Assembly (NCBI RefSeq): GCF_003205515.1
Contig: NZ_KZ826489.1
Location: forward strand, 1-64,000
DNA length: 64,000 nucleotides
Reading direction: 5' to 3'
From: Litorivita pollutaquae
Lineage (GTDB): Bacteria > Pseudomonadota > Alphaproteobacteria > Rhodobacterales > Rhodobacteraceae
Made by a program: the position numbers and the translations under genes. Below the pieces are notes generated by a model that had not been told where the DNA came from, made no database searches, and worked only from the letters and a program-made list of their open reading frames with translations. Shown here one piece after another: positions 1 through 64,000 of this stretch (its first letter is position 1; the number at the start of each line of letters is the position of its first letter).

Positions 1-143
1 AATGCATTAACGGGTTCTACAATCCGCGCCGCCGACACTCAGCATTAGGCTGGAAAAGCCCGGTCGCTTTTGAACGGAAAGTGGCTTAAACGAGCACTTG
101 GAGCGGCACAAAAGCGTGACAGGTCCAGTTGGTAGAAAGCACG
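1..143. other. Left edge of the window, no gene seen
   Basis: I see no convincing reading frame, RNA gene or repeat here. The stretch lies just downstream of the integrase remnant and so probably belongs to the integrated element that extends left out of the window. The second attachment site expected for such an element is not visible inside the window. Confidence 0.5.
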
Positions 144-1468
144 TTAAAGTTCGGCCTTCTCAGCCCACTTTGCGAACTCAATCAGTCGCGCTCTAGGAGA
201 CCCATAGGTGCTCTCGGCGATGGCCGTCGACGAATGCCCTAAAAAGCCATGGCGGACCTCTACAGGTGCCCCTGCATCTCTCAGTTTGTCCGATACGCGG
301 TGTCTCAGACCATGCACAGTAAGGCGCTTGTCTTTGGTTTCCGCACGGACAGCCTTCATTAAGGCAGCAGAGGCCGCGTCAGCGCCCCTAACACGAGCAT
401 AACGAGTAAAGACTGGGTCTCCAACGCGAGCACTCTTCAGAGCTTCCTCAGCGGCATACAGGGCATCCCCGTAAGAGGAACTGAGCGATTGCTGGAAGCT
501 GTCTTGAGATCGCGGATGCTATTGGGGCGGACAAGAATGTGAGGCATCTCTGCGTCGAGAATTATGTCTTCATGTGCAAGCCCAGCGACTTCACCGAGCC
601 GCATACCCGTCCCTTTCAACAATCGCCACATCACTGGAAGCTCTTTGGTTCGACCTTCCTTGAGCCGCTTTTCGACGGTTATGATCAAATCATCTGGCAG
701 GGGCAGCTTCTTGTTCACTTTGGGGCCATTGTCTTTGGGCCAAGGCAAACCAACAAAAGGGTTCTTGGTATCAATGTCGCCTTCACGCATTGCATGGTTG
801 ACCATGGCAGCGATGATCTTGCTCTCCTTAGCGCATGTGGCGACGGACAGTGACTGACCATCTATTTTGGTCTCCTTAAGCATCAGGTCCATGTAGCGCC
901 TACCGTGATCTCTTCGCAGCTCCTCGAGGGCTACCTTATCGAGCGCCCCAATGGCTTTCTCGAGGCGACGTGTAATGCGGTCAAGGCGGACAACCTCATT
1001 GTCAGCCATGCGCTTATCACGAGCATACATATTCTTGGCGTCCTGCAATGACAGCTTAGGCGCATCAGCATTCGGGTTCACGAGTGCTTTCAAAAGCAGG
1101 GGGTCGGTATTGGACTGCTCAGAGAGGCCCCTAGCGATCTCCCTTGCTGCAAACTCTGGGTCGTCCTCAAGGCCTACGGTCTCAGACACCAACTCTTCAC
1201 GCTTAAGAAGTGCTTCATGCCATCTTTCGATTGGTGATCTCGTGTCCTTGCCTGCGATGCGACTGCGGACCTCAGACACTATCCGATCAAACTCCTGTAT
1301 GATGGCCTGATACTCTCGGTGAAAGGCAAGGCCCTCGCGGTTCTTAATATGCACCTGCAATGCAGGTTCACCGAGTGCCTCAGCAACATCTTTCGGGAAT
1401 CGCCTTCTGAACCGCAAAACCCCGTTGGGCCGCTTATCTACATGTTTGATTTTGGTGCTTAGGGCCAT
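144..1468 (-). pseudogene. Tyrosine-family site-specific integrase, interrupted by a frameshift
   Basis: The N-terminal part (frame ending near 437) has a SAM-like core-binding region and the first catalytic arginine in TGMRLGEV, followed by the beta-strand lysine segment LKTASSNRSVPL. The frame then runs into a stop. The correct continuation lies one base away, in the frame of 144-359. It carries HGLRHR (the His-x-x-Arg box), GFLGHSS and the nucleophilic tyrosine in ESTYGSPRA. The shift maps to a run of four C at 467-470: adding one C restores a continuous protein of about 440 residues containing all catalytic residues. Whether this is a real mutation or a homopolymer sequencing error cannot be told from the sequence. 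The gene points away from the adjacent tRNA-Thr 3' end, the usual layout of an island integrase beside its attachment site. Its codon use looks less GC-rich than that of the core genes to the right. Confidence 0.85.
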
Positions 1469-1559
1469 CTTTGTGTCCTCGAAGTGTGTCGCTGCGTGTG
1501 TCGTGATAGACAGCGTAACGCCTTACAATCAAGGAAATAAAGGGTTTCTTAGAGTGAAA

Positions 1560-1635
1560 TGGTGCCCCCACACGGACTCGAACCGCGGACCTACTGATTA
1601 CAAATCAGTTGCTCTACCAGCTGAGCTATAGGGGC
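1560..1635 (-). tRNA. tRNA-Thr (anticodon TGT)
   Basis: Read on the minus strand it folds as a standard cloverleaf. The acceptor stem GCCCCTA pairs with TGGGGGC with one G-T pair. The D arm contains TAGCTCAGCTGGTAGAGCA. The anticodon stem ACTGA/TCAGT encloses loop TTTGTAA (anticodon TGT, reading ACA), and the T arm contains GGTTCGAGTCC. CCA is encoded at the 3' end (1560-1562). The integrase remnant starts about 90 bases beyond the 3' end, so the tRNA 3' half is the likely attachment site of the element to the left. Confidence 0.97.
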
Positions 1636-1696
1636 TTGAGGGGTCATTTACTGCCTGTATTCGGGGCTGGCAAGCCTCTTTTTCAAGCAGACCATC

Positions 1697-3343
1697 TTAA
1701 CGGTTCGCACGCGCCAGAAAACCCACGGCGGCGAGACCGACGAGGATCACCAAGATAGCAGCCGGAGCAGCGTCTCCGAGGTTCTCGAGGCTGGCTTGAT
1801 CATGCACACGGGTCGCCAATGTATCATAGTTGAACGGGCGCAGCAGAAGCGTTGCGGGCAATTCCTTCACACAATCGACAAAGACCAGCAAAAGCGCCGA
1901 GGCGACCGACCCCCGGATCAGCGGGTAATATACCTCGCGCAGAGTCGCGCCCTGACTGCGGCCAAGGCTACGCGCTGCCATCGGCAGGCTCGGGGGCACC
2001 CGGCCCATGGCGGCATCGGCCGCGCCTTGAGCGATGGCAAAGAACCGCACGCAATAGGCCAAAACCAAAGCAAAGGCAGAGCCGGTCAGCACAAGGCCGA
2101 TGTCAACGCCGGTCAGTGCCTCGATCGCATCCGCAAGCCGGTTGTCGATGACCGCCAGCGGGACCAATATCCCGACCCCCAAAACTGCGCCGGGGGCGGC
2201 ATATCCGATGGTGGTCACCGGCAACAAAAGTCGCGGCAACCGCCGCCCGGACAGGCGCACGCCATAGACCATGAACACCCCCGCCAGGACTGTGAGGCTC
2301 GCGGCAACGCCCCCCACAAAGACCGTATTGCGCAGGGCAGAGATCAAGGCCGGATCGGCCCAACGGGCGGCATTGCTCAATGCATGGCTTAAAATCACCC
2401 CGGCCGGCAGAACAAAACCAACCGCGAAGGGCAGCAAACAGGCCAGCATCGCAATCATCCCTGCCCCGCCCGTCAGGCGCAATTTGCCCAGCGGGCGGTG
2501 TTTAGAGGTGGTCGAGAAAAACCGGCTTTTTCGGCGCGATGCTTTCTCCAAACCGACAAGAAACACCACCAGGACCAATACCACAGAGGCGATTTGCGCC
2601 GCACCGCCGGCATTGTTGCCATCCAACCAGACCGAGAAAATCCCTGCTGTCAGGGTTTGCACCGCGAAGTAATCCACCGTGCCGAAATCATTTACCGTCT
2701 CCATCATCACGATCGCCAAACCCGCCGCGATCGCCGGCCGCGCCAAAGGCAACGCCACGCGCCAGAACCGTTGCGGCGCGTTTTGACCCAAGGACATGGC
2801 GACCTCTTCACCGGTGGCAGATTGTTCGCGAAACGCCGCGCGTGCCAAAAGATAAACATAGGGATAGAGCGAGGCCGCCAAAACAATCACCGCCGCCCCA
2901 AGCGAACGGATTTCAGGAAAGGCATAATCGCGCGCCGATTGCCACCCAAAGATGGCCCGCAGCCCGCTTTGCACCGGACCGGCATATTCAAGAAAATCCA
3001 CCAAAGCATAGGCCCCCACATAGGCAGGGATCGCCAAGGGCAACAGCAACAGCCATTCCAGCCAGCGTGACAAGGGAAACTCATAGCGCGCGATGAGCCA
3101 CGCGGCTCCGGTGCCGACGGTCCCCGCCAACACCCCCACGCCGCACATCAATTGCAAGGTCGTCCAAAGATACCGCGGCAAGGTCGTCGACAACAAATGC
3201 GGCCAAATATTTTCGGTCGGGTTCAGCGCAATCCACACCACCGATAGGATCGGGGCCAAAACCACGGTCGCAATGGCAAAGGCACCGATAGACCACGGGC
3301 TTGGCGCGCGCAGCGCAGGTAAAATAGATAGGGTTTTCATCAT
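1697..3343 (-). CDS. Iron(III)-type ABC transporter, fused permease (FbpB/SfuB-like)
   Basis: Inner-membrane channel subunit of a ferric-iron uptake ABC transporter, 548 residues with about twelve hydrophobic helices. It is a tandem duplication of the MetI-type permease domain, with the two ATPase-contacting EAA loops visible: EEVAMSLGQNAPQRFWRVAL at about residue 179, and a second at about 457-480 (ARSLGRSQGATLREVYYPL). That two-domain form is typical of the FbpB/HitB/SfuB family. I chose the ATG at 3343 (MMKTLSILPA) because AGGGA lies about 8 bases upstream; the frame stays open 40 codons further but has no hydrophobic start there. No binding protein or ATPase gene is adjacent, which is unusual for this family, so its partners must be encoded elsewhere. 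Thiamine or spermidine transport would be alternatives with a similar fold. Confidence 0.85.
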   Translation of the reverse strand: MMKTLSILPALRAPSPWSIGAFAIATVVLAPILSVVWIALNPTENIWPHLLSTTLPRYLWTTLQLMCGVGVLAGTVGTGAAWLIARYEFPLSRWLEWLLLLPLAIPAYVGAYALVDFLEYAGPVQSGLRAIFGWQSARDYAFPEIRSLGAAVIVLAASLYPYVYLLARAAFREQSATGEEVAMSLGQNAPQRFWRVALPLARPAIAAGLAIVMMETVNDFGTVDYFAVQTLTAGIFSVWLDGNNAGGAAQIASVVLVLVVFLVGLEKASRRKSRFFSTTSKHRPLGKLRLTGGAGMIAMLACLLPFAVGFVLPAGVILSHALSNAARWADPALISALRNTVFVGGVAASLTVLAGVFMVYGVRLSGRRLPRLLLPVTTIGYAAPGAVLGVGILVPLAVIDNRLADAIEALTGVDIGLVLTGSAFALVLAYCVRFFAIAQGAADAAMGRVPPSLPMAARSLGRSQGATLREVYYPLIRGSVASALLLVFVDCVKELPATLLLRPFNYDTLATRVHDQASLENLGDAAPAAILVILVGLAAVGFLARANR

Positions 3344-3433
3344 TATCTTATCCCTGCCCGAAACCGGTTTAACTGTCCAGAAAAGAGCGTATATTATCCT
3401 ACCGGTAAACAATGAAACGGAACAGATCCCCCT

Positions 3434-4309
3434 ATGCAGCTCGTCATTCATGCTGGCGCACATTGCACCGATGGCAACCGGCTGGTGAAATGCCTGATCC
3501 GCAATCGTGACACGCTCGCGTCCGTGGGGTCCGTAGCGCCGAAACCCAGCCTGTATCGCAAGCTTTTACGCGAAGCCAGTGCCGCCGTTCCCATGGGGCG
3601 GGCCTCGGCGGATGCGCGCGACATCCTGCTCGATGCAATTTTGGACGATGAGGTCGCCAACCGCGTGATCCTGTCGAATGAAAATTTCTTCGGCGTGCCG
3701 ACAATGGCGGTCTCTGGCGGTCATTTTTATCCCCATGCCGTGCGCAAACTGGAGCGTCTGCAAGAGCTATTCGCCAGTGACGACGTGGAACTCTTCCTCG
3801 CGATATGCAACCCGGCCACCTTTCTTCCGGCGGCATTCGAACGCTCCAAAAACACGGATTTTAACGATTTTCTCGAAGGCACCGATCCGCGCGTGCTGTT
3901 CTGGTCCGACCTGATCGGCGATATCCGCGAGGCTTTGCCCAATATCCCGGTAACGGTTTGGTGCAACGAGGATACGCCGCTGATCTGGTCACAAGTGATC
4001 CGCGATATTGCCGGGCTTGCACCCTCTCAAGGGATCAAGGGTGGTTACGAGATTTTGGCCTCGATCATGTCCAAAGAAGGGCTGCTAAGGTTTCGCGCCT
4101 ACCTCAAGGACCATCCTGACATGAGCGAAATTCAAATCCGCCGGGTGATTTCGGCGTTTTTGGACAAATTCGCCAAGGAAGACGCCATTGAAGAGGTCGT
4201 CGATCTTCCCGGATTTGACGCGGATCTGATCGCGCAATTGACCGAGCAATATGAAGACGATCTTTTTGCCATCCAGCGTATCCCGGGCGTCGAGGTGATT
4301 TTGCCCTGA
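3434..4309 (+). CDS. Conserved hypothetical protein, sulfotransferase-like N terminus
   Basis: A 291-residue soluble protein without signal peptide or membrane segment. The first 25 residues (MQLVIHAGAHCTDGNRLVKC) have the beta-strand-loop-helix look of the phosphosulfate-binding start of sulfotransferases (compare H-x-G-x-x-K-[TS]-G-T), but the lysine and the G-T pair are missing. PAPS binding is therefore doubtful. Later segments such as VELFLAICNPATFLPAAFE resemble the second core strand of that fold. It is divergent from the iron permease, with about 90 bases between the starts. I do not recognise a defined family function. A degenerate sulfotransferase or glycosyltransferase-associated protein is a guess from the fold pattern only. 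Confidence 0.6.
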   Translation: MQLVIHAGAHCTDGNRLVKCLIRNRDTLASVGSVAPKPSLYRKLLREASAAVPMGRASADARDILLDAILDDEVANRVILSNENFFGVPTMAVSGGHFYPHAVRKLERLQELFASDDVELFLAICNPATFLPAAFERSKNTDFNDFLEGTDPRVLFWSDLIGDIREALPNIPVTVWCNEDTPLIWSQVIRDIAGLAPSQGIKGGYEILASIMSKEGLLRFRAYLKDHPDMSEIQIRRVISAFLDKFAKEDAIEEVVDLPGFDADLIAQLTEQYEDDLFAIQRIPGVEVILP

Positions 4310-4407
4310 CGGGCTGGCTTCATGCCTTCGGCGAGGATATTTCGGGAAAGCAGAAAGGCAGCGGCTCGCATTCCAAGATGCGCAAGAGAGCCCTGCACTT
4401 CGTTACC

Positions 4408-4439
4408 CCAAAAGAAAACGCGCCCCGATGGAGCGCGTT
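4408..4439 (-). terminator. Rho-independent terminator of gapR
   Basis: AACGCGC (4417-4423) pairs with GCGCGTT (4433-4439) around a 9-base loop. On the minus strand the hairpin is followed by TTTTCTTTTG. It lies 25 bases past the gapR stop codon. Confidence 0.75.
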
Positions 4440-4464
4440 CCAGCAGATATCATGCCGTCTCCGT

Positions 4465-4725
4465 TCAGGACATGCCCAGCGCTTCCTTGTACATCTCAAG
4501 GACGGCTTCTTCTTCGGCGATGTCATCGGGTTCGCGCTTGCGCAATGCGATAACCTTGCGCATGACTTTGGTGTCGTAACCGCGCCCTTTGGCTTCGGCC
4601 ATCACTTCTTTTTGCTGCTCGGCGAGGTCTTTTTTTTCGGCATCAAGGCGTTCGATGCGCTCGATAAACTGGCGTAGCTCATCGGCGGTGACGCGGTAGC
4701 TGGCGTCGGAATTCATATCATTCAT
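4465..4725 (-). CDS. gapR: GapR/DUF2312 nucleoid-associated DNA-binding protein
   Basis: An 86-residue protein matching the DUF2312 family throughout: VTADELRQFIERIERLDAEK, then AEAKGRGYDTKVMRKVIALRK, and the C-terminal EEEAVLEMYKEALGMS. The family founder, GapR of Caulobacter, is a clamp-like dimer/tetramer that binds overtwisted AT-rich DNA ahead of replication forks and transcription and stimulates type II topoisomerases. The long heptad-rich first half fits the known coiled-coil. The ATG at 4725 is preceded by GGAG at 8 bases, whereas the open frame upstream of it is Arg/Pro-rich and noncoding in look. It is transcribed alone, followed by its own terminator. Confidence 0.92.
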   Translation of the reverse strand: MNDMNSDASYRVTADELRQFIERIERLDAEKKDLAEQQKEVMAEAKGRGYDTKVMRKVIALRKREPDDIAEEEAVLEMYKEALGMS

Positions 4726-4923
4726 ATCAGGGGCTCCGTCAGGTTCGACCGGTTTCGGTCCCCTCAGTAGCGCCGCCGCCCGCGCCCTGCAAGGCCCGCA
4801 TTGCCGCGCAGGCTCAAAATCGCGCCCCTGCGCCTTGCAACTCAAGCGGGCTTGGATTACCGCAGGCAAAGCGAAAGCAGACCGACTTAAGGCGACGCAC
4901 AGGCATCAGGAAAGGCACATCTC

Positions 4924-5139
4924 ATGGGAGCATTGATCTGGATCGGGGCAGCTGTCTCATTGGTGGGATTGGTCGGGCTTGTGGCCAGCATCTTGCGGGT
5001 CAGCGCCGCCCGTCGCGCCAATCTGTCAGACGAAGAGTTGCGCAATGCCATCCAGCGGGTCATCCCGCTCAACCTCGGGGCTTTGTTCCTCTCTGTTATC
5101 GGGTTGATGATGGTGGTGATCGGGATTTTCCTCGCCTGA
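4924..5139 (+). CDS. Small two-helix inner-membrane protein
   Basis: 71 residues: a first hydrophobic helix (IWIGAAVSLVGLVGLVASI), a short charged cytoplasmic-looking loop (RVSAARRANLSDEELRNAIQ) and a second helix (LGALFLSVIGLMMVVIGIFL) at the C terminus. AGGAAAGGCACATCTC precedes the ATG, giving a plausible ribosome site. I do not recognise the family. The shape recurs among small uncharacterised proteins of Rhodobacterales, but that is recollection, not a search. Confidence 0.7.
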   Translation: MGALIWIGAAVSLVGLVGLVASILRVSAARRANLSDEELRNAIQRVIPLNLGALFLSVIGLMMVVIGIFLA

Positions 5140-5187
5140 CACATCGGTCCCGAAAGCATAGCAATGCTGCCGGTTAGCTTGGCAATC

Positions 5188-7287
5188 TCATGCCTCGAAA
5201 CGGCGGCCGTTTTTGACCATATCCACCAAGAGATCGCAGGGCGCCCAGAACGCTTGATCCTGCGGGCGGCGGGCCATTTTGGCAAAACGGCGCATGTCAG
5301 CAGCGACCCGGTAGACACCGCGTGTATTGGCATGATGCAACGGCCCGCCCAACGCGCGGCGATAGCCAAGCGCGCGCACCGATACCACATCCAAATCCCC
5401 CGCTGCCAAAGCCGCACCACTTTGCAACAGCCGCGCGGCGGTGAGCACCAAAGCCGCCTCGGCGCGGGCCACGATCTGCGCTGCGGGCATCTGTGTCGGC
5501 GCCGCATCGTCTTGCGCCAACAGTGCCCGGTGCAGATCAAGCACCTCTCCGTCGGGTTGCGCCATGCCGCCTTCATAGCGGTAAAACCCGGCACCGGTTG
5601 AATGCCCCAAACGGTCGGCGGCAATCAATGCGTTCTGAAGCGGGCTGACGGCCGCCTGCGCGCCGCCCTCTTCTGCTGCGCTCTCGGCCAGATAGGCCGC
5701 CGCCCGCAATCCTGCCGCGTCGAGTCCGGCGTAGATCCCCTGCCCGATGCCCGCCGCGCGCAGCGCGGTATCGATGGCATAGGGCGAGACACCAAGCGCC
5801 AACATTTCATCACCCGCGCGGCGCAACCCAAGCAGCAAAGCCTGGCTCAAGAACAAGTCCCCCCGCGTGCCCACCGCGATCTTATGCATACGGCGTAAAA
5901 GCCCAACCGCACCGGCTTCGGCATCGGGCGCAGTGCCCTGCGGAACGGCCAGTTCTCCCATCATGCAAAGATGCGCGGCGCGGTCAAACAACACCCCGAC
6001 CAGATCCGCCGACCGCGCGCCGACCGCATCGCCAAACCCGTCGGGGGTTCGGCCAAGCGTCACGATGGTCCGCCCTTCAGGCATATGCTGGCAAGCCTCC
6101 GTCACCAATGCTGCGCCGTCATCGCCGCCAATCGGGATCAACACGGCGATGTCCCCAGCGCGCATCACCGCCGGATCATCCGATATCTTGAGCCGTTCAA
6201 GCCGGTCTTGGCGCGCCTGCGAGGCCAATCGCCCGGCTTGCACGGCGGCGCCATAAATGCGGGTAATGTCGCCGCCGGTTTTTTGCACCTCTTGCGCCGC
6301 ACGGCCAGGGTCAACCAGGATCACCTGCATGCCCGCATCCAGAGCCGCCACCGCCACCCCGGCCGCCGCCGCACCACGCCCGACAATGGACAACGTGGTG
6401 ATGGTCGGTCCTGTGGTATGGGAAATGTGGCCCGCAGCGCGGCGCTCGGCGGCATATAGGTGTCGCAAACTGGCAGAGCGCGCCCCGCTCACAACATCGT
6501 CGAATTGCGCCGCTTCAAACGCCAGCGCCGCCTCGGACGGCAAAAGCTGTGCCGCCTCCACCGCCGCGATCAACGCCCCGGCAGCGGGGTCATCCTCGCC
6601 TGCGCTGTCAAATCCGGCGCGCGCGCCCCGCACCGCCGCGATATACCCTGCCGGATCGGCAACGCCATCCTCGCGCGCGCTGGCCGCAACAAAGCCGCCG
6701 GTCGCCGCGAGTGTTTTGGCAAACTCAATCGCGGCCTCCATTGGATCGGTTTTGGTCACCTGATCCACAAACGGCTGTGCCTCGGGAGAGGCCGCCCCAA
6801 TCACACCGCCGGTCAACAACAGATCAAGCGCCGCTCCGGCGCCCGCCAGACGCGCCGCACGCGTTGCCCCCCCCGATCCGGTCGACAATCCAAGCGCAAT
6901 ATCGGGCAAGCCGATGCGCGCCTGCGCCCCGGCCACCCGCCCGTGACAGGCCAGCGCCAATTCAAACGCCGCGCCCAACACGCGCCCTTCCAGAACCGCA
7001 ACAACCGGCTTGGAGCTTTGCTCGATCAGGCTGCAAACCCCGGCCAACCAAGGGGCACGGAGCGGATGGTCATATTCGGACAGATCGATACCGGCGCTGA
7101 ATTGCCCTTCGCCCCCCGCGCTGTTTCCGTGGATCACAACCGCGCGCGCCGTCTCATCGCCCAGCGCATGTTCAACCCCAAGCATCAGCCCCTTGCGCAC
7201 CCCGAGGGTAAGCGCATTCACCGGCGGATTCTGAATGGTCAAAATCGCCACCCCATCGCGGCATTGATAGGACAACAGACCCGACAT
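5188..7287 (-). CDS. FadJ/FadB-like enoyl-CoA hydratase / 3-hydroxyacyl-CoA dehydrogenase, divergent
   Basis: 699 residues with the architecture of multifunctional beta-oxidation enzymes: a crotonase domain (about 1-190), an NAD-binding Rossmann domain from about 297, and helical dehydrogenase C-terminal domains (about 475-690). Start ATG 7287 has AGGAGGGG before it. Key residues are altered. The first crotonase glutamate is present (GAAFE, Glu109). The second catalytic glutamate position reads GLPDIALG, with Asp129. In the dehydrogenase part the usual G-x-H-F-F-N-P segment reads GVLFDRAAH, so Leu433 sits where the catalytic histidine is expected, exactly 12 residues before the conserved Glu445. 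The Rossmann glycine motif is also loose (GRGAAAAG). It may be an impaired or re-purposed paralogue. No thiolase gene is adjacent. Confidence 0.85.
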   Translation of the reverse strand: MSGLLSYQCRDGVAILTIQNPPVNALTLGVRKGLMLGVEHALGDETARAVVIHGNSAGGEGQFSAGIDLSEYDHPLRAPWLAGVCSLIEQSSKPVVAVLEGRVLGAAFELALACHGRVAGAQARIGLPDIALGLSTGSGGATRAARLAGAGAALDLLLTGGVIGAASPEAQPFVDQVTKTDPMEAAIEFAKTLAATGGFVAASAREDGVADPAGYIAAVRGARAGFDSAGEDDPAAGALIAAVEAAQLLPSEAALAFEAAQFDDVVSGARSASLRHLYAAERRAAGHISHTTGPTITTLSIVGRGAAAAGVAVAALDAGMQVILVDPGRAAQEVQKTGGDITRIYGAAVQAGRLASQARQDRLERLKISDDPAVMRAGDIAVLIPIGGDDGAALVTEACQHMPEGRTIVTLGRTPDGFGDAVGARSADLVGVLFDRAAHLCMMGELAVPQGTAPDAEAGAVGLLRRMHKIAVGTRGDLFLSQALLLGLRRAGDEMLALGVSPYAIDTALRAAGIGQGIYAGLDAAGLRAAAYLAESAAEEGGAQAAVSPLQNALIAADRLGHSTGAGFYRYEGGMAQPDGEVLDLHRALLAQDDAAPTQMPAAQIVARAEAALVLTAARLLQSGAALAAGDLDVVSVRALGYRRALGGPLHHANTRGVYRVAADMRRFAKMARRPQDQAFWAPCDLLVDMVKNGRRFEA

Positions 7288-7457
7288 TTCCCCTCCTGAC
7301 CGGCAGCATCATTGACGCGGCCCGATCAAAAGCGGCGCGTGCTGCCCACCGCTTCTTTTGCGGCTTGCGACATTTTCCGGCAAGTCTACGCAGACGATAA
7401 ATCAAGGCAAGCGCACGTAGCCCCCCGCCCTGAAATCAACAGAGAAAGGAATCGTTA

Positions 7458-7613
7458 ATGCAACAGTTCTGGGCCAAAACAGGCGGCGACACAGGCAAAT
7501 CCTGTGTCGAAACGAGGATCGGGGCGCGTGTTTTGCAAAAACGCCGGGCGCCGCGAATGGATTTTGGGCCACGGATGCGGCTGCCCCCCTCCATGGCGAA
7601 ACCGGCCCCCTAA
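7458..7613 (+). CDS. Possible 51-residue basic small protein
   Basis: A short open frame starting at ATG 7458, with GAAAGGA placed 7 bases upstream. It encodes a basic peptide (start MQQFWAKTGGD, end MAKPAP) and stops at 7611-7613, inside the 5' arm region of the hairpin at 7601-7629. Good ribosome-site spacing and a stop placed at a terminator-like hairpin are the only support. The composition is Arg/Pro-rich and could equally be chance in GC-rich DNA. I recognise no family. Confidence 0.28.
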   Translation: MQQFWAKTGGDTGKSCVETRIGARVLQKRRAPRMDFGPRMRLPPSMAKPAP

Positions 7614-7629
7614 CAACGGGGCCGGTCTT
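7601..7629. terminator. GC-rich hairpin, putative terminator
   Basis: ACCGGCCCC (7601-7609) and GGGGCCGGT (7618-7626) form a perfect 9-bp stem with an 8-base loop, followed by CTTT on the plus strand and TTTCG on the minus strand. It lies 44 bases past the stop of the minus-strand gene at 7673 and at the end of the putative small plus-strand frame, so it could serve either. The rest of the 7288-7672 gap shows nothing else I can name. Confidence 0.55.
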
Positions 7630-7672
7630 TGCACGTTCCGCGCAGGGTTCCGGACACCGGCGCTTCGACCGA

Positions 7673-7888
7673 TCAGACCGGCAGGTTATCAAATTGGGCT
7701 TCGACGGCCTCGTCGGTCAATTCGCAATCGATATGACTGAGATGCGCGGGCACCTCGACGCCCTGACGCCTCATCTCGCAAACCAAGGCATGCACCTTGG
7801 ACTGCAGCGCCACGCGGGTTTGCGCATCCGCAGCCTCCACAGCAGCTTCCAACGTCTCGATTTGCGCGTCAAATGTAGGGGTCTTCAT
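7673..7888 (-). CDS. Small hypothetical protein, helical
   Basis: 71 residues beginning MKTPTFDAQIETLEAAVEAA. The start at 7888 is fixed by AAGGAGAG five bases upstream; the open frame extends further but lacks a ribosome site. The first two thirds should form one amphipathic helix or coiled coil (QIETLEAAVEAADAQTRVAL), followed by VCEMRRQGVEVPAHLSHIDC. It lies next to and in the same direction as the DksA-type gene, 163 bases downstream of it. I do not recognise the family. Confidence 0.7.
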   Translation of the reverse strand: MKTPTFDAQIETLEAAVEAADAQTRVALQSKVHALVCEMRRQGVEVPAHLSHIDCELTDEAVEAQFDNLPV

Positions 7889-8051
7889 GGGTCTCTCCTT
7901 TTTGGATATGGCCTTGAATTTGGCTCTGGCAACAGAACACGCCGCCGCAAGCCGATGCTGGACCTGTTGCACGGCCCGTCACTATGTCATTGGGCACCCG
8001 AACCGATCAGAAAGATCGCCATCGGCCGCCGCGCCCATCACCTCGCCCGCT

Positions 8052-8369
8052 TTATGCGGCACAGTTTTTACAGTATGGCGTGTCGGGCAACACCTCCAGA
8101 CGCGCAGCGGAAATCTGCTCACCGCAGCGCACACATTCACCAAACGTGCCGTCGCGGAGCCGCTGCAACGCCGCCCGAATACGCAAGATCTCTTGCGCGC
8201 CCGCCTCGCCAAGCCCCTCAAGCACCTCATCGCCCTCGCGTTCGATGGCCATGTCATCCCAGTCTTTGGAATGCGGTTCTTCCAGTTCGGCCTCGACCGC
8301 ATGCAAGCGTCCGTCCAGCTCTTTAAGTCGGGCCAAAAGACGCGCTTTCGGGTGTTGAATGGCATTCAT
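8052..8369 (-). CDS. TraR/DksA-type C4 zinc-finger protein
   Basis: 105 residues. The C terminus carries the C4 zinc-finger pattern of the TraR/DksA family: FGECVRCGEQIS (Cys-x2-Cys) and then DTPYCKNCAA (Cys-x2-Cys). The N terminus is a predicted helical pair (RLLARLKELDGRLHAVEAEL). These proteins bind the RNA polymerase secondary channel or act as small zinc regulators. At this length it is a short stand-alone member, not canonical DksA of about 150 residues. The conserved aspartates of the DksA coiled-coil tip cannot be placed with confidence, so a DksA-like role is inference. Start ATG 8369 follows GAGGAGAG. It is divergent from the persulfide cluster and shares its control region with an FNR-like box. 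Confidence 0.85.
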   Translation of the reverse strand: MNAIQHPKARLLARLKELDGRLHAVEAELEEPHSKDWDDMAIEREGDEVLEGLGEAGAQEILRIRAALQRLRDGTFGECVRCGEQISAARLEVLPDTPYCKNCAA

Positions 8370-8422
8370 AGCTATCTCTCCTCGATACAAAAATAGTATG
8401 ACACAACCGCGACAGCGAAACT

Positions 8423-8436
8423 TTGACCCACATCAA
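8423..8436. promoter_or_regulatory. FNR/FnrL-type box
   Basis: TTGAC-CCAC-ATCAA matches the FNR consensus TTGAT-N4-ATCAA at nine of ten defined positions. It is located 63 bases upstream of the metallo-beta-lactamase gene and 53 bases upstream of the DksA-type gene, in the divergent intergenic region. Position and match suggest oxygen-responsive control by FnrL, but the site has only been read by eye. Confidence 0.55.
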
Positions 8437-8499
8437 TGGATCAGGGCTTGCAACACATGCAATTAACAATATATGTCTGTTGAAACGGAGGATTATCCC

Positions 8500-9363
8500 A
8501 TGAAACCTGACGTTATAGCGTTTTTCGATGAAGCCACGAACACAATTTCCTATGTGGTCAAGGATCCAGAAGGCAGCGCCTGCGCGGTGGTCGACAGTGT
8601 GCTCGATTTTGATTACTCCTCTGGCCGGACCGACACCCGGTCGGCCGATGCGATCATCGACTATGTGAAGCAGCATAATCTTGAAGTGCAGTGGCTTTTG
8701 GAAAGCCATGTGCACGCCGACCACCTCTCGGCCGCGCCCTATCTGCAAGAGCATCTCGGCGGCAAGATCGGCATCGGCGACCGCATCACCATCGTGCAAG
8801 ACACCTTCGGCAAAGTGTTCAACGAAGGCACGGAGTTTCAACGCGATGGCTCGCAATTTGATCAGCTTTTTGTCGAAGGCGACAGCTTTCACATCGGGCA
8901 GTTGCGCGGCGACGTGCTCCATACCCCGGGCCACACGCCCGCTTGCCTAACCTATGTGGTGGGCGATGCGGCCTTTGTTGGCGATACTTTGTTCATGCCG
9001 GACTTCGGCACCGCGCGCTGTGATTTTCCCGGCGGTTCGTCCGAGACGCTGTATAATTCGGTGCAAAAGATCCTCTCCCTGCCGGACGAAACCCGTATTT
9101 TCGTTGGCCATGATTACAAAGCGCCGGGCCGCGACCAATACGCATGGGAAACCACCGTGGGGGAACAAAAAGCCGCCAACATTCACGTCGGTGCAGGCAA
9201 AAGCAAAGAGGCATTTGTCAAAATGCGCGATGCGCGCGACGCCACTTTGGACATGCCCAAGCTGATCATTCCGTCACTGCAGGTGAATATGCGGGCCGGC
9301 AATATGCCCGAACCGGATGAAAAAGGTGACGTATTTCTCAAGGTGCCGGTGAACAAACTTTGA
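8500..9363 (+). CDS. MBL-fold persulfide dioxygenase-type hydrolase (Blh/ETHE1-like)
   Basis: 287 residues. The metal-binding motif of the metallo-beta-lactamase fold, SHVHADHLSA (His70, His72, Asp74, His75), is followed by HTPGHTPACLTY, GDTLFMPDFGTARCDFPGG and a late FVGHDY. This spacing and the D-F-G-T-A-R-C-D signature are those of persulfide dioxygenases (ETHE1, Blh). They oxidise glutathione or protein persulfide to sulfite with a single iron centre. The start is ATG 8500, with CGGAGGATT at the right distance, rather than the upstream ATG at 8473, which has no ribosome site. It heads a run with two YeeE/YedE genes and a TIGR01244 sulfurtransferase, the gene set linked to sulfide and persulfide detoxification in the BigR/SqrR regulons. 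A glyoxalase-II-type hydrolase is the alternative but fits the context less well. Confidence 0.88.
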   Translation: MKPDVIAFFDEATNTISYVVKDPEGSACAVVDSVLDFDYSSGRTDTRSADAIIDYVKQHNLEVQWLLESHVHADHLSAAPYLQEHLGGKIGIGDRITIVQDTFGKVFNEGTEFQRDGSQFDQLFVEGDSFHIGQLRGDVLHTPGHTPACLTYVVGDAAFVGDTLFMPDFGTARCDFPGGSSETLYNSVQKILSLPDETRIFVGHDYKAPGRDQYAWETTVGEQKAANIHVGAGKSKEAFVKMRDARDATLDMPKLIIPSLQVNMRAGNMPEPDEKGDVFLKVPVNKL

Positions 9364-9478
9364 CAGGCCCTGCGCCATCGTCGCTCCCGCCTCCTGCCTG
9401 ATATGCAAGGGTGGGAATGACCCCTCTTCCGCCCTGCCATGCTGTTGCGGTCGGACAAACAAAAACAGGAAACACGAT

Positions 9479-9904
9479 ATGGAAATGGATTGGATCTGGG
9501 GGCTGGCCGGTGGCTTGCTCATCGGGCTGGGCGGGGCGACCTACCTTTTGGGCAACGGGCGCATCATGGGGGCCAGCGGCATCATCGGCGGGTTGGTCGA
9601 TAAATCCGGCTGGTCCACCGGGAAGGAACGCATTGCCTTTTTGATCGGTGTTCTGGTGATGCCGCTGGTGCTTATGCCCTTCTTTTCCGACACCGACACC
9701 CACGTCACCAACAACTATATTGTGTTGATCGCTGCGGGACTCCTGGTCGGGATCGGCACCCGCATTGCCAATGGCTGCACCTCGGGCCACGGGGTGTGCG
9801 GCATCTCGCGATTGTCGCTGCGCGGCATCACCGCCACGGTTTTCTACATCCTCGCAGGCGGCCTGTCCGTCGTGTTCTTCCGCCACATATTGGGAGTAAT
9901 CTGA
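9479..9904 (+). CDS. YeeE/YedE-family half transporter (PmpA-type)
   Basis: 141 residues, four hydrophobic helices. The family signature around a membrane cysteine is visible as [19 protein letters not shown] (about residues 94-112). YeeE/YedE (DUF395) proteins import thiosulfate or other sulfur compounds, passing sulfur along pore-lining cysteines. Here the family is split into two half-length genes, this one and the next, which overlap by one base (stop TGA 9902-9904, next ATG 9904). They are expected to be translated together and to form one channel. Confidence 0.88.
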
Positions 9905-10335
9905 TGAAACTTCTGGTCGCATTGATTGCCGGTGGCCTCTTTGGCTCTGGCTTGTTTATCTCCGGCATGACCGACACCGCAAAGGTGCAGGGATGGCTGG
10001 ATGTCTTTGGTGCATGGGATCCGACGCTCGCCTTCGTGATGGGCGGGGCAATCTTGCCGATGATGGTCGCATGGCGCCTCACCCGTGGATCGCGGCCACT
10101 GACCGGAGGGACATTCCCGCCGCCGCCCGTTGCCGAAGTCGACCGCAATCTTGCGATTGGCTCTGTGCTCTTTGGCCTCGGGTGGGGATTGGCGGGGCTG
10201 TGCCCCGGTCCGGCCATCGCCTCGCTGAGCTATAACGGCACCGCTGGCGTGGTCTTTGTCGTTGCGATGCTCGGCGGTATGGCATTGGCCCCGATGCTAC
10301 GCGCACGTCTGGACAGCATGGGCGCGGCGGAATAA
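9904..10335 (+). CDS. YeeE/YedE-family half transporter (PmpB-type)
   Basis: 143 residues with four to five hydrophobic helices. It starts within the stop codon of the preceding half transporter (ATG 9904). The conserved cysteine motif is GWGLAGLCPGPAIASLSYNG (about residues 95-114). Together with the upstream gene it makes the two-part sulfur-compound channel common in alphaproteobacterial persulfide operons. The exact substrate is not visible from sequence. The downstream sulfurtransferase gene begins only 3 bases after the stop. Confidence 0.88.
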   Translation: MKLLVALIAGGLFGSGLFISGMTDTAKVQGWLDVFGAWDPTLAFVMGGAILPMMVAWRLTRGSRPLTGGTFPPPPVAEVDRNLAIGSVLFGLGWGLAGLCPGPAIASLSYNGTAGVVFVVAMLGGMALAPMLRARLDSMGAAE

Positions 10336-10338
10336 AGC

Positions 10339-10773
10339 ATGTCTATGGATATTCGCAACATCACCCCCCGCTATTCCGTCGCGCCGCAGATCGAGCCGCA
10401 AGATTTTGCCACGCTCAAGGCGGCCGGTTATACCGCCGTTATCTGCAACCGGCCCGATGCGGAAAACCCGCCGGCGCTGCAAACCGATGCAATGGCCAAG
10501 GCCGCCGCTGCGGCCGGGCTGGCCTTCCATGTCATCCCCTTGACGCATCAAACCATGACCCCCGACAACATCGCGGCGCAAAAAAATGCGATGACAAACT
10601 CCGAAGGTCCCGTGTTGGCCTATTGCGCGTCTGGCACCCGCTGTTCGGTGATTTGGTCGTTGATGCAGGCGGGCGAAATGAGCACCGATGACATCCTCGC
10701 CGCCACCGCCAAGGCCGGATATCAACTCGAAGGGCTACGCCCAACGCTTGAGGCAATCGCCGCAGGTAAATGA
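10339..10773 (+). CDS. TIGR01244 sulfurtransferase (DUF442, phosphatase-like fold)
   Basis: 144 residues. The catalytic loop YCASGTRC (Cys96, Arg101) sits at the end of a strand (GPVLAYC), as in the dual-specificity-phosphatase-like DUF442 domain. The N-terminal segment AAGYTAVICNRPDAENP is the other hallmark of the family. In several bacteria this domain is fused to, or encoded beside, Blh-type persulfide dioxygenases and acts as a sulfurtransferase moving sulfane sulfur. Here it is the last gene of the persulfide cluster, followed by a clear terminator. Confidence 0.88.
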   Translation: MSMDIRNITPRYSVAPQIEPQDFATLKAAGYTAVICNRPDAENPPALQTDAMAKAAAAAGLAFHVIPLTHQTMTPDNIAAQKNAMTNSEGPVLAYCASGTRCSVIWSLMQAGEMSTDDILAATAKAGYQLEGLRPTLEAIAAGK

Positions 10774-10799
10774 GCCCCGACAACAACGGTAGAGACACA

Positions 10800-10836
10800 G
10801 AAACACGCGCAGATAAAATGCGCGTGTTTCTTTTAT
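10800..10836 (+). terminator. Rho-independent terminator of the persulfide cluster
   Basis: GAAACACGCGCA (10800-10811) and TGCGCGTGTTTC (10819-10830) form a perfect 12-bp stem with a 7-base loop, followed by TTTTAT. It lies 27 bases past the sulfurtransferase stop. The A/T flanks could let it also act on the convergent FliM-like gene. Confidence 0.9.
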
Positions 10837-10872
10837 ATACAGAACCTTATGGCGGGGTGTTCACGTGTTGCG

Positions 10873-12108
10873 TTAATCCAAAGCAGGCAAATCCGCCAGA
10901 TCCGGCAAATCACTGAAATCCGGCAGGTCACCCAGATCAGGTAGATCGCCCAGATCCGGCAACTCTCCCAGATCCGGCGCGTCGCTCTGCGGTTGCATAT
11001 CAAGACCGCCAAGATCGCTGAGGTCCGGCAAATCACCGCCACTGAGATCAGGGAGATCGCTCAGGTCGGGCAAATCATCGCCCGCCGGTTCGCGACCACC
11101 CCCACCATTCCCCCTGTCAGTTCCGCCCGCCATGTCAGGTAAGGACGCCTTCGCCGCCACAGGGGCCGCGACGCTTTTCTCGAACTCACCCGCCATCGCC
11201 ACGACATCTTCCGGCACCGACAACTGCACCCCTTCCGGCACATCCATCATCAATCGCACCGCACGAAAACCGTTCATCTGCCCCAACCGGCTTTCGGCCA
11301 GCTTATGTTTTTTGCCGACTTCGAGAATCGTATCGCTGAGCGCATCGCGCTCGATCGGCAAACAATCCCCCACTTTAAGCTTGCCCACCGCCGACAGGGG
11401 CAGGGTCACACGGCATAGGACAGCATCAATCTGCGCCGGAATCTTCATCAAAGCTTCGCTCAACAGCGCGCCGATGTCAGGCATTTTCTCGCCCTCGGCC
11501 AAGGGGATGCGCGGTTTTTCCACGACCGGCAATACGATGACCATCTCACCTTGTTTGGCGCCGGAAAACAAATCCAGATTCAGACGGATCAAATTGAAAT
11601 CCGGCGCTTCCAACGCCAATTCCATCATCCTTAAATTTTCCAACCTTACGCCGAAACGATACCCGCAGGTCCAATAGCCTTGCTCCTCTTCGGCGAGGTT
11701 CTCGGCAAACCGGTCAAGCACATCATCAACCAAAGGCGCAACCATCGCTGCGTCGGTTGGCGTTGGGGCGCGCGGATCGGCAGGTTTGGGCACCACGCGT
11801 CCGGTGGTTTGCACCTCGATCAAGGCGGCAAGCGTTTGAACATCAAAGCTGACCACGCCGCGCGCGCCATCAGGCCCGTCGAGCAAGACCAAAAGCGATT
11901 CGTTCGACATTGCTGCTGGCAGGGCATCTTGCTGGAACACCTGATGTTCGACGCCCGTCACAGCCAAAGGCATATCAAACAACTCGTCCGCCGATTTTGC
12001 CAAAGCCATACGGATCGCCTTGCCAAGCGACATCGCACGAGATTGATACACCTCGCGCGCTGCGCTTGCCTTGCGCCGTAAAACTGCATTTGAACGAGCT
12101 TCTGCCAT
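10873..12108 (-). CDS. FliM/FliN-family (SpoA-domain) protein with acidic repeat tail
   Basis: 411 residues. The body resembles the middle and C-terminal parts of the flagellar switch protein FliM. A CheC-like region (about 40-230) contains VSFDVQTLAALIEVQTTGR. It is followed by a SpoA-type domain (about 235-320) with LPLSAVGKLKVGDCLPIERD. The last 70-80 residues are an acidic repeat built from D-L-P-D-L and D-L-G-x-L-P units, encoded by a tandem DNA repeat. The canonical FliM N-terminal CheY-binding peptide is not seen. The start ATG 12108 follows TGAGGGGT; an open frame extends 34 codons upstream without a ribosome site. It sits downstream of a sensor kinase, away from any flagellar genes, so a role in a sensory complex rather than the rotor is possible. 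That is inference. Confidence 0.8.
   Translation of the reverse strand: MAEARSNAVLRRKASAAREVYQSRAMSLGKAIRMALAKSADELFDMPLAVTGVEHQVFQQDALPAAMSNESLLVLLDGPDGARGVVSFDVQTLAALIEVQTTGRVVPKPADPRAPTPTDAAMVAPLVDDVLDRFAENLAEEEQGYWTCGYRFGVRLENLRMMELALEAPDFNLIRLNLDLFSGAKQGEMVIVLPVVEKPRIPLAEGEKMPDIGALLSEALMKIPAQIDAVLCRVTLPLSAVGKLKVGDCLPIERDALSDTILEVGKKHKLAESRLGQMNGFRAVRLMMDVPEGVQLSVPEDVVAMAGEFEKSVAAPVAAKASLPDMAGGTDRGNGGGGREPAGDDLPDLSDLPDLSGGDLPDLSDLGGLDMQPQSDAPDLGELPDLGDLPDLGDLPDFSDLPDLADLPALD
10876..11079. repeat. Tandem repeat encoding the acidic Asp-Leu-Pro tail
   Basis: A coding mini-repeat about 200 bases long. Degenerate 15-18-base units of the type CAGATCCGGCAA on the plus strand translate on the minus strand as repeats of D-L-P-D-L with S/G-D spacers. 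Copies near the C terminus (about 10885-10980) are nearly identical at DNA level, so the copy number may vary between strains. Confidence 0.85.
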
Positions 12109-12175
12109 ACCCCTCACACCGCCTTTCGCGGATCCATTTGTAAGCAACCTATCGTTGATTTGGTTAACTTGGCCT

Positions 12176-14878
12176 TTATTGCAGTGCAGAAATCCCGCCA
12201 ACTTCAACATTTTCCAACGGCACCGTCACACGAAAGGCCGCCCCGCCCTGCCCCGGCAGATAGAAGATCGTGCCGCCCAACCGCACCATGATCTTGCGGC
12301 AAATCGCCAATCCAAGCCCGGCGCCGCCGGCTTTTTGCTCTGCAAGGCGCCAAAATTTTTCAAAAATGATCGCTTGCACCTCGCGGGGGATACCACTGCC
12401 ATTGTCGATGAAATCCACCACGACGCTATCGCCGCTGCGTTCCGTGCGGATATCCAGATGCGGGGCCTCCGCGTCGCAATATTTTTGGACATTGGCGATC
12501 AGGTTGATGAACACCTGTGCCAAACGATCCAGATCGGTTTCGATCATCACGCTTTCCTGCGCCAAGCTGCGCGTGACGCGCAGGCGCGCGCCTTGGCCCG
12601 CCCCATTCACTCCCGCCGCCACGAGCGCATGGTCAATCACATCACCAAGCCGCCCATGCGCCAGATTAAGGCTCCCCAAACCATTTTCCAACACGCTTAG
12701 ATCAAGGAGATCATCCAACAGCCGCGTCAAACGAAGCGTCTCGTCATGGATGATCGAGGAATATTTTGCCTTCTCGGCCTCGGTCAGCCCCTCAGTGTCC
12801 CGCAGGATTTCCGAAAAGGCACGGATCGAGGTCATCGGAGTGCGTAATTCATGGCTGATCTGGCTCAAGAATGCGTCCTTTTGCACCGAAAGCTGGGTCA
12901 GCTTGTCATTGGCTTGGCGCAATTGCCGCGCCGTGCGGGTCAGCTCGCCTGATTTCGCCTCCAGTTGGCTGGAATATTCCATCATCTGCGCGGTTTCATC
13001 TGCCACGGCCATCAGATCTTCGACCGAAACCATCGCACCGCCGACGATCTGTGCCACCATCGCATGCGCCGTTGCCGCGCCAACCGATCCGGACAATTCG
13101 CGTTCCAGATGTTGCAGGAATTCTGATGTGGGTTCAGGAAGATACCCCGCCAGACCTTGCCCTTCGGCCTGCTCTTGGAACAATTTTTGCGCCTGGGTCG
13201 CGCCCAGAATACGTTGTGACATGACCATGAGGTCTTCACTTTGCGCCGCGCCAACCGACCAACCACGGTTGTTTTGCGCATCGTCCAGGGCATTGACAAA
13301 TTGCATACCTTGCAGCCGTTCCAACGGCTGCGGGAAGCTGACCAGAGATCCGATCACAAAGCCGGTCAAATTCAGCCCCATCGACCACATCACCGCATGC
13401 ACCAATGGATCCAATCCCTCGATGCCGAATAGCGCATAGGGCCGCAGCCAAGACAGGCCAAACAGCCCCTCGTTGAAAATCGTCTCGCTGAGCGCCACGC
13501 CGACCCCGAAGCTGGGCAAGAACATCACATAGGCCCACACAAAAAAGCCAACGGAAATGCCGATCATCGCGCCGATCCGCGTCGCCCCGCGCCAGAAAAT
13601 GCCGCCCAAAAGCGCCGGCAAAAACTGCGCCACCCCCGCAAAGGACACGATGCCGATGGCCGCCAAGGCCGTGCCGCCGCCGGACATGCGGAAATACAGA
13701 TAGCCAAGGAAAACCACGCCCACGATCGAAATCCGCCGGGCCAACAACACCACATGGCGCACGTCGCCGGATACGGTCGCACCGCCCCCTGTCATCATCA
13801 ACCAAATCGGCATCACCACATGGTTCGACACCATCGTCGACAGGGCAATCGAGGCGACAATCACCATCGAGGTGGCCGATGAGAACCCCCCTAAAAACGA
13901 CAAGAGCGCCAGCCCATCGCGCCCTTCGGCCAAGGGCAGCGTCAGCACGAAAAGATCTGGATTCGACCCCTTCGGCACCACCTCCAATCCGATCACCGCA
14001 ATTGGCAGAACAAAGAGGCTCATCAACATCAAATAGGTCGGAAACGCCCATGAGGCGAGACGCAGGTAGCTTTCGTCCTCATTCTCGACCACGAGTACCT
14101 GAAACATCCGGGGCAGGCACAAAAACGCCGCAGCCGACACCAAGATCAACCCGGTCCAACGTCCGCTATTGACCTGCCACACGCCGATCTCTGACGCGTT
14201 GATCCGTGCCATCACGGGACCAATGCCACCGCCCAATCCCCAAACCACGAAAATCCCGACCGCCAAAAGCGCGCATAGCTTGACCACCGCCTCAACCGCA
14301 ATCGCCATCACCACGCCGTGGTGGCGCTCGTTCGCATCCAAATTGCGGGTGCCGAAAACCACGGTGAACAACGACAATCCCAATGCCACCCAAAAGGCCG
14401 TCGATTGCTCACTGGGCAGGGCCGCAGCGCTGTCCTCACCGGCGAAGCTGGCGAAACTCAACGTCACGGATTGCAATTGCAGCGCAATATAAGGCGTGGT
14501 GCCGATCACCGACAAAAGAGTCACAAACACCGCCAACAGATTGGATTTGCCATACCGTGAAGAAATCAGATCCGCGACCGAGGTGATCCTTTGCTGCCGT
14601 CCGATCCGCACGATTTTGCGCAGCACCCACCACCATCCCACCATAACGATGGTCGGGCCGATATAGATTGCCACATATTCCAATCCGTTGCGTGCCGCCG
14701 ATCCCACCGCGCCGTAAAACGTCCATGCGGAACAATAGATCGAAAGCGACAAAGTATAGACCCAGGGCGAGCGCAAAAACGCACTGCGCCCGCGTTCCGC
14801 CGCGCGTTCTGCGCCAAAGGCCACAAGAAACAGAAACGCCACATAGGCAAGGCAGACCGCCACCAACAGATTGAGCAT
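12176..14878 (-). CDS. Sensor histidine kinase fused to a sodium/solute symporter domain (CrbS/CbrA-like)
   Basis: 900 residues. The first ~500 form a sodium:solute-symporter (SSS/SLC5) domain with about thirteen helices (start MLNLLVAVCLAYVAFLFLVA; the symporter segment GSAARNGLEYVAIYIGP). Next come a linker with a helical segment, the phosphoacceptor H-box QISHELRTPMTSIRAF near residue 676, and a HATPase domain with DNGSGIP and GGAGLGLAICRK near the end. No receiver is fused. Kinases of this build (CrbS in Vibrio and Pseudomonas, CbrA) tie carbon-source sensing to a transporter-like domain; CrbS controls acetyl-CoA synthetase. I prefer ATG 14878 (AGAGGA 8 bases upstream) over the GTG at 14881. 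It is preceded by a two-helix protein and a response regulator in one transcription unit. Confidence 0.92.
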   Translation of the reverse strand: MLNLLVAVCLAYVAFLFLVAFGAERAAERGRSAFLRSPWVYTLSLSIYCSAWTFYGAVGSAARNGLEYVAIYIGPTIVMVGWWWVLRKIVRIGRQQRITSVADLISSRYGKSNLLAVFVTLLSVIGTTPYIALQLQSVTLSFASFAGEDSAAALPSEQSTAFWVALGLSLFTVVFGTRNLDANERHHGVVMAIAVEAVVKLCALLAVGIFVVWGLGGGIGPVMARINASEIGVWQVNSGRWTGLILVSAAAFLCLPRMFQVLVVENEDESYLRLASWAFPTYLMLMSLFVLPIAVIGLEVVPKGSNPDLFVLTLPLAEGRDGLALLSFLGGFSSATSMVIVASIALSTMVSNHVVMPIWLMMTGGGATVSGDVRHVVLLARRISIVGVVFLGYLYFRMSGGGTALAAIGIVSFAGVAQFLPALLGGIFWRGATRIGAMIGISVGFFVWAYVMFLPSFGVGVALSETIFNEGLFGLSWLRPYALFGIEGLDPLVHAVMWSMGLNLTGFVIGSLVSFPQPLERLQGMQFVNALDDAQNNRGWSVGAAQSEDLMVMSQRILGATQAQKLFQEQAEGQGLAGYLPEPTSEFLQHLERELSGSVGAATAHAMVAQIVGGAMVSVEDLMAVADETAQMMEYSSQLEAKSGELTRTARQLRQANDKLTQLSVQKDAFLSQISHELRTPMTSIRAFSEILRDTEGLTEAEKAKYSSIIHDETLRLTRLLDDLLDLSVLENGLGSLNLAHGRLGDVIDHALVAAGVNGAGQGARLRVTRSLAQESVMIETDLDRLAQVFINLIANVQKYCDAEAPHLDIRTERSGDSVVVDFIDNGSGIPREVQAIIFEKFWRLAEQKAGGAGLGLAICRKIMVRLGGTIFYLPGQGGAAFRVTVPLENVEVGGISALQ

Positions 14879-14882
14879 CACC

Positions 14883-15263
14883 TCAGTCCTCTTGCCCTGC
14901 GCGAACCGCGCCCGCGCCGCTGCCTGTCTTGCCGGCCTGCGCCGCTCCGATGAACTCTGCCCGTGCCAATCCGCGTGCCATTACGACAGAGACAAGGATC
15001 AGGAGCGCCCAAATTCCAAAGACATAAAGCATCGCCGCCGAGGTTTCGACCGGCCCTGCGGACAGGCCGCCCCCCGCCGCCGCATCACCGCCAGAGGTCG
15101 CAATTTCGGCAACCGGTTGCGGCCAAAGCGCCGGCAACAGAAACAACACCATCCCGAGCACCGGAAGCACCCGCGCCCCGTCCATCAAGCGCCGCGCGCG
15201 ATAGGTTTTACGTTCTAAAAAGACCGGCCCTCGGCCCTCTGGGGGCGCAGAAGGCGGCCTCAC
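14883..15263 (-). CDS. Two-helix membrane protein coupled to the sensor kinase
   Basis: 126 residues, GTG start at 15263 whose first bases overlap the stop of the response regulator (GTGA, 15260-15263), so translation is probably coupled. A basic N-terminal part (ERKTYRARRLMDGARVLP) leads into helix one (VLGMVLFLLPALWP), an Ala/Gly-rich loop and helix two (MLYVFGIWALLILVSVVMA). Only 4 bases separate it from the kinase ATG. SSS transporters such as ActP have a small two-helix partner (DUF485, YjcH), so by analogy this could be the small subunit of the transporter-like kinase. I see no clear DUF485 signature, and the analogy rests on size and position. Confidence 0.75.
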   Translation of the reverse strand: MRPPSAPPEGRGPVFLERKTYRARRLMDGARVLPVLGMVLFLLPALWPQPVAEIATSGGDAAAGGGLSAGPVETSAAMLYVFGIWALLILVSVVMARGLARAEFIGAAQAGKTGSGAGAVRAGQED

Positions 15264-15628
15264 GGGGTCACCAATTCGCGCACCACCTCCAACACCTCCG
15301 CATTCGAGAAGGGTTTGGTCATAAACCGGCTGGCCCCGAAGCGTTCGGCCATTTCACGGTCGCGGCTTTGCCCGCGGGCCGTAAGCACCAACACCGGCAG
15401 ATCAGAGGTCGCGGCCCCTTCACGCAATTCGCGCAAGATATCGTAACCGCTTTTGCCCGGAAGCATCACATCAAGCACGACAAGATCGGGGGATTTCGCC
15501 TGCACCACCTCGACCGCATCTATGCCGTTGGAATGGGTGTCGACACGCCACCCGTCGCGGTTGAGCAAAAAACTGATCGCTTCGATGATGTTCGGCTCGT
15601 CTTCAATCAGAAGGACATGTTTGCCCAT
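15260..15628 (-). CDS. Receiver-only response regulator
   Basis: 122 residues, a single CheY-like receiver domain and nothing else. The acidic pocket is LLIEDEPN, the phosphoacceptor aspartate lies in LVVLDVMLPGKSG (about residue 51), the switch threonine in LVLTARGQ and the lysine in FMTKPFSN. ATG 15628 is preceded by GGGAGGGGG; the longer open frame upstream has no ribosome site. CrbR/CbrB partners of similar kinases carry an output domain, whereas this one has none. The signal must therefore pass on to another protein, perhaps the adjacent FliM/FliN-like protein or a regulator elsewhere. The gene overlaps the next one by four bases. Confidence 0.93.
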   Translation of the reverse strand: MGKHVLLIEDEPNIIEAISFLLNRDGWRVDTHSNGIDAVEVVQAKSPDLVVLDVMLPGKSGYDILRELREGAATSDLPVLVLTARGQSRDREMAERFGASRFMTKPFSNAEVLEVVRELVTP

Positions 15629-15699
15629 TTCACGCCCCCTCCCCAACTTGGTGAAACTCAAACTGTGATCCTCACTTAACACTACATTTTGCGACCAAG

Positions 15700-17040
15700 T
15701 CAAAACTCTTCGCTCATGATGGATGGCTCGCGGCGTCCGATACAGTCTTTTCTCGGGCAGATCCGGCACGTGACCCCGATCTGCCGCACGCCCTCCACCT
15801 GCCCCGCATCGGTCGTGGGCACATCGGTTTGCGCCGTTTTTTCGGGCACGATCAACATATGCGCCTCAACCAGCATCGGCGCATCAAACTGTTGCGGCCC
15901 GATGGGCTGCGCAATCGCATAGGTGTCAAATTGTCCGGCGCCGCGACCGCTTTGCCGGACCTGCATATGCAAGGCGGCCATCGGACGCCCCAAAGCAGAA
16001 TATAACGGCCAGAGCGGGCACGCGCCCCCGAACCGCGGTAACGGAAAACCTTCTATCGGTTTGCGAAAGGTTGTCGATCCAGAGGCATCACAGATCACCA
16101 AGCCCAATGGCACCGGCAGATGATCCGGCGCCAACATCGCCAGACGCCGCATGGCCGTGCCCAAATCCACATCGAACCGCCGCGCCATGCCCGCCGGATC
16201 AATCTGTGGCACTGCCGCAACCTCGGCCAGAACCGCGCCGAGCGGCATCCGCTGCGCATCTGCTGCATAGCGCTCCAGAAGCGCCCGCATCATCACCCGG
16301 GGCGAGGCCGAGGCAAAATTCCCGGCGTCGATCAACATGGAAATCGTCGCTTGCGGGTCGCCCGGTGCCTCCAATGCCGAAAAGTGAAAATCATGGGCCC
16401 GCAAAAACGCCTCGATTTCATCTTGCGGAGAACTGGCCCGCGCCTCATCGCCTTCGGCACGGTCGAGATAGGCCACCAGAGACTGTGCGCCCTCGGCCAA
16501 TCGCACCGCATCCTCATTCAGGTTCCGATGGAAGCGGTCGCGCCATTCCGGTTCGATTTCGCGGGTGTCGGCCAGAATGCCGGCGGTCGACCGGATCGCC
16601 GTCACCATCGACAACACCTCATGCATCGACGCGGCCAAATGCGGATCATGCGCCAATCGGTCGGTCAGAGTTTCGACGATATGCTCCAACTCACCAATCC
16701 GCCGATGCGCGCCCATCACCAATTGCGCCCATCCGGGAAAGCGCCCCGCGAATTCATCGGCGCGATCCCGCTCGGCCGCGGCCCCCAAAGGCGTGGCCGC
16801 CGCTTCGCGCAATGTGGCAATCAACGCCGCCTCGGCACCTTCGGACAAGAGCGCCTGTTCGACGCCCAAAGCCGCCGCCAGATCACGCAGCAATTTTCCG
16901 CCGATTCTGCGGCGGTTGTGTTCAATCAGGTTCAGATAAGACGCCGAGATATTCACCGAGGCCGCAAGTTGCGTTTGCCGCACCCCCAACATCAATCGTC
17001 GTTCGCGAATACGGCTTCCGGTAAGGGTCGACATCGACAT
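15700..17040 (-). CDS. Short-chain fatty acyl regulator, ScfR/PccR/RamB family
   Basis: 446 residues. The N-terminal XRE-type helix-turn-helix (about 8-63) reads RERRLMLGVRQTQLAASVNI, with SYLNLIEHNRRRIGGKLLRD as its second half. The long remainder is the ligand-binding region of the short-chain-acyl regulator family and ends in a cysteine motif, CRICPRKDC. Relatives (RamB, PccR, MccR) sense acyl-CoA or related signals and control acetate, glyoxylate-cycle and propionate genes. It is divergent from an ABC transporter whose cluster ends with acetyl-CoA synthetase, a fitting target. ATG 17040 has AGGGAA upstream. The downstream response regulator starts 71 bases after the stop, so co-transcription is possible. 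Confidence 0.88.
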   Translation of the reverse strand: MSMSTLTGSRIRERRLMLGVRQTQLAASVNISASYLNLIEHNRRRIGGKLLRDLAAALGVEQALLSEGAEAALIATLREAAATPLGAAAERDRADEFAGRFPGWAQLVMGAHRRIGELEHIVETLTDRLAHDPHLAASMHEVLSMVTAIRSTAGILADTREIEPEWRDRFHRNLNEDAVRLAEGAQSLVAYLDRAEGDEARASSPQDEIEAFLRAHDFHFSALEAPGDPQATISMLIDAGNFASASPRVMMRALLERYAADAQRMPLGAVLAEVAAVPQIDPAGMARRFDVDLGTAMRRLAMLAPDHLPVPLGLVICDASGSTTFRKPIEGFPLPRFGGACPLWPLYSALGRPMAALHMQVRQSGRGAGQFDTYAIAQPIGPQQFDAPMLVEAHMLIVPEKTAQTDVPTTDAGQVEGVRQIGVTCRICPRKDCIGRREPSIMSEEF

Positions 17041-17086
17041 GGCATTTTCCCTGCGCTTTCAACACGTTTCTGCGGCGCGGAAAAAC

Positions 17087-17129
17087 TTTTTTACAAATCA
17101 CGCCGCGTCATTGTACAGTTTTTTACAAA
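17087..17129. promoter_or_regulatory. Pair of identical 11-bp direct repeats in the regulator/transporter control region
   Basis: TTTTTTACAAA occurs at 17087-17097 and again at 17119-17129, 32 bases apart, close to three turns of the helix. They lie between the divergent ScfR-family regulator and the ABC transporter. The motif recalls the T-rich, CAAA-ending operators described for the RamB/PccR family (TTTGCAAA). A TTGCAAAA and a TTTGCACAAA occur further right, near 17154 and 17189. An operator function is inference. Confidence 0.5.
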
Positions 17130-17258
17130 AAAATCGTGCAATTCAAGGCTCTTGTTGCAAAATTTTCTATTCACGCGCGATACTGCATTTGCACAAACGT
17201 GCGTGCGGGAGGCGCAGAGGAGAGCGAACCCCGCATGAAAATGTAACGGGAGGATATA

Positions 17259-18605
17259 ATGTCCAATAGTAATTTCACGCGCCGCGGCGTGATCAAATCC
17301 GGCGCAATTGCCGGTGCTGGTGTCGCTCTGCCGACGATTTTCACGGCCTCTTCGGCCGCAGCTTACACGAACGAGCCCACCGGTGGATCAGTCACCTTTG
17401 GCTTTAACGTTCCGCAAACCGGCCCCTACGCAGACGAAGGCGCCGACGAGTTGCGCGCCTATGAGTTGGCTGTCGAGCACCTCAATGGCAACGGCGACGG
17501 CGGCATGATGAACACCTTCTCGTCCAAATCCCTCAAGGGCAACGGCATTCTCGGGAATAAGGTCGAATTTGTTACGGGTGACACCCAAACCAAATCGGAC
17601 GCGGCGCGCGCCTCGGCCAAATCGATGATCGAGAAAGACGGCGCCATCATGATCACCGGCGGTTCGTCCTCGGGCGTTGCTGTTGCGGTTCAAGGTCTGT
17701 GCCAAGAGGCTGGCGTCATCTTCATGGCGGGTTTGACCCACTCGAACGACACCACCGGCAAAGACAAAAAAGCCAACGGTTTCCGGCACTTCTTTAACGC
17801 CTATATGTCTGCTGCGGCGCTCGCGCCGGTGCTGTCCAAACTCTATGGCAATGACCGCAAAGCCTATCACCTGACGGCGGACTATACATGGGGTTGGACC
17901 CAAGAAGAGTCGATCAAAGCCGCAAGCGAAGCCCTGGGTTGGGAAACCATCAACGCCGTGAAGACCCCGCTGGCACAGACCGATTTCTCGTCTTATATCG
18001 CACCGGTTTTGAACTCCGGCGCCGATGTTCTGGTTCTGAACCACTACGGTGGGAACATGGTCAACTCGCTGACCAACGCGGTTCAATTCGGCCTGCGTGA
18101 GAAAGTTGTCAACGGCAAGAACTTTGAGATTGTTGTGCCGCTCTTCTCGCGTCTGATGGCGCGCGGTGCGGGTGAAAACATCAAGGGCATCCTTGGGTCC
18201 ACCAACTGGCATTGGTCGCTGCAAGACGAGGGCTCCAAAGCCTTTGTCAAATCCTTTGGCACCAAATACGGCTTCCCGCCGTCGCAGGCCGCCCATACGG
18301 TCTATTGCCAAACCCTGCTCTATGCGGATGCCGCCGAACGCGCGGGCACCTTTAACCCTTGCGGTATTGGCGAGGCGCTCGAAGGCTTTGAATTCGACGG
18401 GTTGGGCAACGGTAAAACACTATACCGTGCCGACGACCACCAGTGCTTCAAGGACGTTCTGGTTGTGCGCGGTAAAGAAAACCCGACATCCGAATTCGAC
18501 ATTCTTGAAGTGGTCGAAGTCACACCGGCAGAACAGGTTACCTATGCCCCCGACCACCCCATGTTTGCGGGCGGTGCATTGGGCAACTGTAACCCCGGCG
18601 CGTAA
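17259..18605 (+). CDS. ABC transporter substrate-binding protein (urea/short-chain amide or branched-chain amino acid type)
   Basis: 448 residues. The N terminus has a Tat-like signal (TRRGVIKSGAIAGAGVALP) with probable cleavage after ASSAAA, so the protein is periplasmic. The fold is the two-lobed periplasmic binding protein type I (FGFNVPQTGPYADEG at the mature start, ITGGSSSGVAVAVQGLCQEA in lobe one). A nine-base spacing from CGGGAGG supports ATG 17259. It heads the gene order binding protein, two permeases, two ATPases. The sequence belongs to the HAAT (hydrophobic amino acid uptake) superfamily, which also takes urea, amides and aromatic or short acids. The neighbours ScfR and acsA make a small carboxylic acid a reasonable guess, but the ligand cannot be read from sequence. 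Confidence 0.88.
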   Translation: MSNSNFTRRGVIKSGAIAGAGVALPTIFTASSAAAYTNEPTGGSVTFGFNVPQTGPYADEGADELRAYELAVEHLNGNGDGGMMNTFSSKSLKGNGILGNKVEFVTGDTQTKSDAARASAKSMIEKDGAIMITGGSSSGVAVAVQGLCQEAGVIFMAGLTHSNDTTGKDKKANGFRHFFNAYMSAAALAPVLSKLYGNDRKAYHLTADYTWGWTQEESIKAASEALGWETINAVKTPLAQTDFSSYIAPVLNSGADVLVLNHYGGNMVNSLTNAVQFGLREKVVNGKNFEIVVPLFSRLMARGAGENIKGILGSTNWHWSLQDEGSKAFVKSFGTKYGFPPSQAAHTVYCQTLLYADAAERAGTFNPCGIGEALEGFEFDGLGNGKTLYRADDHQCFKDVLVVRGKENPTSEFDILEVVEVTPAEQVTYAPDHPMFAGGALGNCNPGA

Positions 18606-18617
18606 AATACGCCAAAG

Positions 18618-18644
18618 ACCGGTCGCGCCCCGCGCGCGGCCGGC
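18618..18644 (+). promoter_or_regulatory. Strong hairpin between the binding-protein and permease genes
   Basis: ACCGGTCGCGC (18618-18628) pairs with GCGCGGCCGGC (18634-18644), mostly Watson-Crick, followed by TTCTTT. It stands alone in the 140-base gap after the binding-protein gene. Such hairpins often act as leaky terminators or RNA stabilisers that raise binding-protein levels above those of the permeases. Confidence 0.55.
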
Positions 18645-18745
18645 TTCTTTCCGCCAGCCTGCCAATGCGGCCATAGAACACGGCCCTTTCGTCCGCTGCG
18701 GAGCCTCTTTTAACCACCAAATAAAAAAACCCACGGGTGGGAACA

Positions 18746-19777
18746 ATGGACGCAATCATACTGCAAATTCTAAACGGGCTTGATAAAGGCTCGGCCTATG
18801 CGCTCATCGCGCTTGGGCTTACACTGATTTTCGGCACGCTCGGCGTGGTGAATTTCGCCCATGGCGCGCTGTTCATGATCGGTGCTTTCTGTGCGGTCAC
18901 CTTGAGCAGAATTCTGAACTTCAGCTTCGAGACCATCGACCCCACCAAAACCGATTTCCTCGGCAATCCGGCCAAGATCAAAACCACCTATGTGGAGCAT
19001 TGGTTCGGCGCGGATTTCGGTGCGACGATCATTGATTGGGCTGTGCCGCTTGCGATCCTGTTTTCGATCCCGATCATGATCCTGTTCGGTTTCATCGTCG
19101 AGCGCGGATTGATCAAACACTTTTATAAGCGTCCCCACGCGGACCAAATCCTTGTCACCTACGGCCTCGCCATTGTGTTGCAAGAGATCATCAAGGCGTT
19201 TTACGGTGCCAACCCGATCCCGACCCCTGCCCCCGATGTGTTCAAAGGCAGCTTTGATTTCGGCACGCTGCTCGGGTTTGAGCCAAATGCGATCATCTAT
19301 CCCTACTGGCGTCTGGTGTACTTCGCCTTCTCGGCGCTGATCATTTCGGGTGTCTTTGCCTTTTTGCGCTTTACCACCTTTGGCATGGTTGTACGTGCCG
19401 GTATGGCCGACCGCGAAACCGTGGGTCTTTTGGGTCTCAACATCGACAAACGCTTTACCTTCATGTTCGGGCTTGCCGCTGCGGTGGCCGGTGTTGCGGG
19501 TGTGATGTATGCGCCGATCAACTCGCCCAATTACCACATGGGTATGGATTTTCTGGTGCTCAGCTTCGTCGTGGTGGTTGTCGGCGGCATGGGTTCGCTT
19601 CCGGGCGCTGTGTTGGCTGGCTTCCTTTTGGGTATCTTGGAAAGCTTCGCCTCAATGAACGAAGTCAAATCGCTCATCCCCGGTATCGACCAGATCATCA
19701 TCTACGTCGTCGCCATTATCATTCTACTTACACGTCCGCGTGGCCTTATGGGTCGCAAAGGCGTGATGGAGGACTAA
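18746..19777 (+). CDS. livH: Branched-chain amino acid-type ABC transporter permease LivH
   Basis: 343 residues, about eight to ten membrane helices. The N terminus ILQILNGLDKGSAYALIALG followed by IFGTLGVVNFAHG is the LivH hallmark. The ATPase-contacting region FGMVVRAGMADRETVGLLG (about residues 213-231) and SFVVVVVGGMGSLPGAVLAG near the C terminus are family features. I use the ATG at 18746; an in-frame GTG nine bases upstream is possible. The next permease starts 3 bases after the stop. The segment between helices one and two (about 55-85) is longer than in Escherichia coli LivH, as in the urea/amide branch. Confidence 0.92.
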   Translation: MDAIILQILNGLDKGSAYALIALGLTLIFGTLGVVNFAHGALFMIGAFCAVTLSRILNFSFETIDPTKTDFLGNPAKIKTTYVEHWFGADFGATIIDWAVPLAILFSIPIMILFGFIVERGLIKHFYKRPHADQILVTYGLAIVLQEIIKAFYGANPIPTPAPDVFKGSFDFGTLLGFEPNAIIYPYWRLVYFAFSALIISGVFAFLRFTTFGMVVRAGMADRETVGLLGLNIDKRFTFMFGLAAAVAGVAGVMYAPINSPNYHMGMDFLVLSFVVVVVGGMGSLPGAVLAGFLLGILESFASMNEVKSLIPGIDQIIIYVVAIIILLTRPRGLMGRKGVMED

Positions 19778-19780
19778 TCC

Positions 19781-20983
19781 ATGCTGGGTCTGAACAAAAA
19801 AGACTTCTCGCTTCTTCTGGTCGTGGCGGCTTTGACGCTTTTCGCGCCCTTCATTCTCAACCCCTTCCCTGAAGGCTCTGGCATGGCGCAATTCAACGCG
19901 GGCTATCCCGATTTGATGCAGCGGTTCGTAATCTTTGGCATCTTTGCCATCGGGTTCAACATCCTGCTTGGCCTGACCGGTTACCTCAGCTTCGGTCACG
20001 CCGCTTTCCTCGGTGTCGGCTCTTACTCGGCGGTGTGGATGTTCAAACTGCTGTCCATGAACGTCATCCCCGCGATCCTGTTGGCGGTGGTTGTCTCGGG
20101 CCTCTTTGCCCTTGTTATCGGGTTTATCAGCCTGCGCCGCTCGGGGATCTACTTCTCGATCCTGACGCTGGCCTTTGCGCAGATGTCGTTCAACCTCGCC
20201 TATTCGGTGCTCACTCCGATCACCAATGGCGAAACCGGTTTGCAATTGACGCTCAATGATCCGCGCGTTCTTGGTCAATCTGCGACAGCGGATGGGTCGA
20301 TCCCTGTGACCTCGCTGTTCGGACTTGAAATGCGCTCGACATTCGAGATGACCCTCGGCCCATGGCTGTTTCAGTTCAACGCAGGTTACTACCTCTGCGC
20401 GCTGATCCTGCTGCTCAGCTTCTATTTGTCGATCCGCATCTTTCGCTCGCCGTTCGGCTTGATGCTGCGGGCGATCAAATCGAACCAGACGCGGTTGAAT
20501 TACACGGGCTTGAATGCGCGCCCTTACACATTGGCAGCCTTTGTTATCTCGGGGATGTATGCCGGTTTGGCCGGTGCCTTGATGGCGTCGATGGATCCTC
20601 TTGCGGGCGCCGAACGCATGCAATGGACCGCATCGGGCGAAGTGGTTTTGATGACCATCCTTGGCGGTGCGGGCACTTTGATCGGTCCGGTTTTGGGTGC
20701 AGGTTTCATCAAGTATTTCGAGAACATCTTCTCGAAGATCAACGATACGGTTCTGCACGGTTGGTTTGAATTCATGCCCGACGGTTTGGAAAACCTCATT
20801 GTGGGCATTTTGCACCCGTTCATCGGCAAAGGATGGCATCTGACGCTTGGCCTGTTGTTCATGCTGGTGGTGATCTTCTTGCCCGGCGGTCTGGTCGAAG
20901 GCGGTCAACGCATTGCCAAATTGTTCCGCCGCAAAAAACCGGATGACGCTGGCGACAACGCTCAATCCACCCCTGCAGAATAA
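19781..20983 (+). CDS. livM: Branched-chain amino acid-type ABC transporter permease LivM
   Basis: 400 residues with about ten helices. Family segments visible are [20 protein letters not shown] (about 65-84), [19 protein letters not shown] and [36 protein letters not shown] and a basic C-terminal tail ([15 protein letters not shown]) follow. Together with LivH it forms the membrane channel. The central loop after [10 protein letters not shown] is long, which is common for members outside the leucine-specific branch. Stop and next start (livG) are 12 bases apart with AAGGAGACGG between them. Confidence 0.92.
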
Positions 20984-20995
20984 GGAGACGGTAGA

Positions 20996-21751
20996 ATGGG
21001 TATTCTAGAAGTCAAAAACGTCAACAAGCGCTTCGGCGGGTTGCAGGCCCTAGGCGATGTGAACTTGTCGGTTGCCGAGAATTCGGTGCATGCGATCATC
21101 GGGCCGAACGGGGCGGGGAAATCTACCCTTCTCAACTGCCTCGTCGGCAAGTTGATCCCCGACACCGGATCGGTGATGTTCGACGGGCAATCGGTTTTGG
21201 GGCGCACGCCCTATGAGATCAACCAAATGGGCATCAGCCGCGTCTTTCAAACACCCGAGATCTTTGGCGATCTCACGGTGATGGAAAACATGATGATCCC
21301 CTGTTTTGCCAAACGCGACGGTGCCTTCCGCCTGCATGCCATTGCGCCGACCGACGACGAAAAAGAGATCGTCGAGAAAGCCGAGCGCATGCTTGAGGAT
21401 ATGAACATGGCCGGTAAACGCCACATGCCGGCGGCGTCGATGTCGCGCGGCGACAAGCGGCGGCTCGAAATTGGTATGTGTCTGGCGCAAGAGCCGCGGC
21501 TTTTGCTGCTCGACGAGCCGACGGCGGGCATGGCGCGCGCCGATACCAACAACACCATCGACCTGCTCAAACAGATCAAGGACGAACGCGATATCACCAT
21601 CGCGATCATTGAACATGACATGCATGTTGTGTTCTCCTTGGCCGAGCGGATCACCGTTTTGGCCCAAGGCACGCCTTTGGTCGAAGACACGCCCGACAAC
21701 ATCAAAGGCCATCCCAAGGTGCGCGAAGCATACCTTGGCGAGACGGCCTAA
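20996..21751 (+). CDS. livG: ABC transporter ATP-binding protein LivG
   Basis: 251 residues, a complete ATPase: Walker A GPNGAGKST (about 37-45), a Q-loop in SRVFQTPEIFGD, the signature region MSRGDKRRLEIGMCLAQEP and Walker B LLLLDEPTAGM. The switch histidine is in IIEHDMHVVFSLAERI. The signature reads S-R-G-D-K instead of the canonical L-S-G-G-Q, a known variation in this LivG branch. It energises transport with LivF as a heterodimer. Confidence 0.92.
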   Translation: MGILEVKNVNKRFGGLQALGDVNLSVAENSVHAIIGPNGAGKSTLLNCLVGKLIPDTGSVMFDGQSVLGRTPYEINQMGISRVFQTPEIFGDLTVMENMMIPCFAKRDGAFRLHAIAPTDDEKEIVEKAERMLEDMNMAGKRHMPAASMSRGDKRRLEIGMCLAQEPRLLLLDEPTAGMARADTNNTIDLLKQIKDERDITIAIIEHDMHVVFSLAERITVLAQGTPLVEDTPDNIKGHPKVREAYLGETA

Positions 21752-21765
21752 GCGGAGGACGCGAT

Positions 21766-22521
21766 ATGAACGTCAAACCCGATTTTTCAAAGGGCAAGAA
21801 CCTTGCCGAAACCGCCCCGGCTTTCCTGTCGATCTGGGAAATGGAAAGCTATTACGGCGAAAGCTACATCGTGCAGAACATTTCGTTCAACGTGCATGAG
21901 GGCGAGATCCTTGCGCTTTTGGGCCGCAACGGCGCAGGCAAAACCTCAACCCTGCGCTCCATCGCCCGTATGGATAGCCCACAAGTCACCCACGGCGAGA
22001 TCTGGCTCGATCACCAACCCTTGCACACGATGGTCTCCCATCAGGCATCCTCGCTCGGCATCGCCTTGGTGCCTGAAGACCGCTGCATCATCCCCGGCCT
22101 AACGGTCGAGGAAAACCTGCAACTGGCACAGATCGCCCCGCCGATCGGATGGTCGATCGAGCGGCTTTATGAATTGTTCCCCCGCCTGGGCGAACGCCGC
22201 AAGCAAGAGGGCGTGACCTTGTCCGGCGGCGAACAACAGATGTTGGCGATTGCCCGCGCCTTGGCCCGCGACATCAAGGTACTTTTGCTGGACGAACCCT
22301 ACGAGGGCCTCGCCCCCGTCATCGTGGACGAAATTGAAAAAACACTGCGCATCATCAAGGAACAGGGCATCACCACCGTGATCGTCGAACAAAACGCTGT
22401 GCGTGCATTGGAATTGGCCGACCGTGCGGTTATTCTCGACACGGGCGGCATCGTCTTTGATGGTTCGGCCGCCGAGGTCCTTGGCAACGAAGAATTGCGC
22501 GCCGAATACTTGGCGATTTAA
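21766..22521 (+). CDS. livF: ABC transporter ATP-binding protein LivF
   Basis: 251 residues: Walker [10 protein letters not shown] (about 52-60), signature [18 protein letters not shown], Walker [14 protein letters not shown] and the switch segment [16 protein letters not shown]. An N-terminal extension of about 20 residues ([20 protein letters not shown]) precedes the first strand; it is somewhat long for LivF. GGAGGACGCGAT lies just before the ATG. It is the last transporter gene; acsA begins 91 bases later in the same direction. Confidence 0.92.
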
Positions 22522-22612
22522 CGCTATACTCCGTTCGCCTTTGGTCCCGATTGCAACTCATGGGGCGGACGGATACCCAGCCCCAACCAAAATAGTAGTG
22601 AAGGCCAGCCCC

Positions 22613-24562
<1,950 letters not shown>

Positions 24563-24595
24563 GCCGGGCGCGCGCCCTCACGATGACCTTACCAT

Positions 24596-24632
24596 GACAA
24601 GGGCCGGAGCACTGTTCCGGCCCTTGTCCTTT
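24596..24632 (+). terminator. Rho-independent terminator of acsA
   Basis: GACAAGGGCCGGA (24596-24608) and TCCGGCCCTTGTC (24616-24628) form a perfect 13-bp stem with a 7-base loop, then CTTT. It is 33 bases past the acsA stop. Confidence 0.88.
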
Positions 24633-24890
24633 GGCGCGCCTGCCAAGCCGCATCCGCGCCGCACATCTTAAGTTCTCTTCACATGTATGAAGCCGTTAAG
24701 GTTTTACCGCCCTCGCCGTGCAACGATATCCACAGTACCAAGGCGCCGCCCGCCCCACGGCACCCCTATTTTCATGCACCGCAGCGAGTTTGGATCGGAC
24801 GCAGACACCAGAATTTAACAAGTATTAATCGTCTATAAACATTTACGTCTTAACCTCTGAGTCGTGTGGGTAATTCAAAGGATGTAACAA
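24633..24890. other. Intergenic region upstream of the Ala-rich protein
   Basis: Relatively AT-rich for this genome, probably the promoter of the next gene. Visible elements are a dyad CTTCA-N6-TGAAG near 24675 and two TTAA words six bases apart (24815-24828). I cannot assign a regulator. Confidence 0.4.
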
Positions 24891-25727
24891 ATGCTTGCAA
24901 TGCGGATTGTCGGATGGGCGATGTCCAGCGTGCTGCAAGACGGCACGCAAAAACAAAATCACCAAACACCTATGACCGACACATCGTCGGCAGGAACAGG
25001 GGGCCGCGGGTTTGTCCCCGGTGCAGCGCCAGCGGCTGGGGCGCTCTCGCCGCCGTCCGCGATCAATCCGGCAACGGTATTGGCCAATCCAGCCGCTGCG
25101 GAAAAAACCGGCAGCACGCAAGATCAGGCCACCCAAGCCGCCGCGGATGTTGTCCGCCGCAGCGCCAACCCGACCTCAAAGGAAAGCGCGGCCCGCGTCG
25201 CCGTCGAAGCCCCACCGGTTCAAGACCACAAAACCCGTGTGGCCACGGCCGAAGCGATGTTTGGAGCGGCGGATGACGAGGTTCGCGCGCAAGTCATCGA
25301 AACCGGACTGCGCGCTGCGCAAGCCCCCCAAGACGCCGTGCGTCAGCCTGACGCCCGCGCCCTTGATGAGGAGGCGGCCCCCATCGCCGCCACACCGCGC
25401 GAAATCGCCGTTGTGGACACCCGCCCGGCTGTTGCACCTCAAGCGCCCCAATCCGACGTCAACAATGATCAAATGCGCCGGCAGGCCGAGATTGCCAATG
25501 CCGAAAGCCATGCGCTGAGCCTTGCGTTGCAAGCCGAGCTGCGCGCGCAATACCTCGTACGCGAGATCGAAGCCGCCGCCCGATCCGCCAAACAAAGCGC
25601 CATCGCCGCCGCGCGTCAGGGCGAGGATGTCGGTTCGATTGATGTCCCGACCCCCGACCAGCGCTTTGCCGCCAGTCAGGTTCTGGCCACCTATGATGCC
25701 GCGATTGTTGCCAGCCGCGCCGCCTGA
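24891..25727 (+). CDS. Hypothetical Ala-rich helical protein
   Basis: 278 residues, about a quarter alanine. There is no signal peptide or membrane helix. The first 60 residues are low-complexity Ala/Pro/Gly. The middle (KTRVATAEAMFGAADDEVRA) and the C-terminal third (EIANAESHALSLALQAELRA, then YLVREIEAAARSAKQSAIAA) should be helical. AAAGGATG seven bases before ATG 24891 supports the start; a second ATG at 24972 has no ribosome site. An overlapping minus-strand frame of similar length is best explained as the shadow of this biased composition. I do not recognise the family. Confidence 0.6.
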   Translation: MLAMRIVGWAMSSVLQDGTQKQNHQTPMTDTSSAGTGGRGFVPGAAPAAGALSPPSAINPATVLANPAAAEKTGSTQDQATQAAADVVRRSANPTSKESAARVAVEAPPVQDHKTRVATAEAMFGAADDEVRAQVIETGLRAAQAPQDAVRQPDARALDEEAAPIAATPREIAVVDTRPAVAPQAPQSDVNNDQMRRQAEIANAESHALSLALQAELRAQYLVREIEAAARSAKQSAIAAARQGEDVGSIDVPTPDQRFAASQVLATYDAAIVASRAA

Positions 25728-25806
25728 CGGCTCTTGAGACTTGGCCGTCGGCGCAGTGCATGGAATTCCTTTGCGCCCGCCCGCGCGTGGGTGCAATATC
25801 CCCTCC

Positions 25807-26421
25807 ATGCCCCCCACCACCGCACGCCCCGTTCCTATAGCCTCACCCGCCAACGCGCCCCATGCGGCCAGATCCGAGGATACCCTCGCCGATCTGGCCT
25901 TCGATTTTGCGCCAACCGGACTTGTGGTATTGGAGAACCGGGTCGTCCGACGATGCAACCAACATTTCGCACGCATGTTTGGCGGCACGCCCGACAGCTA
26001 TCAGAACACGCAATTCTCAAAGCTTTATCCATCCATACAGGAGTTCGAGGCCATCGGCGCACGCTGGCGCAAGGCTCTGCGCACCACAGGCCGCTACCAA
26101 GACGAGCGTGTCATGCGCCGCCGGGATGGCACGTTGTTCTGGTGTCGGGCACGCGGCCAATCACTCACCCCCGAAGATCCGTTCCGCCAAGGCATATGGT
26201 CATTTGCCGATCTCTCCGACGAACGCCCGTTGGTCGAACTCACCCGCCGCGAACGCGATGTGGCGATTTTGACCTGTCGTGGGTTGACCTGCAAAGAAAT
26301 TGGCAAGGAACTGGACCTGAGCTATCGCACTATCGAAGTGTATCGCGCCCGTCTTTTGAAGAAATTCAAGGCACGTAAACTGGCCGAATTGGTCGCGAAA
26401 CTCGCGGGTACGCCATTGTGA
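25807..26421 (+). CDS. PAS-domain LuxR-type transcriptional regulator
   Basis: About 204 residues from ATG 25807. An N-terminal PAS sensor domain (about 25-135: FAPTGLVVLENRVVRRCNQH, then RRDGTLFWCRARGQS) is followed by a LuxR/GerE helix-turn-helix (about 140-200: LTRRERDVAILTCRGLTCKE, then DLSYRTIEVYRARLLKKFKA). The single PAS plus HTH layout, with no receiver, suggests sensing of a small ligand or redox state. Upstream in-frame codons are open but lack a ribosome site. It lies 79 bases after the Ala-rich gene and before accB. Confidence 0.87.
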   Translation: MPPTTARPVPIASPANAPHAARSEDTLADLAFDFAPTGLVVLENRVVRRCNQHFARMFGGTPDSYQNTQFSKLYPSIQEFEAIGARWRKALRTTGRYQDERVMRRRDGTLFWCRARGQSLTPEDPFRQGIWSFADLSDERPLVELTRRERDVAILTCRGLTCKEIGKELDLSYRTIEVYRARLLKKFKARKLAELVAKLAGTPL

Positions 26422-26600
26422 TCCCGCCGCGCTTTGGCCACTTTGACGCCATAGAGCGCCGTTCGCCTCGCATTTCGACCACCGGCACCCCATATAGGAT
26501 GAAATTGCCCGCTTTATTAGCACCCCAGCATGGCCTATAAGCGGACCAGATTTGGCAGGGCCCACGCCAAGATGGGCGCATCTGACCGTTTGAGGACGAT

Positions 26601-27089
26601 ATGACAAAAAACACCCATGACGCCGATGTCGCCTTTATTCAGGCACTGGCAGAACTTCTGCGCGAAAACGATTTGACCGAATTGCAGGTCAAGCGCGACT
26701 ATGGCGAAGATGACAGCCTCAACGTGCGCGTCAGCCGCAAAAAGGAAATCATCACCCAGGTCGCAGCGGCCCCTGCCGCTGCCGCACCGGCCCCCGCGCC
26801 CGCCGCAGCAGCACCAGCAGTAAGTGCACCTATCGAAGACGACCCCGCAAGCCACCCCGGCGCCGTCACCTCGCCGATGGTCGGCACGATTTATCTACAA
26901 GCCGAACCGGGCGCGCCCGCTTTCATCGCCACCGGCCAGCAAGTCAGCGAAGGTGACACGCTGCTGATCGTTGAAGCGATGAAAACCATGAACCACATTC
27001 CAGCGCCGAAATCGGGCACCGTGAAGCGTATTCTCGTCGCCGACGGCGAAGCGGTCGAATATGGCTCGCCGCTCGTTGTTATCGAATAA
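26601..27089 (+). CDS. accB: Biotin carboxyl carrier protein of acetyl-CoA carboxylase
   Basis: 162 residues. The C-terminal biotinyl domain has the attachment lysine in VEAMKTMN (about residue 120). The N-terminal helical part ([20 protein letters not shown]) is joined to it by a flexible Ala/Pro linker of about 35 residues. GTTTGAGGACGAT gives the ribosome site before the ATG. It carries carboxyl-biotin from AccC to the carboxyltransferase in the first step of fatty-acid synthesis. accC follows after 10 bases, the usual accBC operon. Confidence 0.96.
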
Positions 27090-27099
27090 GGCGCAGCAT

Positions 27100-28452
27100 A
27101 TGTTCGATAAAATCCTAATCGCCAACAGAGGCGAAATTGCCTTGCGGGTGATCCGCGCCGCCCGCGAAATGGGCATTAAATCGGTCGCTGTGCATTCCAC
27201 CGCCGACGCCGATGCAATGCATGTGCGCATGGCCGACGAAAGCATTTGTATCGGCCCGCCCTCCTCCACCGAAAGTTACCTGTCGATCCCCGCGATCATC
27301 GCCGCCTGTGAAGTCACCGGCGCGCAGGCAGTGCACCCGGGCTATGGATTCCTCTCTGAAAACGCGAATTTCGTGCAGATCGTCGAGGACCACGGGCTGA
27401 CCTTTATCGGCCCCACGGCGGAACATATCCGCGTCATGGGTGATAAAATCACCGCGATCGACACGATGAAAGCACTCGGCGTGCCCTGTGTGCCCGGTTC
27501 GGGCGGCGGCGTACCGGATTTGGCCACGGCAAAAAAGCTGGGCGAGGAAATCGGCTATCCGGTGATCATTAAGGCCACCGCTGGCGGCGGCGGACGCGGT
27601 ATGAAAGTCGCGCAAACCGCAGCAGATATGGAAAGCGCATTTCACACCGCGCGCGCCGAAGGCAAAGCCGCCTTTGGCAATGACGAGGTCTATATCGAAA
27701 AATACCTGACCACACCGCGCCACATCGAGATACAGGTGTTCGGCGATGGTAAAGGCCGCGCCGTGCATTTGGGCGAACGCGATTGTTCACTGCAACGGCG
27801 CCACCAAAAGGTATTCGAAGAAGCCCCCGGCCCCTGCATCACCCCCGAAGAACGTGCGCGCATCGGCAAAGTCTGTGCCGATGCCGTGGCCAAAATCAAT
27901 TATATTGGCGCCGGCACGATCGAGTTTCTCTATGAAAACGGCGAGTTCTATTTCATCGAAATGAACACCCGCCTGCAGGTCGAGCACCCCGTCACCGAAG
28001 CGATTTTCGGCGTGGATCTGGTGCGCGAACAAATCCGCGTCGCCGAAGGCCTGCCGATGACCTTCGATCAGGATGCGCTCACCATCAATGGCCATGCGAT
28101 TGAAGTGCGGATCAATGCGGAAAAGCTTCCGAACTTCTCGCCCTGCCCCGGTACGATCTCTGCCTTTCATGCGCCTGGTGGGCTTGGCGTGCGGATGGAT
28201 TCGGCGCTTTATGACGGCTACACGATCCCGCCTTATTACGACAGCTTGATTGGCAAATTGATCGTCCATGGCCGCGACCGTGCTGAGGCTCTGGCGCGTC
28301 TAAACCGGGCTTTGGGGGAATTGATTGTTGATGGGGTCGACACGACCGTGCCGCTTTTCGATGCGCTCTTGCAAGAGGACGACATCCACGAAGGCACCTA
28401 CAACATTCATTGGCTCGAGCATTGGCTTGAACAGAAGTTCGCCGGAAAATAG
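27100..28452 (+). CDS. accC: Biotin carboxylase subunit of acetyl-CoA carboxylase
   Basis: 450 residues, typical length. It starts [20 protein letters not shown]. The ATP-grasp glycine-rich loop is [14 protein letters not shown], followed by [18 protein letters not shown] and the active-site block [16 protein letters not shown]. It carboxylates the biotin of AccB using ATP and bicarbonate. The start ATG 27100 is internal to a longer open frame; translation from further upstream would overlap accB. The terminator at 28481-28514 ends the accBC unit. Confidence 0.97.
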
Positions 28453-28480
28453 GCTTCGGGCAGCCTGCGACAACAGAATA

Positions 28481-28514
28481 CAAAACGCCCGCTGTGCGAC
28501 CGGCGGGCGTTTTG
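28481..28514. terminator. Bidirectional terminator between accC and the methyltransferase gene
   Basis: CAAAACGCCCGC (28481-28492) and GCGGGCGTTTTG (28503-28514) form a 12-bp perfect stem with A-rich and T-rich flanks on either side, so it can stop transcription of accC (plus) and of the convergent gene (minus). Confidence 0.9.
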
Positions 28515-28528
28515 CGTGATCCGGGCGG

Positions 28529-29209
28529 TCACAGGCCGCGCGGCACCATGGTGCAACTGGCGCGTTTCTGGCCGTCGGTGACGAAATAATCTGACAAACC
28601 GACGCGTTGATTCTCTGGCACCTGCGTCCAGTCGACCCACTCCAACTCGTAATCCAGCGCCTCGGCGATCACTTGCAAGGCACGCGGCCCCGGCACTGCG
28701 CGCGGGCGCAATGGCCCCTCTCCTTCGCCGCTTGGCACCGGGTGGTTGACCATGCGCAACACCGGATCATCCGAGATCAAGAATACCCCGTCGAGAATCA
28801 CCAAACGCGGCGCCAGCGCCCGGATATGTGAGAAAAGCAAAAACAGATCCGCAACGTTTTCGAGCAAATCAAACATCGCCACCACGTCATAGCGCCGCTC
28901 GGCCTGCACTTCGGCGGCCAGTTCCTTCATCGGATCGGCACACCGTAAATCAATCCGCTCGCGCAGGCCGATGTCAGGATGGCGGCTGAATTTGCTCACC
29001 GGTTCGGCGTTCTGCTCGACACCGACCACCCGCGCGGCCCCCGCCGACGCAAATGCATAACACCAACGCCCGTCTTCCGCCCCGAGATGCAGCACGTTGC
29101 TATCCACAATCACATCCCGATAGGCATCCAAAAGCAGGCGGTGACGTGCATGCATACGGTTCACCATCATCATCGCCGAATTGCCCGGCCCATTACCAAT
29201 TCCACTCAT
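28529..29209 (-). CDS. SAM-dependent methyltransferase
   Basis: 226 residues of class I methyltransferase type. Motif I appears as NVLHLGAEDGRWCYAFASAG (about 37-57), with the acidic end of strand two in VVGVEQNAEP and motif IV-like DVVAMFDLLENVAD. LVILDGVFLIS follows, resembling the post-IV strand. The central glycine motif is looser than usual (L-G-A-E-D-G). GTGAGGTCTTGGA precedes ATG 29209. The substrate cannot be predicted. It is transcribed away from aat, their starts 105 bases apart. Confidence 0.8.
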   Translation of the reverse strand: MSGIGNGPGNSAMMMVNRMHARHRLLLDAYRDVIVDSNVLHLGAEDGRWCYAFASAGAARVVGVEQNAEPVSKFSRHPDIGLRERIDLRCADPMKELAAEVQAERRYDVVAMFDLLENVADLFLLFSHIRALAPRLVILDGVFLISDDPVLRMVNHPVPSGEGEGPLRPRAVPGPRALQVIAEALDYELEWVDWTQVPENQRVGLSDYFVTDGQKRASCTMVPRGL

Positions 29210-29314
29210 TCCAAGACCTCACTGGAAACTTCACGTCAGATAAGCGTAAATGGTGGAGAAAACCGGCCCGTTAACCGCCGCCTTGAAAATCCGAACGAGT
29301 TTCACCGTATTTGA

Positions 29315-29962
29315 ATGACCCTTGCTGCACACATCACCCCCGAGATCCTGCTTGAAGCCTACCGCATCGGGGTCTTTCCGATGGCCGAGCATGAAAACGA
29401 CCCCGAAGTATTCTGGGTTGACCCACGTCGGCGCGGCATTTTCCCGATGGACGGGTTTCACGTTTCGCGCAGCCTTGGCCGCCGGATGCGGCGCGGCGGC
29501 TATGGCGTCACGCTCAACCAAGATTTCGACGGGGTTCTGGCCCATTGCGCCGACCGCGCAGAAACATGGATCAGCGCCGACATCGCACGGCTATATCGCG
29601 CGCTGCACCTGCGCGGCGCAGCCCATTCGATCGAAGTTTGGCAAGACGGAATGCTCTGCGGTGGGGTTTATGGGGTCACCTGTGGCGCCGCCTTCTTTGG
29701 CGAAAGCATGTTCTCGACGCGTAGTGATGCGTCAAAACTGGCGCTGACGCATCTGGTTGATCACTTGCGGCGTTGCGGATTCAGGTTGTTTGACACGCAG
29801 TTCACCACACCACATTTGATCCGCCTCGGCGCGGTGGAGGTGCCGCGCAAAGACTATCACATGATGTTAAATGAAGCCGTGGCGCGGCCTGCGGATATCA
29901 TGGCCTGTCCGCTTGAGCGCGACCCTCAGGAAGTCTTGCAGCGGATGACCCAAACGTCATAA
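29315..29962 (+). CDS. aat: Leucyl/phenylalanyl-tRNA--protein transferase
   Basis: 215 residues. Family segments include LLEAYRIGVFPMAEHEND, FWVDPRRRGIFPMDGFHVSR, AHSIEVWQDGMLCGGVYGV, AFFGESMF and FDTQFTTPHLIRLGA. The enzyme adds Leu or Phe to proteins with N-terminal Arg or Lys, marking them for ClpAP (N-degron pathway). The 3' end overlaps the convergent DUF2155 gene tail by 37 bases. The ClpXP genes lie 2 kb further on. Confidence 0.96.
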   Translation: MTLAAHITPEILLEAYRIGVFPMAEHENDPEVFWVDPRRRGIFPMDGFHVSRSLGRRMRRGGYGVTLNQDFDGVLAHCADRAETWISADIARLYRALHLRGAAHSIEVWQDGMLCGGVYGVTCGAAFFGESMFSTRSDASKLALTHLVDHLRRCGFRLFDTQFTTPHLIRLGAVEVPRKDYHMMLNEAVARPADIMACPLERDPQEVLQRMTQTS

Positions 29963-30297
29963 CGCGAATGATCCAACGCGCTCAACGCCGGCGAAGACGC
30001 GACCATCCAACCATCGTAAACCGGCGCATCTTCCCCAGCATCGCGCACCGTCACATGGGCAAAAGCGTCCGCTGCGGGGTTGTCCGAAGGATAACGGCAC
30101 TCAAGAAGATCGACCCGCAGCCGCCCCATGTCAAACCCGGTCCCCGATTGCATCGTATGATCAAAGACCTGCCCCGACACCTTGTCGAGCGTGCGTAAAA
30201 TCGCACCGGAGGCCGTGGTTGTTTTTTGCTGTGCGGCGACCGGCCCTGCCACCGCAAGCGTAAAAACCATCATTAAAATCCCGACGAAACGTGTCAT
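29926..30297 (-). CDS. Secreted DUF2155-family protein
   Basis: 123 residues. A Sec signal peptide (FVGILMMVFTLAVAGPVAAQ) gives a mature periplasmic domain with the DUF2155 features LRTLDKVSGQVFDHTM, RVDLLECRYP, a Cys pair (Cys in LLECRYP and the final VIRCKTS) and YDGWMVASSPALSALDHSRY. Function unknown; the family is conserved in alphaproteobacteria at this locus. Its ATG overlaps the stop of mlaD by four bases (30294-30297), so it is translated with mlaD. Confidence 0.88.
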   Translation of the reverse strand: MTRFVGILMMVFTLAVAGPVAAQQKTTTASGAILRTLDKVSGQVFDHTMQSGTGFDMGRLRVDLLECRYPSDNPAADAFAHVTVRDAGEDAPVYDGWMVASSPALSALDHSRYDVWVIRCKTS

Positions 30298-30761
30298 TGG
30301 CCCGCGGCGCTGTCGCTGCTGTCATCCCCGGAGACAAATTTCATCAAAAGAGAAATCAGGCTGATCGAACCTTGGGTGAATTCAATTTCATCGCCCGACG
30401 CAAGATAGAAGGGCGACCCCCCTGGCATCACCTCGACAAAGTTACCGCCCAGAAGACCTTCGGAGGAAATCGCGACAGCACTGTCATCGGGGATATCAAT
30501 GCCGCTTGCGACGGTAAACTCGGCCGAGGCGCGATAGGTCTCGGTGTCCAAGGCCACCTCTGTCACCGTGCCGATTTTCACACCGGCAAGGCGCACATCC
30601 GTGCCAACGCTGATCCCTTCCAACGACCGGAAGGACGCAGTCAACGGATAGCCGCTATTGCCCGCAGAAAAGCCCGTGGCTTGTCCCGCGTAGAACAAAA
30701 ATCCTACCGCAGCCGCCAAAACGGCACCGCCAACCAGAGTTTCAGTGATATTTTCCGACAT
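30294..30761 (-). CDS. mlaD: MlaD-type MCE lipid-transport protein
   Basis: 155 residues. One N-terminal membrane anchor (TLVGGAVLAAAVGFLFYAG) is followed by an MCE domain (about 35-115: YPLTASFRSLEGISVGTDVR, then GVKIGTVTEVALD) and the short helix FTQGSISLISLLMKFVS that lines the MlaD hexamer pore. It carries phospholipids across the periplasm for outer-membrane asymmetry. ATG 30761 fits the family start; the MlaE/MlaF partners are not in this window. Confidence 0.9.
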   Translation of the reverse strand: MSENITETLVGGAVLAAAVGFLFYAGQATGFSAGNSGYPLTASFRSLEGISVGTDVRLAGVKIGTVTEVALDTETYRASAEFTVASGIDIPDDSAVAISSEGLLGGNFVEVMPGGSPFYLASGDEIEFTQGSISLISLLMKFVSGDDSSDSAAGQ

Positions 30762-30815
30762 TGGGTCGCTTCCGTCTTGCGCGGGCATCTGTCCCGCCGC
30801 AGGTCTCGCGCCGGA

Positions 30816-31199
30816 TTACTCCGGCGTCCAAGCCTCATAATCGCTACGCTCGGCAGGCACCGCGCGGCGAATCGACCCGGCAGGCGCATAAGCCATAGCC
30901 GTGCCACTCAAATTCGGCTGATGTGGTTTTTCCCATGTTTTATGGGCCAGCGGGCGATCTGTCGGCGCCTCTTTATAGGTATGATGCAGCCACCCATGCC
31001 AATCCGCGTCTACGCGGCTGGCCTCGGCTTCGCCATTAAAGATCACCCAACGGCGCTTGCCATCTACGGTGCGATAATACCGGTTTCCCTGCTCATCTTC
31101 ACCCACTTTGACGCCCTTGCGCCATGTGTAAAGCTGTGTGTTCAACGTCTGGCCATTCCACCAGGTGAATACACGCATAACATTGTTCAGAATACCCAT
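30816..31199 (-). CDS. NDUFA12-family complex I accessory subunit
   Basis: 127 residues. The family signature [20 protein letters not shown] leads into [20 protein letters not shown] and [18 protein letters not shown], with the conserved [14 protein letters not shown]. This is the alphaproteobacterial counterpart of the mitochondrial NADH dehydrogenase subunit NDUFA12 (B17.2). It is soluble and peripheral, binding the Q-module of complex I. mlaD starts 54 bases downstream of its stop, in the same direction. Confidence 0.95.
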
Positions 31200-31289
31200 C
31201 GGTCTCTCCGCAACTGGTCTTGTTTCATATGAACCATATCAGGCCGAAGGTCCAGTGCCGATGCCATCGCGCACCTGCACCGGCGGTTA

Positions 31290-31643
31290 TTACGCCGCCA
31301 AGGCCGTGACCTCGATCTCGATCCGGTATCTCTCGTCAATCAACCCGCATTCCACCATCGTCGCGGCAGGGGGCGCATCGCCAAACACCTCGCGCAGGAC
31401 CGGCCAACAGGGTTCGAATTCGGCCCGATCCGGGAGGTAGTATGTCACGCGGACCACGCGGTCGAAACCGCTGCCCGCCTCGGCCAGCGCCTTGCCGATT
31501 GTCTCCAATGCCGCACGGCATTGCGCAACCACGGTATCGCCCTGCCCGACCGTGCCCGCGACATGAACGAATCCGCTTGCCACAACTGCGCGACAATACC
31601 CGATCTTGGCCTCGAATTCGCCGCCGGAGAAGATCCGTTGCAT
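31290..31643 (-). CDS. RidA-family protein
   Basis: 117 residues. The RidA/YjgF core is present: FVHVAGTVGQGDTVVAQCRA, then VVRVTYYLPDRAEF, the active-site arginine region DERYRIEIEVTALA and PAATMVECGLIDE. RidA proteins deaminate reactive enamine or imine intermediates from PLP enzymes; some subgroups have other hydrolase roles. The start is ATG 31643 with AGAGGCAGGAC before it. The open frame extends upstream through the clpX terminator and is not coding there. Confidence 0.88.
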   Translation of the reverse strand: MQRIFSGGEFEAKIGYCRAVVASGFVHVAGTVGQGDTVVAQCRAALETIGKALAEAGSGFDRVVRVTYYLPDRAEFEPCWPVLREVFGDAPPAATMVECGLIDERYRIEIEVTALAA

Positions 31644-31748
31644 GTCCTGCCTCTTCAAAAGATTCCATCTGCGCCAACAAATACAGCCCCGACCATATCG
31701 GCGCAATCGAGCGGTGCATCTTGGCCAAAAGCTTCGGCCCCAACCAAA

Positions 31749-31777
31749 CAAAAAATGCCCGCTCAATAGCGGGCATT
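31749..31777 (-). terminator. Rho-independent terminator of clpX
   Basis: AATGCCCGCT and AGCGGGCATT (31754-31763 and 31768-31777) form a perfect 10-bp stem with a 4-base loop, followed on the minus strand by TTTTTTG. It lies 36 bases past the clpX stop. Confidence 0.92.
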
Positions 31778-31812
31778 CCTCAAAATCTCGGCCGGACGGG
31801 CACAGGCAAATG

Positions 31813-33078
31813 CTATCCTGCGGTGGCGCCCTTTTCTTTGCTTTCGGCAAAGATCATCAAAGGCGCTGCATCCGATGTCACCGCTTCTTCGTTCACAACC
31901 ACTTCTTCGACATTGTCCATCGACGGCAGTTCGAACATGGTGTTGAGCAAGATATCTTCGAGAATTGACCGCAGGCCACGCGCACCGGTTTTCCGCTCGA
32001 TCGCACGTTTGGCGATGGCCGACAGCGCATCATCGGTAAAGCTCAGCTTGGCATCTTCCAACTCGAACAGACGCTGATATTGCTTCACAAGCGCATTCTT
32101 CGGTTTGGTCAAAATGGTAATCAGCGCATCTTCGTCGAGATCTTCAAGCGTTGCAATCACCGGCAAACGGCCAACGAATTCAGGGATCAAACCGAATTTA
32201 AGCAGATCTTCCGGCTCCAGATCGGTGAAGATCTCGCCCACGCCGCGCGCATCATTGTCGCGCACATCTGCGCCAAAGCCCATGGCCGACCCTTTGCCAC
32301 GCTGCGCAATGATCCGGTCCAAACCGGCAAAGGCACCGCCACAGATAAACAGGATGTTGGTCGTGTCGACTTGCAAGAATTCTTGTTGCGGGTGTTTGCG
32401 TCCGCCCTGCGGCGGCACCGAGGCAACCGTGCCTTCCATCAGTTTCAACAAAGCCTGCTGCACGCCCTCACCCGAAACATCGCGGGTGATCGACGGGTTT
32501 TCGGATTTGCGCGTGATCTTATCAACTTCGTCGATGTATACGATGCCGCGCTGTGCGCGCTCGACATTATATTCCGAAGCCTGGAGCAATTTCAGAATGA
32601 TGTTTTCAACGTCCTCGCCCACATAACCGGCCTCGGTCAAAGTGGTGGCATCCGCCATCGTGAACGGCACATCCAAAATCCGCGCCAAGGTCTGCGCCAG
32701 AAGCGTTTTACCGCAACCCGTCGGACCAATCAGCATAATGTTGGACTTCGCCAATTCGATGTCCGACCCTTTGGCCGAATGATTAAGGCGTTTGTAATGG
32801 TTGTGAACCGCGACCGACAACACACGTTTGGCCATCATCTGACCAATCACATAATCGTCGAGCACGTCGCAGATTTCTTGCGGCGCGGGCACGCCTTCGG
32901 AGGACTTCAAACCGGATGTTTTGGTCTCTTCGCGGATGATATCCATGCAAAGCTCGACACATTCATCACAGATGAAAACAGTCGGGCCGGCAATCAGCTT
33001 TCGCACCTCATGCTGGCTCTTGCCGCAAAAGCTGCAATAGAGGGTGTTTTTGCTGTCACCGTTGGATGTATTCGCCAT
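31813..33078 (-). CDS. clpX: ATP-dependent Clp protease ATP-binding subunit ClpX
   Basis: 421 residues. The N-terminal zinc-binding domain (CSFCGKSQ and [10 protein letters not shown], four Cys) is followed by the AAA+ core: Walker [12 protein letters not shown] (about 117-127), pore loop GYVGEDVE, Walker [25 protein letters not shown] and sensor-2 [12 protein letters not shown]. ClpX unfolds tagged substrates and feeds them to ClpP. ATG 33078 follows AAAGGGACGAC; the upstream open stretch is not conserved in type. clpP lies upstream with a 144-base gap, the standard clpP-clpX order. Confidence 0.97.
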
Positions 33079-33222
33079 GTCGTCCCTTTCAGGCCCCGTG
33101 TCTGCATCGTGTGACCATTCTGGTCGTCCGGCGCCCTTCATTCAAGGATAGCTTAGGACAGCCAAAGAGGCTCTACAATCTGAAAATGCCTGCGCGCCAA
33201 GGGGGCACGCAGACGTGATTAC

Positions 33223-33852
33223 TTATTCCGCGTCATCGCCTTTGGCGCGGCTTTCAACGATCTCGTCGATGAGACCCCAGTCTTTGGCTTCTTCGGGCGA
33301 CATGAAATTATCGCGCTCAAGCGCCGCTTCGACTTTTTTCAGGGTCTGCCCCGTATGACGCACATAAATTTCATTAAGACGCGTTTTGAGTTTTTGCGTC
33401 TCTTGTGCGTGGATCATGATGTCCGTTGCTTGACCTTGATACCCGCCGGAGGGCTGGTGCACCATCACGCGGCTGTTGGGCAACGAGAACCGCATGCCCG
33501 CCTCACCCGCCGTAAGCAAAAGCGAGCCCATCGAGGCGGCTTGGCCGATCACAAGGGTCGACACTTTGGGTTTGATGTATTGCATCGTGTCGTAGATCGA
33601 CAATCCGCTGGTCACAACACCACCGGGCGAGTTGATATACATCGATATTTCTTTGGAGGGATTTTCGGCCTCAAGGTGCAACAATTGCGCGACAATGAGC
33701 GAGCTCATGCCGTCATGCACCGGCCCCGAAAGGAAAATAATCCGCTCTTTCAAAAGCCGCGAGAAAATATCATAGGCCCGCTCGCCCCGGCTCGTTTGTT
33801 CAACGACCATGGGAACAAGGGTGTTCATATAGGTATCGATTGGGTCTTTCAT
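33223..33852 (-). CDS. clpP: ATP-dependent Clp protease proteolytic subunit ClpP
   Basis: 209 residues. The catalytic triad is visible: Ser in [11 protein letters not shown] (about residue 104), His in [13 protein letters not shown], and the Asp region [13 protein letters not shown]. The N-terminal [20 protein letters not shown] includes the short propeptide usual for the family. It forms the tetradecameric protease barrel with ClpX. Two dyad symmetries lie in its upstream region. Confidence 0.97.
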
Positions 33853-33975
33853 ATCCGCCTGCCTTCTGCTGTCCGGGGCATCATTACGCGTCAGATGCTA
33901 ATGGAGTCTTAGTCTCGCGCCCAAGGGGCTGCAAGGGCAGCGGGAGATTTCTCTACCCACCGTGCGAGGTTTCTT

Positions 33976-34017
33976 CCTGAATTTCAGGTATTGGTTGATG
34001 AAAGGTAAAGTTTTACC
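33976..34017. promoter_or_regulatory. Dyad-symmetry elements upstream of clpP
   Basis: CCTGAA-T-TTCAGG (33976-33988) and GGTAAAGTTTTACC (34004-34017) are two near-perfect palindromes 15 bases apart, about 125-165 bases before the clpP start. CAGGTA (33985-33990 region) and TACCTG (34013-34018) also match across them. Regulator unknown. Confidence 0.4.
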
Positions 34018-34059
34018 TGCGCCCATCGTGTCTCCTAACAGCAACATATGCCGCACAGT

Positions 34060-34086
34060 AAAACGGGGCGCGCCCGCAAGCGCCCC
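34060..34086 (-). terminator. Putative terminator of the soxVWXYZABCD run
   Basis: GGGGCGC (34065-34071) and GCGCCCC (34080-34086) form a 7-bp GC stem with an 8-base loop. On the minus strand it is followed by GTTTTAC. It lies 37 bases past the soxD stop. Confidence 0.65.
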
Positions 34087-34123
34087 CCGCCTTTAATCCC
34101 CGCAAGTCCGATGATTTGCGCGC

Positions 34124-35191
34124 CTATGGCGAGACCGATTTAAGGTAAGCGATCATCGCGGCGATATCGCTGTCCTTCTTCAAACCGGCAAACGACATTT
34201 TGGTTTTCGGGGCATAGGCCTTGGGTTTGGCCAAAAATGCCGCCAAAGCCGCGTCGTCCCAAACCGCACCTTCGGCGCTTAACTCTTGGAAAGACTTGGA
34301 ATACCGGAACCCCTCGATCGTGCCAACGGCACGTCCGGCAATCCCGTTCAGCAGCGGACCGGTTTTGTTTTTCGCGCCCTCGCCCACCTGATGGCAAGCC
34401 TTACACTTCTTGAAAACCTTGGCGCCCTCGGCAACCAACCCCGGATCGAGCGCCGATTCCTGAACCGGTACCACAACCGGTGCAGCGGCGGCAGGCGCCT
34501 CGGCTTTGGTCTTTGAGACAGGTGCGCTCTGTTCTTGCGCTGCGGCCTCAGCGTCTTCTTCTTCGGGCGTCACATCCAAAACCAATGCCCGCATGGTGAT
34601 TTCCACCTCCGCCTTGCAGTTTTCCATGCAAGGCGCCGCAGAGAATTGCGCATATTCAGTTTCGGCCCGATCATCGATGATGAACCCGTCTGCGTTGCGC
34701 ATCTCTACGTCCAAAAATGTCTCGTTCGACAGAATGAAATCATCTTCCACCATATCATTCGAATAGAGGATATAAGCAACGACAGCATAGACTTCATCGG
34801 CGCTGAGGCTTTGCGCATTGCCGAATGGCATCGAGCGGTTCACATAATCCCAAGTGGTTGAAAGATATGGCCAATAAGAGCCAACCGTTTTCAACGGGTC
34901 GTCGTGATCAAGCGTATCCACCCCGCCGGCCAGCTTCGGCCAATTGCCCCGCCCTTCGGCAAAATCCCCGTGACAGGAGGCGCAATTGTCAGCAAAAAGA
35001 ACATCACCATCCTCGACATTGCCCGCCCCCACCGGAAGGCCGCTGCCATCGGGACGCACGTCCAAATTCCACGCCGCAACCTCGTCAGACGTCGCCGCCC
35101 GGCCAAGCCCGAACGGGCCGGCATCTGCGGCCGTCGCGATCGCCATCGTCGCCAAAGTTATGGCCGTCAGAGAATTAAGATACTTCAACAT
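34124..35191 (-). CDS. soxD: SoxD, di-heme c-type cytochrome subunit of sulfane dehydrogenase
   Basis: 355 residues. A signal peptide (LTAITLATMAIATAADA) directs it to the periplasm. The first heme site CASCH (about residue 69) sits in a SoxD-type domain (FADNCASCHGDFAEGRGNWP). The second, CKACH, lies in a C-terminal class I cytochrome domain (KVFKKCKACHQVGEGAKNKT) after an Ala/Pro/Glu-rich linker. It takes electrons from SoxC, which oxidises the outer sulfur of SoxY-bound cysteine persulfide. GGGGAGG precedes ATG 35191, and the gene overlaps soxC by 17 bases. It is the last gene of the run; soxEFGH do not follow. Confidence 0.94.
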   Translation of the reverse strand: MLKYLNSLTAITLATMAIATAADAGPFGLGRAATSDEVAAWNLDVRPDGSGLPVGAGNVEDGDVLFADNCASCHGDFAEGRGNWPKLAGGVDTLDHDDPLKTVGSYWPYLSTTWDYVNRSMPFGNAQSLSADEVYAVVAYILYSNDMVEDDFILSNETFLDVEMRNADGFIIDDRAETEYAQFSAAPCMENCKAEVEITMRALVLDVTPEEEDAEAAAQEQSAPVSKTKAEAPAAAAPVVVPVQESALDPGLVAEGAKVFKKCKACHQVGEGAKNKTGPLLNGIAGRAVGTIEGFRYSKSFQELSAEGAVWDDAALAAFLAKPKAYAPKTKMSFAGLKKDSDIAAMIAYLKSVSP

Positions 35192-36455
35192 TTTCGGCCT
35201 CCCCGCTCTCCTTGACCCACCAGGTCTGGATGCAGTTATTGTGATAGATCGAATTCAAACCACGCACTGCGCGCAATTGGGTTTTGGTCGGCTGGACATA
35301 TCCGGTCTCGTCCATCGCCCGGCTTTGCAACAGCATCTCCGAACCGTCCCAATCGATATCAAGATAAAAGCGCGTCAGCGCCATTTTTTGTCCCGGCGCC
35401 GCCAACCGCGCCTCGGCCCATGTCTTCCCGCCATCACGCGACACATCGACCCGTTTGATCGCTCCGTTGCCGGACCACGCAAGGCCGGTGATGACCAATG
35501 GCCCCTTGCCATGGGTGATCGGCGATTGCGGGCTGGGCGATGTCACGACGGATTTCGCATCCATCACCCATGTCCATTTGCGCGAGGTGCCGTCGGCCAA
35601 AGTATCGGTATATTTTGACGTCTCCTCGCGGCTTTCGACCGGCGCGTCCGTGACCTCGATGCGGCGGATCCATTTGATCCACATGTTGCCTTCCCATCCG
35701 GGCACCACAAGGCGCACAGGATAACCATGTTCCTTGCGCAGGGCTTCGCCATTGGCTTTGAACGCAAGGATACAATCATCCAAAGCCTTTTCCATCGGGA
35801 TCGAACGCCCGTTCGATGAAGCATCGGCCCCTTCCACATAGATCCACTTATCCTTGAGATCGCCCGCCTTGGTCAGGCCCGCCTCCTCCAGAATCGTGCG
35901 CAGGCTCACGCCGGAATATTCCATATTGTGGATCATACCATGGGTGAACTGTGCGCCATTCAATTGCGCACCGGCCCATTCCATGCCGGTATTGGCGGCG
36001 CATTCGAGGAAATTCACCTGATTGACCCGCGGAAAGCGTTCGAGATCGGCATAGGTAAAGATCAATTCACGATCGACCAACCCGTTGATCATCAACCGGT
36101 AATCTTCCTTTGCCAATTCAATCGCACCGGAATGGTGCCGCTCGAACGCACAACCTTGCGGCGTGATCGTCCCGTCCAGCGCATGGATCGGCGTGAAGTT
36201 AATCGAAGAAATCGTATCAGCCGTGAGCCATTCCACGTTACGCCGCACAACATCGCTTTCGAATTTGATCGGCAGTCCGTAAGGCGTCTCATCCACCCCA
36301 TCTCCGAACCCGCTTGCCCATGGTTGCACTTCGGTGATCAACGGATCGCCCGCCGCACGCGCCGCGCCCGCCGTGGCAAGCGCACCCGCCGCCGTGGCCG
36401 CACCTTTGAGGAATGCGCGCCGCGATGGGGATTTGCCTTTGAAGCTGACTGTCAT
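35175..36455 (-). CDS. soxC: SoxC, molybdenum-cofactor subunit of sulfane dehydrogenase
   Basis: 426 residues. A twin-arginine signal (SPSRRAFLKGAATAAGALAT) fits export of a folded molybdoprotein. The sulfite-oxidase fold is recognisable by VNFLECAANTGMEWAGAQLN, whose cysteine (about residue 151) ligates molybdenum, and by RLVVPGWEGNMWIKWIRRIE. Unlike sulfite oxidase it works with SoxD and removes six electrons from the sulfane sulfur on SoxY, so that thiosulfate goes fully to sulfate without stored sulfur globules. AAGGGAGC lies before the ATG. Confidence 0.95.
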   Translation of the reverse strand: MTVSFKGKSPSRRAFLKGAATAAGALATAGAARAAGDPLITEVQPWASGFGDGVDETPYGLPIKFESDVVRRNVEWLTADTISSINFTPIHALDGTITPQGCAFERHHSGAIELAKEDYRLMINGLVDRELIFTYADLERFPRVNQVNFLECAANTGMEWAGAQLNGAQFTHGMIHNMEYSGVSLRTILEEAGLTKAGDLKDKWIYVEGADASSNGRSIPMEKALDDCILAFKANGEALRKEHGYPVRLVVPGWEGNMWIKWIRRIEVTDAPVESREETSKYTDTLADGTSRKWTWVMDAKSVVTSPSPQSPITHGKGPLVITGLAWSGNGAIKRVDVSRDGGKTWAEARLAAPGQKMALTRFYLDIDWDGSEMLLQSRAMDETGYVQPTKTQLRAVRGLNSIYHNNCIQTWWVKESGEAENVEVS

Positions 36456-36547
36456 ATGCTTCTTGCTCCCTTCATAACATTAAATTCATCTGTATGAATT
36501 CAATGGATAAAAAAATTTGCTCTCGGTTTGCCGACGGGGCGGAGGCC

Positions 36548-38245
36548 TCAGGCCCCCACCACCGTGACGCTATTGTTCGGGGCGACGGACACCGTACCCT
36601 GTTTGCGGATATGGCTTTCCACCACATCCCAAATTTGCGGACCTTCGGTGCCCTCATTGACGCTGGCCCAACCGGCGACTTGGTAAGTCTTGGCCGGATC
36701 AATCAATTCGCCTGTTTTGAGCAGGGTCATCTCGGAAATCCGTTCGCCTTGTTTCTTAGAGATATCAATGCGGTACCCCATGCCGCCGATCCGCACCATA
36801 TCGCCGCCCTGCTGGTAATAGGGATCGGTGTTAAAAAGGTTATCCGCCACGTCTTCGAGGATCACATGGATGAATTCGCCGGTCATTTCGCTACGGTAGG
36901 CCTTACCATAAGACATTGATGTCACGTTCCAAATGTCCTCGCGGGTGATATCCTGCCCCGGTAGGATCGACGGCCCCCAACGCACCCCCGGCGACATGGC
37001 GATATCGGCCTCGCGTTCGGACAAAAGCGCATCACAGATCAGATCATCCCAAGAGCCGTTAAAATTCCCACGCCGGTACAAAAGGCTGTCGGTCTGCCCG
37101 ATCACTTCAGAGAGTTGATCCGCATAGGGCGCGCGCTGTGCATCAATCAATGCGGCCACCTCTTTATCCGGTTCGATGACATCGGAAAAAATCGGGATCA
37201 ATTTATGTTTGAACCCCATCATCCGCCCGTCGCGCACATCCAGATCGACGCGGCTTACGAATTTGCCGTTCGAGCCCGACGCAATGATAATTGTCTCGCC
37301 CACCAGAACCGGTTCGGGCAATGCGTCATGGGTGTGCCCCGACAAGATCACGTCAATGCCGGTGACTTTTCCGGCCATTTTCTTGTCCACGTCAAAGCCG
37401 TTATGCGACAGGCAAACCACCAATTCGGCGCCTGCAGCGCGCACCTCGTCCACCATGCTTTGCATATGCGCGTCGCGGATGCCAAAGCTGTATTCAGGGA
37501 ACATCCAACCGGGGTTGGCGATGGGCATGTAGGGGAAGGCCTGCCCGATCACGGCAATTTTCACGCCGCCACGTTCGAACATTTTATAGGGTTTGAACAA
37601 TTCCGCCGGCTCATCCCATTCCGCATCGAAAATATTCTGCCCCAACGCCGCAAAGGGCAGCCCCTCAACAATCTCGTTCACCCGCTCCGATCCCAGCGTG
37701 AATTCCCAATGGAAAGTCATCGCATCGGGTTTGAGCGCGTTCATCACATTGACCATATCCTGGCCTTCGGTGTGGTGGCAGGTGTAGGAGCCGTGCCACG
37801 TATCACCGCCATCCAAGAGCAGCGCATCCGGGCGCGCCGCACGAATTTGGTTGATCACGGTGGCCACGCGGTCCATGCCCCCGACGCGTCCATAGGTGCC
37901 CGCCAACGCGGTGAAGTCATTGTAAGTCAACGCATAATGCGACGGCGATCCATCCTCGATACCATAGGCACGGCGGAAATCCGCACCGGTGACATGCGGC
38001 ATCTGACCCTTGGCCGCGCCAACGCCGATGTTGATCTCCGGCTCGCGAAAATAAATCGGTTTGAGCTGCGCGTGAATGTCGGTGACGTGGATCAGGCTGA
38101 CATTTCCGTAGGTGTCAAAGTCGAGAAGTTGATCTTGGGTGAGCGCCTGCTGCGCCGCCAAACGGCCCCAATTGCCAAACCCCGACGCGCCCACAAGCGC
38201 CGATGCAGCCATTCCGACTTGAAGAAAATCGCGGCGTGAAATCAT
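36548..38245 (-). CDS. soxB: SoxB, sulfate thiohydrolase
   Basis: 565 residues, the usual SoxB length. An N-terminal Tat-type signal (ISRRDFLQVGMAASALVGAS) is followed by a dinuclear manganese 5'-nucleotidase-type fold: LIHVTDIHAQLKPIY (metal ligands Asp/His), DALLLDGGDTWHGSYTCHHT, LGQNIFD and VDVILSGHTHDALPEP. It hydrolytically releases sulfate from SoxY-cysteine S-sulfonate. ATG 38245 has CGGAG nine bases upstream and matches the signal peptide; the frame extends 24 codons further without support. It is separated from soxA by a 188-base gap that holds several hairpins. Confidence 0.95.
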   Translation of the reverse strand: MISRRDFLQVGMAASALVGASGFGNWGRLAAQQALTQDQLLDFDTYGNVSLIHVTDIHAQLKPIYFREPEINIGVGAAKGQMPHVTGADFRRAYGIEDGSPSHYALTYNDFTALAGTYGRVGGMDRVATVINQIRAARPDALLLDGGDTWHGSYTCHHTEGQDMVNVMNALKPDAMTFHWEFTLGSERVNEIVEGLPFAALGQNIFDAEWDEPAELFKPYKMFERGGVKIAVIGQAFPYMPIANPGWMFPEYSFGIRDAHMQSMVDEVRAAGAELVVCLSHNGFDVDKKMAGKVTGIDVILSGHTHDALPEPVLVGETIIIASGSNGKFVSRVDLDVRDGRMMGFKHKLIPIFSDVIEPDKEVAALIDAQRAPYADQLSEVIGQTDSLLYRRGNFNGSWDDLICDALLSEREADIAMSPGVRWGPSILPGQDITREDIWNVTSMSYGKAYRSEMTGEFIHVILEDVADNLFNTDPYYQQGGDMVRIGGMGYRIDISKKQGERISEMTLLKTGELIDPAKTYQVAGWASVNEGTEGPQIWDVVESHIRKQGTVSVAPNNSVTVVGA

Positions 38246-38364
38246 ATCGACCGACTCCGAAAGGTTAAGAATATCCTGAACCGCCCGCGTGGATATGCGT
38301 GCAGCCTTGGCCGACATGGCCCATGGTGGTGGAGCATCGCCCCGATGTCATATTTCCGTCCCGT

Positions 38365-38422
38365 CCGCGCAATACACTTGCGCGGGTGTGCCGCGTGAGG
38401 GCGTACAATGACGCCCCCACGC
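38365..38422 (-). promoter_or_regulatory. Tandem hairpins between soxA and soxB
   Basis: CCGCGCAA/TTGCGCGG (38365-38372, 38378-38385) is a perfect 8-bp hairpin. GCGTG-A-GGGCGT pairs with ACGCCC-C-CACGC (about 38393-38422), 11 bp with one mismatch. A smaller CATCG/CGATG hairpin follows near 38336-38348. There is no U-run, so an RNA-processing or stability role is more likely than termination. Confidence 0.6.
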
Positions 38423-38433
38423 GCTCTTATGAT

Positions 38434-39303
38434 TTAGTTCCGCACCGAGGGTGCTTCGACCGACAATCCGTTGCCACGCGAGGCGACATAAAGCTCAAGC
38501 GCCACAAACTCGGGGCTTCCGGGTTTGAACGTCTCGGCGCGGGTATCGCGCACGCAACCTTTGAACCGCGCATGGGCTGTGTTCAGCTTGGTATTCTTCA
38601 AACGGTAAACCGGAAAGCCATTGATCTGACCTTGGCTCAAATGATCCGCACGGATCATGTTGCCATAGTTCTCTTCGTGGCAAGACGCACAAGACAGGTC
38701 GAGTTGACCCGTGCGGGTATAATAAAGCTCTTTGCCCTGCGCCCACATGCTTTCGGCCGGGCCATCAATCGCCACATCGACCGGCATCCCGCGCGATTGC
38801 AACGAAATCAAAGCCTCCATATTGGCCATTTTTCCCGATGTGTACCCATAGGGTTCGGCGCCCATTTGTTCCGTGCGGCAATCGTTGATTTGCATCACCA
38901 ATGTGCGCACTTCTTCGGCATTGTCATTCCACTTGGGATATTCCGCGCGCACGCCCTTCATCGATGTTTCGACGTCCTCGTGGCACGATGCACAAGATTT
39001 GCCCTCGGATCCGTCAACAGCGTTCCACTGATCCATGCCTTGATCGACAAAAATCATCCCCGGGTTATCGAAGTCGTCCATTTGGGTTTGCTGGGTTTCA
39101 TCGGCACGAAACAACCAACCGGAATAAATCGCATCCATGTTGGCCTCTTCCATATGCGCAGGAAGCGGGGCCTTGGTGACGATCTCGATCTCGCCATTGA
39201 TCACCAATTGCGCGTCTTCATCCGCCTGCGCCGCAGCGCCCCAAAGGGCCCCGCCTGCAAGGGTCAAAGCCAAAAGCGCCTTGGTGCTTGTTTGCTTGGT
39301 CAT
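38434..39303 (-). CDS. soxA: SoxA, c-type cytochrome subunit of SoxAX
   Basis: 289 residues. A signal peptide (ALLALTLAGGALWGAAAQA) precedes two heme-binding CXXCH motifs (GKSCASCHED and DLSCASCHEE), so it is the di-heme SoxA type of Paracoccus and Rhodovulum. The catalytic cysteine that becomes a persulfide and ligates the active heme is in FKGCVRDTRAE near residue 247. SoxAX couples thiosulfate to the SoxY cysteine. GGGAGGAAGACT lies before ATG 39303; the frame is open for 11 more codons. Confidence 0.95.
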   Translation of the reverse strand: MTKQTSTKALLALTLAGGALWGAAAQADEDAQLVINGEIEIVTKAPLPAHMEEANMDAIYSGWLFRADETQQTQMDDFDNPGMIFVDQGMDQWNAVDGSEGKSCASCHEDVETSMKGVRAEYPKWNDNAEEVRTLVMQINDCRTEQMGAEPYGYTSGKMANMEALISLQSRGMPVDVAIDGPAESMWAQGKELYYTRTGQLDLSCASCHEENYGNMIRADHLSQGQINGFPVYRLKNTKLNTAHARFKGCVRDTRAETFKPGSPEFVALELYVASRGNGLSVEAPSVRN

Positions 39304-39328
39304 AGTCTTCCTCCCTGAAGGCCGCCCA

Positions 39329-39658
39329 TTAGGCAATCGCCACCGATTTCATATCCTCATAGACCGACCCATCGTCGTCATACCATGTGAATTTGAAGTC
39401 CCCCGCTTCGGGCACGACGGCCTCGAATTCGAAATAGGGGTTGGTCGAAATCGCCGGTTCCATTTTGATATCAATCACCGACTGGCCGTTGAACTCACAG
39501 GTGAAGCGGTTGATGATCGAACGCGGAATGGCGGAGCCGTCCTTGTTCTTGCGTTGACCCGATTCCATCTTGTGGCTGATCAGGGTCTTGATTGTGACAG
39601 TTTCGCCAGCCGCCGCCGTTTTGGGGGCTTTGACGCGGGGTTTTACACCAGATGCCAT
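39329..39658 (-). CDS. soxZ: SoxZ, sulfur-carrier partner protein
   Basis: 109 residues, no signal peptide; it is exported with SoxY. SoxZ family segments: PRVKAPKTAAAGETVTIKTL, ISHKMESGQRKNKDGSAIPR and the C-terminal FKFTWYDDDGSVYEDMKSVA. It forms the SoxYZ heterodimer on which sulfur intermediates are carried. AGGAGAGATAAG precedes the ATG, 18 bases after the soxY stop. Confidence 0.95.
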   Translation of the reverse strand: MASGVKPRVKAPKTAAAGETVTIKTLISHKMESGQRKNKDGSAIPRSIINRFTCEFNGQSVIDIKMEPAISTNPYFEFEAVVPEAGDFKFTWYDDDGSVYEDMKSVAIA

Positions 39659-39676
39659 GGTCTTATCTCTCCTGAA

Positions 39677-40093
39677 TTAGCCGCCGCAGCCGCCGATGGT
39701 GACTTTCACGGTCGAGCTTGCGCGCGCAAAGCTGCCATCTTCCATTTTCGCAATCGCAACAACGTCTTGCGTACCGGCAAGGCGGATGCGTGTGCTGGCC
39801 GACCGGCTGCCTGCGAGGGGGCCGAAATTGAACGTCGCCACGCCCGGCGTGGGGTTGCCCGCCGCCAGGATCATGATCGATACCGCGCCTTCGGCGGATA
39901 CCGAAACCGGAACCGTATTGCCGTTTTCTGCGATTTCCGGTGCGGTCAATGTGACACCGCCTTCGGCCACGTCTGCCCCGCCGGTAAAGGCTGCAATCGC
40001 CTCGTCTGCCGCCGCCATCGCGCGCATTGGCAAAACCGTCAGCGCAGCAGCACCAAGCCCAAGGGCCAGTGTTTCGCGTCGTGAGAATTCCAT
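39677..40093 (-). CDS. soxY: SoxY, sulfur carrier with C-terminal cysteine
   Basis: 138 residues. The N terminus is a Tat signal (FSRRETLALGLGAAALTVLP), and the protein ends in the swinging-arm motif VTIGGCGG, whose cysteine carries the thiosulfate-derived sulfur through the cycle. ATG 40093 follows AAGGAGATAAAT; the open frame begins 11 codons earlier and overlaps soxX, which has no matching signal there. Partner of SoxZ. Confidence 0.96.
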   Translation of the reverse strand: MEFSRRETLALGLGAAALTVLPMRAMAAADEAIAAFTGGADVAEGGVTLTAPEIAENGNTVPVSVSAEGAVSIMILAAGNPTPGVATFNFGPLAGSRSASTRIRLAGTQDVVAIAKMEDGSFARASSTVKVTIGGCGG

Positions 40094-40122
40094 ATTTATC
40101 TCCTTAAGGTTCCCTGCCCTGA

Positions 40123-40599
40123 TCACTCGTCTTTGAGCGTCATCAGGAAGGCAATAACATCTTCGATCTGCGCCGCGCTGAGCAGCGGATCAAGCGGTCC
40201 CTCGGCGGCCTTGCCGGTGTAGGCATTGCCCGGGCGATTAAACCCGTCGACCTTATAATAGGCCGGCATCACCGAGCCTTCGAACGGCATTTTGGCATTC
40301 ACCAAAATCCCGCGCAGCTCGGCCTCGGAATAACGATCCCCGACCCCGTCAAGCAGTGGCCCGACCTCGCCGTGGAATGGCGCGTCCTTAAGCGCCGTCA
40401 CCTCATGGCAGGCGATGCAATTGCCCTGACCTTTGTCCTTCATAATCGCGGCACCATTGGCCGGATCGCCCGGCGCGCCGGTCAAGGATACGCCGACCGC
40501 ACCCTCGTCGAAGGTGACATCTGCGGGCGCGACCGGGTTGGCAAATGCCGCCCCCGATGCAACCAGCGTTGCCACCAGTGTAACTGTAGAAAGCCTCAT
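40123..40599 (-). CDS. soxX: SoxX, mono-heme c-type cytochrome
   Basis: 158 residues. A signal peptide (TLVATLVASGAAFANPVAPA) precedes one heme site, GNCIACHEVTAL, in a class I cytochrome fold ending SAAQIEDVIAFLMTLKDE. SoxX accepts electrons from SoxA during thiosulfate conjugation to SoxY. GGGAGGAAAC lies before ATG 40599. It is the first gene of the XYZABCD run; a repressor-type operator lies 82 bases upstream of its start. Confidence 0.94.
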   Translation of the reverse strand: MRLSTVTLVATLVASGAAFANPVAPADVTFDEGAVGVSLTGAPGDPANGAAIMKDKGQGNCIACHEVTALKDAPFHGEVGPLLDGVGDRYSEAELRGILVNAKMPFEGSVMPAYYKVDGFNRPGNAYTGKAAEGPLDPLLSAAQIEDVIAFLMTLKDE

Positions 40600-40680
40600 G
40601 TTTCCTCCCATGGCTATCGTTTCTCGGCTAGGATAGCTCCGTATACCGTAGTCCACATCATGTCCCCATGACAACTACAA

Positions 40681-40696
40681 ATTCACAATATTGAAT
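40681..40696. promoter_or_regulatory. ATTC-N8-GAAT operator upstream of soxX
   Basis: ATTCACAATATTGAAT has arms ATTCA/TGAAT and exactly fits the ATTC-N8-GAAT sequence published for the persulfide sensor SqrR. It lies in the soxW-soxX intergenic region, one of the two regions bound by SoxR in Paracoccus-type sox clusters. A second small dyad TCATG-N4-CATGA is at 40658-40671. Confidence 0.7.
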
Positions 40697-40833
40697 TTAC
40701 TTATATTTACCGCCCCGCATCTTCAGCAACATGCTGCGGCGGCATGCGGGGTCCCTTTACCCTTGGTCAAACACCCTCACTGCGGGCGCCCCTCGCAACC
40801 CCCAAAGACACTGGATCCATCCGCCCGCACGTT

Positions 40834-41400
40834 CTATTCGCCGCCGGTTTCCGCCAGTTTACGCGCATGATATTTCTGGAAGGTCTCCTCGCCCGCATAG
40901 CCTTTTTCCTTCACCCATGTCAGCAAATTAAGCGTGGTATGCTTGCCAAAGGCGCCCGGCACCTGTGCAACCGCGACCTGCGGCGCCGCGCCCTCGCCCA
41001 CCTCTTCGGGAAAAAACATCATCGTCGGGGTGAACATCAATCCCCATTTGCGCACCATGTCCTTTTCCGACAACGTCTCGCCATCGAAATCGGTCACCTC
41101 GACATCGCCATACATATTGATCTGGATGAAGAAGAAATTTTCTTTGATGTAAGAATCAATCGCAGGAATTGGAAAGACCTCTTCATGCATTTGAGTGCAG
41201 TAAATACACCCGCGCTGCTCGACGATCAAAGCGAGGCGCTTGCCTTCGGCATTGGCCTCTGCCAGATCCTCGCGCAGATCCTTGAAGGTGTCGCGCATCC
41301 AATCGGTTTTGTGCAACCCGTCGTCGCCAAGCGTGCCCGCCAGCACCGGCAGCGCCGACAGCATAAGCGCCGCGCCCGTCATCATTATCCGTTTCATCAT
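40834..41400 (-). CDS. soxW: SoxW, periplasmic thioredoxin
   Basis: 188 residues. A signal peptide (MKRIMMTGAALMLSALPVLA) is followed by a thioredoxin fold with active site RGCIYCTQM (about residues 63-71) and cis-proline loop GLMFTPTMMFF. SoxW receives reducing power from the membrane protein SoxV and keeps Sox proteins such as SoxY in the reduced, active state. AGGAGGAGGGAAG precedes ATG 41400. soxV lies 48 bases upstream. Confidence 0.92.
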   Translation of the reverse strand: MMKRIMMTGAALMLSALPVLAGTLGDDGLHKTDWMRDTFKDLREDLAEANAEGKRLALIVEQRGCIYCTQMHEEVFPIPAIDSYIKENFFFIQINMYGDVEVTDFDGETLSEKDMVRKWGLMFTPTMMFFPEEVGEGAAPQVAVAQVPGAFGKHTTLNLLTWVKEKGYAGEETFQKYHARKLAETGGE

Positions 41401-41448
41401 CTTCCCTCCTCCTGCGCGCCGCGCGCCTACGTCCTGCCCCAACGGGGT

Positions 41449-42186
41449 CTAACCAAGAGTGCCAAAGCTCGGAAACCACTCAATCATTTTCTGCGCGATA
41501 TAGTTCACGCTATTGGTGGCAATCAGCAGGGCAAACACAATCAGCATCACCCCCATCGCCTTTTCCACATAGGCCATATAACGCCGGTTACGCGCCAGCC
41601 AATTCAGGAACGGTTTGGCAAACATCGCCGCCACCACAAACGGCGCGGTCATCGCCAAGCCGTAGACCAACAACAACGTCCCGCCGCGCCACAAATCCCC
41701 CATCCCCGAGGCCACCATCAAGATCGACGCCAAGGCCGGCCCGACGCAGGGGGTCCAACCGAATCCAAAGGCCAAGCCCATCACATAGGCGCCCAACACC
41801 GTGGTCGGTTCGGATTTACTCTCGATCCGCGCCTCGCGGTAAAACAACCCGATCTTAAAAACGCCCAAAAAATGCAGCCCGAACAACAGCAACACCGCCG
41901 CCGCAACATAGCTCAACGGTTGCTTCCACTGCGCAAAAGCCTGCCCCAAAGCGGTCGCACCGAGGCCGAGCAGCACAAAAATCGTCGTCACCCCAAAGGC
42001 GAAGAAAACCGACGACGCGATCAATCGCCGTTGCGTGCGCGGCGACACCCCGCCTTCGCTGCGCAGTTCTGCCATCGACGTGCCCGCCATATAGCACAGG
42101 TAAAACGGCACCATCGGCAAGATACAGGGGGTGAAAAACGACAAAAGCCCCGCGAGCGCCGCACCGGCATAAGTGATTTCGAGCAT
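41449..42186 (-). CDS. soxV: SoxV, CcdA-type thiol-electron transporter
   Basis: 245 residues with six helices. The two redox cysteines of the CcdA/DsbD membrane domain are in FFTPCILPMVPFYLC and FGFGWTPCVGPALAS. It passes electrons from cytoplasmic thioredoxin across the membrane to SoxW. AAGGAGGCTCC lies directly before ATG 42186. It is the first gene of the minus-strand run, divergent from soxS. Confidence 0.93.
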   Translation of the reverse strand: MLEITYAGAALAGLLSFFTPCILPMVPFYLCYMAGTSMAELRSEGGVSPRTQRRLIASSVFFAFGVTTIFVLLGLGATALGQAFAQWKQPLSYVAAAVLLLFGLHFLGVFKIGLFYREARIESKSEPTTVLGAYVMGLAFGFGWTPCVGPALASILMVASGMGDLWRGGTLLLVYGLAMTAPFVVAAMFAKPFLNWLARNRRYMAYVEKAMGVMLIVFALLIATNSVNYIAQKMIEWFPSFGTLG

Positions 42187-42202
42187 GGAGCCTCCTTGAG
42201 TC

Positions 42203-42252
42203 ATTCACACATTCACATTATGTTGTGCGTAAACTGACAGTCAATCACAACA
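42203..42252. promoter_or_regulatory. Operator-like elements between soxV and soxS
   Basis: ATTCACA occurs twice in tandem (42203-42209 and 42211-42217), the same 7-mer that begins the operator at 40681. Beside it is a 32-bp dyad: TGTTGTG (42221-42227) and CACAACA (42246-42252) flank the inner palindrome ACTGACAGT (42233-42241) on nearly the same centre. This is the soxS-soxV region bound by SoxR in related clusters. Confidence 0.6.
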
Positions 42253-42277
42253 CGACATCGCAAAGACCACAGCCCTT

Positions 42278-42709
42278 ATGCGCGCCGCCCTTTACCTTGC
42301 CAAGACACCACCGCCGCAGCCCCTGTCCGGGGGGCTGCGCAGGCTCTTGCGCCACGGCATCGCGGCGGTCGCGGCGGCCTTCCTATGGGGCGGCGGCGCA
42401 ACGGCAGACGCGGCGGAACTGCTGATGGTGGATCGTCCCGGATGCCCCTATTGCATCGAATGGGAGGATAAAATCGGTCCGATCTATCCCAAATCAGCGG
42501 CCGGAATATTCGCGCCGCTGCGTCATATCGACATCTCGGATCTACCACCGAAAGACATCACACTTACCCGCAGCGTCGCCTTCACCCCGACCTTTCTATT
42601 GATCGAGGATGCACGTGAAATCGGCCGCATCGAAGGCTACCCCGGCGAGGATTTTTTTTGGGGCCTGCTCGAAAAAATGTTGCGGGAGGAAACGGATTTT
42701 GACGGGTGA
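42278..42709 (+). CDS. soxS: SoxS, periplasmic thioredoxin-like protein
   Basis: 143 residues. A hydrophobic N-terminal export segment (LRRLLRHGIAAVAAAFLWGG) is followed by the redox site VDRPGCPYCIEWEDKIGP and a thioredoxin-like core with cis-proline AFTPTFLLIED. In Paracoccus SoxS is needed to keep the Sox system active, probably by reducing SoxY. No clear ribosome site precedes ATG 42278, so the exact start is uncertain. It is the first gene of the divergent soxS-soxR-soxT run. Confidence 0.85.
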   Translation: MRAALYLAKTPPPQPLSGGLRRLLRHGIAAVAAAFLWGGGATADAAELLMVDRPGCPYCIEWEDKIGPIYPKSAAGIFAPLRHIDISDLPPKDITLTRSVAFTPTFLLIEDAREIGRIEGYPGEDFFWGLLEKMLREETDFDG

Positions 42710-42875
42710 CACCTGCACCCTAAAGGCGCCGTAACATTGCAGACTGCGCACGAAATTGAGCCGCAGACGTTAACAACATGGCCCAAAGGCCCCATAATGG
42801 CGCAAAACGCACCAAAGAGAGCGCCGCGGCAAACGGCCCACACCGATGCCGCCGCAAACCAACGAGGACCGGATC

Positions 42876-43217
42876 ATGGGATTGCCCATCATCAACGACA
42901 CCATCACCGAAGCGGAAATGGACCGCATCGTCGAAAGCGCCACTGACGCTTCGAATTTCCTCAAAGCGGTGAGCCATGAAGGCCGCTTGATGATTCTGTG
43001 CCATTTGGTCACCGGCGAAAAATCCGTGACCGAGCTCGAAGAGCTGCTCTCGGCGCGGCAGGCTGCTGTCAGCCAACAGCTCTCGCGCTTGCGTCTTGAA
43101 GGTCTGGTCATCCCGCGCCGCGAGGGAAAGGCGATCTATTATCGCTTGGCGGATGACCGCCCCAAACGCATACTGGAATTGGTGTATGAGCTATTTTGCG
43201 ACACCGGCGACAAGTGA
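42876..43217 (+). CDS. soxR: SoxR, ArsR-family persulfide-responsive repressor
   Basis: 113 residues, a winged helix-turn-helix of the ArsR/SmtB fold (SVTELEELLSARQAAVSQQL; wing REGKAIYYRL). The two cysteines Cys42 (LMILCHLV) and Cys108 (YELFCDTG) fall at the positions used by SqrR (41 and 107) and BigR, where sulfane sulfur forms a tetrasulfide bridge and releases DNA. GAGGACCGGATC gives a ribosome site for ATG 42876, preferred over the ATG 30 bases upstream. It probably represses the sox genes at the two operator regions at 40.7 and 42.2 kb. Confidence 0.92.
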   Translation: MGLPIINDTITEAEMDRIVESATDASNFLKAVSHEGRLMILCHLVTGEKSVTELEELLSARQAAVSQQLSRLRLEGLVIPRREGKAIYYRLADDRPKRILELVYELFCDTGDK

Positions 43218-43273
43218 TCGCCGCCGCAGCACGAGACACATGACCGCAAGGCATTGACTGGGGAGGATCTGCC

Positions 43274-44332
43274 ATGCTTGAACCCGCGAGCGACGCGCTG
43301 ATGGTGACATTGGTCGGCCTTTTCGGCGGCATCCTGTTGGGGCTTGCGGCGCGATTGGGCCGGTTTTGCACGATGGGCGCGATCGAAGATCTGCTGTACG
43401 GTGGATCGGACCGGCGAATGCGCATGTATATCCTCGCCATCGGCGGCGCGATCACCGGCAGTTTCGCACTGCAATCTTTGGGGCTTTTTGACCCCACCGG
43501 CTCCTATTACCTATCGATCCGCTTCATGCCACTGGCCGCGATTATCGGCGGGCTGTTGTTCGGCTATGGCATGGCCTTGGCGGGGAACTGCGGATACGGA
43601 TGTATCGCCCGATTGGGCGGCGGCGACCTACGCGCTTTTGTTATCGTTCTGGTCATCGGTGTGTCGGCCTACTGGACGCTGATGGGCCCGCTGGCCATCC
43701 TGCGCAACCGGTTGTTTATACAAGAGGATGTGACATCGGACTTACCGCCGGGGCTGGCGCATCTGTTCTCCGAAATGTTGGGACTACCTGTGCCGGTGAT
43801 CGGACTGTTTTTGGGACTGGTGATCTGTATCGGCGCCCTCGCCAATCGCGGCTTTCTGCGCGATCCTAAAGGCATTTTTTGGTCCCTCGTCGTCAGCGCC
43901 GCCATCGTGTCGGGGTGGGCCGGCAGTTTTCACGTCGCCACCACCGGATTTAGCGACCTGCCCGTTGTCTCGCACAGCTTCTCCGCCCCGGTTGGCGAAA
44001 GCCTGCTCTACGTCATGACCGGCAGCGCCCGCGCGCCCTCTTTCGCGGTCGGCTCGGTTATAGGCGTGGCGCTTGGCGCCTTCATCGGCTCCCTCATCAA
44101 AGGCCACTTCCGATGGGAGGCCTGCGATGATCCGCGCGAATTGCGCCGCCAGATCATCGGCGCAACGTTGATGGGCATCGGTGCGGTTCTGGCGATGGGC
44201 TGCACCATCGGTCAGGGGCTTTCGGCCTTTTCGGTGTTGGCCTTCTCCGCGCCGTTGACCTTTGCCGCGATTTTCGCGGGCGCAGCGTTGGGATTGCGGC
44301 AACTCATCACCGGATTTCAACCCGCCCAATAA
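43274..44332 (+). CDS. soxT: SoxT, YeeE/YedE-family sulfur-compound transporter
   Basis: 352 residues and about ten helices; the full-length, fused form of the family, unlike the split pair at 9.5 kb. Conserved cysteines line the path: RLGRFCTMGAIEDLL (about 35), LAGNCGYGCIARLGGGDLRA and AMGCTIGQGLSAFSVL. Relatives (TsuA, SoxT) import thiosulfate; some SoxT proteins also take part in sulfur signalling to SoxR. GGGGAGGATCTGCC precedes the ATG. It sits 56 bases after soxR. Confidence 0.88.
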   Translation: MLEPASDALMVTLVGLFGGILLGLAARLGRFCTMGAIEDLLYGGSDRRMRMYILAIGGAITGSFALQSLGLFDPTGSYYLSIRFMPLAAIIGGLLFGYGMALAGNCGYGCIARLGGGDLRAFVIVLVIGVSAYWTLMGPLAILRNRLFIQEDVTSDLPPGLAHLFSEMLGLPVPVIGLFLGLVICIGALANRGFLRDPKGIFWSLVVSAAIVSGWAGSFHVATTGFSDLPVVSHSFSAPVGESLLYVMTGSARAPSFAVGSVIGVALGAFIGSLIKGHFRWEACDDPRELRRQIIGATLMGIGAVLAMGCTIGQGLSAFSVLAFSAPLTFAAIFAGAALGLRQLITGFQPAQ

Positions 44333-44497
44333 CGCGAAGGACACGACATAACCGCAAGGCGATATTCGATAATTTCGCCACGGCCGCGCAGCAATTCACA
44401 GCCGCGCGTCGCGCCCCCTTGGCGCGGCCCCGCCCCTTGCCTATAACACCCGCAAAAGCGCGGCCTCCCGCGCCCGCTCAAGTCAAAGGATGGCGAT

Positions 44498-45085
44498 ATG
44501 CGCAGCGCAAAGATCACGCGGACCACCGCCGAAACCGAGATCACCGTCGAGATTAATCTTGACGGCACCGGCGTCTATGACAACCAAACCGGCGTTGGGT
44601 TTTTCGACCATATGCTCGATCAATTGGCGCGCCACTCCTTGATGGATATGACCGTGCGCGCCAAGGGCGATTATCACATCGATGATCACCACACCGTCGA
44701 AGACACCGGCATCGCATTGGGCCAAGCATTGACCAAAGCGCTCGGCGATAAAAAGGGCATCGTGCGCTATGGCGCGTGCCTTTTGCCAATGGATGACGCC
44801 TTGGTGCGGGCGGCGCTTGACCTGTCGGCGCGGCCATTTCTGGTTTGGAATGTTGATCTGCCCACCGCGAAAATCGGCGCCTTCGATACCGAGTTGGTCC
44901 GCGAGTTTTTCCAAGCCTTCTCGACCCATGGCGGCATCACCTTGCACATCGACCAATTGCACGGAATCAACAGCCACCACATCGCCGAAGCCGCATTCAA
45001 GGCCGTCGCCCGCGCCCTGCGCGATGCGTTGGAAACCGATCCGCGCAAAGCAGATGCCATTCCCTCGACCAAAGGCGCGCTCTGA
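44498..45085 (+). CDS. hisB: Imidazoleglycerol-phosphate dehydratase
   Basis: 195 residues, monofunctional HisB. The manganese-binding repeats are [16 protein letters not shown] with [16 protein letters not shown] (HHTVED) and the second set [20 protein letters not shown]. It catalyses the sixth step of histidine synthesis. AAAGGATGGCGAT precedes the ATG. hisH follows after 21 bases. Confidence 0.97.
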
Positions 45086-45106
45086 GCCGCAGACCGGAGA
45101 GACCCC

Positions 45107-45745
45107 ATGACCACGGCAATTGTGGACTACGAGAGCGGCAACCTGCACTCGGCGCAAAAGGCATTTGAACGGATGGCCCGCGAAGGCGGGCATGGTGATG
45201 TCATCGTCACCTCGGACCCTGATGCGGTGCGGCGCGCCGACCGGATCGTGTTGCCCGGTGACGGGGCTTTTCCGGCCTGCCGCGATCAGTTGTTCGACCA
45301 TTCGGGATTGTTCGAAGCCACCCAAGAGGCGGTGATTGCGGGCGGAAAGCCCTTTCTGGGGATTTGCATCGGCATGCAAATGATGGCCACCCGTGGCCTC
45401 GAATACCGCGAAACCGCAGGGTTCGATTGGATCAAGGGCACGGTTGAGAAAATCACCCCCAAAGATCCCGCGCTCAAAGTGCCGCATATGGGGTGGAATG
45501 ATTTGATCATCGACCATCCGCACCCGATTTTCGACGGCATCAAAACCGGCGATCACGCCTATTTTGTCCATTCCTATCATATGCATGTGGCGGATACCGC
45601 CGAACGGTTGGCCTATGTGGACTATGGCGGTGACATCACTGCCATGATCGGCCGCGATAATATGATCGGCATGCAATTCCACCCCGAGAAAAGCCAAAAA
45701 ACCGGCCTGCGGTTGATTGCGAATTTCCTCGGATGGGCCCCATAA
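45107..45745 (+). CDS. hisH: Imidazole glycerol phosphate synthase, glutaminase subunit
   Basis: 212 residues, a class I glutamine amidotransferase. The nucleophile is in LGICIGMQMM (about residue 87), with the His/Glu of the triad in GMQFHPEKSQ. It provides ammonia to HisF. CCGGAGAGACCCC lies before the ATG. hisA, hisF and hisE follow only after an intervening minus-strand gene. Confidence 0.97.
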   Translation: MTTAIVDYESGNLHSAQKAFERMAREGGHGDVIVTSDPDAVRRADRIVLPGDGAFPACRDQLFDHSGLFEATQEAVIAGGKPFLGICIGMQMMATRGLEYRETAGFDWIKGTVEKITPKDPALKVPHMGWNDLIIDHPHPIFDGIKTGDHAYFVHSYHMHVADTAERLAYVDYGGDITAMIGRDNMIGMQFHPEKSQKTGLRLIANFLGWAP

Positions 45746-45821
45746 CCCGGCATGAAACAGGGCACCCGAGGCGCCCCGTCAAAACCTATATATCTAAGGA
45801 TGTGCCGTGCCGCATGACTGC

Positions 45822-46202
45822 TTACTTTGCACGCGTCCAGACTTGCTTTTTGCAAATCGGACCGACACAGCCGGACACATTGAGCACATTGCCCTTCATC
45901 GACATTTTGGATTTATAGACCTTACCCGACGAGGGCTGCCAGATTTTGCCGCCCGAATAGGCGCCGCTACCTTTGGCTTGCATGTCCCAGACAAGTTTCT
46001 TGCCGATGCTGTCCGATTTAAATTCGCCGCCCGAATTGAATGTGCGCGTGATATGACCGCATAGCGCAGCGCCGCATGGGGCGATGTTTACATGGGCATA
46101 GGCCCCGTCATCGACTGCGGTTTTCCAAATGCCTTCAACCGGATCGGCCATCGCCGTGCCTGCAAAAAGGCTCAACACCAGACCAAGTGCAAAGTTTCTC
46201 AC
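45822..46202 (-). CDS. Secreted DUF2147-family protein
   Basis: 126 residues. I place the start at GTG 46202, because GGGAGGAAAATA stands just before it and the signal peptide (VRNFALGLVLSLFAGTAMAD) begins there; ATG codons further upstream lack a ribosome site. The mature domain has the DUF2147 features VEGIWKTAVDDGAYAHVNIA, CGAALCGHITR and KVYKSKMSMKGNVLNVSGCV, with paired cysteines. Family function is unknown, although lipocalin-like binding has been suggested. The gene breaks the his cluster on the opposite strand. Confidence 0.85.
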   Translation of the reverse strand: MRNFALGLVLSLFAGTAMADPVEGIWKTAVDDGAYAHVNIAPCGAALCGHITRTFNSGGEFKSDSIGKKLVWDMQAKGSGAYSGGKIWQPSSGKVYKSKMSMKGNVLNVSGCVGPICKKQVWTRAK

Positions 46203-46442
46203 TATTTTCCTCCCAACAACCTTCACGCGTCGCAGCGCAAAGCATCGCTCCTCATGGCAACAGATCGTCAAATCCTGCGCGGCGCGGTGCCGCAAATCAA
46301 GAAGATCTTCGCAAGTGAACCTGAACCTCGCGCCACGTCACCTTAGGCCGCCCGCCGCGCCGATGCGGATATCATAGCGCCTCTTTGCTTTTGCCCCCCA
46401 ATCATGCAAAAGCAGCCCAACACGATGCGAAAGGCCGAAATC

Positions 46443-47165
46443 ATGATCCTCTACCCCGCCATTGACCTCAAAGACGGCAATGCCGTGCGCCTCGTGCATG
46501 GCGACATGGAACAAGAAACCGTGTTCAACGAAAACCCCGCTGCACAGGCGTTGGAGTTCGTCGAAGCTGGCTGCGAATGGTTGCATTTGGTCGATCTCAA
46601 CGGCGCCTTTGCGGGCGAACCCGTCAATGCCGCGCCGGTCGAGGAAATCCTCAAGCAATGCAAGGTGCCGGCACAATTGGGCGGCGGCATCCGCGATATG
46701 GCGACCATCGAGCGTTGGCTCGAAAAAGGATTGCAACGTGTGATTCTCGGCACGATCGCTGTGGAAAACCCCGATCTGGTACGCGACGCTGCCCGCGCCT
46801 TTCCGGGGCATGTGGCCGTTGGTATCGATGCGCGCAATGGCCGCGTAGCGACCAAAGGATGGGCGACGGAAACCGATATCATGGTCACAGATCTGGCCAA
46901 ATCCTTTGAAGACGCCGGCGTTGCCGCGATCATCTATACCGACATCATGCGCGACGGCGCGATGAAAGGCCCCAACGTCGAGGCCACTGCCGATTTGGCC
47001 CGCGCCGTGTCGATCCCCGTGATTGCCTCGGGCGGCGTGTCCTCCTTGGACGATCTACGCAACCTCAGAAATTGCGGTGCATCGCTGAACGGGGCGATCT
47101 CGGGCCGCGCGCTGTATGACGGGGCGATTGACCTTGGCGAGGCTTTGGCCCTACTCAAAGCGTAA
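46443..47165 (+). CDS. hisA: ProFAR isomerase (1-(5-phosphoribosyl)-5-[(5-phosphoribosylamino)methylideneamino]imidazole-4-carboxamide isomerase)
   Basis: 240 residues, a beta/alpha barrel. The first catalytic aspartate is in [20 protein letters not shown] and the second in [16 protein letters not shown], with phosphate-binding loops LGGGIRDM and [13 protein letters not shown]. Start ATG 46443 has AAAGG eight bases upstream; thirteen open codons precede it. hisF follows 35 bases later. Confidence 0.96.
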
Positions 47166-47200
47166 TCTCTGCCCATCTTACCAAAGGCGAAACCGATAAC

Positions 47201-47965
47201 ATGCTGAAAACCCGTATCATCCCCTGCCTTGATGTGGCCGATGGCCGTGTGGTCAAAGGCGTGAATTTCGTCGGCTTGCGCGATGCCGGTGATCCGGTGG
47301 ATGCGGCGCGCGCCTATGATGCGGCGGGGGCCGATGAATTGTGTTTCCTCGACATCCACGCCACCCATGAAAACCGCGGCACGATGTTCGATGTGGTCAG
47401 CCGCACCGCCGAACAATGCTATATCCCGCTGACCGTGGGCGGCGGCGTGCGCACCCCTGCCGATGTGCGCGCGCTTTTGCTGGCGGGGGCCGATAAAGTC
47501 TCGTTCAATTCCGCCGCCGTGGCCGACCCCGATGTGATTGCCGCCTCGGCCGATCAATTCGGCAGCCAATGCATCGTGTGCGCCATTGATGCCAAAACCG
47601 TCGAAGAGGGCCGCTGGGAGATTTTCACCCATGGCGGGCGCAAACCCACGGGCATTGACGCGGTAGAATTTGCGCGGATCGTGGCGGCCAAGGGCGCAGG
47701 GGAAATTTTGCTCACCTCGATGGACCGCGACGGCACGAAATCGGGATTTAACCTGCCGTTGACCCGGGCAATTTCCGATGCGGTGGACGTGCCGGTCATT
47801 GCCTCCGGCGGGGTTGGCACGTTGGAGCATTTGGTCGAAGGCGTCACCAAAGGCGGCGCCTCTGCGGTCTTGGCCGCTTCGATCTTTCATTTTGGCGAAT
47901 TCACCATTGGCGAGGCCAAAGCGCATATGGCCGCCGCCGGTATCCCGATGCGTATTGAAAGCTGA
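47201..47965 (+). CDS. hisF: Imidazole glycerol phosphate synthase, cyclase subunit
   Basis: 254 residues, a beta/alpha barrel homologous to HisA: catalytic aspartates in [20 protein letters not shown] and [15 protein letters not shown], phosphate loops [12 protein letters not shown] and [13 protein letters not shown]. It uses ammonia from HisH. The spacing to hisE is 10 bases. Confidence 0.97.
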
Positions 47966-47975
47966 GGCGTAGAAA

Positions 47976-48287
47976 ATGGCATTTACATTGAATGACTTGG
48001 AGGCCGTCGTCGCAGCGCGCGCATCGGCATCAACCGACGAAAGCTGGACCGCGAAACTGCTCGCCAAAGGGCCGGAAAAATGCGCCGAAAAATTTGGGGA
48101 AGAGGCGGTCGAGGCGATCATCGAGGCGGTGAAAAACGACCGAGAGAAGCTGACATCGGAAGCGGCGGATGTGTTGTTTCACCTGCTGGTGATGCTGAAA
48201 TCGCGCGATGTGCCTCTGGCCGATGTGATGGCCGTATTGGAGGCCCGTCAGGGACAATCCGGCATCGCAGAAAAAGCTGCGCGCTAG
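47976..48287 (+). CDS. hisE: Phosphoribosyl-ATP diphosphatase
   Basis: 103 residues, all-helical MazG-like fold: [34 protein letters not shown] (metal-binding glutamates) and [19 protein letters not shown]. It catalyses the second step of histidine synthesis. No hisI is attached, so it is a separate enzyme. Its stop lies one base from the end of the convergent CoA-binding gene; there is no room for a separate terminator. Confidence 0.95.
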
Positions 48288-48288
48288 A

Positions 48289-48762
48289 TCACAGCTTCGA
48301 CGAAATCACACCGGTATTAAACCCGCCCATGCGCAATTCGCCAAAAAGCCGTTGATGCTCAATCTTCGGGCAACGGTTCATCACCACATCCACCCCGCGT
48401 GCACGCGCCATTTCTGCGGCCTCATCATTGACCACACCTATTTGCATCCAGATGGCTGAAAGGTCAGGAAATGAGGCCAAAGCCTCCTCGACAATCGGCG
48501 GCACGTGTTCGGAGCGGCGGAAAATATCAACCATATCCACTCCACCGTTGATCTCTGAAAGGCTGCCGACAACCTTCTGCCCAAAGAGCATTTTTCCGAC
48601 ATGGCCGGGATTTACGGGGATCACGGTGTAACCCTTGAGCGACAGATAGCGCGCCACATAGTAAGAGGGGCGCACCGAATTCAATGACACGCCAACAACC
48701 GCAATGCGGTTGACCCGTGTCAGGATAGATTTGAGATAATCGTCTGAATATGTCTGGCTCAT
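48289..48762 (-). CDS. CoA-binding Rossmann protein
   Basis: 157 residues, a stand-alone CoA-binding domain like that of succinyl-CoA ligase alpha subunits: RIAVVGVSLNSVRPSYYVAR, GYTVIPVNPGHVGKMLFGQK, VDIFRRSEHVPPIVEEAL, WMQIGVVNDEAAE and VMNRCPKIEHQRLF. The last cysteine motif is typical of the YccU-like family. Function not established. Convergent with hisE. Confidence 0.9.
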   Translation of the reverse strand: MSQTYSDDYLKSILTRVNRIAVVGVSLNSVRPSYYVARYLSLKGYTVIPVNPGHVGKMLFGQKVVGSLSEINGGVDMVDIFRRSEHVPPIVEEALASFPDLSAIWMQIGVVNDEAAEMARARGVDVVMNRCPKIEHQRLFGELRMGGFNTGVISSKL

Positions 48763-48817
48763 GCAACCACCCTAAAACGGCATTTAAACTTGGGCAAACG
48801 ATATACTGCCTTGGTAG

Positions 48818-48846
48818 AAAAAGGCCCAAGGCACGCAGCCTTGGGC
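48818..48846 (-). terminator. Terminator downstream of rlmB
   Basis: GCCCAAGGC (48824-48832) and GCCTTGGGC (48838-48846) form a perfect 9-bp stem with a 5-base loop, followed on the minus strand by CTTTTTCTA. It lies 158 bases beyond the rlmB stop; that stretch (48847-49004) holds no reading frame. Confidence 0.85.
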
Positions 48847-49004
48847 ATTCAGTTGCGGAACGAGGGACAGTGAAGAAGAGCGCAGGGTTCCATCTTGCGC
48901 CCGTGCTATATCACTTAGGCAACACGCCTTATAAAAAAAGAGGATGTAATAAATCTGTGAACGCGGCGCAGGCTCAAGCCGGCAATATTCCGCCCACCCC
49001 TGCT

Positions 49005-49781
49005 CTAGGGTTTGGCCGCATAGAGCGCCACAGCCGCCGCATTCGACACGTTGAGCGACCCGAATCCGGCCGCATAATCGATCCGCACCAAGGCATCGCA
49101 GGTCTCTTTGGTCTTTTGCCGCAAACCTGGCCCCTCGGCCCCTAATACCAAAGCCACGGGCCGGTCGCGTTTTCCCTCAAGTGCGGCATCGATTGTCACC
49201 TCGGCCTCGCCATCCAGTCCCAAAACCAAATATCCCATGTTTTTCAATTCGGTCATCGTATCGGCCAGATTGCGCACCCGCAGATAGGGTTGCCGCTCTA
49301 ATGCGCCGCTGGCGGTTTTCGCCAAAGCACCGGTTTCGGGGGCGCTGTGGTGGCGCATCCCGATCACCGCCGAGGCGCCGAACACTTCGGCCGACCGCAA
49401 GATCGCCCCGACGTTATGCGGATCGGTCACCCGGTCGAGCAGAACCACACGCGGGACCACGCCTTCGCGGCCCAAACAACATTCCGCCACCGGCCCCCAA
49501 TCCAAAGGCTTCACTTCCAGAACGGCGCCTTGATGCACCGATTGCGGATCAAGCGGCGGTTTGAATTTGCGCGGATCGACGATCTCGGGTTCCATGCCCG
49601 ACGCCGCGATGGCCTCTTCCAATTTCGCCTGCGCATTCGGCGTGACCATGAGCTGCAATTTTTTACGTGCCGGGTTTTCAAGCGCATCACGCACCGCATG
49701 CAACCCGAACAGCCATACGGTCTCCGCCGCAGCGGCCCGTTTTGATTGCTCTTTCTCAACGACCCATTTGGGTTTTTTCAT
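49005..49781 (-). CDS. rlmB: 23S rRNA (guanosine-2'-O-)-methyltransferase RlmB
   Basis: 258 residues of the SPOUT class. An N-terminal substrate-binding part (ETVWLFGLHAVRDALENPAR) precedes the knotted catalytic domain: VVLLDRVTDPHNVGAILRSA (motif 1), LALVLGAEGPGLRQKTKETC (motif 2) and SLNVSNAAAVALYA (motif 3). It methylates the ribose of G2251-equivalent in 23S rRNA. It stands divergent from tRNA-Tyr. Confidence 0.95.
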   Translation of the reverse strand: MKKPKWVVEKEQSKRAAAAETVWLFGLHAVRDALENPARKKLQLMVTPNAQAKLEEAIAASGMEPEIVDPRKFKPPLDPQSVHQGAVLEVKPLDWGPVAECCLGREGVVPRVVLLDRVTDPHNVGAILRSAEVFGASAVIGMRHHSAPETGALAKTASGALERQPYLRVRNLADTMTELKNMGYLVLGLDGEAEVTIDAALEGKRDRPVALVLGAEGPGLRQKTKETCDALVRIDYAAGFGSLNVSNAAAVALYAAKP

Positions 49782-49934
49782 GGTGCAATGCCCCTATGCG
49801 CGCGCGCCGCCGCAGCGGTGCGTGAAATTCTCATGTCCAACGGGCCTTAGCATGGGATTTTCCTGTTGACGACCCAAAGTCGCGCTTGTAATCACCCCCT
49901 ACTCGAAACGCGGCGCTGCCGTTGATCGGTAAGT

Positions 49935-50018
49935 GGGCGACAGGCCGCAAGGTGTGGCAGGGGACTGTAACTCCCTCGCGGAGACGCACGCCTGGTTCGA
50001 TTCCAGGGTCGCCCACCA
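49935..50018 (+). tRNA. tRNA-Tyr (anticodon GTA)
   Basis: The acceptor stem GGGCGAC/GTCGCCC is followed by A and an encoded CCA. Anticodon stem GGGGA/TCCCT encloses loop CTGTAAC (anticodon GTA). It has the long class II variable arm expected for tyrosine and T arm CCTGG-TTCGATT-CCAGG. Confidence 0.97.
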
Positions 50019-50098
50019 TTTACTCCTTCGACATACTTACCTTGCGATAGCGTCGTAACCGGCCCTGCGATTACCGATCGGTGCCGGTGGAATATCGA

Positions 50099-50545
50099 TC
50101 AGGGCATCATGATTTCGCCGCGCACCCATTGACCGCTGCCCTTGCTCAGATCGTCATAGGTTACCTCGACTGCGACGCTGACCACCGATCCTGCGGCAAA
50201 GGCGCGATACGGCAAGCCATCCGCCTCGGTAATCGCATTCGGCGTGGCAGAGTTCAAATGGCAAGGCGGCAAGGACCAATCCTCGAATGCGCCGCCATTG
50301 ATCGAAACTTTCAACTGCTTCAACCCGCAACGCCACGACCACAAATGCGTCACATAAAGTAAATCCTGCCCGTTAAAATCACGCAGCGCGACCCAATTGG
50401 CCTGAGTTGCTTGCAAGATCGGCTTGACCTCGCCCGCAGTGGTGAACGCGCCGCTGGGGGTTTGATCCTCTGCGACCATCGCCTCCTGCGCCGCGCCGCT
50501 TGCCGCGAAACTGCACATAAATACGCAACGTATAATCCATTTCAT
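50099..50545 (-). CDS. Secreted hypothetical protein
   Basis: 148 residues. A signal peptide (WIIRCVFMCSFAASGAAQEA) is followed by a mature domain of mostly beta strands: TTAGEVKPILQATQANWVAL, DLLYVTHLWSWRCGLKQLKV and CHLNSATPNAI. The two cysteines may form a disulfide. I recognise no named domain; conserved secreted proteins of this look occur in Rhodobacterales. Confidence 0.7.
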   Translation of the reverse strand: MKWIIRCVFMCSFAASGAAQEAMVAEDQTPSGAFTTAGEVKPILQATQANWVALRDFNGQDLLYVTHLWSWRCGLKQLKVSINGGAFEDWSLPPCHLNSATPNAITEADGLPYRAFAAGSVVSVAVEVTYDDLSKGSGQWVRGEIMMP

Positions 50546-50672
50546 CGCACAATCCTTATCATATCAAAAATCATCCTGCTCCGCCCCGCATCAGAGGGGG
50601 CAATCGGCTCTTTTACCGCAGGCGCTTCCTCTCCTATACTGCCCGAAAACCTCGGCGGAGAATGCGGACAGC

Positions 50673-51680
50673 ATGGCAGAGCAAAGCGGCACAGATCAAC
50701 CATTCAATATTGTGATCATCGGCCAACAGGGCCGTTTGATGTATGAGGCCGTGCTGTTTGCCGCCTCATTGCGTGCGCAAAGCCCTGCGTTTTCGGGGCG
50801 ATTGCTGGTGGCGGTGCCGCAGGCCGGTCCGCTTTGGGGGGATCATGATCCCGCCATTCGCAACGATGATGTTCTCGCACAGCTGAAAGAACTCGACGCC
50901 GAAATACTACCGTTTGAAAGCAAGCATTTCGGCGCCACCTACCCCTATGGCAATAAAATCGAAGCGCTGTCCGCTCTACCCGAGGGCGAAGCATTTGTCT
51001 TTTTCGATACCGATACATTGATCACCGGTGATGTGACGCAAGTGCCGTTTGATTTTGACCGCCCAAGCGCCTCCTTACGCCGCGAAGGCACATGGCCAAA
51101 GCCGGAGCTTTACGGCCCGGGTTACACCGGCCTGTGGAAATCGCTTTATGACCGCTTTGATCTCGACTTCGAAGGCTCGCTCGATCTGAGCCAGCCAGAC
51201 GAATACTGGCGGCGCTATCTTTATTTCAACGCCGGTTTTTTCTTTTACAAATGCCCGCGCGTCTTTGGCGACCTCTTCTTGCGCTATGCTTTGGACATCC
51301 GTGACAACCCGCCGGTCGAACTTTGCGCACAAAGCTTTGATCCTTGGTTGGATCAGATCGCCCTGCCCCTTGTGATCCATGCTCTTGGCGGCGGGCGCGA
51401 CACATTGCCAGACGGATTGATCGATGGCGCGGTGAGTTGCCATTACCGTGTCATACCGCTGCTCTATGCCCGCGAAAGCGACCATGTGGTCGAGGTGCTC
51501 GAAACGATCACCCAACCGAACAAAATAAAGAAGGTCCTGAAAACCTTCGAACCTTATAAGCGGCTGATTTATCAAGGGCGCGGCCATAAGGTGCGGGCCA
51601 TGTTTGACCGCGATCACCTGCCGCGCCGCGAACAGGCCCTGCGCAATCAAATCAAACGCGCCGGATTTTGGATGCGCTGA
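50673..51680 (+). CDS. Glycosyltransferase-like protein (GT-A type DxD motif)
   Basis: 335 residues, no signal peptide. The first half alternates strands and helices like a GT-A fold (FNIVIIGQQGRLMYEAVLFA) and contains FVFFDTDTLITGDV (about 113-126), a D-T-D equivalent of the metal-binding DxD motif of nucleotide-sugar transferases. YFNAGFFFYKCPRVFGDLFL (about 189-208) resembles the N-A/S-G acceptor segment of GT8-type enzymes. The end is basic and helical. It lies alone, with no polysaccharide genes nearby. Donor and acceptor are unknown. Confidence 0.65.
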   Translation: MAEQSGTDQPFNIVIIGQQGRLMYEAVLFAASLRAQSPAFSGRLLVAVPQAGPLWGDHDPAIRNDDVLAQLKELDAEILPFESKHFGATYPYGNKIEALSALPEGEAFVFFDTDTLITGDVTQVPFDFDRPSASLRREGTWPKPELYGPGYTGLWKSLYDRFDLDFEGSLDLSQPDEYWRRYLYFNAGFFFYKCPRVFGDLFLRYALDIRDNPPVELCAQSFDPWLDQIALPLVIHALGGGRDTLPDGLIDGAVSCHYRVIPLLYARESDHVVEVLETITQPNKIKKVLKTFEPYKRLIYQGRGHKVRAMFDRDHLPRREQALRNQIKRAGFWMR

Positions 51681-52172
51681 TCGAAAAGCCGCCCCTACAG
51701 ACCCTTGCAAGCATTTGATTAAAAACGAATTTCAAGATGTATGGGTGGAGCCCCCCATGGCACGACCGGCGGCCCCTCAAACCACACCGGTGATATAGGG
51801 CGCAGCTCTCCCCCCACGCCCCGATGCCATCAGGCGATCCGCCAAACCCCGCCATGCGGCACGCGGCAAACCGTCCCGAGATGCGGCATCGGAGCAAGTT
51901 ACCTACCCGCATGCCCCGCCTATACCGGCCTCATCACATGCCCCGAATGCATGTGAAGCGGAGACCTGAAACCCTTGAAATCCACCCCGGTGTCTTGCCG
52001 CTCCTCTGCAGCAATATCCACCGCAGATCATCAACGCTGACCGAAAGCAAAAGGTACAAAGTTTTTGCGTGGCACCTTGGCATTTCCGGTATTTTTGACG
52101 AGAGTGCGGCGACCATCACCTGCATGGGCCAATCTACGCAAGCCGCGACCGCGGAATAGGGAGAAAAACGAT
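51681..52172. other. Long untranslated region upstream of metY
   Basis: About 490 bases without a supportable gene. It contains CACATGC (51935-51941) and GCATGTG (51949-51955), a perfect 7-bp hairpin with a 7-base loop, and GC-rich stretches that could fold. I searched by eye for the alphaproteobacterial SAM-II (metA) riboswitch and the Rhodobacterales SAM/SAH element and found neither. Short open frames in it lack ribosome sites. Confidence 0.5.
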
Positions 52173-53453
52173 ATGACACATGGTTTCGACACGCTGCAAA
52201 TCCACGCGGGCGCACGCCCCGATCCGGCCACCGGCGCGCGGCAAACACCGATTTATCAAACCACCGCCTATGTGTTCCGCGATGCCGATCACGCGGCGGC
52301 GTTGTTCAACCTGCAAGAGGTCGGTTACATTTATTCGCGCCTCACCAATCCCACCGTTGCCGTGCTGCAAGAACGCATTGCCACGCTCGAGGGCGGCGCC
52401 GGTGCGGTGTGCTGTTCGTCGGGACATGCGGCGCAGATCATGGCGCTGTTCCCGATCATGGCACCGGGGCGCAATGTTGTTGTCTCCACGCGTCTTTATG
52501 GCGGCTCGATCACCCAGTTCAGCCAAACAATCACCCGCTTTGGATGGTCCGCCAAATTCGTCGACACAGATGATCTGGACGCGGTCAAAGCCGCCATCGA
52601 TGACGACACCCGCGCGGTGTTCTGCGAAAGCATCGCCAATCCGGGCGGCTACGTAAGCGACATTCCGGCGCTGGCCAAAATCGCCGATGCGGCCGGCCTG
52701 CCGCTTATCGTCGACAACACCTCGGCAACGCCCTACCTATGCAACCCCATCGCCATGGGGGCGACCCTCGTGGTGCATTCGATGACCAAATACCTCACCG
52801 GCAATGGCACCGTCACCGGCGGCGTTGTGGTCGACAGTGGCAATTTTGATTGGTCGGCATCGGATAAATTCCCTTCGCTCAGCGAACCAGAGCCCGCCTA
52901 CCACGGCCTCAAGTTCCATGAAACCTTTGGCCCGTTGGCCTTTACCTTTCACGGCATTGCCATTGGCCTGCGCGATCTGGGCATGACGTTGAACCCGCAA
53001 GCGGCGCATTACACGCTTATGGGGATCGAAACCCTGTCCTTGCGGATGGAACGCCATTGCACCAATGCGCAAACCGTGGCCGAATGGCTCGAAGGCCATG
53101 ACGCCGTGGCAAAAGTCACCTATGCGGGTCTGGCCTCTTCGCCCTATTTTGATCGCGCCAAGGAGTTGTTCCCCAAAGGCACCGGCGGGTTGTTCACCAT
53201 CGCGCTCAAGGGCGGCTATGATGCATGCGTCAAATTCGTCGAATCCCTTGAGATTTTCTCACATGTGGCCAACCTTGGCGACACGCGCAGCTTGGTGATT
53301 CATCCGGCCTCGACCACCCACCGGCAATTGTCCGAGGATCAACAAGTCGCCGCAGGCGCAGGCCCCGATGTGGTGCGCATTTCCATCGGGATCGAGGATG
53401 TCAAAGACTTGATCGCCGATCTGGAACAAGCCTTCGAAAAAGCCTCGGCATAA
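52173..53453 (+). CDS. metY: O-acetylhomoserine sulfhydrylase (aminocarboxypropyltransferase)
   Basis: 426 residues, cystathionine-gamma-synthase family of PLP enzymes. The PLP lysine is in VVHSMTKYLTGNGTVTGG (about residue 206), with YSRLTNPTVAVLQERIATLE, CCSSGHAAQIMAL and the late SLVIHPASTTHRQLSEDQQ, all typical of MetY. It makes homocysteine from O-acetylhomoserine and sulfide, so it can also consume sulfide from the sulfur pathways encoded here. TAGGGAG lies nine bases before ATG 52173; the open frame upstream is in the leader. Confidence 0.95.
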   Translation: MTHGFDTLQIHAGARPDPATGARQTPIYQTTAYVFRDADHAAALFNLQEVGYIYSRLTNPTVAVLQERIATLEGGAGAVCCSSGHAAQIMALFPIMAPGRNVVVSTRLYGGSITQFSQTITRFGWSAKFVDTDDLDAVKAAIDDDTRAVFCESIANPGGYVSDIPALAKIADAAGLPLIVDNTSATPYLCNPIAMGATLVVHSMTKYLTGNGTVTGGVVVDSGNFDWSASDKFPSLSEPEPAYHGLKFHETFGPLAFTFHGIAIGLRDLGMTLNPQAAHYTLMGIETLSLRMERHCTNAQTVAEWLEGHDAVAKVTYAGLASSPYFDRAKELFPKGTGGLFTIALKGGYDACVKFVESLEIFSHVANLGDTRSLVIHPASTTHRQLSEDQQVAAGAGPDVVRISIGIEDVKDLIADLEQAFEKASA

Positions 53454-53475
53454 CGTATCGTTAGAATGCAAACTT

Positions 53476-53507
53476 CACGTCGCCATCTGCGGGTGGCGGC
53501 GTGTTTT
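53476..53507 (+). terminator. Rho-independent terminator of metY
   Basis: CACGTCGCCA (53476-53485) and TGGCGGCGTG (53494-53503) form a 10-bp stem (one G-T pair) with an 8-base loop, then TTTTCC. It lies 22 bases past the metY stop. Confidence 0.88.
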
Positions 53508-53596
53508 CCTTCCCCTCGGCGGGAAGCTGCTGTAAAATCGTAGATGCGCTGCCAAATGTTTTCCGTGGGCGGCGACGGGATGGTAGAACCGCTGCG

Positions 53597-56299
53597 ATGA
53601 AACCCAATTTTGCCCTTACGCTGTCATTTGACGGGATCGGACTGCTTCAGCGCAGTTTCCCCGGCTGGTTGCGCGTGGGCGAAACCGTGTCCTTGGAGAG
53701 ACCCGATCTTGCAGATGCGCTGCGTGAGCTGCGTGATATGGCCGCCGCGCTGGGTGCGGAGCCGGCGGGCGACATCGCGTGCAAGCTGGTGCTGCCCAAC
53801 GAGCAAATCCGCTATCAAACCATCCAGACCGGCGAGGTGCCCGGATTTCAACGGGCCAATTTGGCGCGCGATGCATTGGACGGGCAAACCCCCTATCCCG
53901 TCGATGAACTGGCTTTTGATTGGTCGGCCGAAGGCGAATTGACCCATATCGCCGCCGTGGCGCTTGAGACCTTGGAAGAGGCCGAAAGTTTCGCGCAGAT
54001 GCATGGGTTTGCCCCCTTCAGTTTTGTCGCCACCGCACCTGCCAGCGCCTTCCTTGGCGAGCCGTTCTTTGGCACCCCTGCACGCGTGGCGGCTTTGCTT
54101 GATGACGGGGACACGGTTGTCCGGGACACCAACCCGATCCGCATCATCGGCACCGCCACGCCGCCGCCTCTTGCGCGCGCCGCCGAAGCCATGCCCCATG
54201 CCGACACGGCGCCCGCCCCACAGCCGGAGACCGCGCCGACCGCACAGCCATCTGCAAAGGCCGTCCACAGCCTCGACCCCGCGCGCGCCCCTGTCGATGA
54301 CGTTCCCGTCACCGGAGCAACCACCGCACCAGATCCCGGCGCGCCAGTACAGGTCACGGAGACGCCGGATATAAATCCCTCCGCCGCCGACGCGCGGCAG
54401 AGTGCTGCGCCTACGGGCACCGACACCGGCAAAGCCGCAAAGCCGACCTTAACTTCCGAAGACATCCACAAAGAGGATCGGCGCACCGCCCCTGCCGTAT
54501 CCTTTTCCACCGTACGGCACACAGACGACGGGCAAACACCCCGTGACAGCATTTCCGCCGCGCCGCGACTTTCAGGCGTCTCCCGAGACGTCAGCGGCAC
54601 CACGGCCGCCTCGATCCCGATCCCCGCCTCGCAAACCGACACGCCGCGCCCGCAACGCGGGCCGTTGCATTTGTCTTTGCCGGAAGCAGCCGCCGCATCC
54701 CAAGACGGCAGCGCCACCGCCGAAGAGGGACGCACACCCGTACCCCCATTGGGCGACCCGCCGTCGGGTGCAGCCACCACTACGTCAGATCAGAGCCCTT
54801 CTGGCGGCAACGCCGCAAAGCATGACGGATCGGATACCACTCCCGCCGCCGAAAAGACGCGGGAAGACGCCGCCTTTGTGTCCCGCCGCGCCGCCGTGCC
54901 GCATCCGTTGCCTGCCACCGCCCCATCAGCGGCCCGCGCGCGCGCCTCTGCGCCTGCGCAAACCACCCCGGAAAAACCCCATAGGCGGCTGAGCATCGGC
55001 CTTGGCAGCACGGCGCTCGTCCCCGCTGATCCCGAGATTGCGGCGCGTGGCAAACCCAAACATCTTGGCTTGATACTCACTGCGGCGCTCTTGCTGTTTC
55101 TCGCTGCTGTCGCGGCATGGACCTCGCTGTTCATGGACGACAATGTTTCCGGGCTTCTGGGGCGCGATGCTGACATAGACCTTGCCGTTGCCCCCGAGGC
55201 CCTACCGCAAACTCCCCCCCCCGATCCGATCGAGGCCAAGGTGGCGCCGGAGCCTCAACCAGACAATGCGCCGCGCGAGGGGCAATTCCCCCCGCCCGCT
55301 CTGGACTTGGGAATCCCAGTGCAAATCCCGGTGCAAGAAGAGGCGCAGAGTGAGATGAGCGATGCACAGATCGACGATGCCTATGCCGCCACCGGCATCT
55401 GGCAACGCGCGCCTGTCGCAGGGCAATCCCCAATGCCCGACAGCATCGACACGCTTTACCATACATCCATTGACCCCAAAGTGCCGGTATTTGACGCGCT
55501 CGCCCTGCCAAGCCCCAAGGCCGCGCTCAGCGACGTGTTGCCGGGCAACCGCGCCTCTCCTGCGGCGGCAGGCACACGATTTGCCCTCGACGCGCGCGGA
55601 TTTGTGCGCGCCACCCCCCAAGGGGCCCTAACCCCCGAAGGCGTATTGGTGCACGCGGGCAAACCCGCCTCGCAGCCCCCGCAATTGCCGCAACGTTTGA
55701 CCCAAGCCCCCGCCCCGACCGAGGCCGAAACCGCGTCGATCATACGATTGGCCACGATCCGTCCGCACCTGCGCCCTGTCGATTTGATCGAGCAAAGCGA
55801 ACGCAGCCAGCTTGGCGGGCGCAGCCGTTTGGAATTGGCCGCCTTCCGCCCGAAAATCCGCCCCGATCTGCCTGCGCAAAAAATCGAAGAAGAGCAAAAC
55901 CAAACCCCGACCGAACAGGCGGTTCTGATCTCCAAACGCCCCGAGGAGCGCCCGCGCAGCATCGCCAAAATCGTCGCCCGCGCCGAAAAGCAAACCGCCG
56001 CCGTGCAAACCGCCGCCATGGTCGCGCCACGCACGGTCGCGCCGTCGATCCCCTCCTCCGCCTCGGTGGCGAAACAGGCCACGGTGCGCGGCGCGCTAAA
56101 CCTGCGCAAAGTCAATTTGATTGGCGTTTCGGGCAAACCTGCGTCGCGCAGCGCCCTGGTACGGATGTCGAATGGCCGGATCAAGAAAGTCAAAGTCGGC
56201 GACCGCATCGACGGCGGCAAAGTCGTCGCCATTGGCGAACGCGAGTTACGATATTCGAAAAAAGGCCGTAACGTGGTTTTACAAATGCCCAAAGGCTAG
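53597..56299 (+). CDS. Large single-pass protein with C-terminal PilP/GspC-like domain
   Basis: 900 residues from ATG 53597. Layout: an N-terminal globular part (about 1-190; FALTLSFDGIGLLQRSFPGW) of unknown fold; a long Ala/Pro/Thr-rich region (about 190-480); one membrane helix (HLGLILTAALLLFLAAVAAW, about 491-513); and an extended Pro-rich periplasmic stretch. At the C terminus (about 835-900) is a small beta domain, GALNLRKVNLIGVSGKPASR then RALVRMSNGR-like KKVKVGDRIDGGKVVAIG. That end resembles the homology region of type IV pilus PilP and type II secretion GspC. No other pilus or secretion gene is nearby. The role may be spanning the cell envelope, but this is inference. Confidence 0.65.
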   Translation: MKPNFALTLSFDGIGLLQRSFPGWLRVGETVSLERPDLADALRELRDMAAALGAEPAGDIACKLVLPNEQIRYQTIQTGEVPGFQRANLARDALDGQTPYPVDELAFDWSAEGELTHIAAVALETLEEAESFAQMHGFAPFSFVATAPASAFLGEPFFGTPARVAALLDDGDTVVRDTNPIRIIGTATPPPLARAAEAMPHADTAPAPQPETAPTAQPSAKAVHSLDPARAPVDDVPVTGATTAPDPGAPVQVTETPDINPSAADARQSAAPTGTDTGKAAKPTLTSEDIHKEDRRTAPAVSFSTVRHTDDGQTPRDSISAAPRLSGVSRDVSGTTAASIPIPASQTDTPRPQRGPLHLSLPEAAAASQDGSATAEEGRTPVPPLGDPPSGAATTTSDQSPSGGNAAKHDGSDTTPAAEKTREDAAFVSRRAAVPHPLPATAPSAARARASAPAQTTPEKPHRRLSIGLGSTALVPADPEIAARGKPKHLGLILTAALLLFLAAVAAWTSLFMDDNVSGLLGRDADIDLAVAPEALPQTPPPDPIEAKVAPEPQPDNAPREGQFPPPALDLGIPVQIPVQEEAQSEMSDAQIDDAYAATGIWQRAPVAGQSPMPDSIDTLYHTSIDPKVPVFDALALPSPKAALSDVLPGNRASPAAAGTRFALDARGFVRATPQGALTPEGVLVHAGKPASQPPQLPQRLTQAPAPTEAETASIIRLATIRPHLRPVDLIEQSERSQLGGRSRLELAAFRPKIRPDLPAQKIEEEQNQTPTEQAVLISKRPEERPRSIAKIVARAEKQTAAVQTAAMVAPRTVAPSIPSSASVAKQATVRGALNLRKVNLIGVSGKPASRSALVRMSNGRIKKVKVGDRIDGGKVVAIGERELRYSKKGRNVVLQMPKG

Positions 56300-56504
56300 A
56301 TGGTTTTTCCGCCCCGCCTCTCTTATCACCACCGCACCGTCCAAAGGGTGTTGCCCCGCTCCGCTCTCGAACTCCCCGATACCCGCTCTCTTTATGCCAG
56401 GATAGAACAGTCAAATGTATTGCCCGAATGATCCCTTATGCCCCTGCACCCCCTTTGGCCGGATCACCGATCCGCGCCATGCTTTGCTGAGAGGCTGAGC
56501 GCGC

Positions 56505-58385
56505 GTGGAAGGGTTTTTATTTCAAGCCTCGATCTACCTTGCTGCCGCAGTGATCGCCGTGCCTTTGGCGGCGCGGCTCGGGTTGGGATCGGTTTTGGGC
56601 TATCTGGCCGCAGGCATTTTGATCGGGCCGGTGTTTGGATTGGTTGCGAGCGAAAGCGCGGATCTACAACATTTTGCCGAATTCGGCGTCGTGATGATGC
56701 TGTTTATTATTGGCTTGGAATTGGAGCCGCGGGCGCTTTGGAACATGCGGCACCGTTTGATCGGTCTGGGCGGATTGCAAATCCTTGCCACCATGGCGGT
56801 GATCACGGCCGGAGCCATGGCGCTTGGCCAACCGCCCAGCATTTCCGTGGCGATCGGAATGATTTTTGCGCTCTCCTCAACGGCGATCGTTTTGCAAACC
56901 CTGACGGAAAAAGGGTTGATGCAGACGGCGGGCGGGCGCTCTATCTTTTCTGTGCTCTTGACCCAGGATATCGCGGTCATCCCGATGCTGGCGCTGTTGC
57001 CGCTTCTGGCGCTGCCGAAGCTTGCCAATATCAACCCGGACGGCTCGATCAATCATCGCCTGACCGAAGAGGCGCATCATTCCATTTCACTGGTTCAAGG
57101 TCTGCCCGGTTGGCAGGTCACATTGGTCACGCTGGCCGCCGTGGCTCTGGTGATCCTTGCCGGTGTCTATCTGACCCGCCCGCTGTTCCGTTTCATCCAT
57201 GCCGCGCGCCTGCGCGAAATGTACACCGCATTGGCGCTGTTGATCGTCGTCGGCATCGCCTTTTTGATGACCGCCGTTGGCCTGTCGCCGGCGCTTGGCA
57301 CCTTCCTTGCCGGTGTGGTTCTGGCCAACAGCGAATTTCGACACGAGCTTGAAAGTGATATCGAGCCGTTCAAGGGATTGCTCTTGGGGCTGTTCTTCAT
57401 CACCGTGGGTTCAAGTATTGATTTCAAAGTGCTTTTTGGCGATCCATTGACCATTGCCGGCCTCACCACCGCACTGATCTTGCTCAAAGGCGGCATTCTG
57501 TTTCCTCTGGGCCGCGCCTTTGGTCTGCGCGGGCGCAATCTGTGGCTTTTCACCCTCGGCCTTGCCCAAGCCGGCGAATTCGGTTTTGTGCTGATCTCGT
57601 TTTCAACCCAAACCAATGTGCTGCCCGACGAGATTGCCGAAACGCTTTTGTTGGTGATTGCCCTATCGATGTTGATCACGCCGCTGTTGTTCATCTTGCA
57701 TGATATCCTCGCCAAACGGACGCAGGACGCCGCGCAGACCGAACAGGATGACGAGATTGACGAACAAGGGCCGGTGATCATCGCGGGCATCGGGCGCTTT
57801 GGGCAGATCGTCAACCGTTTGGTACAATCGAGCGGGTTCAAAACCGTGGTGATCGATAACGATATGAAGACCATCGAATTGATGCGCCGCTTTGGCATCA
57901 AAGGTTTTTTTGGCGATCCCACCCGCCCCGAATTGCTACATGCCGCAGGTTTGTCCAAGGCACGGGTTCTGGTTGCAGCGATGGACAATCCCGACTCCGT
58001 AACGAAATTGATCACCTATGCGCGCCGCGAACGCCCCGATTTGCATATCATCGCCCGCGCCCGTGACCGCAATCATGTTTACCAGCTGTATCAAGCCGGT
58101 GCCAATGATATCGTGCGCGAAACTTTCGACAGCAGTCTGCGCGCCGGACGCTATGTTCTGGAGAATGTCGGCCTGTCCGATTACGAAGCTTCGGAAGCCG
58201 AGAAAACCTTTTTCCACCATGACCGAATGACCGTGCGGGAATTGGCGAAACTGTGGGATCCCGACCTTCCCCCGGGGGACAACGCCGCCTATATCGCGCG
58301 CTCCAAAGAATTGGAGAAAGAACTGGAAACCGCGTTGATGACACAGATTTACGCCGCCCGTGACACAGGATCGACTACGGATTAG
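56505..58385 (+). CDS. CPA2-family cation/proton antiporter with TrkA-N domain (KefB/KefC-like)
   Basis: 626 residues. GTG start 56505 with GAGAGGCTGAG upstream. The first ~395 residues are a thirteen-helix sodium/hydrogen exchanger domain (LGYLAAGILIGPVFGLV; EFGVVMMLFIIGLELEPRAL; the membrane LSPALGTFLAGVVLANSEFR). After a short acidic linker comes the TrkA-N Rossmann domain (about 424-545) with VIIAGIGRFGQIVNRLVQSS and VVIDNDMKTIELMRRFGIKG. Such proteins export potassium in response to glutathione adducts or balance pH. The CPA2 KefB/C split cannot be decided from sequence alone. It ends 22 bases from the convergent cobT. Confidence 0.92.
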   Translation: MEGFLFQASIYLAAAVIAVPLAARLGLGSVLGYLAAGILIGPVFGLVASESADLQHFAEFGVVMMLFIIGLELEPRALWNMRHRLIGLGGLQILATMAVITAGAMALGQPPSISVAIGMIFALSSTAIVLQTLTEKGLMQTAGGRSIFSVLLTQDIAVIPMLALLPLLALPKLANINPDGSINHRLTEEAHHSISLVQGLPGWQVTLVTLAAVALVILAGVYLTRPLFRFIHAARLREMYTALALLIVVGIAFLMTAVGLSPALGTFLAGVVLANSEFRHELESDIEPFKGLLLGLFFITVGSSIDFKVLFGDPLTIAGLTTALILLKGGILFPLGRAFGLRGRNLWLFTLGLAQAGEFGFVLISFSTQTNVLPDEIAETLLLVIALSMLITPLLFILHDILAKRTQDAAQTEQDDEIDEQGPVIIAGIGRFGQIVNRLVQSSGFKTVVIDNDMKTIELMRRFGIKGFFGDPTRPELLHAAGLSKARVLVAAMDNPDSVTKLITYARRERPDLHIIARARDRNHVYQLYQAGANDIVRETFDSSLRAGRYVLENVGLSDYEASEAEKTFFHHDRMTVRELAKLWDPDLPPGDNAAYIARSKELEKELETALMTQIYAARDTGSTTD

Positions 58386-58407
58386 CCCCACAGCGCCGGC
58401 GGGCGCA

Positions 58408-59418
58408 TTATCCTTCGGAAACGCCCGCTTCGGCAAAGGTCGCCATGCCCGAATGGCAGGCGACCGCGCCCTTGATGATCCCCATTGCCAATGCCGCGCC
58501 AGACCCTTCGCCCAAACGCATTCCCAACGCCAAAAGCGGGTCTTTTCCGATTTTGTTCAACACCTTGGAATGCCCCGGCTCGGCGCTGACATGGCCTGCA
58601 ACACAATGATCCAAGGCGCCCGGCACCGCGTTTTCAAGACAAGCCGCCGCAGCGGAGCAGATGAACCCGTCCAAAATCACCGGAATGCGCAGCACCCGCG
58701 CCCGCGCAATCGCCCCCGCCATCGCCGCAATCTCGCGCCCGCCAAGGCAGCGCAGCGCCTCTAGACCAGACACCCCGGCATGGCGCGCCACACCCTCTGC
58801 AACGACTTGGGTTTTGATGTCCAACCCCGCATCATCCACACCGGTCCCGCGCCCGGTCCAATCGCCCGCTGCGCCGCCGAACAGGGCCATCGCGATCGCA
58901 GCCGCAGAGGTGGTATTGCCGATTCCCATCTCTCCGGTCACCAATAGGTCGGTGCCCGCCGCAACCGCCTCCCACCCGCAGCGCAGCGCCGCGATAACCT
59001 CGGCCTCATCCATCGCAGGGCTGGCCGTGAAATCCGCCGTGGGTCGGTCCAGATCAAGCGCGTGCACGTCCATCCGCGCGCCAAACACCTTGGACAATTG
59101 GTTCACCGCCGCGCCACCATGTTCGAAATTCGCCACCATCTGCATCGTGACCTCCGGCGGAAAGGCCGAAACGCCCCGCGCCGCGACACCGTGATTTCCC
59201 GCAAAAACAATCACCTGCGGCGATGTGATCGCGGGACGGCCCGTGCCGCGCCATGCGCCATACCAAATCGCCAAATCCTCCAGCCGCCCCAAGGCCCCCG
59301 GAGGTTTGGTCAGCTGTTCATTGCGGTCCCGTGCGGCTTGGCGCGCCGCGCCGTCCTCGGTCGGAGCCGCCGCCAATAACGTGGAAAATTCCTCAAGCGT
59401 ATTGAAATCTAGGCTCAT
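58408..59418 (-). CDS. cobT: Nicotinate-nucleotide--dimethylbenzimidazole phosphoribosyltransferase
   Basis: 336 residues, usual length. Features: [60 protein letters not shown] and [17 protein letters not shown]; near the end [20 protein letters not shown] supplies the catalytic glutamate. It makes alpha-ribazole phosphate for the lower ligand of cobalamin. I chose ATG 59418 (GGGGAAG upstream); an ATG seven codons earlier lacks a ribosome site. It is divergent from cobS with 89 bases between. Confidence 0.96.
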
Positions 59419-59507
59419 TTTCTTCCCCGATGTAGACATTGAGTGGACAGGACGTGCCCGCGTGTTTACCGCAGGAGCCGTGAAGAGCAAGAAAGGAATG
59501 CGCAGCA

Positions 59508-60272
59508 ATGACACCCGCGCAGCACATCTCATGGATCCGCCGGCCTCTGGCCGAACTGGCCACCGGCTTTGCTTTGCTCACGCGGCTGCCGTATATCGCA
59601 CGCCACGCCGATTTTTCCCGCGGCGCCGCCGCGATCTGGAGCTACCCTTTGGTCGGGTTCGGTATTGCATTGATTGCCGGTATGCTCGGGACGTTTGCCT
59701 TAGCCATCGGGCTTGCCGCGCCTTTGGCCGCGCTGGTTATTTTGCTCGCCTGCATCGTCACGACCGGCGCCATACATGAAGACGGATTGGCCGACAGCAT
59801 CGATGGGCTGTGGGGCGGATGGGATCCCGCCCGCCGTCTTGCCATCATGCGCGACAGCCATATCGGCAGCTATGGTGTCATTGCTTTGGCCTTGTCCCTG
59901 GCCGCGCGGTGGGCGGCGCTATCGCTCATGCTGGAAGCCGATCTGGTCTTCGCCCCGCTGATCGCGGCGGCGGTTCTCTCCCGCGGGGCGATGCCGGTCT
60001 TGATGGCCAGCCAACCCCATGCGCGCCGCGACGGATTATCCCATGCCCAAGGCCGGGCATCGGGCGAACGTGCCGCCTTGGGCCTGCTTTTCGCCGTTGT
60101 CCTCGCCGTAGCCGCCGGCGGCGCATCTGCCCTGTTGCCCGCAGCAGTGATGCTGTTGATCTGGCGGCAGATCACCACTGCCAAAATCGGCGGGCAAACT
60201 GGCGACACCCTCGGAGCGGCGCAGCAAATCATTGAAATCACAACGCTCTTTGCATTCTGCGCGGCTCTTTAA
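59508..60272 (+). CDS. cobS: Cobalamin synthase (adenosylcobinamide-GDP ribazoletransferase)
   Basis: 254 residues with about six helices. The metal-binding motif is [20 protein letters not shown] (about 85-104), followed by [37 protein letters not shown] is the family N terminus. It joins alpha-ribazole to adenosylcobinamide-GDP at the inner membrane. AGGAATGCGCAGC precedes the ATG. The bidirectional terminator at 60290 follows the stop by 17 bases. Confidence 0.95.
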
Positions 60273-60289
60273 AACCCGCATGCAAACGC

Positions 60290-60329
60290 AAAAAAGCCGC
60301 GCAGCCAATCGGTTGCGCGGCTTTTTTTT
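60290..60329. terminator. Bidirectional terminator between cobS and carD
   Basis: A-tract, then GCCGCGCA (60296-60303) pairing with TGCGCGGC (60314-60321) and extra pairs inside the loop, then eight T. The A-rich left side and T-rich right side make it active in both directions for the convergent genes. Confidence 0.95.
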
Positions 60330-60346
60330 GTGGGTTTAATGCGGTG

Positions 60347-60856
60347 TTAGGCCGCGCGGGACAAAAGAACCTCGTCCACTTGCTTGGCCGCTGCAACCTC
60401 GTCGCCGCCACTGACGGCTGCCACTTCGCGGGTCAGCCGCTCCAAAGCCGCTTCATAAAGCTGGCGTTCGGAATAGCTTTGCTCACGCTGGTCATCATTG
60501 CGGTGCAAATCGCGCACCACTTCTGCAATCGCAATCAAATCACCCGAGTTGATCTTTTGCTCATATTCCTGCGCACGGCGCGACCACATGGCGCGTTTGA
60601 CCTTGGCCTTGCCCTTCAACGTGGTCATGGCACGCGAAATCACATCGGGGCTCGACAGTTGACGCATGCCGATATCGGTTGCCTTATTGGTCGGCACCCG
60701 CAACGTCATTTTGTCTTTCTCAAAGGAGATGACAAACAACTCCAATTTGAGACCGGCGACTTCTTGCTCCTCGATCGACATGATCTGGCCCACACCATGC
60801 GCCGGATACACGATAAAATCGTTGGGGCGAAATTCGTTCTTCTTAGATTTGGTCAT
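60347..60856 (-). CDS. carD: CarD-family transcription regulator
   Basis: 169 residues. The N-terminal RNA-polymerase-interacting Tudor-like domain reads FIVYPAHGVGQIMSIEEQEV then GLKLELFVISFEKDKMTLRV. The C-terminal DNA-binding helical part (about 70-155) reads AMWSRRAQEYEQKINSGDLI then QSYSERQLYEAALERLTREV. CarD/CdnL proteins stabilise open promoter complexes, especially at rRNA promoters, and are near-universal in Rhodobacterales. A perfect palindrome lies 84 bases upstream of the start. Confidence 0.95.
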   Translation of the reverse strand: MTKSKKNEFRPNDFIVYPAHGVGQIMSIEEQEVAGLKLELFVISFEKDKMTLRVPTNKATDIGMRQLSSPDVISRAMTTLKGKAKVKRAMWSRRAQEYEQKINSGDLIAIAEVVRDLHRNDDQREQSYSERQLYEAALERLTREVAAVSGGDEVAAAKQVDEVLLSRAA

Positions 60857-60939
60857 GCGGTTCTTCCTCGTAAACCACCTGTCACGGGCGACAAAAAGCT
60901 GGGCGTGGTCAAAGAGATGACCGCGTCCAGACGATTTTT

Positions 60940-60952
60940 ATCACAATGTGAT
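60940..60952. promoter_or_regulatory. Palindrome upstream of carD
   Basis: ATCACA-A-TGTGAT is a perfect 6-bp inverted repeat around one central base, 84-96 bases before the carD start. The half-site resembles the CRP/FNR-superfamily TGTGA word, but the spacing is too short for a canonical CRP site. The rest of the 60857-61158 gap shows only the terminator at 61024-61046. Confidence 0.4.
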
Positions 60953-61023
60953 CCCGATCCGTAGTACAGCCCTAGCGGCGGGAAAGCAGGCAGATTTCAT
61001 CATTTGTAACAGGAGTATATCAC

Positions 61024-61046
61024 AAAATCCGCTTCTTCGGAAGCGG
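61024..61046 (-). terminator. Putative terminator of fdxA
   Basis: CCGCTTC (61029-61035) and GAAGCGG (61040-61046) form a 7-bp stem around the stable tetraloop TTCG (CGAA on the minus strand); on the minus strand the stem is followed by ATTTTG. It lies 113 bases past the fdxA stop. Confidence 0.6.
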
Positions 61047-61158
61047 TTGCGTGTCTATTCACCTACCGGCCCCGAGAATCAGGGGAACAAACCCTTATGA
61101 TTTGATCAAAACGTGCCGCTCACAGCACCACAGGCAACACTTGCTGTGCTGAAACGAA

Positions 61159-61497
61159 TCAGCCGCCCTCGCCCGGGGCTTCGCTAAAGTACTTGTTCAA
61201 TTTGTCCGCTTCGCCGTCACGTTCTGCGGCCTCCGGCATCTCGTCTTTCTTGGAGATGATCACCGGCCACAATTCGGAATACTTGCGGTTGAACTCGACC
61301 CATTTTTCCATGTCCGGTTCGGTATCAGGACGGATCGCATCGGCGGGGCATTCGGGTTCGCAAACACCACAATCAATGCATTCATCGGGATGGATCACCA
61401 GCATATTTTCACCCTCGTAGAAGCAATCTACAGGGCAAACCTCAACACAATCCGTGTATTTACAGGCAATGCAGTTGTCGAGCACGACATAGGTCAT
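61159..61497 (-). CDS. fdxA: FdxA-type seven-iron ferredoxin
   Basis: 112 residues. The first cluster region [20 protein letters not shown] shows the Cys-x7-Cys-x3-Cys-P pattern of a 3Fe-4S site, and the second [17 protein letters not shown] a 4Fe-4S site. The long C-terminal part ([20 protein letters not shown]) is typical of the alphaproteobacterial FdxA group. ATG 61497 fits the family start; the frame is open 18 more codons. Confidence 0.95.
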
Positions 61498-61570
61498 CTT
61501 CGTATTCCATCTTTTTACGCCCGCCCTAGCTAGTGCAGGTGCAGAAATCATTCAAGCGCAACGCGACAAA

Positions 61571-61963
61571 TTAAGGTCGGTTGAGATCGATTTGCCTTCG
61601 ATCCCGCTTGGTCGGGCGCCCGCCTCCCTCAAATCGCGGCGCAGGTGGAATAACCTCCTTTGGTTTTTCCGCCAAAGGCTCCAGATCGGCATAGAGCGCC
61701 TGCGCCTCGGAGGCCGGACCGCGCCGCGTGCCAAGGGCCAGAACCTTGATCACCCGAATCTCACGCCCCTGCGCAAAGGTCAGCACGTCGTCGCCGGTCA
61801 CGGGTTGCGCCGGTTTGAGCACCTTTTGGCCGTTCAGCCGCAAGTGCCCCCCGGACACAACCTTGGCCGCGAGCGAACGGGTTTTGAAAAACCGCGCGTG
61901 CCACAGCCATTTGTCGACACGAATTTTACCAATATTCTCGGTCACCTTTGGCGCAAAGCTCAC
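61571..61963 (-). CDS. S4-domain RNA-binding protein (Hsp15/HslR-like)
   Basis: 130 residues. The S4 domain RVDKWLWHARFFKTRSLAAK then GGHLRLNGQKVLKPAQPVTG is that of Hsp15, which binds 50S subunits carrying stalled nascent chains. The basic tail (FEGGGRPTKRDRRQIDLNRP) is typical of alphaproteobacterial members. It begins with GTG at 61961-61963, directly abutting the helicase stop at 61964-61966, so the two are probably translated together. A second GTG six codons in (VTENIGKIRV) is an alternative start. Confidence 0.9.
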   Translation of the reverse strand: MSFAPKVTENIGKIRVDKWLWHARFFKTRSLAAKVVSGGHLRLNGQKVLKPAQPVTGDDVLTFAQGREIRVIKVLALGTRRGPASEAQALYADLEPLAEKPKEVIPPAPRFEGGGRPTKRDRRQIDLNRP

Positions 61964-64000
61964 CTATTTCTTGGTCAGGCCCATAAGCGCCGCCGCAAAG
62001 GGATTATCCGGATCAATCCTGTCTTTCTTTGGCGGGCGCGCTTCAAAATTCTTGCTGCCTTTGTCGCCGCGATCCCCGCCCTTGGGCCCGCCTTTGCCAC
62101 GCGGCTTGCCCTTGCCCTGCGGACGCCCCTTGCCTTGCGGTTTGCCGCGTGCTTGCCCGTCACCGCGACCGCCGGAGCGGTCCCCGCCACGCGCCCGGCC
62201 CCATGCAAATGTATAAAACACTTCCATTTCAGGCGTCTCGGCAGGCTCTGCCACGATCTCTTCCGAAGGCACCTCGGCCACGTCCGTCACCGGAGCAACA
62301 GGCGCCGCATCGACCGGAATCGCCTCGGCGGGCGCATCCTCTGCGGGGGCTTCTTCTGCGGGGGTATCACCCTGCGTTGCGGTTGCGGTGTCCGCGTCAT
62401 CCGCCGGTGCCGCAGGCGCTTGTGCGACGGGTGCAGCCTTGACCTTTACCCGCTCGCCCTTCTCGGCGCGATAGCCAAGCCCTTGCATCAAATCCGCAAA
62501 TTGCTCCAGCGTCATGCCGGTGATCGATAGCATATCGGCCTTGGCTTCAAACCCGCCACGGCTGTCCTCGCCGCGCAGCATATCGGCCAGACGTTCCAAC
62601 ATATCGATGCGGATCGCCCGCGCCCCGGAGGCACGATATCCCGACATCAAATGATAGCCATCCGGCGTGCCTTCGCCCGTTGGCACGGTGACCAACCCGG
62701 GAGGAGGCGCCTCAGGAAACTCTTGCAAGCCTTTGGAAAGCGACCACAAAACCAACCGCAACCGCGTCGGGGCAGGTTTCAACAAAAGCGGCATGAAGAT
62801 CGTGAATTGACCGAAACGCACGCCATGTTTGCGCAATGCGCCGCGCGCCTCTTGGTCCAACGCCTTGACGTCATCCGCGACCTGCGCACGTGGCAAAAGG
62901 CCAAAACCCTCGACCAGTTGAAAGGCAAATCCGCGCGCCAACCCCGACAGGGCCTCGTCGCGCGACATGTTCAAAAGCGGTTCAAACAGGGTCGCAATTT
63001 TGCGATCGATAAAATGCTGCAAACGGCGGGTGACCTTTTGCGCCACGTCGTCGCCGGCTTCTTCATCGACAAAAGCTTTGACCTGCGGTTTGAGCGCATC
63101 CGCCCCCGCAACCAATTTACCCACGGCGTTGTTGCCCCACATAAGGCCGCCCTGCTCGGTAAAATCGATCTCGGTATCGGGCGCATTATAGAACCGGTCC
63201 GCCCGCAGGTGGAACTCCGGCGTCAATGCGGCCATCGCGGCGGCGGCCAATGTTTTGGCCTCTTCCGCTGTGGCGGTTTTGTCCTGCTGGAAGCGGAACC
63301 CTTCGAGACGCCCGACGAATTGTCCTTCGACGGTCACGTCACCTTCTTTGCTTACTTCGGCCAACATGGCTTCCTTCTGTTTGAGCCGGCGCAGGAGCAC
63401 GCTTGTGCGCCGGTCCACAAATCTTTGCGTCAAACGCTCGTGCAGCGCATCCGACAAGGCGTCTTCTACAGCGCGCGTCGCCCCGCGCCAATGGCTTTCG
63501 TCATTTACCCATCCCTTGCGCTGCGCGACATAGGTCCAAGTGCGAATATAGGCCAATCTTTTTGAAACTGTGTCGATATCGCCATCCATACGGTCGATTC
63601 GCTTGATTTGCCGCGCCAGCCAATCATCGGGGATGCTGCCTTTTTCGTGCAAGAACCCATAAATGGCCTCCAACAGGCTTGTGTGTTCGGCATGGCTGAT
63701 TCCACGAAAATCAGGAATACGGCAGACATCCCAAAGCAAGCGCACGGATGCCCCGTCCGACGCCCGCGCCCGTGTTTCCGCGTCACCACTAAGGGTTTTC
63801 AGCGCCATAAGGTCATCGGCCTCCCGCGCCTTGATGAGCCATTCATCCTGCGGCGCCACCTCAAGAGAGGCGATCAAGGCCTCAGGCGTGCCCATTTGCA
63901 GGTCCGTATTGCGCCAGTTCAATTTCTTGATCGGGGTGAACCGGTGATCCATGATCGCCTGCGCCGTGCCCTCGTCCAATGGGCGCGCTTCGCCGGTGAC
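61964..64000 (-). CDS. SUV3-like helicase, C-terminal part (start beyond the window)
   Basis: About 678 visible residues; the frame continues past the right edge and the N-terminal helicase motifs are outside the window. The visible start VTGEARPLDEGTAQAIMDHR and FTPIKKLNWRNTDLQ belong to the region after the RecA-like domains in alphaproteobacterial SUV3-like helicases. A helical body follows (RGISHAEHTSLLEAIYGFLH), then an Ala/Glu/Pro linker (about 500-575). The tail is rich in Lys, Gly and Arg (GKGRPQGKGKPRGKGGPKGG) and probably binds RNA. The last residues are ALMGLTKK. It is immediately followed by the S4 protein gene. Confidence 0.88.
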   Translation of the reverse strand, partial: VTGEARPLDEGTAQAIMDHRFTPIKKLNWRNTDLQMGTPEALIASLEVAPQDEWLIKAREADDLMALKTLSGDAETRARASDGASVRLLWDVCRIPDFRGISHAEHTSLLEAIYGFLHEKGSIPDDWLARQIKRIDRMDGDIDTVSKRLAYIRTWTYVAQRKGWVNDESHWRGATRAVEDALSDALHERLTQRFVDRRTSVLLRRLKQKEAMLAEVSKEGDVTVEGQFVGRLEGFRFQQDKTATAEEAKTLAAAAMAALTPEFHLRADRFYNAPDTEIDFTEQGGLMWGNNAVGKLVAGADALKPQVKAFVDEEAGDDVAQKVTRRLQHFIDRKIATLFEPLLNMSRDEALSGLARGFAFQLVEGFGLLPRAQVADDVKALDQEARGALRKHGVRFGQFTIFMPLLLKPAPTRLRLVLWSLSKGLQEFPEAPPPGLVTVPTGEGTPDGYHLMSGYRASGARAIRIDMLERLADMLRGEDSRGGFEAKADMLSITGMTLEQFADLMQGLGYRAEKGERVKVKAAPVAQAPAAPADDADTATATQGDTPAEEAPAEDAPAEAIPVDAAPVAPVTDVAEVPSEEIVAEPAETPEMEVFYTFAWGRARGGDRSGGRGDGQARGKPQGKGRPQGKGKPRGKGGPKGGDRGDKGSKNFEARPPKKDRIDPDNPFAAALMGLTKK

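Follow-up and report, generated by a model that had tools for sequence, protein, structure and literature searches.

A window of 64,000 nucleotides from Litorivita pollutaquae (contig NZ_KZ826489.1) contains four minus-strand genes that stand divergent from a plus-strand transporter-acsA operon. In ascending position, the minus-strand genes encode an SLC5-STAC sensor kinase of 901 aa (12176..14881), a two-helix membrane protein (14883..15263), a receiver-only response regulator of 122 aa (15260..15628), and an ScfR-type regulator (15700..17040). Their order and strand were confirmed as first stated. The plus-strand operon begins with an ABC transporter of the urea/branched-chain amino acid class (17259..22521), comprising a TAT-type binding protein, two permeases, and two ATPases. 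The transporter was assigned using Pfam and NCBIfam for the binding protein and first permease and by reading for the others. No substrate is reported in the searched literature, including the accessible part of PMC9007349. The sixth gene of the cluster is acsA, an acetate-CoA ligase gene (about 22613–24562; TIGR02188, 1033.6 bits over cut-off); at E ≤ 1e-200 the genome has no other. A gap of 218 bp (17041–17258) separates the two divergent groups.

Gene order and conservation

The listed ORF start of the receiver (15769) is too early. The conserved start MGKHVLLIEDEP lies at 15628, so the gene does not overlap the ScfR gene and is separated from it by 71 bp. The membrane protein and kinase genes are 1 bp apart, and a four-base overlap is limited to the receiver and membrane protein genes. 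Five genes had initially been described as packed by four-base overlaps or short gaps; only this pair overlaps by four. The fifth gene, encoding a FliM-type protein (10873..12108, minus strand; PF01052; likely start about 12108), lies outside the range first quoted, downstream of the kinase across a gap of about 67 bp. It had been counted in the run and is present in 72 of 80 near loci, but it is the genome's only FliM-type gene besides one for a FliN-size protein, and it is probably flagellar and outside the switch.

A search for conserved co-occurrence, as suggested by the initial annotation, found the linkage conserved in relatives. All four genes occur in the same order in 80/80 near relatives (L001 left out), far exceeding chance. 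The wider set has the receiver in 40/40 loci and ScfR in 38/40. The four-base overlap recurs in 59/80 near loci, with 10 further loci lacking a scorable start, and the membrane protein and kinase genes are spaced by −4 to +2 bp in 68/80. The ABC transporter is found in 74/80 near and 27/40 wider loci. AcsA is linked in 60/80 near loci, a count that leaves out six weak matches (22–32% identity, opposite direction), and in at least 8/40 wider loci; wider-set linkage counts leave out 29 loci with short flanks (L092–L120), and the L126 stretch ends before acsA. The constant part is the kinase-receiver-ScfR unit, and acsA linkage is not universal. The SLC5-STAC kinase was found in 192 of 196 sampled genomes of one large bacterial family, as a single copy in each.

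Sensor kinase, membrane protein, and receiver

The kinase profile, from an alignment that left out L019 for an internal stop, aligns over its positions 4–613 to residues 7–590 of PDB 10ed_A (E 1.9e-81), covering SLC5 and STAC domains. We take this chain to be the CbrA SLC5-STAC, judging by K196 and the pocket residues. Pfam places HisKA at 668–734, with His677, and HATPase_c at 783–890; the latter ends near the C-terminus, leaving no hybrid receiver, and no PAS or receiver domain was detected at E ≤ 0.1. The genome encodes one SLC5-STAC kinase. A second SLC5 kinase that could be CrbS was sought there, and none was found.

That the locus is a CrbS/R system whose regulator has degenerated is highly improbable. 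Such a system would account for an SLC5-STAC kinase beside acsA and for pocket residues Y49, W53 (both 8/8), and T54 (7/8) common to this kinase and acsA-linked long kinases. Against it, the kinase lacks PAS and C-terminal receiver domains, and its DHp is of the SHELRTP type, whereas 19/20 long kinases carry HDxxQP(L/F)NA. In a tree built without a named CrbS, in which long forms with acsA nearby served as stand-ins, the kinase falls outside the long-form clade (support 0.93; alphaproteobacterial short-form clade 0.99, joint short clade 0.68). Three genomes (G245, G279, G429) each carry a short and a long kinase, and the partner is receiver-only in 80/80 loci. CrbS membership was rejected on missing domains, DHp type, and tree position.

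CrbS/CrbR of Vibrio, Pseudomonas, and Sinorhizobium fredii resembles the present system in its SLC5-STAC kinase and its acs target, here predicted. CrbR has a LuxR-type DNA-binding domain, whereas the receiver here has none, a DHp-bearing ScfR would be the output, and the ABC transporter would be a second target. CbrXA/CbrB of Pseudomonas is similar in having a kinase without a C-terminal receiver, an upstream two-helix peptide with overlapping genes, and a Lys in the Na2 site (K196 = K201). It differs in that the kinase here lacks PAS, a lone receiver takes the place of the sigma-54 regulator CbrB, and pocket residue A56 is replaced by Thr54.

The membrane protein is CbrX-like by place and topology. 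AlphaFold predicts helices at 13–46 and 74–114 (mean pLDDT 70.5), and residues Y21, R22, R24, R25, P34, L40, P44, F82, and W85 are invariant in 31 sequences. No Pfam or NCBIfam family matched above cut-off. The best PDB match of its profile was OTOP2 (E 0.0081), with no CbrX chain among the matches listed.

The receiver (Pfam Response_reg, 3.6e-26) has its phosphoacceptor candidate at Asp53. E9, D10, D53, T83, and K105 are invariant in 31 sequences, and mean column identity is 74%. Its length is 121–131 aa in 80/80 loci and 122 aa in 61.

A kinase-like segment in ScfR

The regulator contains an HTH, a DHp-like segment, a shortened DIII, a GAF-like part, and [4Fe4S] cysteines. Pfam identifies ScfRs and HTH_3 domains (PF09856, 58.4 bits against a cut-off of 24), and PF09856 with an HTH was found in 31/31 members. 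The model of residues 203–439 matches the PrpR fold (Z 20.3, rmsd 3.5 over 223). C341, C425, C428, and C433 align to PrpR, whose [4Fe4S] ligand cysteines are given in the available part of PMC6765138, and are kept in 119–121 of 122 orthologues. ScfR counts are based on 122 reads, that is, 134 minus 12 second reads of the same genes (L253–L264). The initial label "acyl regulator" calls for caution: in this family DIII, which binds CoA, is shorter by about 70 residues, the model shows no strand from 205 to 313, and the stacking His (His319) is replaced by R298 in 118/122. In the far relatives L301–L303, DIII is complete and the stacking His is kept.

By sequence comparison, ScfR carries a histidine-kinase-like DHp segment (residues 130–197; 16450..16653, minus strand) with a near-invariant His140. 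Hhalign aligns it to the kinase DHp with H140 on H677 (E 9.5e-5). The kinase-DHp HMM matches 107/122 ScfR orthologues and 0/17 paralogues; a search with the DHp HMM over four sequences only gave 34.9, 31.2, 20.8, and 20.0 bits. His140 is present in 120/122 orthologues, and the other two, truncated in their loci, have a His in full reads. All 117 segments compared are nearer to the DHp of the partner kinase family than to 19 CrbS-type DHps (mean 83.8 vs 51.9; shuffled 39.1), and in five ScfRs the segment is also nearer to it than to five other kinases of its own genome. The PF00512 match of the segment is weak by itself (7/31 members). Its AlphaFold hairpin matches the HK853 DHp (Z 9.4). Helical hairpins readily match one another in structure comparisons. 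The segment was probably copied from the SLC5-STAC kinase family. The initial annotation missed it, and we propose that it offers the lone receiver a docking site.

It is rather improbable that the segment is a dimerization hairpin, or that the kinase contacts it directly, through a heterodimer or His140 phosphorylation, with the receiver acting as a phosphate sink. Both proteins share the domain type, and a phosphate-sink role is proposed for the CrbS receiver domain in the accessible part of PMC5436829. A near-invariant His is, however, needless for a mere hairpin, and the gene for the receiver is found as regularly as that for the kinase in near and wider sets (80/80, 40/40), with high column identity.

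Predicted operator and promoter

A double box, the predicted ScfR site, lies between ScfR and the transporter (17085..17128, plus strand), with TTTACAA at 17090 and 17122 and a period of 32. It is conserved in 75 aligned intergenic regions, 59 of which keep core and spacing unchanged, and a search of the 3.42-Mb genome with up to 1 mismatch allowed gave this single occurrence. The same period is found for RamB of Paracoccus, described in the available part of PMC10370305 with two boxes, an 18-bp spacer, and an 80-bp probe. In the divergent region, the classical ScfR box TTTGCAAA has an exact match in 1/74 relatives (L030) and is absent from the window; the conserved box is TTTACAA. Downstream, a block with TTGCAA, 18 bp, and GATACT (17155..17184, plus strand), seen in the 75-sequence alignment as conserved TTGTTGCGAAATTTTC ... 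cgATAATg, is read as a putative sigma-70-like promoter of the transporter-acsA operon.

The box moves with the transporter and acsA. It is present in 27/27 loci where the transporter faces ScfR and kept by 4/4 relocated transporters, in one weakly. Autoregulation of ScfR was rejected as its purpose because ScfR has no such box upstream in loci whose transporter does not face it (10/11 scored; L134 keeps a weak one). In kinase-bearing genomes, a free-standing acsA has a top-ranked double box upstream in 20/25 cases, where about 1 is expected; several of the 20 sites are low-scoring with 31-bp spacing. The exceptions are G104, G084, G002, G042, and G117. This count sets apart two acsA copies that belong to the ABC operon (L196, L223) and three found in kinase-lacking genomes (20 of all 30); the scan covered 30 of the 37 acsA matches listed. 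With a stricter pattern, 21/25 genome-wide box matches lie at transporter or acsA operons, the reversed control gave 4 matches, and 10/29 kinase-bearing genomes had no match. By ORF reading, the neighbours of the four remaining matches are gene pairs, LacI-type/sugar-isomerase in three cases and glycosyltransferase-like in one. They were rejected as extra regulon members, their number being that of the reversed control. Far relative L302 has no scoring box. G175 has the kinase and ScfR and lacks acsA (E ≤ 1e-200), the transporter binding protein (E ≤ 1e-90), and the box.

Binding of the box by another regulator is unlikely. Candidates would be another ScfR, such as the single paralogue in this genome (contig C1), or a PAS-LuxR protein, and the assignment of the box to this ScfR is a sequence-based prediction. 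The box is found near acsA in genomes with the kinase and ScfR but is not top-ranked in kinase-lacking G018, G133, and G165 (in G018 a weak site ranks second), even though G018 has an ScfR paralogue; the box period also fits an ScfR layout. The PAS-LuxR protein, initially offered as a DNA-binding output, was matched in 5/80 and 3/69 loci. This rarity is weak evidence because most loci stop short of that distance, and the protein is probably not part of the switch.

Co-inheritance and proposed pathway

DHp-bearing ScfR was detected in 31/31 tested genomes with the kinase type and 0/19 without. The sampled family genomes gave 16/16 kinase-bearing and 0/4 kinase-lacking, where DHp was called from an unbroken profile match and not individual reading. 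The second set gave 15/15 and 0/15, with kinase type determined by tree for G006, G403, G245, G279, G428, G008, G461, G211, and G429 and by score for the rest. G042 and G152 are included, in which ScfR is unlinked from the kinase. Double box and co-inheritance together strongly support the suggestion of the initial annotation that ScfR would supply the missing DNA-binding step.

We give some small weight to two inputs converging on one promoter with no contact, an unlikely arrangement in which ScfR would control acsA as an ordinary acyl-CoA regulator while the kinase and receiver act on some other target, for example the flagellar switch via FliM or another kinase. ScfR relatives work alone on CoA esters (available parts of PMC10370305 and PMC6765138), L301–L303 keep the CoA-binding features, and the FliM-type gene commonly adjoins the kinase. 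Under this reading, neither the presence of a DHp segment nor its similarity to that of the partner kinase is explained, nor is strict co-inheritance even when unlinked, and the cut DIII and Arg substitution speak against it.

We consider it probable that the locus is a switch for acetate, or a short monocarboxylate, rewired via a kinase-derived domain inside a transcription factor. The kinase and its two-helix subunit would sense the transported substrate, the ligand being suggested by pocket residues. The kinase would autophosphorylate on His677 and pass the phosphoryl group to Asp53 of the receiver, which would dock on, or hand phosphate to, the DHp-like segment at His140. Two ScfR dimers on the double box are predicted to activate the transporter-acsA operon, or just acsA in genomes where that gene is located apart. 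Metabolite input may act alongside the relay because ScfR keeps its [4Fe4S]/GAF part. The initially suggested differently wired acetate switch, lacking a CrbR-type DNA-binding regulator, gains support from the receiver-only partner and from the box tracking acsA and the transporter.

Opinion is evenly balanced on a fuller history, in which the transcription factor took in the DHp of its own upstream kinase and a stand-alone receiver relays phosphate His-Asp-His. Far alphaproteobacterial relatives would represent DHp with a full acyl-CoA/[4Fe4S] sensor, and in this family the CoA cavity would be partly given up and ScfR would be mainly a phosphorelay output. The phosphotransferases Spo0B and ChpT have a DHp fold and serve as His partners of receivers without an active kinase domain; here, the DHp lies inside a DNA-binding transcription factor. 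ScfR/IsaR regulators (PrpR, PccR, RamB) share the HTH, GAF-like part, and CX2CX4C with a fourth Cys, and RamB of Paracoccus also has an acetate target; the DHp-like insertion, shortened DIII, and Arg set the present regulator apart. A literature search covering few subscription papers found, for a DHp-bearing ScfR or the cassette, only a remark on Pden_1785 of Paracoccus denitrificans. The accessible part of PMC10370305 mentions it as an ScfR-network member beside two-component genes and reports no deletion or DHp there. Pden_1785 probably belongs to the DHp-ScfR family.

If true, this would be a new two-component output class, in which the DNA-binding protein carries a kinase-side domain and not a receiver. 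It would explain gene control by an output-less receiver in one large bacterial family and provide a testable regulator for acsA and the transporter in Shimia, Roseovarius, and other relatives. It would offer natural intermediates, with DHp and a full acyl-CoA sensor, and the system would show a route for a metabolite-controlled regulator to come under a phosphorelay.

The genome that contains the window is 3.42 Mb in 28 contigs, and its nearest named loci come from Rhodobacteraceae, among them Shimia, Thalassovita and Roseovarius. The minus strand of 12176–17040 encodes, in order, an ScfR regulator (15700–17040), a receiver (15260–15628, start corrected to 15628), a membrane protein (14883–15263) and an SLC5-STAC kinase (12176–14881). 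This cassette is divergent from plus-strand genes for a binding protein, two permeases and two ATPases (17259–22521) and acsA (22613–24562). The ABC transporter is of the urea/branched-chain type, has a TAT-type binding protein and shares an operon with acsA. The kinase is the sole SLC5 kinase found by a search of the genome, the 17 other matches spanning the kinase core only, and acsA is single-copy at E ≤ 1e-200.

The initial annotation would have been refuted by a lack of conserved linkage in related genomes, and linkage was found to be conserved. All four cassette genes occur in order in 80/80 loci of named records; 74 of these loci also have the transporter, 60 a true acsA within reach and 72 a FliM-type gene. 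Being the best 80 of 221 loci, they are biased to near relatives. The kinase is present in 192 of 196 sampled Rhodobacteraceae genomes, as a single copy in each. A wider set of 40 of these loci, retrieved together with as much as about 10 kb of flanking sequence, contains the receiver in 40, ScfR and the membrane protein in 38 each and the transporter in 27; acsA adjoins in 8, and one further stretch ends too early to judge. The conserved unit is thus kinase, membrane protein, receiver and ScfR, and linkage to acsA is looser. Apart from a FliN-size protein (C5:80176), the FliM-like gene (10873–12108) encodes the sole FliM-type protein of the genome; it sits outside the FliN-size locus and adjoins the sensory kinase in most relatives. 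The sole literature trace of the cassette found is a remark, in the available part of PMC10370305, that Pden_1785, an ScfR-network member, adjoins a two-component system.

CrbS/R is described in Vibrio and Pseudomonas (excerpts of PMC5436829) and in Sinorhizobium fredii, with LuxR-type regulators (excerpts of PMC9100948). The window kinase matches PDB 10ed_A across SLC5 and STAC (E 1.9e-81). This entry, labelled merely "histidine kinase" in the hit table, is taken to be the CbrA SLC5-STAC structure, because its Y51, S53, W55, A56, F71, Y75 and K196 fit the pocket given in the accessible text of PMC13022988. There, K196 of CbrA occupies the sodium site; it corresponds to Lys201 of the window kinase, which is invariant in the alignment. 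No PAS domain or C-terminal receiver was detected in the kinase at E ≤ 0.1. In a phylum-wide search, short forms matched the whole kinase profile, with open frames spanning roughly 840 to 1030 codons. Long forms comprised most other matches, which covered the SLC5-STAC part only and in most cases had frames between 1100 and 1420 codons (exceptions: six near 990, one of 942); those near acsA stand in for CrbS. A tree of 42 sequences puts 19 of the 20 long forms in one clade (support 0.93) and 12 short forms of the window's type (alpha-type) in another (support 0.99); a CbrA-like kinase (L300) stands separate, and the joint short clade has just 0.68. The DHp (HisKA-type) motif is HELRTP or HEFRTP in 22 short forms and HDxxQP(L/F)NA in 19/20 long forms. 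The missing PAS and receiver domains, tree position and differing motif together indicate that the window kinase is not CrbS. Eight of the 20 long forms have acsA nearby; the window kinase has pocket residues Y49, W53 (8/8) and T54 (7/8) in common with them. These residues are compatible with acetate, and nothing further is drawn from them.

The membrane protein has two helices, and its gene lies −4 to +2 bp from the kinase gene in 68/80 loci. In helix number and gene coupling it resembles CbrX, a two-helix peptide bound to CbrA in cryo-EM and dispensable for growth on histidine (accessible text of PMC13022988). A profile search against PDB listed no CbrX chain, its best hit being OTOP2 (E 0.0081).

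ScfR contains an HTH, an ScfR C-terminal domain and an extra segment between HTH and DIII. The cluster cysteines of PrpR (Cys363, 447, 450 and 455; PMC6765138, in part) correspond to C341, C425, C428 and C433, each kept in 119–121 of 122 orthologues. Profile comparison aligns ScfR 88–188 with kinase 627–725 (E 9.5e-5, probability 58.7), placing His140 on His677. A kinase-DHp HMM hits 107/122 orthologues at E < 0.01 (best 2.3e-8, 27.1 bits) and 0/17 ScfR paralogues. His140 is found in 120/122 orthologues; in both exceptions the read is truncated and the complete gene encodes the His. All 117 DHp segments (residues 130–197) cut out of the 122 orthologues are more similar to the DHp of the partner kinase family than to 19 CrbS-type DHps (means 83.8 versus 51.9; shuffled mean 39.1, maximum 57), and equal reference numbers again gave 117/117. 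Segment means of five ScfRs were 61–107 against the DHp of the partner kinase family and 36–45 against five other kinases of the genome that contains the window.

The AlphaFold model of ScfR has a mean pLDDT of 76.5 (block means 67–83 over 131–190) and helices at 133–158 and 164–197. These match the HK853 DHp (4jav_A 250–320) with Z 9.4 and rmsd 2.7 over 70 residues. HK853 residue 260, about where ScfR residue 140 falls, is presumably the phosphorylated His. The fold match by itself is not decisive, since unrelated hairpins reach Z 8.5 in the same comparison. The remainder of ScfR matches PrpR (Z 20.3) minus about 70 residues, with no strand between 205 and 313. The CoA-stacking His319 of PrpR aligns with Arg298, an Arg in 118/122 orthologues.

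The 218-bp divergent region aligns in 75 sequences and shows a promoter-like conserved block and a pair of TTTACAA boxes with a period of 32 bp (17085–17128). A TTTGCAC-N4-GTGC dyad (17188–17202), strongly conserved in these sequences, closely follows the −10 element predicted for the transporter operon. Exact TTTAC-N27-TTTAC occurs in 59/75, and the box pair is single in the genome at ≤1 mismatch (reversed control 0). A position matrix built from the 59 exact-core sequences was used to score the wider loci. Scores were 12.8 to 71.5 in 27/27 loci with the transporter facing ScfR and −19.3 or less in 10/11 with ScfR facing something else (L134, 8.6); the highest score elsewhere in the 40 loci was 5.1. 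Among 13 kinase-bearing genomes without linkage, the transporter is elsewhere in 4; no binding-protein match was found at E ≤ 1e-90 in the remaining 9, nor in 4/4 kinase-lacking genomes. In genomes G152 and G042, whose kinase clusters lack ScfR, the transporter adjoins ScfR and box scores are 41.8 and 25.2. In G135 and G020, no ScfR is beside the transporter and scores are 7.2 and 20.4.

For acsA, 30 loci were scanned, with a target region 40–400 bp upstream on its strand. The top-ranked site was upstream of acsA in 20/30 loci, or 20/25 once the two acsA copies located within the transporter operon and the three of kinase-lacking genomes are excluded; about 1 of 25 is expected by chance (target region 3.7% each). 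Several of the 20 sites score low and have 31-bp spacing. No binding-protein match was found in six of the 20 genomes (G088, G073, G062, G094, G156 and G046). The acsA-upstream sites of kinase-lacking genomes ranked 42, 24 and 2. A stricter pattern gave 25 hits in 19 of 33 genomes (reversed control 4 hits), and no hit in 10/29 kinase-bearing or 4/4 kinase-lacking genomes. Of the 25 hits, 21 lie at one of the two operons, that of the transporter or that of acsA. Similar double boxes of 32-bp period (CGTTTGCA ... CGTTTACAA) occur near LacI-type/sugar-isomerase gene pairs in loci L247, L249 and L233. In locus L217 of genome G133, which lacks kinase and ScfR, the acsA upstream sequence resembles the window's transporter ATPase gene and has no double box. 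In Paracoccus, RamB uses a pair of nearly identical boxes separated by 18 bp, in an 80-bp probe with 17 bp per side (PMC10370305, in part). This gives 14-bp boxes and a derived period of 32 bp, equal to that found here.

DHp-type ScfR is present in 16/16 kinase-bearing and 0/4 kinase-lacking family genomes of a first set. In a second set, all 15 genomes that carry an alpha-type short kinase have it and none of 15 others does; the others include family member G006, whose kinase groups with the other short type, and ten genomes in which the phylum-wide search found only a long kinase and which carry at most ordinary ScfRs. The G006 locus (L312) has the other-type kinase, a receiver gene downstream, acsA about 4 kb off and no DHp-type ScfR, as if the entire system had been replaced. 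G175 (L149, L280) has the kinase, receiver and DHp-type ScfR, with no acsA (E ≤ 1e-200), transporter match or double box. The other-type short kinases come mostly from different classes of the phylum; among 10 of their loci, 8 include a neighbouring receiver-only gene and none a neighbouring ScfR. In L304, L305, L307, L309 and L311, the receiver-only gene and the kinase are separated by a gene of some 700 codons whose product has a membrane part at its N terminus. Transporter, ScfR, receiver, membrane protein and kinase occur together in loci L301–L303, from three other families of the class, with about 4 kb separating ScfR and receiver in L303. Double box scores are 41.9 (L301), −24.2 (L302) and 24.2 (L303). 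ScfR of all three has the DHp segment and a full DIII part with the His.

In the simplest account, the putative kinase activity would phosphorylate the receiver, which would recognize the copied DHp of ScfR as it recognizes the kinase. This contact is predicted to govern how ScfR acts on acsA and the transporter through their double box; phosphotransfer, complex, DNA binding, sign and signal are putative. Forms in other families, which keep both parts, point to a CoA-sensing ScfR that first gained the DHp and, in Rhodobacteraceae, later had its CoA part shortened.
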